Positions 1 to 32,139 of a DNA stretch of 32,139 bases are shown piece after piece. The position numbers and the translations under genes are program-made. Origin of the DNA: a bacterium (GTDB taxonomy: Bacteria; Patescibacteriota; Minisyncoccia; JAHIHE01; DAOWLE01); the NCBI GenBank assembly GCA_030643545.1, contig DAOWLE010000001.1, positions 1-32,139 of the forward strand, given 5' to 3'. Numbering within the stretch: the stretch's first letter is position 1; each line of letters starts with the position of its first letter. A model generated the notes under the pieces. That model did no database searches, was not told the DNA's origin, and saw only the letters and a program-made list of their open reading frames with translations.

Positions 1-6
1 ATTTTA

Positions 7-477
7 TTAGTTAAAAATCATTACTAAAACCAAAATCGGTGCGGCAAGATAACCAATTAATAAAATTAAAATTAAAATTGCCCAGCAAAGCATTAAAAAA
101 CTTCGCCAGCAAAGATGCATCAAGCGGATAAAAATACTGATAACTCGACCGCTTTTGGTGTAATCAGCCCACATCGGCTTGAATAAATTTCTGATTAAAA
201 TCCTTAAAGCTAAGGCGCGCCAGCCGTTTTTAATTTCTTTTTTGCAGAAACGAATCGCTTTTTTAAATCCTCGTCCGTACCACCAAAAAGGAAAATAAAC
301 CGATTCCGAAATTAAGGAAATAAAAATATTTTTAAATAAAAATTTCAAGGTCCGATGTTCTTTTGGCCAATTTAATTTGCTTGCCCCGTTAGAAAATTGT
401 ATCTCTTCTGGCGATTGAGATAAACCCTCTTTTTTTCTAATGGGGCTTTTTGTTGGAATTGTTATTTCATCATTCAT
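7..477 (-). CDS. Hypothetical membrane protein with C-terminal hydrophobic segment
   Basis: 156-aa ORF; hydrophobic C-terminus (SFLMLCWAILILILLIGYLAAPILVLVMIF); conserved family not recognised. Confidence 0.6.
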   Translation of the reverse strand: MNDEITIPTKSPIRKKEGLSQSPEEIQFSNGASKLNWPKEHRTLKFLFKNIFISLISESVYFPFWWYGRGFKKAIRFCKKEIKNGWRALALRILIRNLFKPMWADYTKSGRVISIFIRLMHLCWRSFLMLCWAILILILLIGYLAAPILVLVMIFN

Positions 478-488
478 ATATTTTTATT

Positions 489-1043
489 TTAACATTTTTC
501 CAGATTTATTTCTTCCATAATTCTTTCATCTTTAGAAAATTTTTCATATTCCGGCAAGTCCTCAACTTTTTCCAATCCCATTTTTTTCAAAAAATCAAAA
601 CTGATTTTATAAACATAAGAACGCGCGTCTTGTGGATTTGTAATTCGTTCAACTAATCCGCGGATTAAAAGATTTCTTACGATAAAAGACGAATTGACTC
701 CGCGGATAAAATCAATTTGCGCCCGGGTGATTGGTCCGCGATAAGCGATAATCGCCAAAGTTTCCAAAGAAGCTCGCGAAAGATCCTCCTGCAATTCGCT
801 TTTGAAAATTTTTTCCACCCAATCATTCGCTTCCGGCGCGGTAACCATTTGGATTTGATCTTCTTTTTTTAGAATCCTCAAACCGCGCTGATTATTTTTC
901 AAATCATCAGCTAATTCTTCAACTGCCTGCTCAACTTTTTTCAAATCAGCTTTCAAAATCTTTGCCAATTTTTTAATTTTCACTGGCTCGCCCAAAGTAA
1001 AAAGCAAACTTTCTAAAATTAATTTTAATTGCGTTTTATTCAT
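489..1043 (-). CDS. scpB: Segregation and condensation protein B
   Basis: MNKTQLKLILESLLFTLGEPVKIKKLAKIL...SRASLETLAIIAYRGPITRAQIDFIRGVNSSFIVRNLLIRGLVE is ScpB-like; ATG at 1043 preferred to the ORF-track start 1055, which lies in a repeat. Confidence 0.95.
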   Translation of the reverse strand: MNKTQLKLILESLLFTLGEPVKIKKLAKILKADLKKVEQAVEELADDLKNNQRGLRILKKEDQIQMVTAPEANDWVEKIFKSELQEDLSRASLETLAIIAYRGPITRAQIDFIRGVNSSFIVRNLLIRGLVERITNPQDARSYVYKISFDFLKKMGLEKVEDLPEYEKFSKDERIMEEINLEKC

Positions 1044-1050
1044 ATCTCCT

Positions 1051-1133
1051 GTCATTCCCGCGCAGGCGGGAATCTACTTTAAAAATAAGTTTTTAAAAAA
1101 TACACGTGGATTCCTGCCTTCGCAGGAATGACA
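1051..1133. repeat. Palindromic intergenic repeat pair (ATTCCC-N8-GGGAAT type) between scpA and scpB
   Basis: GTCATTCCCGCGCAGGCGGGAATCTAC ... GTGGATTCCTGCCTTCGCAGGAATGAC: two small palindromes that also pair with each other. Confidence 0.85.
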
Positions 1134-1175
1134 TAATGATTTTTGAGCGTCTCTTAAAAATTACTTTCCGAACGG

Positions 1176-1880
1176 TTATTTTCTAACTGCCTTCAAAGTT
1201 ATCTCCTGAAAAATTTTATCCTGGCGGACATCAACAATCTGCTGCCTGACAAGTTCTAAAACCGCCAAAAAACTGACAATCATCTCTTCATTAGAATTAT
1301 TTTTATTTAACATTTTTTCAAAAGCAAATTCAGCCCGTTCTTTTAAACTTTCTTTTATTTGTTTTATTTTATCTTCCAAAGAAACAACTTCACGAATTAC
1401 TTGCTCGGCGATTTTTTCCGGCTCGGGCAATTTAGATAAAAGGCTGCCGAACGATTTATAAATATCTTTTTTGCCGATATTTCGCGGCGGATAAAAAACG
1501 CTCTGGAAATTGAAATAAGCCGGCCGCGAATAAGAAATATATTTTTTCTTCGCCATCCTGCTTAATGATTTTGCCAATTCTTTAAATTTTTTATATTCCT
1601 GCAATTGCTTTTTTAAATCTTCAATATTTTCTTCTTCATCGTCAGTTATTTCAAGCGTCGGCAAAAGCGCTCTTGATTTGATTAAAATCAAACGGCTGGC
1701 AATCACCAAAAAATCAGCTAAAACCGCCGGACTTATTGACTGGCAATTTTTCAAATATTCTAAAAATTGGTCAGCGATTTGCGCCAGCGATATCTCGGTA
1801 ATTTCTAATTTTTTATCTTCAATTAATTTTAAAAGGATATCCAAAGGCCCTTCAAATTTTTCTGTTTTAAAAGTATACAT
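1176..1880 (-). CDS. scpA: Segregation and condensation protein A
   Basis: MYTFKTEKFEGPLDILLKLIEDKKLEITEISLAQIADQFLEYL... is a ScpA N-terminus; upstream of scpB on the same strand. Confidence 0.95.
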   Translation of the reverse strand: MYTFKTEKFEGPLDILLKLIEDKKLEITEISLAQIADQFLEYLKNCQSISPAVLADFLVIASRLILIKSRALLPTLEITDDEEENIEDLKKQLQEYKKFKELAKSLSRMAKKKYISYSRPAYFNFQSVFYPPRNIGKKDIYKSFGSLLSKLPEPEKIAEQVIREVVSLEDKIKQIKESLKERAEFAFEKMLNKNNSNEEMIVSFLAVLELVRQQIVDVRQDKIFQEITLKAVRK

Positions 1881-1885
1881 AATTT

Positions 1886-3229
1886 TTATATCACTTCTCC
1901 CAAAATAATCACAAAATCCGCTTTTGATTTTATTTTGTTATCTGAATCGATAATTGCTTCAGCTTTAAATTTTTCTTTTAAGAATTCTAATGTCTGAAGT
2001 TTCTTGCCGCTGGTAAAATCATAAATAAAATTACCGTGAATTTCCGGCAAAGGAATATTTGAAGTTTTAACAACAATGTAGCCCAATTTTTCCAAAGCTC
2101 TGGCAGAACTGTTGGCTAAATCCGGAAAACCGGTTCCGTTTTGGATTTCAATATTCGCCGACTCGGTTAAAATAATTTCTTTTTCTTTTTCCGCCAAAAC
2201 TTCCTGAGAAAAAATATTTTGGAATAGTTCCTGGATTTCGCTGAAATCTTTATTTCGCGGCAGAAGAACCGAAGCATTGTTAATTCTCGCTCCGCGCAAA
2301 AGCCCATCAATCGGATTGGAATCAATTACTTCATTAATTGTCGCAGTTGGAGAAATTTTGGAAGAAATTTCAAGAAATCGGCTGATTTCTATCGGCTGGA
2401 TATTTGTTCTCAAATGTTCGCTTAAAGTTTGTAGAAGTTTATTTAAAAATTTCAAATCAGAAATAATTCCTCCTGAAAAACTTTTTTTCTTTATCGCTTC
2501 AAGCATTTCCTGCTGGCGTTTAGCTCGGTCAAAATCCCCCCTTAAACTGTGGCGCGTGCGAACATATTTTAGAGCCAACTGTCCGTTAAAATGATGTTCG
2601 CCTTTTTCCAATGAAAATGTTTCATATCCGCATCCCGGCGTTGGAAAAAGCGGATCAAAAATTTCTTCCTCTATTTCCAAATCAATTCCGCCAAGAGCGT
2701 CAACAATATCAATAAATCCCTGAAAATCCAAAATTAAATAATAATGAATCGGCAGTCCGCTGATTTCTTCAATTGTTTTTTCAAGAATTTCTATGCCCTG
2801 ATTTTTTCCGTTTAAATTTTCTCCATAAGTTTTAACCGCATTGATTCTGCACCAATAATCAAAATTAAATGGCTGAACCCAAAGATCGCGGGGAATAGAA
2901 ATGAAAGACGCTTTTTCAACTTCAACTTCAGGCAGATAAGCCGGATTAGTTTTTATGCTCAAAATAATAATCGTATCAGTTAAATCTTCTCCTTGATGCC
3001 CTTCACCGCCTTTTCCTAAAAGCAGGATATTCACCCGTCCGTCTTTTTCTCCGCGAAGAGGATTATCCTGGGCTAAATTTAAGGGCGATAATTGTTTAAG
3101 AAAATTTGTCGTATCTCCAGAAGTTATTTCAAAAACATTTTTGCCCGCGGAAAAAACTTTCAAAGCAAAAAATCCCGTTGAAACCAAAAAAAATATAAAA
3201 ATGACAAAAATAATTTTTAATCCCCTCAT
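1886..3229 (-). CDS. LytR-CpsA-Psr (LCP) family protein with a LytR_C-like C-terminal domain
   Basis: N-terminal TM; RVNILLLGKGGEGHQGEDLTDTIIILS, FISIPRDLWV, VDALGGIDLEI, GEHHFNGQLALKYVRTRHSLRGDFDRAKRQQEML; start set at MRGLKIIF. Confidence 0.92.
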   Translation of the reverse strand: MRGLKIIFVIFIFFLVSTGFFALKVFSAGKNVFEITSGDTTNFLKQLSPLNLAQDNPLRGEKDGRVNILLLGKGGEGHQGEDLTDTIIILSIKTNPAYLPEVEVEKASFISIPRDLWVQPFNFDYWCRINAVKTYGENLNGKNQGIEILEKTIEEISGLPIHYYLILDFQGFIDIVDALGGIDLEIEEEIFDPLFPTPGCGYETFSLEKGEHHFNGQLALKYVRTRHSLRGDFDRAKRQQEMLEAIKKKSFSGGIISDLKFLNKLLQTLSEHLRTNIQPIEISRFLEISSKISPTATINEVIDSNPIDGLLRGARINNASVLLPRNKDFSEIQELFQNIFSQEVLAEKEKEIILTESANIEIQNGTGFPDLANSSARALEKLGYIVVKTSNIPLPEIHGNFIYDFTSGKKLQTLEFLKEKFKAEAIIDSDNKIKSKADFVIILGEVI

Positions 3230-3387
3230 TACCTTAATTTTAAAACTATTATAGACAAAGGTCAACTTTATTTGACCCCGTTCCAATCCCGAAGCATAAC
3301 TTTCATTTAAGACAAACCAAAAGGCGAAGCCGCTTTGTGGCTCTATAATTCTATTATAGCAAATCTTGCGATAGGATCGGAACGGGG

Positions 3388-3416
3388 TTGACTTTTATTA
3401 AAAAAAATAGTATCAT
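3388..3416 (+). promoter_or_regulatory. Candidate sigma70-type promoter for lepB
   Basis: TTGACT (3388-3393), 17-nt spacer, TATCAT (3411-3416), ~36 nt before the ATG. Confidence 0.6.
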
Positions 3417-3452
3417 TTTAATAAAGAAACATAAATAATAAAATTAAAAAAT

Positions 3453-4079
3453 ATGGAAAAAGACATAAAAACTCAAAGACAAGGCAATTTAACGCCTAAT
3501 CACCTGGAAGAAAACAAAAGAGGGTTTTTAAAAAGCTCTCTGCTTTTTGTCTGGGAAATATCCAAAGTTATTATCATTTCCTTGGCGATTATTGTTCCAG
3601 TCCGTTATTTTTTAATTCAGCCGTTTTTTGTCAATGGTGCCAGCATGGAGCCGCAATTCCACGATGGAGAATATTTAATCGTTGACGAATTAAGCTATCG
3701 GCTTTCTGACCCGGAAAGAGGAGAGGTAATTATTTTCAAATATCCGAAAGATCCCTCGCAATATTACATTAAAAGAATTATCGGGCTTCCCGGAGAAAAA
3801 ATAAAAATCAATCAGGAAAAAATCACTATTTTTAACAGCGGAAATTCTGACGGATTTATTCTTGACGAAAGCGATTATTTGCTTGACGGCAAAAAAAGAG
3901 ATTTTTCAATGGAAACTAAATTAAGCGACGGTGAATATTTTGTTATGGGCGATAACCGCCGCGCCTCTTCTGATTCAAGAACATGGGGATCTTTGCCTGA
4001 AGATTTTATTATTGGCCGCGCATGGATAAGAGCCTGGCCTTTAGATAAAATAGATATTTTAGAAAAACCGGAATACTAA
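3453..4079 (+). CDS. lepB: Signal peptidase I
   Basis: N-terminal TM; FVNGASMEPQFHDGEYLIVDE (Ser motif), YYIKRIIGLPGE (Lys motif), FVMGDNRRASSDSRTWG. Confidence 0.96.
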   Translation: MEKDIKTQRQGNLTPNHLEENKRGFLKSSLLFVWEISKVIIISLAIIVPVRYFLIQPFFVNGASMEPQFHDGEYLIVDELSYRLSDPERGEVIIFKYPKDPSQYYIKRIIGLPGEKIKINQEKITIFNSGNSDGFILDESDYLLDGKKRDFSMETKLSDGEYFVMGDNRRASSDSRTWGSLPEDFIIGRAWIRAWPLDKIDILEKPEY

Positions 4080-4098
4080 ATACTATAAATTACGAAAT

Positions 4099-4208
4099 GT
4101 CATTGCGAGCGGAGTAGCAACGAAGCGTGGCAATCTCGTAATTTAAAGAAAGGTTATTTTTAATAGCTTGGGATTGCCGCGTTGCCCTGCTGGGCTCCTC
4201 GCAATGAC
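4099..4208. repeat. Intergenic palindromic repeat (GTCATTGCGAG...CTCGCAATGAC)
   Basis: Imperfect inverted repeat, arms GTCATTGCGAGCGGAG...GGCAATCTC and GGGATTGCC...GGGCTCCTCGCAATGAC. Confidence 0.8.
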
Positions 4209-4249
4209 GGTGAAAATTTTGAGTCTCGTAATTCAAGATAACTAAATTT

Positions 4250-5599
4250 ATGCTAAGAAAAAAAATAATAAAAAATAGAAAAAAACTAACGGATAAACCT
4301 AAAATTACAATCAAAAAAGACATCGTCGCTCCCTTGCAAACAGTAAAAGGAATGCGCGATATTTTGCCGGAAGATTGGAGATATTGGGATTTTATTTTAG
4401 AGCGGGCAAAAAAACTTTGCCAGGCGTACGGATACCGGCAAATTGAAACGCCTATTTTGGAAGAAACAAGTTTATTCAGCAGAAGCGTCGGAGAAGCGAC
4501 TGATATTGTTGAAAAAGAAATGTATTCTTTTTATTCCAAATCAAGAGAAAATCTTTCCCTTCGCCCGGAGGCGACGGCCGGAATCGCCCGCGCTTATTTA
4601 AAAAACGGAATGGCGAACTGGCCCCAGCCGGTAAAATTATTTTACTTCGGAGCGATGTTCCGCTATGAAAAACCGCAAGCCGGACGACACAGGGAATTTT
4701 GGCAGATTGGCTATGAAACGCTCAACGATCCGTCTTCCGTTTTAGACGCTCAGGTAATTCAATTGGCTTTTAAAATATTTGAAAAAATTGGCTTGAAAAA
4801 TTTAACTATTCAGATCAACAGCATTGGCTGCCCTGAATGCCGTCCGGAATACCAAAAACTTTTAAAAGATTATTATCGCAACAAGACGAACAGAATTTGC
4901 CTTAACTGCCGAAACCGATTTGCAAAAAATCCTTTGCGGCTTCTTGACTGCAAGGAAGAAAAATGTATTCAAATAATTAACGGCGCTCCGCAAAGCATTG
5001 ATCATCTTTGCTCTGAATGCCACAATCACTTTAAAGAAATTTTAGAATACCTTGACGAGTTAGAACTTCCCTATACTTTGAATCCGTTTTTAGTCAGAGG
5101 TTTGGATTATTATACAAAAACTGTTTTTGAAATCTGTCCGGAAACCGGGCCTTTTGCCGGATTGGCTTTAGGCGGCGGCGGCAGATATGATGAATTGATA
5201 AAAATTTTAGGCGGTGAAGAAACTCCGTCTCTTGGCTATTCAATGGGGGTTGAAAGAACTGTTCAGGAAATGAAAAACCAAAATATATCTGTTCCTCCAC
5301 TATTTACGCCGAAAGTTTTTCTTACACAATTAGGCGAATCAGCAAGAAAAAAAAGCTTGAAAATTTTTCAGGATTTAACTGAAGCAAATATTAAAACAGG
5401 GGAATCTTTCGGGCGAGGAAGTATTAAATCGCAGTTAAAAGTGGCGGATAAACTCGGCGTCAAGCTTGCTTTAATTCTGGGACAAAAAGAAGCGATTGAT
5501 AAAGTAATTATTATCAGAGATATGAAAACCGGCATGCAGGAAATTGTCCGTTTAGATAAAGTAATTGACGAGATTAAAAAACGGCTGAAAAATATTTAA
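4250..5599 (+). CDS. hisS: Histidyl-tRNA synthetase
   Basis: VKGMRDILPEDW, LRPEATAGIARAYL, FYFGAMFRYEKPQAGRHREFWQIGYE, VRGLDYYTKTVFE, ALGGGGRYDELI; first ~30 aa may be an overextended start. Confidence 0.97.
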   Translation: MLRKKIIKNRKKLTDKPKITIKKDIVAPLQTVKGMRDILPEDWRYWDFILERAKKLCQAYGYRQIETPILEETSLFSRSVGEATDIVEKEMYSFYSKSRENLSLRPEATAGIARAYLKNGMANWPQPVKLFYFGAMFRYEKPQAGRHREFWQIGYETLNDPSSVLDAQVIQLAFKIFEKIGLKNLTIQINSIGCPECRPEYQKLLKDYYRNKTNRICLNCRNRFAKNPLRLLDCKEEKCIQIINGAPQSIDHLCSECHNHFKEILEYLDELELPYTLNPFLVRGLDYYTKTVFEICPETGPFAGLALGGGGRYDELIKILGGEETPSLGYSMGVERTVQEMKNQNISVPPLFTPKVFLTQLGESARKKSLKIFQDLTEANIKTGESFGRGSIKSQLKVADKLGVKLALILGQKEAIDKVIIIRDMKTGMQEIVRLDKVIDEIKKRLKNI

Positions 5600-5612
5600 T
5601 TTTTGAACTTTT

Positions 5613-5966
5613 ATGGATTGTCTTTTTTGCAAAATTATTAAAGGAGAAATTCCAGCGGAAATTATCTGGCAGAATAATGAAATTTTTGCTTTTAAAGATA
5701 TTCATCCTTTAGCGCCAATCCATATTTTAATTATTCCCAAAAAACATATTTCAAGCATTGTTGAACTTCAGGACAGCGATGAAAAATTAATGGGAAAAAT
5801 GATTATGGCGGCAAAAATGCTTGCTGAAAAACAAGGAATTGCCAAAAACGGCTACAAACTTCTTTTCCGCGTCGGCTCTCACGGAGGACAGGAAATTCCT
5901 CATATTCATTTGCATCTTTTAGGCGGCGCTCGTCTTTTTGAAGATATACATTCAATAAACAACTAA
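5613..5966 (+). CDS. HIT family protein
   Basis: DCLFCKIIKGEIPAEIIW... and HIT motif EIPHIHLHLLGG. Confidence 0.96.
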   Translation: MDCLFCKIIKGEIPAEIIWQNNEIFAFKDIHPLAPIHILIIPKKHISSIVELQDSDEKLMGKMIMAAKMLAEKQGIAKNGYKLLFRVGSHGGQEIPHIHLHLLGGARLFEDIHSINN

Positions 5967-6114
5967 TTTCCTATTTATCGCTATATTATTTATACCATTA
6001 TCATAATCTAAAAGCTAAAATAAAAAATCTAAAAATAAAAGCAAAAAATAAAAACCTTTAATTTTTTGTTTTGGATTTTTTGTTTTGGATTTTTAGAAAA
6101 GGAGGTGTTTTAAT

Positions 6115-6372
6115 GTGGTTGTAGTTAAAAAAAAAGATAACGAAAGCGTTGAAAGTTTATTAAGGCGCTTTTCAAGAAAGGTTCAACAGAACCGTGTTTT
6201 GATTAATGCCAGAAAAACAATGTTCAAAGAAAAAGCTCCAAACCGCAACAAGCGAAGAATGTCAGCCGTTTATAAAAATAAAGCGAGAAAACAAAGAGAG
6301 AAATTAGTAAAATTAGGAATTATTGAAGAAAGAACCGACCGCAACAGAGGAACATTTAGAAAAAGCAGATAA
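6115..6372 (+). CDS. rpsU: Small ribosomal subunit protein bS21, GTG start
   Basis: VVVKKKDNESVESLLRRFSRKVQQNRVLINARKTMFKEKAPNRNKRRMSAVYK; strong SD GGAGG at 6101-6105. Confidence 0.93.
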   Translation: MVVVKKKDNESVESLLRRFSRKVQQNRVLINARKTMFKEKAPNRNKRRMSAVYKNKARKQREKLVKLGIIEERTDRNRGTFRKSR

Positions 6373-6399
6373 AAATATCTGAAAATTATTAAAATTAAA

Positions 6400-6428
6400 A
6401 AAAGCGGCATTTACAAATGCCGCTTTTT
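6400..6428 (+). terminator. Rho-independent terminator after rpsU
   Basis: AAAAAGCGGCATTT-acaa-ATGCCGCTTTTTTT hairpin with T-run. Confidence 0.9.
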
Positions 6429-6457
6429 TTGTGTTTTAATATTATCAAAGTTTTATT

Positions 6458-7936
6458 TTATACTAATTTCTCCTTTAAAATTTTTAATAAATTTTTGATT
6501 TCTATCCTTTCCTGCTTCATTGTGTCGCGGTCGCGGATAGTCAGATCATTTTTTTCTAAACTTTCAAAATCCACAGTCAGGCAAAAAATAGTTCCGATTT
6601 CGTCCTGCCGGCGGTACCGCTTGCCGATTGAACCAGCTTCATCATATTGGCAGTTAAAATGCGGTTTTAACAATTGATAAATTTCTTTCGCCTTTTTAAC
6701 TAATTCCGGTTTATTTTTTACCAAAGGTAGAACAGCGATTTTAATCGGCGAAAGTTTAGGATGAAGTTTTAATAAAATTTCTTGTTCGTGTTTATTTTTG
6801 GCTTTTTTGTTTTGGCTTTTGGATTTTTCCCTTCCTCCGGAAACTTCCGTATACGCTTCGCATAAAAACGCCAATAAAATTCTTTCCGCTCCGACAGATG
6901 TTTCAATAATATGAGGAATATATTTTTCACCGGTTACTTCATCAAAATATTTTAATTCTTCTCCGCTGTGTTTTGAATGATTAGATAAATCCCAATCCCC
7001 GCGATTATGAATTCCTTCAATTTCTTTCCAGCCGAATGGAAAATGATATTCAATATCAATTTGCCTTTTGGCATAATGCGCCATATCTTTCCCCGAAACT
7101 TCTGTTAAACGCAGATTTTCTTTTTTAATTCCTAAATCAATATACCATTTCATTCTTTCTTCTTTCCAATATTCAAACCACTCGTCAGGCGTTTTAGTGT
7201 CTGTTTCGCGCTTGTTTTGCGCGCTTTTATCATCCGTAGAATGACAAAACCATTGCATTTCCATTTGCTCAAATTCCCTTACCCGAAAAATAAAATTTCC
7301 CGGGGTAATTTCGTTCCTGAATGATTTTCCAATCTGGGCAATTCCAAAAGGAATTTTTAGCCGCGCTGAATTTAAAACATTTAAAAAATTAACATAAATC
7401 CCTTGGCAGGTTTCTGCGCGCAAATAAGTCGCTGCCGCTTCGTCTTCAACTGCGCCCACAAAAGTTTTCATCATTAAATTAAATTTTCTCGGTTTGCTTA
7501 ATTCTCCGCCGCATTCAGGACACAAACTTGAAACTTGGAACTTAGAACTTAGAACTTGTTTATTTTTAATTAAATCAGTTTTAAGTTTTGAGTTGTGGTT
7601 TTGAGTTTTGAGTTTTGAACTTTGAGTTTTGAGCTCGTCTAATTTAAATCTTTTATGGCATTTCTTGCATTCCACTAATTCATCGGCAAATCCCGCGGAA
7701 AGATGTCCGGATGCCTGCCAAATTTTTGGCGACATTAAAATGCTCGCGTCAAGTCCGACAATATTTTCTTGTTTCTGGACCATTTCTTCCCACCAGATCT
7801 TTTTAATATTGTTTTTTAATTCCACGCCTAAAGGACCGAAGTCGTAACAACTTCCAAATCCGCTATAAATTTCCGAGGAAGGAAAAACAAACCCTCTTCT
7901 TTTGCATAGTGAAATAATTTTATCAATTGAAACCAT
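6458..7936 (-). CDS. glyS: Glycyl-tRNA synthetase (single-chain class II type)
   Basis: KRRGFVFPSSEIYSGFGSCYDFGPLGVELKNNIKKIWW, RPFGIAQIGKSFRNEITPGNFIFRVREFEQMEMQWFCH-like, IPHIIETSVGAERILLAFLCEAY, LHPKLSPIKIAVLPL; carries two low-complexity insertions. Confidence 0.96.
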   Translation of the reverse strand: MVSIDKIISLCKRRGFVFPSSEIYSGFGSCYDFGPLGVELKNNIKKIWWEEMVQKQENIVGLDASILMSPKIWQASGHLSAGFADELVECKKCHKRFKLDELKTQSSKLKTQNHNSKLKTDLIKNKQVLSSKFQVSSLCPECGGELSKPRKFNLMMKTFVGAVEDEAAATYLRAETCQGIYVNFLNVLNSARLKIPFGIAQIGKSFRNEITPGNFIFRVREFEQMEMQWFCHSTDDKSAQNKRETDTKTPDEWFEYWKEERMKWYIDLGIKKENLRLTEVSGKDMAHYAKRQIDIEYHFPFGWKEIEGIHNRGDWDLSNHSKHSGEELKYFDEVTGEKYIPHIIETSVGAERILLAFLCEAYTEVSGGREKSKSQNKKAKNKHEQEILLKLHPKLSPIKIAVLPLVKNKPELVKKAKEIYQLLKPHFNCQYDEAGSIGKRYRRQDEIGTIFCLTVDFESLEKNDLTIRDRDTMKQERIEIKNLLKILKEKLV

Positions 7937-7947
7937 AATAATATTTT

Positions 7948-9426
7948 TTACAGCGGTTTTGAAAATTTCTTTTCAATTTTTTCCCGATGAATTGCATTGT
8001 AAGAACAAAAAGGAATAATCTTGCAGTCAGGAGTGACATAATGAATCCCGCATCGCTTGACTCTTTCCAAATCAAAATTATAAGTGTCCTGAAAATGCAT
8101 TGTCCCGATAAAAAGAGATCTGCGATGAAATTCCGCCAAAGTTTCTTTTGACCCTTTTTTGAATATGTTGGTTATTAATTTTACCAGATCCAAACCTTTT
8201 GGCCCTTTTTTAGAATCAATAAATTTCGGCAGAGTTTTAATTATTTTGCCGCTCATCATTAATTTTTTAATTCTTGGAAAAAGAGATTTATCAAGTTTTT
8301 TGGCGGTATTTTCAACAAATTCAAAAAATTTGTCCGCGTCAACAAATTTAGTTATCGGAATAAATTTTCCCTTCTCAACAAAAAGATAAGTCGCCGCTCC
8401 GCAATGCGGATGAATGGTGAATTTCACTTGCTCTTTTCTTTTCCATGATTCAATAAGATGAGAAATAGGCAGAACGCAATTAGTCGGATAAAAATCATCT
8501 TTTGAAACTTGCCCGTCTGTCTGTTCACCAAGAAGCCGAAAAATATCAGGAATAGTAATTCTCATTTTTCTAAGTTCGTCAATTTCAACTCTTCCGGAAA
8601 AAGATATCGGCTGAAAATTAACTCCCCTGACCACATCCAAATTTTTAGCGGCAAATTTTACAATTTCTCCGATTTGATCGTCATTCGTTCCCCGGGCGAT
8701 TGTCGGAACTAAAATTACGCTGGTTAATCCGGCTTTGCGGCAATTTTCAATCGCTTTTAATTTATTCGGCAAAGCATTATATCCCCTAATTTTTTCATAA
8801 ATATCTTCCCTTAAACCGTCAAACTGCAAATAAATCGTATTAAGCCCGGCTTTTCTTAATTCCCGGCAAAATTTCAAATCGTGCGCCAACCTTTTTCCAT
8901 TGGTGGCAATCTGAACCTGGACAAATCCAAGTTTTCTCGCCATTTTGATGATTTCCGGCAGATTATTTCTTGTCGTCGGCTCGCCTCCGGAAAATTGGAC
9001 TGCCGGGCAGGAAACCGGTTTTTCCGCCCGCAATGTTTTTAACATTTTGTAAATTTGTTCGTCAGTCGGCTCATAAAGATAGCCGGCTGCCGCAGAATTG
9101 GCAAAACAAATCGGACAGCGTTGATCACAGCGATTTGTCAAATCCAAATTCGCCAAAATTGTTGTTGTTTTATGATTCGGGCACAATCCGCAATCAAAAG
9201 GGCAACCTTTTTCTTCTTTTGTGTTTGGATTTTCCACCCCGTTGCCGTCAGACGGAAATTTTTCAAATCTTTCATACGCTTCCACATCAGACCAATAAGT
9301 GTCAAAAAATTCCCCGTGTTCGGGACAGGTTTTTTGATAAAGAACTTTGCCGTCTTTTTCAATAATTTCAGCGTCAATAACTTTTAAGCACTCCGGACAT
9401 AGAGATTTCGTTTTTTTTGTTTGCAT
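7948..9426 (-). CDS. Radical SAM protein, COG1964 / MJ0619 (tetraether lipid synthase)-like
   Basis: LCPECLKVIDAEIIEKDGKVLYQKTCPEHGEFFDTYWSD; CPFDCGLCPNHKTTTILANLDLTNRCDQRCPICFANSAAAG with CX3CX2C; FSGGEPTTRNNLPEII. Family from recalled motif pattern. Confidence 0.85.
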   Translation of the reverse strand: MQTKKTKSLCPECLKVIDAEIIEKDGKVLYQKTCPEHGEFFDTYWSDVEAYERFEKFPSDGNGVENPNTKEEKGCPFDCGLCPNHKTTTILANLDLTNRCDQRCPICFANSAAAGYLYEPTDEQIYKMLKTLRAEKPVSCPAVQFSGGEPTTRNNLPEIIKMARKLGFVQVQIATNGKRLAHDLKFCRELRKAGLNTIYLQFDGLREDIYEKIRGYNALPNKLKAIENCRKAGLTSVILVPTIARGTNDDQIGEIVKFAAKNLDVVRGVNFQPISFSGRVEIDELRKMRITIPDIFRLLGEQTDGQVSKDDFYPTNCVLPISHLIESWKRKEQVKFTIHPHCGAATYLFVEKGKFIPITKFVDADKFFEFVENTAKKLDKSLFPRIKKLMMSGKIIKTLPKFIDSKKGPKGLDLVKLITNIFKKGSKETLAEFHRRSLFIGTMHFQDTYNFDLERVKRCGIHYVTPDCKIIPFCSYNAIHREKIEKKFSKPL

Positions 9427-9458
9427 AGATTTTACTAAATATTTTAAGAATTAAGTAT

Positions 9459-9974
9459 TTATTTTTCGGATTCATATTTTTCAAATCCGATTTTTAACCA
9501 AGGCGCATATTTTTCCGGGTTTGTCCTTAAGTCATTTTTAAAACTTTCAATATTCATCCACTGGCACTCAGAAATTTCTTCAGGATTTGGAGAAATTTTA
9601 CCGGAAATATTAACTTTTAAAACAGCGCAAATTTCATTTTCTGAACCAATATCTTTGTATGGAATTTGATAATGAAATTTAAATAAATATTTTACATCTT
9701 CGGCTTTTATTCCAAGCTCTTCAATCATTCTTCGCTCGGTCGCCTGCTCTTGCGATTCCCCTTTTTTTGGATGGGAAGCGATTGAACCGTCCCAAAAATC
9801 AGGCCATAATTTTTTTAATTTGCTTCGCTTAGTTAAAAGCAATTGCCCTTTTTCGTTAAAAACCATCGCCAAAAACGCCCGATGCAGAATTCCATTTCCC
9901 AAATGCGCTTCTTCTTTTGGAATTTCTCCAATTATATCATCATTTTTATCTACTTGTAAAATTAAGTCCTGCAT
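9459..9974 (-). CDS. Nudix protein resembling type-1 isopentenyl-diphosphate isomerase, catalytic Cys replaced
   Basis: Co-linear with E. coli Idi as recalled: LHRAF, GQLLLTKRS..KKLWPDFWDGSIASHPKKGES, RRMIEELGI, SENEICAVL, ECQW; WTNSVCGHP equivalent is WDGSIASHP. Confidence 0.85.
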   Translation of the reverse strand: MQDLILQVDKNDDIIGEIPKEEAHLGNGILHRAFLAMVFNEKGQLLLTKRSKLKKLWPDFWDGSIASHPKKGESQEQATERRMIEELGIKAEDVKYLFKFHYQIPYKDIGSENEICAVLKVNISGKISPNPEEISECQWMNIESFKNDLRTNPEKYAPWLKIGFEKYESEK

Positions 9975-9986
9975 AATTTTATTTTT

Positions 9987-10811
9987 TTAAAATTTAACCA
10001 AAGCGCCTAACAATTGACTGACTATCTTTTTTCTAATTTTCATTTGATAACAGTGATACAAAGGAAGCCAGCATAATAATAAAATGAATAACCAATATAA
10101 ATATTGCCCGACACTAAAATATTTTATCATTATTCCAAAACATAAAAGAGTAATTGCAAAAAATGAAATTAAACTAAGATAACTCATTTTTTTGCCGATT
10201 TTTATAACTGTCGTATTAGTATTTCCTAAATCGTCCTGATAATCAACTATCTGATGAATTAAAAGTTCGTTAGCTGTTATAAAAGTAAATAAAATTCCAA
10301 TTAGAATTGATAGCAAGTTAAAACTCCCTCCAGCTAAAGTTACTCCGGCTAAAAACGGAAAAAAACCGAACATAAATCCGTGAGTAGTTATATCTAAAAA
10401 AGATTTTTCTTTTAACCGAAGATATTTTACTGAGTAAAAAGTAGAAGCGAGAATACTTAATAAAACAAAAACAAATCCTAAAAAATTTATTTGCAGCGCC
10501 AAGGCGATTGGAACTATTAATAAAATCCCCAGAAATATTAAAGTTCCTTTTTTTGTGATTAAACCTTGAGCCAAAGGATTTTTATTTGACTGGACTTTCC
10601 CTTGATGTTTTTTATCAATTTCCACATCAAAATAATTGTTTATCACAAAACTATATCCAGTAACGCAAAAATAAATTATGGCGATAATAAGAAAATTTTT
10701 CAGAGAAGCGTTTGCCAGAAAAGCTCCAATAAGCGGAATCCAAAAATAGGATTTTATCCAGTCCTTAATTCTTAACATTTTAAAATAATAATATAGTTTT
10801 TTCATTTTCAT
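9987..10811 (-). CDS. UbiA-family prenyltransferase
   Basis: Polytopic; NNYFDVEIDKKHQ (NxxxDxxxD) and KSFLDITTHGF second motif. Confidence 0.85.
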   Translation of the reverse strand: MKMKKLYYYFKMLRIKDWIKSYFWIPLIGAFLANASLKNFLIIAIIYFCVTGYSFVINNYFDVEIDKKHQGKVQSNKNPLAQGLITKKGTLIFLGILLIVPIALALQINFLGFVFVLLSILASTFYSVKYLRLKEKSFLDITTHGFMFGFFPFLAGVTLAGGSFNLLSILIGILFTFITANELLIHQIVDYQDDLGNTNTTVIKIGKKMSYLSLISFFAITLLCFGIMIKYFSVGQYLYWLFILLLCWLPLYHCYQMKIRKKIVSQLLGALVKF

Positions 10812-12013
10812 TTTTGTTTAAAAATATCTTGGAATAAAATTGAGCTTTCTTTTAATTTATTTTCTTTCTCTTTTTGGCTAATTACTTTTTCATAAAGAGA
10901 AAGCATTTTTCTTGTTGAATTCTCAATGGAAAAATATTTTGCCCTAATTTTCGCTTTTTCTGACATTCTTTTTCTTAAATTTTCGTTATCAATAATTTTC
11001 AAAGCTTTTTGGCTGAAATCGTCAATATCATCAGAAGCCAAAAAACCATTTTCTCCATTTGTAATAACATCTTCTGATCCAATTGCTTTTATGGCGACGA
11101 TTGGAAGTCCGCTTGCCATTGCTTCGGTAAAAATTGTCGGCTGAACTTCTGAAAAAGAAGAAAAAAGAAAGATGTCGCTTGCGTTATAGAAAGATGGAAT
11201 TCTCTGATAAGAAATTTTATCAGTAAAAATAATTTTTCCTTTTAATCCTAATCTAAAACTTTGTTTTTCTAAATTTTCTTTTTCCGGACCATCTCCGACA
11301 ATCATAAAATAAACATTTTTCCTTTTCTTGATTATTTTCTGAAAAACTTTCAGAAGGAAATCAAGATTTTTTTCTTCTGACAAACGGCAAACCGTTAAAA
11401 GTAAAATTGCATCATCTTTTATATTATATTTTTCTCTTATTTTTTCTTCATCGTCGGTTTTTTTAAATTTATTTATATCAATTCCAGAAGGAATAATGTA
11501 TACTGGTTTTTTAGCGCCATATTCTAAAATTAAATCTTTAATGCTTTTGCTCGGAGCAATCACTGCATTACAGGAATTAGCGTAAAGAGTAGAAAGCGTT
11601 TTGGCAAGCGGCTTGCTTAATTCTTCCGGCAAAGGCGCGTAATGGACATAAAGATTATAACGAGTATGATAAGTAAAAATAAGAGGAAGTTTTAATTTTT
11701 TTGCGTAATACCAGGCAATTTGTCCGGAAAGAAAAAAATGGTGGCTGTGAATAATATCTAAATTTATTCTTTTAATCGCTCTTCCGATTTTTGGAGAAGA
11801 AATTAAAGGCAAAGGATAAGAAATTTTATAATTTAAATCTATTGACTTGAATCTGAAAACATTGGGATTCTTGTCATAATAGCCGGAATGTTTGGCGGCA
11901 AAAATATAAACATTATGGCCTTGTTTTTCCAATTCTTCGCGGTAATTCTCAATCACTGTGGTTACTCCGCTAACCGCCGGCAGATATGTATTTGTAAAAA
12001 ATCCAATGTTCAT
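10808..12013 (-). CDS. GT4-family glycosyltransferase
   Basis: MNIGFFTNTYLPAVSGVTTVIENYREELEKQGHNVYIF, PSGIDINKF, VCRLSEEKNLDFLLKVF, FSSFSEVQPTIFTEAMASGLPIVA; overlaps the UbiA ORF by 4 nt. Confidence 0.92.
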   Translation of the reverse strand: MNIGFFTNTYLPAVSGVTTVIENYREELEKQGHNVYIFAAKHSGYYDKNPNVFRFKSIDLNYKISYPLPLISSPKIGRAIKRINLDIIHSHHFFLSGQIAWYYAKKLKLPLIFTYHTRYNLYVHYAPLPEELSKPLAKTLSTLYANSCNAVIAPSKSIKDLILEYGAKKPVYIIPSGIDINKFKKTDDEEKIREKYNIKDDAILLLTVCRLSEEKNLDFLLKVFQKIIKKRKNVYFMIVGDGPEKENLEKQSFRLGLKGKIIFTDKISYQRIPSFYNASDIFLFSSFSEVQPTIFTEAMASGLPIVAIKAIGSEDVITNGENGFLASDDIDDFSQKALKIIDNENLRKRMSEKAKIRAKYFSIENSTRKMLSLYEKVISQKEKENKLKESSILFQDIFKQK

Positions 12014-12054
12014 ATTTTATAATTTCCAATATTTCAAGTATGTCAAGAGGGGTA

Positions 12055-12083
12055 TTGACAAAAACTAAAATTTATGATATTAT
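12055..12083 (+). promoter_or_regulatory. Consensus-like sigma70 promoter upstream of structured leader and metallophosphatase
   Basis: TTGACA (12055-12060), 17-nt spacer, TATTAT (12078-12083). Confidence 0.75.
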
Positions 12084-12151
12084 GTAGAATAAAAAACAAA
12101 AATAGATAAAAAAACAATCAACAAAGCACTTTAAAAATTAGCACTTAATTC

Positions 12152-12336
12152 ACCTTGTTAAATCTTTTGCTAAAAGCAAAAGAAAATCTTTGATTTTATT
12201 TAACGGGGTTCACCCTATTAAATTTGCTTCGCAACTATTTAACAGGGTAAAGAGAAGGAAGAAACTTTTCGGATGGTTAAATTGTCTGACAGAAATTTAA
12301 AAATAATTACTGTTAGATAATTTAGCCGTCCGAAAA
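12152..12336 (+). promoter_or_regulatory. Structured leader or ncRNA candidate: four-arm repeat set plus 27-bp stem
   Basis: Arms ACCTTGTTAAAT (12152-12163), ATTTAACGGGGT (12198-12209), ACCCTATTAAAT (12212-12223), ATTTAACAGGGT (12237-12248); stem 12266-12292 with 12310-12336, all 27 positions pair including 4 G-U. Confidence 0.6.
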
Positions 12337-12352
12337 ATCGAATGGCTTAGGA

Positions 12353-13378
12353 GTGATAAAATTGAAAGAATATTTTTGTTTTGGGGATGCTCACTGCGCT
12401 ATAGAAAAAAGCGAAGTGAGCGATGAAAGGTTTTATCCTATGCATGTAGCAGGACTACCAGAAGAGGAAAAGGAAGATTATCTTAAATTTTTTGACGAAT
12501 TGACACAAAAAGCTTTTCAAAAACTTCTTGAACAAGCCCAGCAACTTCAACGACAAAAATCATTTGATTCTATGATTGATTTCGGAGACAACATTGCTGG
12601 AGGAGCAAACCAAGAAGGAATTAAAAGTGAAAAAGCTAAACGAGAACTGCGAAAATACTACGAATTGATTGCCAATGCTTTGCCAAAAATTCCAATATCG
12701 TTTCTTCGAAGCGGACATGTCATGGGATACAATGATCAAATTACCGAAATACAAGGACAAAAAGGCGGCAAAATGAGCATAGAAAGTTTCAATGCGGCAA
12801 AAGAATTAATCGGCAAACCATGGTTCAGTGAAAAAGTAGAAGAATTTATGCTTCTGTTTTTAGATTCGGAAACAACCAGAGAGTCAAAAAATTTCAGTAA
12901 TCCGGAACAAGATTTTTTTATTGAAAAGGCGAAAGAGCAAGAGAAATTTATTCAGGAATGTTTAGAAAACGCAAGTAGAAACAATAATAAAATAATTCTG
13001 TTCATTCACGATCCGATGCAACTCAAAGAGCTTCAAAAAACTCTAAGACCATACAAAGAAAACATTGTTCTAATCCTTGCCGGACATATACATTCGCCTG
13101 CAATTTGGAAAATTTACTGTCTTTTTTCAAAGATAGTAAAAACTTTCAAAATCAGAATACCAAAGATATTACAGAGAACGCCAAAGCAACAAGCCATACA
13201 ATCGTTAATACAAGAAATGGCAGATATGCAAGAAACAATCCGGTCATTTAACATAGAAATCATTCCGGCAATATGGGGACAAGTTGGACTTCCACAGCAA
13301 ATAATTCTTGGCCGCGGTGGATACGCCATACTGACGCTCAATAACGATCAGTTTTCTTTGACTCACTACAAGCTCTAA
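12353..13378 (+). CDS. Calcineurin-like metallophosphoesterase
   Basis: FCFGDAH, MIDFGDNIAGG, IILFIHDP, LILAGHIHSP. ORF starts at GTG 12353; TTG at 12362 has better spacing from AGGAG and may be the true start. Confidence 0.75.
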   Translation: MIKLKEYFCFGDAHCAIEKSEVSDERFYPMHVAGLPEEEKEDYLKFFDELTQKAFQKLLEQAQQLQRQKSFDSMIDFGDNIAGGANQEGIKSEKAKRELRKYYELIANALPKIPISFLRSGHVMGYNDQITEIQGQKGGKMSIESFNAAKELIGKPWFSEKVEEFMLLFLDSETTRESKNFSNPEQDFFIEKAKEQEKFIQECLENASRNNNKIILFIHDPMQLKELQKTLRPYKENIVLILAGHIHSPAIWKIYCLFSKIVKTFKIRIPKILQRTPKQQAIQSLIQEMADMQETIRSFNIEIIPAIWGQVGLPQQIILGRGGYAILTLNNDQFSLTHYKL

Positions 13379-13462
13379 AAAAAATCTTCCTTCTCTATTT
13401 TTTTTAATAAATTACGAATTGTTTAAAGCCGATCGGCGATTTACAAAAGCATTAAAATTTTG

Positions 13463-14062
13463 TTATCTTTTTAAAAACAACAATTTCATAATTTCATTAA
13501 CTGATTTTTTGGGACTAAATTTTTTATTTTTAACAAAATCTTTCTGAACAATCGTCGTGTCCATCAAGCCGATAACAAAACGAGCAATCACCTTGCTGGA
13601 AAGATTGCTCAAAAGTTTTTTCTTTTTTTGCCCTTCTTTAATTAAATCCTCAAATTTTTTAATAATTTGCCATTGTAATTTTTGGGTAAATTTTATTGTT
13701 GTTTTATCCAACCGCGATATTTTCTGGATTGTCTCCTGAATAGGATTTTTTTCATTCAAGGAAAATTCCAAATAAGCCATCAATGTCTGATGGAATTTTT
13801 TTTCAAAAGTTGTTTTTAACCCGATTGGCTTTTTTAATTTTTCCAAAAGCGCCTCAAATGACTCCTGCATTACTTCAAGATAAATTTCTTTCTTGTTTTT
13901 AAAATGATAATAGAGCGCTGCTTTTGTAATTTTAACTTCCTTGGCAATTTCGCTCATTGAAACCGATGAATAGCCATAATCAGAAAAAAGCTTCTTGGCC
14001 GATTCAAGAATTTTTTCTTTAGTATTAAATCCACTTGAGATAGTTTCTTGTTTATTTATCAT
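13463..14062 (-). CDS. TetR/AcrR family transcriptional regulator
   Basis: TKEKILESAKKLFSDYGYSSVSMSEIAKEVKITKAALYYHFKNKKEIYLEVM; start chosen at MINKQETI. Confidence 0.93.
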   Translation of the reverse strand: MINKQETISSGFNTKEKILESAKKLFSDYGYSSVSMSEIAKEVKITKAALYYHFKNKKEIYLEVMQESFEALLEKLKKPIGLKTTFEKKFHQTLMAYLEFSLNEKNPIQETIQKISRLDKTTIKFTQKLQWQIIKKFEDLIKEGQKKKKLLSNLSSKVIARFVIGLMDTTIVQKDFVKNKKFSPKKSVNEIMKLLFLKR

Positions 14063-14070
14063 TTTTTTTT

Positions 14071-14082
14071 GACCGTTCGGTA
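14071..14082. promoter_or_regulatory. Candidate TetR-type operator palindrome
   Basis: ACCGTTCGGT (14072-14081), just upstream of the TetR ATG and next to -10-like TATTAT/TATACT on the minus strand. Confidence 0.5.
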
Positions 14083-14097
14083 AGTATAATATAATTA

Positions 14098-14131
14098 TAA
14101 ATCCCTTTGACAAATTAGTCAAAGGGATTTA
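14098..14131. terminator. Hairpin between tRNA-Leu and TetR gene, possible terminator
   Basis: AAATCCCTTTGAC-aaatta-GTCAAAGGGATTT; no strong T-run on the minus strand. Confidence 0.45.
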
Positions 14132-14148
14132 TCCACAGGAAATTTTTG

Positions 14149-14232
14149 TGCCGCGGGAGGGACTCGAACCCTCATGCTTTCTCAAACATTGGATTTTAAG
14201 TCCAACGCGTATACCAATTCCGCCACCGCGGC
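14149..14232 (-). tRNA. tRNA-Leu (anticodon UAA), CCA not encoded
   Basis: Minus strand GCCGCGGTGGCGGAATTGGTATACGCGTTGGACTTAAAATCCAATGTTTGAGAAAGCATGAGGGTTCGAGTCCCTCCCGCGGCA: 7-bp acceptor, T-loop GGTTCGAGTCC, loop CTTAAAA, long variable arm. Confidence 0.95.
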
Positions 14233-14256
14233 AATATATTAACTTTGAGTTTTGAA

Positions 14257-15729
14257 TTATATCTTCTGCACTTTTATTAAATTCATATTTTCCTGAACGC
14301 TCACCGGCTGGCCAGTAACAATAACAATTTTGTCTCCGGAATTAACAATTTTTTTGTCCTGGACAAAATTAACCGCTCTGCTAATCAATTCGTCTAAAGT
14401 TCCGCATTCAGGCATAATATAAGAACGGACTCCCCAGATTAAAGACATCTGCCGATAAACTTCCGGATGATTGGTCATTACAATAAGTTTTTCCTCAAAC
14501 CGATGCCGTGCAATCATTCGCGCGGTAAAACCGGATAAAGTCGCGGCTAAAATCGCTTTTGCTTTAATATTTTTAGCTAAATAATAAGCCGACTTTGATA
14601 AAGCGTTAGGAATTGAAATTTCGCTGTCAAGAAAATTTTTATCAGCCAGATTATCATAAGGAGAAATTTCCGTTTCTTTAATTATTTTAGCCATTATTTC
14701 CACAGATTTCAAAGGGTATTGCCCAAAAGCGGTTTCGCCGGAAAGCATTACCGCGTCAGTATGGTCAACAACCGCGTTGGCGACATCGCTCACTTCGGCT
14801 CGAGTCGGCCGAGGAAAACGAATCATTGAATTCAGCATTTGAGTGGCGACAATAACCGGCTTGGCTTTTTGAAGGCATTTGCCGATAATTTCTTTTTGAA
14901 TTAAAGGAACTTTTTCCTGAGATATTTCTACGCCCAAATCTCCTCTGGCAATCATTATTCCGTCAGCGGTTTCTAAAATTTTATCAAAGTTTTTTATCGC
15001 TTCTTGAGTTTCTATTTTAGCAATGATTAAAGGAAAACTTATTCGCTGATCTTTCTTTGAAGATTGTCCGATACTTTTTTGGGAAAATTCTGAATAATAT
15101 TTGTGGATTAAATTTTTTGTTTCTAAAATATCTTTTGCTTCCCCGACAAATGACAAAGCGACAAAATCAACTCCCTGTGATATTCCGAACTGAAGATCCT
15201 TTTTGTCTTTATCGGTGATTACGGAAATTTGCGTCGCGACTCCGGGAAAATTTATTCCGGCTTGAGAGCTAATAATGCCTTTATTTAAAACTTCGCATTC
15301 AACGCCGTTTTCCTTTTTTTCTAAAACTTTCAGTTGAATCATTCCGTCAGCAATAAGAATAAAATTATTTTTTTTAAGATTTCGGGCAAAATCTCCATAA
15401 GAAACCGGAATTTTTTTCAATTTATTTTCATCTTTTTTAAAATCGTCCTCTGGAACCAAAAAAACTTTTTCGTTTTTTTTAACTTCTAAGTTTTCTTTCA
15501 AATCGCCAATTCTAATTCTCGGGCCCTGCAGATCCTGAATAATCGCGATTGGCTCGTCAAGCTTTTTGGAAACTTGGCGGATATTTTTAATAATTTCCTG
15601 ATGCGACTTGTGCGTTCCGTGCGAAAAATTAAGCCGGGCAACATTCATTCCTGCTTTAATCATTTTTTCTAAAATATCTTTAGAACCGCTTACCGGCCCG
15701 ATTGTCGCAACTATTTTTGTTTGTTTCAT
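14257..15729 (-). CDS. pyk: Pyruvate kinase
   Basis: MKQTKIVATIGPVSGSKDILEKMIKAGMNVARLNFSHGTHKSH, IMIARGDLGVEI, KPVIVATQMLNSMIRFPRPTRAEVSDVANAVVDHTDAVMLSGETAFGQYP. Confidence 0.98.
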   Translation of the reverse strand: MKQTKIVATIGPVSGSKDILEKMIKAGMNVARLNFSHGTHKSHQEIIKNIRQVSKKLDEPIAIIQDLQGPRIRIGDLKENLEVKKNEKVFLVPEDDFKKDENKLKKIPVSYGDFARNLKKNNFILIADGMIQLKVLEKKENGVECEVLNKGIISSQAGINFPGVATQISVITDKDKKDLQFGISQGVDFVALSFVGEAKDILETKNLIHKYYSEFSQKSIGQSSKKDQRISFPLIIAKIETQEAIKNFDKILETADGIMIARGDLGVEISQEKVPLIQKEIIGKCLQKAKPVIVATQMLNSMIRFPRPTRAEVSDVANAVVDHTDAVMLSGETAFGQYPLKSVEIMAKIIKETEISPYDNLADKNFLDSEISIPNALSKSAYYLAKNIKAKAILAATLSGFTARMIARHRFEEKLIVMTNHPEVYRQMSLIWGVRSYIMPECGTLDELISRAVNFVQDKKIVNSGDKIVIVTGQPVSVQENMNLIKVQKI

Positions 15730-15756
15730 AAATTTTTTCCTGTCATTTATAAAAAA

Positions 15757-16398
15757 TTAAATTATTTTTTTCTCCACCAAAAAATTCTTAACAATTTCAA
15801 AAATTTTCTGATGGCCTTCTGAATTCGGATGCACGCCGTCTTCTAATAATTTTTTGTAATCCATTTTTATCCAATTTTCAAAGATTTCAATAAAGTGAAC
15901 ATCGCTTTCTTCACAAACTGATTTTATAATTTGATCGTATTCTTGGATATTTTTATTTTTAGGGGATTTATCTGTATCCCATGGCATTGGATTTACTTTT
16001 ATTTCCTCTACTGGAGTTAATCCGACAAAAACGATTTTTAAAGAAAGTTTTCGGGCAATTTCTATAAATTTTTTGATATTTTCTTTGGTTCTTTCGGATT
16101 GAACCCAGAAGGTATTCTTGCTATGCACAAAATCAGAATCATTTGCCCCGATTGCAAAAATCATTATTGTTTCTTCTTTCCCTTCTCTTAATCTTTGTTT
16201 AATTTCAAATTCAAATCTTTCTAATAAATCCTCGGTTGTATTCCCTGAAATACTGAGATTATAAACCGAACAATAAAAATTACTTGGATTTGATAAATAT
16301 TTTTCAACAAAAAATCGGTTTAATCGTTGAACCCAGCCGCCTTGTTTATCCCAAGCCCCATGCGCAATACTGTCTCCAAAAACGCAAATCCTTGCCAT
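15757..16398 (-). CDS. SGNH/GDSL-type hydrolase
   Basis: ICVFGDSIAHGAWDKQGGW, SISGNTTEDLLERF, IFAIGANDSDF, LEDGVHPNSEGHQKI. Confidence 0.9.
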   Translation of the reverse strand: MARICVFGDSIAHGAWDKQGGWVQRLNRFFVEKYLSNPSNFYCSVYNLSISGNTTEDLLERFEFEIKQRLREGKEETIMIFAIGANDSDFVHSKNTFWVQSERTKENIKKFIEIARKLSLKIVFVGLTPVEEIKVNPMPWDTDKSPKNKNIQEYDQIIKSVCEESDVHFIEIFENWIKMDYKKLLEDGVHPNSEGHQKIFEIVKNFLVEKKII

Positions 16399-16439
16399 AA
16401 ATTTTTAGTTAGAATAAATTATATTTTTATTAAAAAATT

Positions 16440-16802
16440 TTATAAAACATTTCCATCTTTATCAACAATTTTCGCCTGTTCAGGATACCATGCTGGATTT
16501 TCAGCAGTAATATATTCAAAACCATAACCCTCTGCGGCAAATTTAGTTCCTTTGGGAACATCAATGCAGTCGCCTTCACTTACTTCAAAGACATCATCAC
16601 CGCAAAATATTTTTCCTTTTCCTTTTACCACTAATACCATAGAATGAATTTCGGTTTCAGATAAAAATTCTCCTTGATTTTCCGGAGTTCTGCCATTTAA
16701 AATCATGTGATTAATTTCTAACTGTTTGTCTTCAGCAGTATATTTTCTGATAATTTTACTTCTTTTATTAACAATTTTCGCCTCGTCTTTTTTGATTAAC
16801 AT
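16440..16802 (-). CDS. Cupin-domain protein
   Basis: SMVLVVKGKGKIFCGDDVFEVSEGDCIDVPKGTKFAAEGYGFEYITAENPAW. Confidence 0.75.
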   Translation of the reverse strand: MLIKKDEAKIVNKRSKIIRKYTAEDKQLEINHMILNGRTPENQGEFLSETEIHSMVLVVKGKGKIFCGDDVFEVSEGDCIDVPKGTKFAAEGYGFEYITAENPAWYPEQAKIVDKDGNVL

Positions 16803-17241
16803 TATTTTTATTTAAAATTTTTAAAATAATTATTATAATTCCGATTACAATCGCGCAATCAGCTAAATTAAAAAATCCTCTTAAAGGAATAAATTCAACA
16901 TAATCAATCACATAGCCAAAACGAACGCGGTCCAATAAATTACTCAAAGCGCCGGAGAAAATTAAAATAAAGGGATAAGGTGTAAAACAAAAACGGCAAA
17001 CATTCTGTTTTCTTTTTTGAACTATAAAAATTAGAATCCCAAGAAGAATAATCAGAAAATAAGCCAGCCACGGATTAAAAGGCAACCCAAAGGCAATGCC
17101 TGTATTCTGATGAATTTTTAATTTTAAAATTTCCGGAAAAATAGAAATGCTTTGCGCACCTATTGCTTTAGAAACAAAAAATTTAATCAGCTGATCAGCA
17201 AAAACGATAAAAATAAATAAAAACGCTGGAATTATTTTCAT
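16768..17241 (-). CDS. lspA: Lipoprotein signal peptidase (signal peptidase II)
   Basis: DQLIKFFVSK, IHQNTGIAFGL, FSGALSNLLDRVRFGYVIDYVEF, RGFFNLADCAIVIG. Confidence 0.95.
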   Translation of the reverse strand: MKIIPAFLFIFIVFADQLIKFFVSKAIGAQSISIFPEILKLKIHQNTGIAFGLPFNPWLAYFLIILLGILIFIVQKRKQNVCRFCFTPYPFILIFSGALSNLLDRVRFGYVIDYVEFIPLRGFFNLADCAIVIGIIIIILKILNKNNVNQKRRGENC

Positions 17242-17606
17242 TATTTCTTTTTATTTTTTTCACAATCAATGCAAAAATTCGCTTCGGGAAACGCGTCAAG
17301 CCGTTTTTGATTTATTTCTTTGCCGCATTTTTCGCAAACGCCATAAGTCCCTTTTTCAATTCTCTCAAGGGCTTTTTTAATCGCTACTAAATCAACCTCT
17401 ATATTTTGTTCAGTGGAAAGCAAACTTTCATAATCAGCGATTTCATTCGCGTTTTCATCCTGATGAGTGCCGATATGAGGAAAACGGGCTTTATAATCAC
17501 CTTTAATATGCCGATTTTTCTCGGCGATTTGCTCTAAATCTTTAGTAATTTGTTTTTCCTTTTCTTCCAAAATTTTTTTATATTTTTCAATTGTTTTTTT
17601 ATTCAT
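17241..17606 (-). CDS. DksA/TraR C4-type zinc finger protein
   Basis: ALERIEKGTYGVCEKCGKEINQKRLDAFPEANFCIDCEKNKK. Confidence 0.92.
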   Translation of the reverse strand: MNKKTIEKYKKILEEKEKQITKDLEQIAEKNRHIKGDYKARFPHIGTHQDENANEIADYESLLSTEQNIEVDLVAIKKALERIEKGTYGVCEKCGKEINQKRLDAFPEANFCIDCEKNKKK

Positions 17607-17624
17607 AATTTTTTCTTAATAATT

Positions 17625-18212
17625 TTATTCTGTCTGTTTTGTTAAGCTCATTTTTTCTTTATAATGCTCCTCAACTTCTTTTTTAATTTCCGGCCATTTT
17701 GTAATCCATTCTAATCCGTCGCCAGCAGATTTTATTTCTCTGTCTTCGGTTATTTCTATCCGTATACAAAATCCTGCTTTATTTTTTTCTAAATACAAAA
17801 ATTGTTTTTGCTCATCCGGCAAATTCATTAAATCTTCATCAGAAGAACTTGGCCATGAATATTGTCCGTCGCGAATTGAGCGAAGTTTTGTGCCATTCGG
17901 CGCTTGAATATATGCTTTGCTGTGAATATTAAACCGGTAAATTCCCGACTGCCAATTTGATGTGTTTACTTCAAACCAGTTAGGAAATTTTTCGCTTTCA
18001 ATTAAATCAACCGCTTCAATTCCGGAAATTCTATGGTCTGGTTTATCTTTTTCTAATTCCTCTTGAACGCGCTCTTTTAAAACCCGCTCGTCATTATTAT
18101 CAATCGGTCCGTCTGGATTCGGCCCAATCCATAATTGGGCTTCTTTCAATCCTAATAATTCAGTGTTAAGCAAAAACAAATCTTTGTCTTTGATTTTGAT
18201 AAATTTGTTCAT
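17625..18212 (-). CDS. Hypothetical protein
   Basis: ~195-aa ORF with normal codon texture; no family recognised; start at MNKFIKIK preferred. Confidence 0.6.
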   Translation of the reverse strand: MNKFIKIKDKDLFLLNTELLGLKEAQLWIGPNPDGPIDNNDERVLKERVQEELEKDKPDHRISGIEAVDLIESEKFPNWFEVNTSNWQSGIYRFNIHSKAYIQAPNGTKLRSIRDGQYSWPSSSDEDLMNLPDEQKQFLYLEKNKAGFCIRIEITEDREIKSAGDGLEWITKWPEIKKEVEEHYKEKMSLTKQTE

Positions 18213-18235
18213 AGATTTTACCACTTAATTAACAT

Positions 18236-18883
18236 TTAATAATTTTTAGTTTTTGTTAAAAGCAAATCAAAATTTTTGTATAAATCTTTTATTATATCAA
18301 TGATTTTTTTATTGGCTCGCATTTTTTCTATGTCTACATTTATCTTATCGGCTGCTTCTTGTGAAAAATCAATACCAAGAATAAAATCTGTTACAGATTG
18401 TTTATTCGGTTGTTTTAAAAAATACTGTTGAAGAAGCAAATGCCATTTTTTAATATCTTTTTTGCTGACTTCAAAGTTTATCTCGCTAGATAAAATTTCA
18501 TTCAAATAATCAATATATTCATTCCAATTTTCAATATGCTGATAAAAAATTTCGTCCTCTAATAATTTTAGCGACTGGGTAATATATTTCGATTTTGGAC
18601 ATAACGAATAAACATTATTTGCAACAATAAATTTTTCTCTGGCTATATCTAAAATTGAATGAAATTTTACCCCTGCCAAGAAGGAATCATCTTTTTCCAA
18701 ATCATTTAAGACCAAGTTATTATAGTGCGTTTTATTTCTGTCTATGACTTTTAAATATTGAATATCTGGAAATAAAGCGCCAATAGAAAAATCTTTCTTT
18801 TTTTTATTCTTAAAAAAATTATCAAAAATTTTCTCTGTTAATACAATGTGTGTTATTGGAGCTGCCATATTTTTTTCATGCAA
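18236..18883 (-). CDS. Hypothetical protein, possibly zinc-dependent phospholipase C-like
   Basis: APITHIVLTEKIF, FSIGALFPDIQYL, KTHYNN, GVKFHSILDIAR give a His/Asp pattern suggestive of that fold only. Confidence 0.55.
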   Translation of the reverse strand: MHEKNMAAPITHIVLTEKIFDNFFKNKKKKDFSIGALFPDIQYLKVIDRNKTHYNNLVLNDLEKDDSFLAGVKFHSILDIAREKFIVANNVYSLCPKSKYITQSLKLLEDEIFYQHIENWNEYIDYLNEILSSEINFEVSKKDIKKWHLLLQQYFLKQPNKQSVTDFILGIDFSQEAADKINVDIEKMRANKKIIDIIKDLYKNFDLLLTKTKNY

Positions 18884-19018
18884 TTAGATAAAAACTGAAA
18901 AGTATTCTATAATTCGCTATACAAAACATTTTATACTTTTTTAAACTTCTGCTAAAATTACAGTGTAATTTTCTTCTTCTTTTTTTTACTATACCATAAT
19001 CAGAAGATTAAAACAAGT

Positions 19019-19048
19019 AGAAGGCGAAGTGGCGCCACCTCGCCTTCT
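19019..19048. terminator. Strong hairpin, likely terminator
   Basis: AGAAGGCGAAGTGGC/GCCACCTCGCCTTCT near-perfect inverted repeat, then TTTTTAATT on the plus strand. Confidence 0.55.
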
Positions 19049-19077
19049 TTTTAATTCACTTTATTAAAAAGGGGGAA

Positions 19078-20196
19078 TTATAAATTTGTTAAAACTTTCA
19101 TTGTTTTTTCCGCGCATTTTTCCCATCTGAATTTTTTCGCTTGTTTTAGCCCTTTTTCAATAAGTTTTTCTTTAAAATTTTTATCCTGAATTATTTTTTT
19201 AATCGCTTCAGCTATTTCTTCTGGCTTATAAGGATTAATTAGAATTCCAGCGCCGCCAACTATTTCTATCATACTTGAATTATTACCGGCGATTACCGGA
19301 ACGCCATTTGCCATTGCTTCTAAAATCGGCAAGCCAAAGCCCTCATAAAATGAAGGTAAAACAAAAACCTCGGCGTTTTGATAAAGTTCCAAAAGTTTTT
19401 TTAAAGAAACCTGTCCGGTAAAAATAATATCCTCTTTATATTTTGACTTTTCCGCTTTTTCAAAAACTTTTTTCCAAAACCAGCCTTTCCCGCCGACAAT
19501 AATTAGTTGGAAGTTAGGAGTTGAGAGTTGAAAGTTATTTTTTAGAATCTCGAATGCTTCAATTAATCCTTGAATATTTTTTCTTGGCTGAATTATTCCC
19601 ACAAATAAAATGTATTTATTTACTGGCTGCTGGCCGGTAGTTGCTGGCCTGCCCGCATTGCTACGCAAAGCGTTGCGGGCGGGCCGATAGCTGGCGAAGC
19701 CATGATAAATCACCTCAATTTTTTCTGAATCAATTTTATAATATTTAATAATATCATTTTTTGTCGCTTTTGAAGGAACAATAATTTTTTCCGCTTTTTT
19801 GACTGCTCTTTTGGTATGGAACGAAAGCTTTAAGCAAGCTTTAAAAGTAAAATCATTTGGAAATTTTAAAAAAGCAAGGTCATGAATTGTAACAATTATT
19901 TTGCATTTTGGCAAAAAAAACGGAACTGTTTGAATCGGCGTAAAAAAAACATCCGGCCTGTCGCGCCAGAGTTCAAAAGGAAAACGAAAATGAGTCCAAA
20001 ATAAAAATGGCCATTTAATAAGTTTGTGTTTTAAATTTGCATTTTTTATATTCCATTCTCTTTTTATTTTTTTTTGATAATAAATTATGGCAGCAAACTG
20101 TTTTTTTGCCAAATATTTAAGAATATTATAAGTGTAAATTTTAACTCCGTTGGTTTGTAACTGGCAAAGCTCGTTAGCATTAATGGCAATTTTCAT
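19078..20196 (-). CDS. GT4-family glycosyltransferase with palindromic in-frame insertion
   Basis: MKIAINANELCQLQTNGVKIYTYNILKYLAKK, IVTIHDLAFLKFPNDF, VPSKATKNDIIKYY, ILFVGIIQPRKNIQGLIEAFE, VLPSFYEGFGLPILEAMANGVPVIAGNNSSMIEIVGGAGILINP. Confidence 0.93.
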   Translation of the reverse strand: MKIAINANELCQLQTNGVKIYTYNILKYLAKKQFAAIIYYQKKIKREWNIKNANLKHKLIKWPFLFWTHFRFPFELWRDRPDVFFTPIQTVPFFLPKCKIIVTIHDLAFLKFPNDFTFKACLKLSFHTKRAVKKAEKIIVPSKATKNDIIKYYKIDSEKIEVIYHGFASYRPARNALRSNAGRPATTGQQPVNKYILFVGIIQPRKNIQGLIEAFEILKNNFQLSTPNFQLIIVGGKGWFWKKVFEKAEKSKYKEDIIFTGQVSLKKLLELYQNAEVFVLPSFYEGFGLPILEAMANGVPVIAGNNSSMIEIVGGAGILINPYKPEEIAEAIKKIIQDKNFKEKLIEKGLKQAKKFRWEKCAEKTMKVLTNL

Positions 20197-20213
20197 AATA
20201 GAAAGTTAAAAAA

Positions 20214-22310
20214 TTAAATCATCATTCTTACATCAACGGCAACCGCTTTTTTCTCGCCGGCCATCAATGGATTAATATCAACTTCTTTTATTTCCGGAAA
20301 ATCTTGAGATAAAATAGACAGATTTAATAAAATTTTCACAATCGCCCCAATATCTGCCGGCTTTTGTCCTCTTGTTCCTTTTAAAATTTTCATCGCTTTT
20401 GTTTCTTTAATCATTTCCCGCGCTTCTTGTTTTACCAAAGGAGACAGGCGAAAACTAATATCTTTAAAAACTTCAGCAAATATTCCGCCGCCGCCGAACA
20501 TAACAAACGGTCCGAATAATTCATCTTGTTTTATTCCCAAAATCATTTCTTTTTGCTCTTGAACCATCGGTTGAATAATTATTCCGTCTATTCTCGCTTT
20601 TGGAAATTTTTTCTTAACATTTTTGATGATTTCCTTAAAAGCTAACTTTATTTCTTGTGGAGTTTTCAAATTATTTTTTATTCCGCCAGCATCTGTTTTG
20701 TGGATAACATCAGGCGAAGAAATTTTTAGAACAACCGATTGATTTATTCTTTTGCTAATTTTCATCGCTTCGTTGGAATTTTTTGCTAAATAAGATTTTA
20801 CAATCGGGATTTGATAAATTTTTAAAATTTTCTCCGCGTCAAAAGCGTTCAGCTGTTTTAATTTTTTTCTTTTTGCCTCTTGAATAATTCTTTTTATTTT
20901 ATTGAAAGAATTTTTAGAAATTTTAAAATTAAAAGAAGGGCTTATTTTTTTATTTTCTTTTTTCCATTTTTCATAATTCCAAACTTTTGCCAAAACTTTA
21001 ACCGCTTGCTCGGGATAAGCATAAACCGGAATATTCGCTTTGCTTAAAATTTCATTTGCCTGTTTAATATTTTTGCCGCCGATAAAGCTTGTTAAGATCG
21101 GCTTTTTTGTTTTCTTGCTTAATTTAATAATTATCTCGGCTGTTTTTTTAACTTCAGTTACCGATTGCGGAGTTAAAATAATAATTATTGCGTCAGTTTT
21201 TTTATCCTTTATTAAAATATCCAAAGCAATTTTATACCTGTCAGCTTTGGCGTCGCCGATCAAATCAACCGGATTTTTAACGCTTGCTGACACCGGCAAT
21301 TTTTTTTCTAAAAATTCAACTGTCTTTTTTTGAAAATTAGCAAGTTTTAAATTATTTTTTTTAACAGCGTCAGCAGTAATCGCTCCGGGTCCGCCGGCAT
21401 TAGTCAAAATCGCAATCTTTGGACCATTTAATAAAATTTCAGCTGAATAAAATTTAATTAAATCAAATAATTCCAAAAGTGAATTTGCCTGAATAATTCC
21501 GCTTTGCTGAAAAGCGAATTTTGTCATTTCGTTTGACTTTGCCAGCGCTCCGGTATGGGACGAAACCGCTTGCCGCCCTTCTTTTGTTTCCCCGCTTTTA
21601 ATCACGATAAGCGGCTTGGTTTTCGTAATTTGAGACGTTTCTTTGATAAATTTTTTTCCGTTAGTAATTTGCTCCAAATAAGCAATTATTGTTTTGGTTT
21701 TAGAATCTTTTTTAAAAAATCGGAGAAAATCAATCTCATTTAAATCAGCCGCATTTCCCAAGCTCACAAAACGGGAAAAACCAATATTCATTTTTTCCGC
21801 CCAATCAAGCGCGGCGCAGCAAATCGCTCCGGATTGGGAAATAAAACCTATTTTTCCTTTCTGGAGCATTTGTCCGGCAAAAGAAGCGTTAAGATTATTT
21901 GTTGAATCCAAAATTCCCAGACAATTCGGACCCAAAATTTTTATTCCATGTTTCTTGGCAATTTTAATAATTTTATTTTCCAATTCTTTGCCTTTGTTAC
22001 CGATTTCTCTGAATCCGGCGGAAATAATAATTACGGATTTAATTTTTTTTCTGCCGCACTGCTCTAAAATCAAGGGAATAATTTTTGAGGGAATAATAAC
22101 AATTGCCAGATCTATTTTTCCTTGAACATCCAATACGCTTGGAAATGTTTTGAGCTTTAAAATTTTTTGGCGTTTTGGATTAATCGGATAAATTTTTCCG
22201 CCATATTTAAAATCAATCAGATTTTTTAAAAGAGCGTAACCTAATTTATTTTTTTTCTCTGAAGCGCCGATCACGGCAATTGATTTTGGATTAAAAAAAT
22301 TTGCAAGCAT
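20214..22310 (-). CDS. ADP-forming acyl/acetyl-CoA synthetase, fused alpha-beta
   Basis: FFNPKSIAVIGASEKKNKLGYALLKNL, GPNCLGILDS, GFISQSGAICCA, SHTGALAKS, LTNAGGPGAITADAV; C-terminal ATP-grasp VVLKISSPDVIHKTDAGGIKNNL, FGPFVMFGGGGIFAEVFKD. Confidence 0.95.
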   Translation of the reverse strand: MLANFFNPKSIAVIGASEKKNKLGYALLKNLIDFKYGGKIYPINPKRQKILKLKTFPSVLDVQGKIDLAIVIIPSKIIPLILEQCGRKKIKSVIIISAGFREIGNKGKELENKIIKIAKKHGIKILGPNCLGILDSTNNLNASFAGQMLQKGKIGFISQSGAICCAALDWAEKMNIGFSRFVSLGNAADLNEIDFLRFFKKDSKTKTIIAYLEQITNGKKFIKETSQITKTKPLIVIKSGETKEGRQAVSSHTGALAKSNEMTKFAFQQSGIIQANSLLELFDLIKFYSAEILLNGPKIAILTNAGGPGAITADAVKKNNLKLANFQKKTVEFLEKKLPVSASVKNPVDLIGDAKADRYKIALDILIKDKKTDAIIIILTPQSVTEVKKTAEIIIKLSKKTKKPILTSFIGGKNIKQANEILSKANIPVYAYPEQAVKVLAKVWNYEKWKKENKKISPSFNFKISKNSFNKIKRIIQEAKRKKLKQLNAFDAEKILKIYQIPIVKSYLAKNSNEAMKISKRINQSVVLKISSPDVIHKTDAGGIKNNLKTPQEIKLAFKEIIKNVKKKFPKARIDGIIIQPMVQEQKEMILGIKQDELFGPFVMFGGGGIFAEVFKDISFRLSPLVKQEAREMIKETKAMKILKGTRGQKPADIGAIVKILLNLSILSQDFPEIKEVDINPLMAGEKKAVAVDVRMMI

Positions 22311-22316
22311 AAAATA

Positions 22317-24731
22317 TTAAAATTGTTTTTCTTCCGCATTTAATTCTTTTTCAGGCGCGTCATCTTTGAATGCGAACATCGTTTTAAAAATTAGCCGGAC
22401 AATGCCAATTTGAATATTTAAAATTAATTTTTCATAAAGTTCTCCAGCGGCGTTTTTGTATTCTCCCAAAGGATTCCTCTGTCCAATTGTTTCAAAACGA
22501 ACCGCTTCCTGAAAAAACTGGATTGCCCTTAAGTGTTCAGTCCAAAAACTGTCAATAATTTTTAAAGCAACAGTATTTTCCAACATCCGCATCGCCCAAG
22601 GGCCTATTTCTTTTTCCCTTTTATTATAAGCCGCTTCGGCAAATTCATAAAGATGCTTAATCAATTCTTTCTTATTTTTAAAATGAACCATTTTCGTCAG
22701 AGGAAAATTTTGTTTAACTGAAAATGGAAACAAAGAATTATAAGTTCTGATAATTTCTTCATATTCCCATTTGGACAAATCTTTTCGCGGAGTACAGGAC
22801 AAAACAATTCTTGTTATCTCTTTCTTGATTAAATTCAGAGTTTCCGGCTTAAAATTTTTATCAAATAAAATACGGCAGCGCTGGCGGTAAATTGAACAGC
22901 GCTGATAATTTAATATTTGATCATATTGAAAAATATTAAAGCGCCTGTGAAAATAAAATGATTCTACACGCGACTGGGCTTTGTTTAAAATATTGGAAAG
23001 CATTTTATTTTGAATGCCCAAGCCCAAAGCTTTCCAATTGAGAATTTTCAAAGCAGACAAGCTTTTTTTAGCTCCGTATTGTTTTACTAATTCATCGTCC
23101 GGCGAAATATAAAATTCTGAAAATCCAGGATCACCCTGCCGTCCGGCCCGCCCCCTTAACTGATTATCAATTCTTCTCGCTTGATGGCGTTCTGTTCCAA
23201 TAACATAAAGTCCGCCCAAAAATGCGATGCCTGGACCTAATTTAATATCAGTTCCCCGTCCGGCTAAATTAGTGGCAATAGTAACACTCCCTGCTTGTCC
23301 CGCCCGAGCAATAACTTCAGCTTCTTTTTCAATATTTTTAGCATTAAGAATATGATGAGGAATATTATTTTGCCAAAGCAGTTTGCTTAATTGCTCTGAT
23401 TTTTTAACAGATCTTGTGCCGACGAGAATCGGTTGTCCTTGATGATGAAGCTGCGTTATTTTTTCTACGATATCTTTATTTTTTTCTATTTGATTAGGAT
23501 AAAATTTATCTGGGAGATCTTTGCGGAGAATCGGTTTGTTGGTCGGAATAACAACTGTTTCTTTATGATAAATTTTATCAAATTCTCTTGCCGCGCTTGC
23601 CGCTGTTCCGGTCAAACCGGCTAATTTTTTATAACCAAGAAAAAAATTCTGGTATGTGATAAGCGCCAAAGTAATATCTTTTTGTTTTATTTCCACATTT
23701 TCTTTTGCTTCAATCGCCTGATGAATTCCTTCACAGTACCGATGGCCTTGCATTAATCTTCCGGTATACTCATCAACAATAATTATTTTTCCTTGATCAA
23801 CAATATAATCTCTGTCTTTTTTGAAAAGTTCTTTCGCTTTAAGAGCTTGGTCAATGTGATAAATATAAATAATGTTATCTTTTCCATAAAGATTTTTAAC
23901 ATTTAAAAGTTCTTCCATTTTTTTGACGCCCTGTTCCGTCAAAGTGACTGCTTGTATTTTCTCATCAACTATAAAATCAGTATTTTTATTCAATCTCTCA
24001 ATCAATCTGGCAAACTCGCGGTATTTTTCTTGATATTCATCTACTGACGCGGAAATAATCAGCGGCGTTTGGGCTTCATCAATTAAAACGCTGTCTGCTT
24101 CGTCAACAATGTCAAAATAAAGCTGACGCTGGACAATTTCTTTTTGTGATTCAGCCATATTGTCGCGAAGATAATCAAATCCGAATTCACTGTTAACACC
24201 ATAAGTTATATCCATCTGATAGTTCTGTTTTTTTTCAGCATGAGTTTTCTTTGAAGTAATTACTCCGATTTGAATTCCCAGATTATGATAAATTTTGCTC
24301 ATCCAGCGCGCGTCTCTTTCAGCCAAATAATCATTAACCGTAATAATATGAACACCTTTTCCTTCCAAAGAATTAAGATAAGCGGGAAAAGCTATAGTTA
24401 AAGTTTTTCCTTCTCCTGTTTTCATTTCGGCAATTCTTTTCTGGTGCACAACAATTGCTCCCATTAATTGGACATCATAAGCTCTTTCTTCAAGCGCTCT
24501 CTTTCCAGTTTCCCGAACAACAGCATAAGCTTCCGGCAAAATGCCGTCCAATGTCTCGCCTGATTTCAAACGCAGTTTAAATTCTTTGGTTTTGTTTTTC
24601 AGCTGCGCGTCAGTAAGATTGGAAATTTTTGTTTCCAATTTATTTATTTGAACAACTGTTTTTTTTAATTTAACTATTTCTTGGCGAGTATAAATTTTAG
24701 ATAAATTTTTAATTATAAAATCCATATTCAA
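22317..24731 (-). CDS. secA: Preprotein translocase subunit SecA
   Basis: VQLMGAIVVHQKRIAEMKTGEGKTLTIAFPAYLNSL, VDEADSVLIDEAQTPLIIS, LAGLTGTAASAAREF, ATNLAGRGTDIKLG, RIDNQLRGRAGRQGDPG; no evident C-terminal Zn-binding tail. Confidence 0.98.
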   Translation of the reverse strand: MNMDFIIKNLSKIYTRQEIVKLKKTVVQINKLETKISNLTDAQLKNKTKEFKLRLKSGETLDGILPEAYAVVRETGKRALEERAYDVQLMGAIVVHQKRIAEMKTGEGKTLTIAFPAYLNSLEGKGVHIITVNDYLAERDARWMSKIYHNLGIQIGVITSKKTHAEKKQNYQMDITYGVNSEFGFDYLRDNMAESQKEIVQRQLYFDIVDEADSVLIDEAQTPLIISASVDEYQEKYREFARLIERLNKNTDFIVDEKIQAVTLTEQGVKKMEELLNVKNLYGKDNIIYIYHIDQALKAKELFKKDRDYIVDQGKIIIVDEYTGRLMQGHRYCEGIHQAIEAKENVEIKQKDITLALITYQNFFLGYKKLAGLTGTAASAAREFDKIYHKETVVIPTNKPILRKDLPDKFYPNQIEKNKDIVEKITQLHHQGQPILVGTRSVKKSEQLSKLLWQNNIPHHILNAKNIEKEAEVIARAGQAGSVTIATNLAGRGTDIKLGPGIAFLGGLYVIGTERHQARRIDNQLRGRAGRQGDPGFSEFYISPDDELVKQYGAKKSLSALKILNWKALGLGIQNKMLSNILNKAQSRVESFYFHRRFNIFQYDQILNYQRCSIYRQRCRILFDKNFKPETLNLIKKEITRIVLSCTPRKDLSKWEYEEIIRTYNSLFPFSVKQNFPLTKMVHFKNKKELIKHLYEFAEAAYNKREKEIGPWAMRMLENTVALKIIDSFWTEHLRAIQFFQEAVRFETIGQRNPLGEYKNAAGELYEKLILNIQIGIVRLIFKTMFAFKDDAPEKELNAEEKQF

Positions 24732-24836
24732 AATATTATAACTTGCAACTTGAAGCTTATAGCTTAATAAAAATGAATTAAAAAATTGAGTTGCAAGTTA
24801 CGAGTTATAAGTTATAAGTCCATTTATATTATATCA

Positions 24837-24869
24837 AAAAATAGCCCTTTTTGGAATAGGGCTATTTTT
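24837..24869. terminator. Bidirectional-looking intrinsic terminator between dockerin cluster and secA
   Basis: AAAAATAGCCCT-ttttggaat-AGGGCTATTTTT, T-rich both ways. Confidence 0.85.
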
Positions 24870-24906
24870 ATTTTTAATATTTATAATCCGTAGCTTTAGC
24901 GAAGGA

Positions 24907-26907
24907 TTATTTTGTCCATTGTGACATTATTACGCTAAAATCAACAAGATTAACATTGCCATCTTTATTTATGTCCGGACTTTTACAAGAAGTGGCTCCG
25001 GACGGATCTTTTCCCCAAAAACTCAAAAGAATTCCTGCGTCAGCTAAATTAATTTTTTCGTCGCAATTAAGATCGGCAGATAATTTTTCTTCTTCTTTCA
25101 AAAATCCTTCGCATTTATTTTGAACGCATCTACAACTATCTATAGAAGGATATCCGCAAACAGACGAAATTCCTTCAACAGCGCAAGCTTTTCTTACATA
25201 ATTAGGATCAACTTTTGCGTCTTTATTAACACATTTTGGATAATAACCACAACAGTTGTGAACATCTTTAATCGCGCAATCAAAATCTGTATTACAGGAG
25301 TAATCTATATTTAAATAATATTCATCTAAATCATATAGTACTTCTTTACAATCTTCCGGACAATTCCATTCATTTTCTTTTGTTTCGCATTCTCCATTTC
25401 CGCATACTTCGCTTGTGCAATAAGCAACGCCATTTCTGTATCCTGAAGATATTTCATACAATCCTTCGCAGCATTCGCCTTTTATGCTTGCAAATTCACG
25501 AAGAATTTCTCCATCGCCAATACAATCAGTTTCTCCCTTGCAATCTTTCGGACAATTACAAATATTTTCAGGTGATTTGCAAATTCCGTCTCCGCATTTT
25601 GTGCAAAGAGCGCTTCCATCAGTAGGCGCGACGCATCCCTCGTTATAAGAAATAGCATTCGCAATTTGCGTAAGACCCTCGCAGCAAGAAGGTTTTCCAA
25701 AATAATTCTTTTCTCCTTCTTTAGCGCAAGCTTCTGCCTTTTCACAAATGCTATAAGATCTGCTTATTCTATTTTCAATCAATCCAGAACAGCATTGCTT
25801 GTCAGTTGGACCCATAAGAGGATTGCGATTTACTTTTTCTCCTTCTTCAGCGCAATCTTCTGAAATTTTTCCTTGGCAGCAACAAGTTTTGCCTACTCCG
25901 ACTATCACTTCATCAATTCCACCAATAGTTCTAACAAGCGTACAATCAGATGTCTCTCCAATGTCTTTTTCATTTTCTTTGCATCCCCATTCAACGTCAG
26001 GAACCACTGGCCAAGTCCGGCAAATTCCAGATTTATAATTAAGAGATTTGCATTTTTCGCTACAGGTTTGTTTTTCTTCTTCACATTTCCCATTATGTTT
26101 TTTTGAAACGCCAGCAGATTGTCTTGTGCAATCATTTGAATAAGTTTTACTATCACAGCCGCATACTGGAGAGTATATCATCGCACAAATTTCCGATTTT
26201 TCTGTACATTTTCCCGGATCCTTGCATTTTCCTTCTGGAAATTCACAGAATTGATTTCCATTACAATCTTTATTAGAATAACAATCTTCTTCTTCCGTTT
26301 CTGCGCATTTATACGCGCATTGGGAAAGGTTAATTGGATCATTTTTAAAATCTTCTGAACATTTTTCAACGCAGGATTTACAATCTTCAAATTTTTTATT
26401 TTGAACTAATTGGCATTTGCCGTTAATAATTTCGCATTTAGCATATTGTCTACACCCATCGCCAATCATATAAATTTCGGTGCACCCATCTGGAATATTT
26501 GACCCGCAAGTTATATCAAGTCCATGGCAATTTTCTATTCCGCATTTTTCTTCTTGTGTTTTTTCGCAATTATCATACTTTATCAATTTTCCATCGCAGG
26601 AACTATACCAACCCTCTGATCTTGAACCAATCGCTTTGCAAACCGCGGAACACCCTTTACAATTATCCCATCTGATCAATTCTGGTCTGTCAAAATTAGA
26701 ATTAATATACCAGCCCTCGCTCCTGCTTCCTATGGCGCCACAATAAGGTTTTCCTTCTTCAGTTGGAATAACGCTTATCTTAGTGCCCGAAAACTCTATA
26801 TAAGCGTAGATTAAAGTCGTAGCAAAAATAATTGCCGCTAATCCAATAAGGATTAAATAAATTTTGTTTTTGCTTAAATTTTTTATGCTTGCCTTAAAAG
26901 TTTCCAT
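24907..26907 (-). CDS. Membrane-anchored Cys-rich protein with Kazal-like module and C-terminal dockerin
   Basis: N-terminal TM (IYLILIGLAAIIFATTLIYAYI); two AIGSRSEGWY repeats; Kazal-like module; two CGxGxCxxxENxxNCPxDCK repeats; terminal dockerin. Confidence 0.93.
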   Translation of the reverse strand: METFKASIKNLSKNKIYLILIGLAAIIFATTLIYAYIEFSGTKISVIPTEEGKPYCGAIGSRSEGWYINSNFDRPELIRWDNCKGCSAVCKAIGSRSEGWYSSCDGKLIKYDNCEKTQEEKCGIENCHGLDITCGSNIPDGCTEIYMIGDGCRQYAKCEIINGKCQLVQNKKFEDCKSCVEKCSEDFKNDPINLSQCAYKCAETEEEDCYSNKDCNGNQFCEFPEGKCKDPGKCTEKSEICAMIYSPVCGCDSKTYSNDCTRQSAGVSKKHNGKCEEEKQTCSEKCKSLNYKSGICRTWPVVPDVEWGCKENEKDIGETSDCTLVRTIGGIDEVIVGVGKTCCCQGKISEDCAEEGEKVNRNPLMGPTDKQCCSGLIENRISRSYSICEKAEACAKEGEKNYFGKPSCCEGLTQIANAISYNEGCVAPTDGSALCTKCGDGICKSPENICNCPKDCKGETDCIGDGEILREFASIKGECCEGLYEISSGYRNGVAYCTSEVCGNGECETKENEWNCPEDCKEVLYDLDEYYLNIDYSCNTDFDCAIKDVHNCCGYYPKCVNKDAKVDPNYVRKACAVEGISSVCGYPSIDSCRCVQNKCEGFLKEEEKLSADLNCDEKINLADAGILLSFWGKDPSGATSCKSPDINKDGNVNLVDFSVIMSQWTK
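24910..25077 (-). other. Type-I-like dockerin module, copy 1
   Basis: ADLNCDEKINLADAGILLSFWGKDPSGATSCKSPDINKDGNVNLVDFSVIMSQWTK: two DxNxDGxxNxxD-type loops (one degenerate). Confidence 0.93.
26083..26208 (-). other. Kazal-type serine protease inhibitor-like module
   Basis: CTEKSEICAMIYSPVCGCDSKTYSNDCTRQSAGVSKKHNGKC: six Cys with VCGCDxKTYxNxC signature. Confidence 0.85.
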
Positions 26908-26935
26908 AAATTTTTCTTTTTTTTATGTTTTGGTT

Positions 26936-26962
26936 AAAAGCGGCACGTTGTGTGCCGCTTTT
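26936..26962. terminator. Hairpin between two dockerin genes
   Basis: AAAAGCGGCAC-gttgt-GTGCCGCTTTT; 11-bp stem, modest T-run on the minus strand. Confidence 0.6.
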
Positions 26963-27001
26963 AAAAAAAATAACAAATATTCATAAACTATTAATTTATA
27001 A

Positions 27002-28309
27002 CTAAAACGCAGCCCATTGCGACATCATTATGCTAAAATCAGTAAGGTTAACATCACCGTCTTGATTTATATCCGGACTTTGACAGGAAGCAGCTCCGGA
27101 TGGATCTTTCCCCCAAAAACTCATCAAAATTGCCGAGTCAGTCAGATTAACGCTTCCGTCGCAATTAAGATCAGCTGAAGAAAAAGACCCATCATTCTTT
27201 TTTTCTGCTCCAATAATTGTAACCGGCTCACTTGAAGCATATTTATAAATGTAGATATCATCTATCCATAATTTTACGTATGTCAATAAATTAGTATTTT
27301 TGCACTCGCGGTATTCACGACAGTCTGTCCCATAACACTTCAAGTAATTATCGTAGAAATCCTCATTCTCGCAGTAATATTTAATTTCTTTATATCCTTC
27401 AGGACAAAGAGGAGCGTCATCATTTGGCACATAATAATTTAAACATGGACATTGATTTCCTTTACATGTACATCCTTCGCAATCGTTATAACTTGCCTGA
27501 CTACTTTTTATTATTGTATCTTCACATCCCTTTGCATAACTATAAAGTTTTAATTTTAAATCATTTCCTGAAATTCTATACTTTTTATCGGTAAATTCTT
27601 GATAAGAAGAGGAATCTAAAATTGTTTCTTTGTTCTCATTATCTACGAATTTTAATTCATATTTATAATCACAATCTTTATATTTTTTAGAACTTTCATT
27701 TTTTAATTTCAGATTAACTTTAAAATCACCCGAGCCAATTACATTTGATACTAAACTTGAAAAAACTTCGCCAATACCTGTTTGGGAAACATGAATATAT
27801 CCTGTATTTGATGTTGAATATTCCTGACCGCTTCCTATCCATTTATCTGAACCATCTTTAAAATCATCAAAAAATTCAAAAGTTTTTTCTCCCTTGCTGA
27901 CAGATTGAGCGGAAGAGTTGCCGTAATACATATAAATTGTTGTTCCAGAAATTGAAATAAAAGGAACTTTTACCCAAATTTTCGTATCAGGAGAATTACA
28001 TCCAGATTCAATCCAATAATTTAATTCGGTTTTTCCATCAGAATCAGTAAATCTAAAATCTCCGCAATCTAAAGACATTTTTCCGTCTGACATTAAAACA
28101 GCCGTATCAACAGTCATTGAAACCTGAAAATCAGCCAAAACAGAAGGTGATCCGCTGATATTAATTGGCTTTCTATAATTCCAATCAGCATCATACCAAT
28201 TAGATGAACTTTCAGCTTGAATTTCAGTTCTAAAATTCAAATCTACTGAATTAAAATTCCAGCTAAAAAACAAAACTACTATTAATATTATTTTTGGAAT
28301 TGATTTCAT
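27002..28309 (-). CDS. Secreted protein with DUF2341-like domain and C-terminal dockerin
   Basis: Signal-peptide-like N-terminus; WYDADWNYRKPINISG...IWVKVPFISISGTTIYMYYGNSSAQSVSKGEKTFEFFDDF; terminal dockerin. Confidence 0.92.
   Translation of the reverse strand: MKSIPKIILIVVLFFSWNFNSVDLNFRTEIQAESSSNWYDADWNYRKPINISGSPSVLADFQVSMTVDTAVLMSDGKMSLDCGDFRFTDSDGKTELNYWIESGCNSPDTKIWVKVPFISISGTTIYMYYGNSSAQSVSKGEKTFEFFDDFKDGSDKWIGSGQEYSTSNTGYIHVSQTGIGEVFSSLVSNVIGSGDFKVNLKLKNESSKKYKDCDYKYELKFVDNENKETILDSSSYQEFTDKKYRISGNDLKLKLYSYAKGCEDTIIKSSQASYNDCEGCTCKGNQCPCLNYYVPNDDAPLCPEGYKEIKYYCENEDFYDNYLKCYGTDCREYRECKNTNLLTYVKLWIDDIYIYKYASSEPVTIIGAEKKNDGSFSSADLNCDGSVNLTDSAILMSFWGKDPSGAASCQSPDINQDGDVNLTDFSIMMSQWAAF
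27005..27175 (-). other. Type-I-like dockerin module, copy 2
   Basis: ADLNCDGSVNLTDSAILMSFWGKDPSGAASCQSPDINQDGDVNLTDFSIMMSQWAAF. Confidence 0.95.
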
Positions 28310-28327
28310 ATAAACTAATATTACTTT

Positions 28328-29845
28328 TTAGTAAAATGCTATTTCTGTCCATTGGGACATCATTATCGCTAAATCAGCAAGATCAACATCGCCATCTTGA
28401 TCTATATCCGGACTTTGGCAGGAATCAAATCCAAAAGGATCTTTATGCCAAAAACTCATTAAAATTGCATCGTCAGTTAAATTAACACTTCCATTGCAAT
28501 TAAGATCAGCAGTTTGATAAACAGCGCTGCCTTCACAAGCGACTGAACAACAAATTCCGCTTCCAGAATGCGTTAAAGATATTCCCGGACAAGTTTCATT
28601 TGCTTGGCAGATAAATCCGCTTGGTTCATATTCAGAACAGCTGCAATCTGGATCGCCGGTTGGACATCCAAATGTTTTGCATTTGCCGTCTGCTTCGCAG
28701 GTTGCCGGACAATTATTTTCCGGAGAATCTATACAAGCCCATTTATAATTATCGCAGGTGCACCAATCGACTTCAGTTCCGTCCGGACAACTATGTTTCT
28801 TTGTTTCTCCTAGATTACATTCTTTTGAAATAGCGGTAAAATTTATATTATTCATATTAGTTGTAGCACAACCTTTAGGAATAGTTATCGTATGAGAAAT
28901 TGGAGAAAAAATATAATTATTGTTTGATGGAGTAATTGTATAAGAACCATCATTTAAAGTAGAAAAAGAATAATTTCCAGAACTATCAGTGGCTGTTGAT
29001 GCTGAAGAATCTCCAGCAAGATTTATAGTTATTCCTGATAATCCGCTATTATCTTTCAAAACTTTACCTGAAATAGAATAAACTGCCGCTGGCGTACAAG
29101 CGACTGAACAGCAAGTTCCGCCTCCAGAATGTATTAAGGATGTTCCCGAACAAGTTTCATTTGTTTGGCAAATATCGCCTCCTTGTTGAGAGCACGCGCA
29201 ATCCGGATCGCCATTAGGACATCCTGGATATTTGCATTTGCCGTCTGCTTCGCATTTCGGCTCTGGCTCTCCTTGCACGCAAGCTCCATTTTTACAAATC
29301 ATATTTTGGCCGTACCGAGAACATGAATATCCAGATGAAGAATCAGAAGCTCTTTTTGCTACGCCACTTTGGCAAAAATATTCAACAATTGAATTTCCAA
29401 CACAATAATCTGTGTATGAATGAGAATTATCTTTTGCTGTACCTTTTCTCATTACATTTATTCCTCCGTCAGAATCTGTGCAAGCAGGAGTCGGCGGAGT
29501 TGTTCCTCTTACGCAAGCTCCATTTGCGCAGCCATTTGGACATTTAAAATTTGTCATGCCATGACCGTTTGCAGCACAATAATACTCCATTACATTATCT
29601 TTATAACCTCCAGTCATACAATAATCTGTAAGTTTTGTTCCGTCACTAAGAGTTATAGTTCCTTTTTGATAATAATTTTTACCGCCGTCATTGTCTGTGC
29701 AAACCGACGCTCCTGGCCCTATAATCAAACCTCTTAAATAACTTTCATACCCAATAAGCATCACACTGAAAACAATTACCGCAGTCAATCCTAAAACCAT
29801 CAAAATTGTTTTAGGTTTTTTAAAATTTTCAATAATAAAATTCAT
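28328..29845 (-). CDS. Membrane-anchored Cys-rich protein with CarboxypepD_reg-like domain and C-terminal dockerin
   Basis: N-terminal TM; paired Cys-rich repeats (CTDxDGG...DYC...EYxC...NGACVxG and CEADGKCK..GCP.GDPDC.C...CCSVAC); SISGKVLKDNSGLSGITINLAGDSSASTATDSSGNYSFSTLNDGSYTITPS; terminal dockerin. Confidence 0.92.
   Translation of the reverse strand: MNFIIENFKKPKTILMVLGLTAVIVFSVMLIGYESYLRGLIIGPGASVCTDNDGGKNYYQKGTITLSDGTKLTDYCMTGGYKDNVMEYYCAANGHGMTNFKCPNGCANGACVRGTTPPTPACTDSDGGINVMRKGTAKDNSHSYTDYCVGNSIVEYFCQSGVAKRASDSSSGYSCSRYGQNMICKNGACVQGEPEPKCEADGKCKYPGCPNGDPDCACSQQGGDICQTNETCSGTSLIHSGGGTCCSVACTPAAVYSISGKVLKDNSGLSGITINLAGDSSASTATDSSGNYSFSTLNDGSYTITPSNNNYIFSPISHTITIPKGCATTNMNNINFTAISKECNLGETKKHSCPDGTEVDWCTCDNYKWACIDSPENNCPATCEADGKCKTFGCPTGDPDCSCSEYEPSGFICQANETCPGISLTHSGSGICCSVACEGSAVYQTADLNCNGSVNLTDDAILMSFWHKDPFGFDSCQSPDIDQDGDVDLADLAIMMSQWTEIAFY
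28331..28510 (-). other. Type-I-like dockerin module, copy 3
   Basis: ADLNCNGSVNLTDDAILMSFWHKDPFGFDSCQSPDIDQDGDVDLADLAIMMSQWTEIAFY. Confidence 0.94.
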
Positions 29846-29874
29846 ATTTTTTATTTTTAATGATATTTTATTTT

Positions 29875-30786
29875 TTACTCTTTAGTTGCTTTGCCACTCG
29901 GTACCCATCCTTTTTTATAGGCAAAATAAATTGTTGCCGCCAAAATTCCGATAATAATTAAAGCGGAAGTTGCCGGACCGGTTGTCGGAGCAGTTACCGC
30001 AATAATTTCTGAGCAGGAAGAAGTCGCTCCATCATTATCAGTTAAACTTAATACCGCCGTATAAGTTCCGGCAGCGGTATACGTATGTTTAACATTAGGT
30101 CCGCCAGTTGCCGGTGAGCTGTCACCAAAATTCCAACTATTAGAAGTAATTGTTCCGTCTGGATCAGTAGAGCCAGCAGTAGAAAAAGAAACAGTCAAAG
30201 GCGCTGCGCCGGAAATTGGATCAGCGTTAATAATACAGACAGGAGGAACAATATCTGCGCTTGTTATTGTATAACTGCCATTTTTGACCGAGCTAAGAAT
30301 ATCAGTTCCTTTTCCATCATCTAAAAGTATATCGGAATCAGTGCCAGATATTCCAATCCCGTCTATTATAAAATCAACTTTGGTCGGAGAAGCAGGAGAT
30401 AACGCTTTAAAATTAATCGTTGCTACATTACCGTTAGCCGTATTTATTCCCGGAGTTGGTTTGGTGCGCGAAATCTTAATTTTTCCAGCATTGGAATCAA
30501 AAATTTTCTCAGCTTCCATAGTAAGAATAGATTTTGAAGTGTCAATATCAATTACTTGCAACTTTGTCGCGTCATAAGTTAAATACGCTCCTACGGCAAC
30601 TACATTTTGACTGTTTGTATTTACTAAAACATCAATACTGAATGTTTCTCCAATACCCACTGTTTTAGTTGAAGGAGAGAGTGAAAGTTCAGCGTTTGCC
30701 CCGGCTTGAGCTGGAACTATCGCTATTGCTCCAAGTAAAATTAAAGATAGAGATAGAGCAAAGATTTTTTTCTTAATACTTTTCAT
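29875..30786 (-). CDS. Cohesin-PKD protein with signal peptide and C-terminal membrane anchor
   Basis: Signal peptide MKSIKKKIFALSLSLILLGAIAIVPAQA; cohesin; PKD; TM SALIIIGILAATIYFAYKKGW; SD AAGGAAA upstream. Confidence 0.93.
   Translation of the reverse strand: MKSIKKKIFALSLSLILLGAIAIVPAQAGANAELSLSPSTKTVGIGETFSIDVLVNTNSQNVVAVGAYLTYDATKLQVIDIDTSKSILTMEAEKIFDSNAGKIKISRTKPTPGINTANGNVATINFKALSPASPTKVDFIIDGIGISGTDSDILLDDGKGTDILSSVKNGSYTITSADIVPPVCIINADPISGAAPLTVSFSTAGSTDPDGTITSNSWNFGDSSPATGGPNVKHTYTAAGTYTAVLSLTDNDGATSSCSEIIAVTAPTTGPATSALIIIGILAATIYFAYKKGWVPSGKATKE
29992..30246 (-). other. PKD domain
   Basis: PVCIINADPISGAAPLTVSFSTAGSTDPDGTITSNSWNFGDSSPATGGPNVKHTYTAAGTYTAVLSLTDNDGATSS. Confidence 0.93.
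30265..30690 (-). other. Cohesin domain
   Basis: ELSLSPSTKTVGIGETFSIDVLVNTNSQNVVAVGAYLTYDATKLQVIDIDTSKS...GKIKISRTKPTPGINTANGNVATINFKALSPASPTKVDF. Confidence 0.88.
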
Positions 30787-30877
30787 AATGTTTTTCCTTT
30801 CAAAAGTTTATTTTTTAAATTAGCAATAAACTTTTTTTTAATTAAATTAATTAAATTTGAGTTAATATATTAAAATT

Positions 30878-32137
30878 TTATTTAAAAGTATAGTTCCAAT
30901 AAGACATCATTATGCTAAAATCAGCAAGATTAACCTTGCCGTCTTGGTTTATGTCCGGGCTTTGGCAAGAAGTAAATCCAGATGGATTTTGATTCCAAAA
31001 GCTCAAAAGAATTGCAACATCAACTAAATTAATATTTCCGTCGCAATTAAGATCAATAGCGACTGGAGAAATACTTCCTGTTTTCGCATCTTGAATAATT
31101 TCTATATAAAGTCCTGAAGAACTTTTATTTGCTTCAATACTTTTAATGATATCATTTTCTTCTGAAAGCTTGTAATTCGGATCATTTATTCTTTGATTGC
31201 TAATATGCACTTTTAATACAGATGCCGCTTCTGACGGCGTTAAATTATACTCCTCGGCGACTTTATTTATCATTGAAATATAATATTCCACTTCATTAAG
31301 AGTAATAGAGCGAATTACTTCTCTAATATTTTCATCAGTTACTATCAATCCTTTATCAACAATCGCCAGTCCCAGTGCCAGTACTATCATTTCCTCGCTA
31401 ATATTTGTTCCAATTTCATTTTTAAATTCTTCTGCTTTATTTTGAATAATTTCCTCTTTTTCTTTTGCATAATAAGTTGGGATAGGATCACTACTAACCC
31501 AGTAAGTAGCAGATTCTAACGCAGCGCTAGAAATTTCAACTATTCCTTCTACGCTTCCCATATGACTTCCTCCGCCCATATGAGCTCCTGGCTGCCATCC
31601 AGTTGACATAGAAAGCCAATCATCGCTTCCCACATAACCGCCTTGAGCAATATAAGGTTCGCCAGGGCATGAACCAACTAAATAACTTAGTCGCGTATGA
31701 TTAGCTCCAACCATATTTCCTCCCATAGAAGCTATTTCAGCAGCTTTTACTGCTTCATTCATTGACATTCCCCAATCTCCAGAAGACGGCATTACAGTTG
31801 GCGGATTTCCTCCCCAAACATCTGACCACCATTTTGGAGATTGTTGGATAGAAGCTGAAGTTTCAAAAGCTGAATTGCCGGTTACATTTGTCGTAGCGTT
31901 TCCCATAAAACTTCCTCCACCTATATGAGCTCCGGGCTGCCATCCATCTGACATAGAAAGCCAATCATCGCTTTCACTATAACCGCCTTCAGCAATATAA
32001 GATTCGCCAGGACATGAACCAACTAAATAACTTTTCCTTGCTTGCATAACAGGATTTGTCATACCTCCGATAGAAGCTAATTCAGCAGCTTTTACTGCTT
32101 CATTCATTGACATTCCCCAATCTCCAGAAGACGGCAT
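30878..32137 (-). CDS. Tandem-repeat protein with C-terminal dockerin; N-terminus lies beyond the window
   Basis: 419-aa ORF open to the window end; begins inside a 115-aa repeat, so the first Met is probably internal; terminal dockerin. Confidence 0.88.
   Translation of the reverse strand: MPSSGDWGMSMNEAVKAAELASIGGMTNPVMQARKSYLVGSCPGESYIAEGGYSESDDWLSMSDGWQPGAHIGGGSFMGNATTNVTGNSAFETSASIQQSPKWWSDVWGGNPPTVMPSSGDWGMSMNEAVKAAEIASMGGNMVGANHTRLSYLVGSCPGEPYIAQGGYVGSDDWLSMSTGWQPGAHMGGGSHMGSVEGIVEISSAALESATYWVSSDPIPTYYAKEKEEIIQNKAEEFKNEIGTNISEEMIVLALGLAIVDKGLIVTDENIREVIRSITLNEVEYYISMINKVAEEYNLTPSEAASVLKVHISNQRINDPNYKLSEENDIIKSIEANKSSSGLYIEIIQDAKTGSISPVAIDLNCDGNINLVDVAILLSFWNQNPSGFTSCQSPDINQDGKVNLADFSIMMSYWNYTFK
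30881..31057 (-). other. Type-I-like dockerin module, copy 4
   Basis: IDLNCDGNINLVDVAILLSFWNQNPSGFTSCQSPDINQDGKVNLADFSIMMSYWNYTFK. Confidence 0.95.
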
Positions 32138-32139
32138 TA
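31560..32139 (-). repeat. 345-bp (115-aa) in-frame tandem repeat, one full and one partial unit seen
   Basis: cagcttttactgcttcattcattgacattccccaatctccagaagacggcatta at 31741 and 32086; gagctcc...ctgccatcc at 31582 and 31927; spacing 345 bp. Confidence 0.93.

Follow-up and report, generated by a model that had tools for sequence, protein, structure and literature searches.

The window, by which we mean the whole 32,139-nucleotide stretch of DNA analysed here, belongs to an 845-kb genome (G000; 45 contigs, 95% complete) whose contig sequence as analysed has short overlaps and lacks about a hundred bases. Between a sigma-70-type promoter and a same-strand open reading frame, the window contains a long hairpin (Table 1). 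All 27 positions of its stem are paired, including four G-U and eight G-C pairs, and the loop is 17 nt. This is exactly the fully paired stem with four G-U pairs that an earlier note on this DNA had described, and the promoter, which that note called good, deserves the description. A gap of 12 nt separates the stem from the Shine-Dalgarno sequence AGGAG, which lies outside it. This sequence and the start codon, either TTG 12362 or GTG 12353, come after the stem, which the note had likewise placed upstream of the start codon, and a transcript from the promoter would extend for about 260 nt ahead of the ORF.

Table 1. Features of the window leader and locations of related elements (locations without a prefix are window positions)
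Feature	Location	Strand	Remarks
Sigma-70-type promoter TTGACA-N17-TATTAT	12055..12083	+	11/12 consensus positions; TG before -10
Degenerate boxA-like element GCACTTTAAAAA	12126..12137	+	Two mismatches to GTTCTTTNAAAA; weak on its own
L020-like leader segment	12129..12151 joined to 12249-12262	+	Aligns with L020 leader
REP-like palindromic repeat copy 1 (ACCTTGTTAAAT...ATTTAACGGGGT)	12152..12209	+	Dispersed family in genome; probably inserted
REP-like palindromic repeat copy 2 (ACCCTATTAAAT...ATTTAACAGGGT)	12212..12248	+	Dispersed family in genome
Hairpin left arm	12266..12292	+	Stem-pairing search of sequence
Hairpin loop, 17 nt	12293..12309	+	4 loop bases may pair further
Hairpin right arm	12310..12336	+	Stem-pairing search of sequence
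Shine-Dalgarno AGGAG	12349..12353	+	Read in sequence; 8 nt 5' of TTG 12362
ORF, divergent calcineurin-like phosphoesterase	12362..13378	+	TTG start; GTG 12353 also possible
REP-like copies elsewhere	L032:10964-11026; L031:18023-18085; L027:11200-11263; L030:13413-13473; L051:19230-19293; L063:1973-2030; L020:5239-5281
Near-identical leaders of genome G018	L170:2338 and 8978; L171:19541	-

A stem of this length is far more than chance would give. Among the uninterrupted stems of the genome (loop up to 60, strand as read) it ranks joint second in length, whereas the longest such stem in simulated genomes was 19 bp at most (4 replicates, second-order Markov), and folding of 12152-12400 gives z = -8.9. 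In Rfam searches of the window only tRNA reaches the cut-off; the stem has sub-threshold matches to generic hairpins and no riboswitch match.

The interval given in the earlier note, 12152-12336, holds the hairpin at 12266-12336 and, at 12152-12248, something else. There a dispersed palindromic repeat is present in two tandem copies. It belongs to a REP-like family in which outer arms ACCCTGTTAAAT / ATTTAACAGGGT enclose one or two variable hairpins, and of which the genome has roughly eight more paired copies at other sites. The repeat does not include the 27-bp stem. The two copies were probably inserted later between the window boxA and the stem.

The downstream gene was called a metallophosphatase. 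Its product has a weak calcineurin-like match that falls below the Pfam cut-off (Metallophos, E 0.0076), but the usual metal-binding motifs FGDAH, DFGDN, HD and GHIH are readable in it, and a distant homologue (L069, 28% identity) passes the cut-off. All homologues found are distant (24-29% identity). The leader of the nearest, L069, is of an ordinary operon type and has no comparable stem; this is the outcome, at a distant homologue, of the check proposed in the earlier note on whether homologues lack the stem. No orthologous window leader was found, so there is no covariation for the window stem itself.

Elsewhere in the window, the minus strand at 24907-32137 carries a series of genes for secreted proteins with type I dockerin domains, along with one for a cohesin + PKD protein (29875-30786). 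This cohesin/dockerin set is cellulosome-like, although the genome is very small.

Leaders with a boxA-like motif and a long hairpin

A census of stems in the genome turned up a recurring arrangement in which a same-strand ORF closely follows a fully paired stem of 20-32 bp that includes several G-U pairs. Many such stems are themselves preceded by a promoter and by the motif GTTCTTTNAAAA, giving a common layout of promoter, boxA-like GTTCTTTNAAAA, long hairpin of unrelated sequence, Shine-Dalgarno and ORF. Intergenic copies of GTTCTTTNAAAA are upstream of a same-strand ORF in 16 of 17 cases, compared to 0.83 per permuted control motif, and a strong hairpin follows the motif in 14 of those 16. 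The hairpin sequences are unrelated; what the class members have in common is pairing. With an automatic definition of leaders, 12/12 motif leaders had a minimum free energy of -20 kcal/mol or lower, as did 28% of the 298 other leaders (Fisher p = 5e-7). Uninterrupted stems of 13 bp or more were present in 8/12 motif leaders and 10% of the others; the own-genome p-values do not come from independent data, since the motif was first noticed in this same genome.

The motif GTTCTTTNAAAA fits the boxA consensus GYTCTTTAANA, which was published for gamma-proteobacteria (PMC5725501). Its distance to the -10 element varies, and thus it is more likely an RNA element than part of the promoter. The leader of the genome's own 16S rRNA has a promoter, the motif and a 24-bp stem upstream of a canonical boxA, GTTCTTTCACAA. 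The folds of 18 hairpin leaders from the genome contain 87 G-U pairs, compared to 6 A-C one-by-one mismatches. The mRNA strand is more stable than its complement in 16 of these 18, a comparison that is somewhat biased because segments were chosen on the sense strand and G-U was allowed in folding, but whose direction agrees with the covariation described below.

In only a few leaders (e.g., L120, L128 and L133) does boxA adjoin the Shine-Dalgarno. We also considered the possibility that the hairpins bring boxA unusually close to the Shine-Dalgarno. The unpaired distances do look short, but dinucleotide shuffles are equally compact, and we rejected this idea.

Among the recognizable products of genes downstream of the motif leaders are an adenylosuccinate lyase superfamily lyase, an OMP decarboxylase-type protein, a distant nicotinate phosphoribosyltransferase, a TFIIB-repeat protein and a winged-helix protein. 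The majority of the downstream genes have no Pfam match, and no common pathway is evident among them. The TFIIB-repeat protein (L019:6610-7221, plus strand; Pfam TFIIB E 1.9e-34) is an archaeal/eukaryotic-type transcription factor and might reflect contamination of the bin; its gene has GTTCTTTTAAAA upstream, without a hairpin.

Two other sets of structured elements deserve mention in their own right. Two homologous stems of 25-32 bp (L013:14987-15058 and L032:10164-10233, on opposite strands) have TATARGCATTTTTTTGTGGAACTTTTATGTCAGT in common, are not clearly in leaders and could be a separate repeat or RNA. Two similar leaders on the plus strand of L062 (16150-16320 and 17780-17930) each contain a hairpin (TAATGAATTAAGRTTCTAAA...), then ACAAGGGTGG, then a small hairpin; they recall the T-box antiterminator element and precede unrelated-looking small ORFs.

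Counts from other genomes are independent tests of the class. Within the same order but outside the genome of the window (families f3 and f4), 5 of 5 promoter-linked copies of the motif are followed by a long hairpin, a Shine-Dalgarno and an ORF. In genome G018 the motif is upstream of ORFs six times, compared to 0.29 per control. Three of the six have a long hairpin after the motif. The other three, which are near-identical (Table 1), have GTTCTTTTAAAA immediately after a short hairpin (about GGCTAAATAG...CTATTTAGCC), with a Shine-Dalgarno close behind each. In the wider class most matches to the pattern are inside ORFs and without hairpins, and the combination of intergenic motif and long stem occurs in several families (L121, L126, L129 and L130), with homologous genes downstream in L121 and L130. 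Records named Patescibacteria group bacterium and Candidatus Nomurabacteria have the pattern too; together with the small size of the genome that holds the window, they are the grounds for reading that genome as Patescibacteria-type.

The covariation comes from ten leaders of different genomes that are orthologous to one another, with L121 among them. Their stem of 23 pairs is kept, with 95.1% of cells paired and 10 pairs changed on both sides. Covariation is 0.43, compared to 0.24 in shuffles; none of 500 shuffles scored as high, and no slid version of the alignment came near. The boxA-like element itself is altered in several of the ten (e.g., GTTCATTGAAAA). The 16S leaders of class relatives were dropped as a second covariation set, since most of them are without motif and stem. 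Based on these computations, we conclude that the leader class exists, that a hairpin accompanies the boxA-like motif, that the signal is on the mRNA strand, and that selection maintains the pairing in at least one set of orthologous leaders.

The window leader and its possible control

The window leader has several attributes of this class: a long hairpin that is paired almost throughout and has its wobbles on the mRNA strand (here 27/27 pairs, 4 of them G-U), a sigma-70-type promoter upstream, and a Shine-Dalgarno and same-strand ORF downstream. Its boxA is degenerate. GCACTTTAAAAA is the only such match in the leader, and a match of this grade also occurs in 4.4% of shuffles of 12090-12151 and in 30% of shuffles of the whole leader. 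When the REP copies are set aside, however, the remaining segment aligns locally with the leader of L020, a clear member with both a hairpin and a perfect boxA. The alignment score is 41, none of 300 shuffles scored as high (16 leaders compared), and CTTTAAAAAT, GCACTTAAT, AGAGAAG and AGAAA are shared in the same order. On the strength of this alignment, we read the window leader as probably a diverged member of the class, with a degenerate boxA and two inserted REP copies.

The earlier note took the four wobbles as a sign of plus-strand RNA. If all changes are transitions, a decaying palindrome has a chance of about 1 in 16 of showing only G-U differences on a given strand, so the wobbles by themselves are weak evidence. 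The strand bias of the other leaders and the covariation are what mainly support reading the stem as a cis-element that acts as plus-strand RNA.

We give a probability of about one half to the following interpretation, drawn by analogy with known systems: the hairpin is in the 5' leader of the phosphoesterase mRNA, this leader is a diverged member of the class with boxA and a long hairpin, and it is under Nus-factor/boxA and RNase III control. NusB and S10 (NusE) would load on boxA, and the leader would thereby be held to RNA polymerase. The Nus complex could then act across the structured stretch up to the Shine-Dalgarno, affecting either translation initiation or termination. The stem might serve as a spacer or as a site for RNase III, and cleavage there would separate boxA from the Shine-Dalgarno and reset expression. 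Control like that of lambda N or suhB is favoured because the genome encodes NusB and RNase III, because the 211 nt from the window boxA to the Shine-Dalgarno are nearly all structured, and because the 27-bp stem exceeds the minimum duplex size of RNase III, roughly 22 nt (PMC5371410), which makes it a candidate substrate. Against this reading stand the two mismatches in the window boxA, the absence of covariation for the window stem, the leader of the nearest homologue of the gene, and the 16S leaders of class relatives, most of which are without motif and stem.

The stem length and the presence of the enzyme also fit a simpler role, the main rival of control like that of lambda N or suhB. 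The stem might be only an element of RNA processing or stability, with no Nus role in the window, that RNase III trims or that as a duplex shields the transcript from decay at the 5' end. The weakness of the window boxA and the free sequence of the hairpins, in which only pairing is kept, also point this way. Such a role leaves unexplained the association of long hairpins with GTTCTTTNAAAA and the similarity of the window leader to a boxA leader, and we consider it less likely.

We think it improbable that the stem is an RNA switch of another type, whether one that hides translation signals, one that responds to a ligand or to temperature, or one that acts together with a short leader peptide. 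There are comparable leaders in which the Shine-Dalgarno is inside the stem: in L030:19408-19453 and L051:9932-9984 a stem of 21-24 bp contains the Shine-Dalgarno AAAGGAGGT, and the arm with this sequence is alike in both, whereas the other arm differs and yet pairs. In the window, the Shine-Dalgarno is outside the stem, which is simple and fully paired, without a pocket or an alternative fold. No intrinsic terminator was found between stem and ORF on either strand, and the lack of a riboswitch match in Rfam also speaks against a switch. A 16-codon open frame, MVKLSDRNLKIITVR (12273-12320), does span the stem. We rejected it as a leader peptide, as it has no close Shine-Dalgarno and as the alignment of the covarying leader family keeps the pairing and not the ATG inside the stem.

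The stem could also matter as DNA, either as a mobile REP/MITE-like insertion or as a site for protein binding, with RNA folding incidental. Two REP-like palindromes lie directly upstream, and the stem census found other long DNA palindromes in the genome. The stem itself, however, occurs once in G000 and was not matched in any of 386 genomes from its class, and no convincing copies were found in phages, plasmids or viral contigs. Multiple dispersed copies, as expected of a REP-like or mobile repeat, were found for the neighbouring 12152-12248 and not for the stem. Thus a palindrome scattered at unrelated sites, which the earlier note had named as evidence against its proposal, was looked for in the genome and its 386 relatives and did not appear. 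In addition, the arm differences are all G-U on the mRNA strand, a bias that comparable leaders share, and we regard a DNA-level role as very improbable. Least probable is the separate ncRNA that the earlier note offered beside a cis-regulator: the good promoter and the transcript of about 260 nt before the ORF would suit a small RNA, but there is no terminator between stem and ORF, a Shine-Dalgarno and start codon follow directly, and comparable leaders run into their ORFs, all of which leaves the plus-strand cis-element as the supported part of that proposal.

Relation to known systems

Gene regulation in Patescibacteria has been little studied. Neither the window leader nor the related ones fall under any Rfam family, and in the open-access literature we found no paper on this leader class and work on boxA only in other bacteria. 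Leaders controlled by boxA are a known kind; those combining boxA with a hairpin of free sequence in Patescibacteria seem to be an undescribed variant. We speculate, tentatively, that such leaders are widespread in Patescibacteria-type genomes, that in this lineage they share their elements with the rRNA leader, and that they place mostly uncharacterised genes under joint control by Nus factors and RNase III.

If the class does tie cellular genes to the Nus and RNase III machinery of rRNA, it would offer a handle on a patescibacterial regulon, extend boxA control of mRNAs well beyond the gamma-proteobacteria, and represent a counterpart, among cellular genes, to the leader of lambda N. The signature of GTTCTTTNAAAA, a long hairpin and a Shine-Dalgarno could be a simple aid in annotating other genomes.

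The window leader is most like the lambda leader composed of PL, nutL, an RNase III stem and N. In both, a boxA about 200 nt upstream is followed by structured RNA with a stem for RNase III (a candidate one in the window) and then by the ORF. In lambda, structured RNA fills the roughly 200 nt by which nutL precedes N (PMC5725501). Cleavage of the stem in the lambda nutL-N leader by RNase III reportedly relieves repression (Wilson 2002). Unlike in lambda, the stem sequences here vary freely, the genes are cellular, the genome is not that of a phage, and the regulation is a prediction. The lambda nut site also has the boxB hairpin, which is bound by an N-like protein; no boxB was identified here, and the hairpins are far longer than boxB.

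The suhB leader of E. coli and other mRNA boxA sites provide a second parallel. In suhB, a Nus complex loaded on boxA represses translation (PMC5725501). The consensus GYTCTTTAANA for such sites fits GTTCTTTAAAA, and they too are in leaders of cellular genes (PMC5725501). However, the boxA of suhB is 6 nt from the Shine-Dalgarno with no long hairpin between them, whereas in the class described here a long hairpin is the rule. Lastly, bacterial rRNA leaders combine boxA with a long duplex, and the 16S leader of this genome carries the same set of promoter, boxA-like element and stem. The processing stem of pre-rRNA pairs the flanks of 16S, in contrast to the local hairpin that precedes the ORF here.
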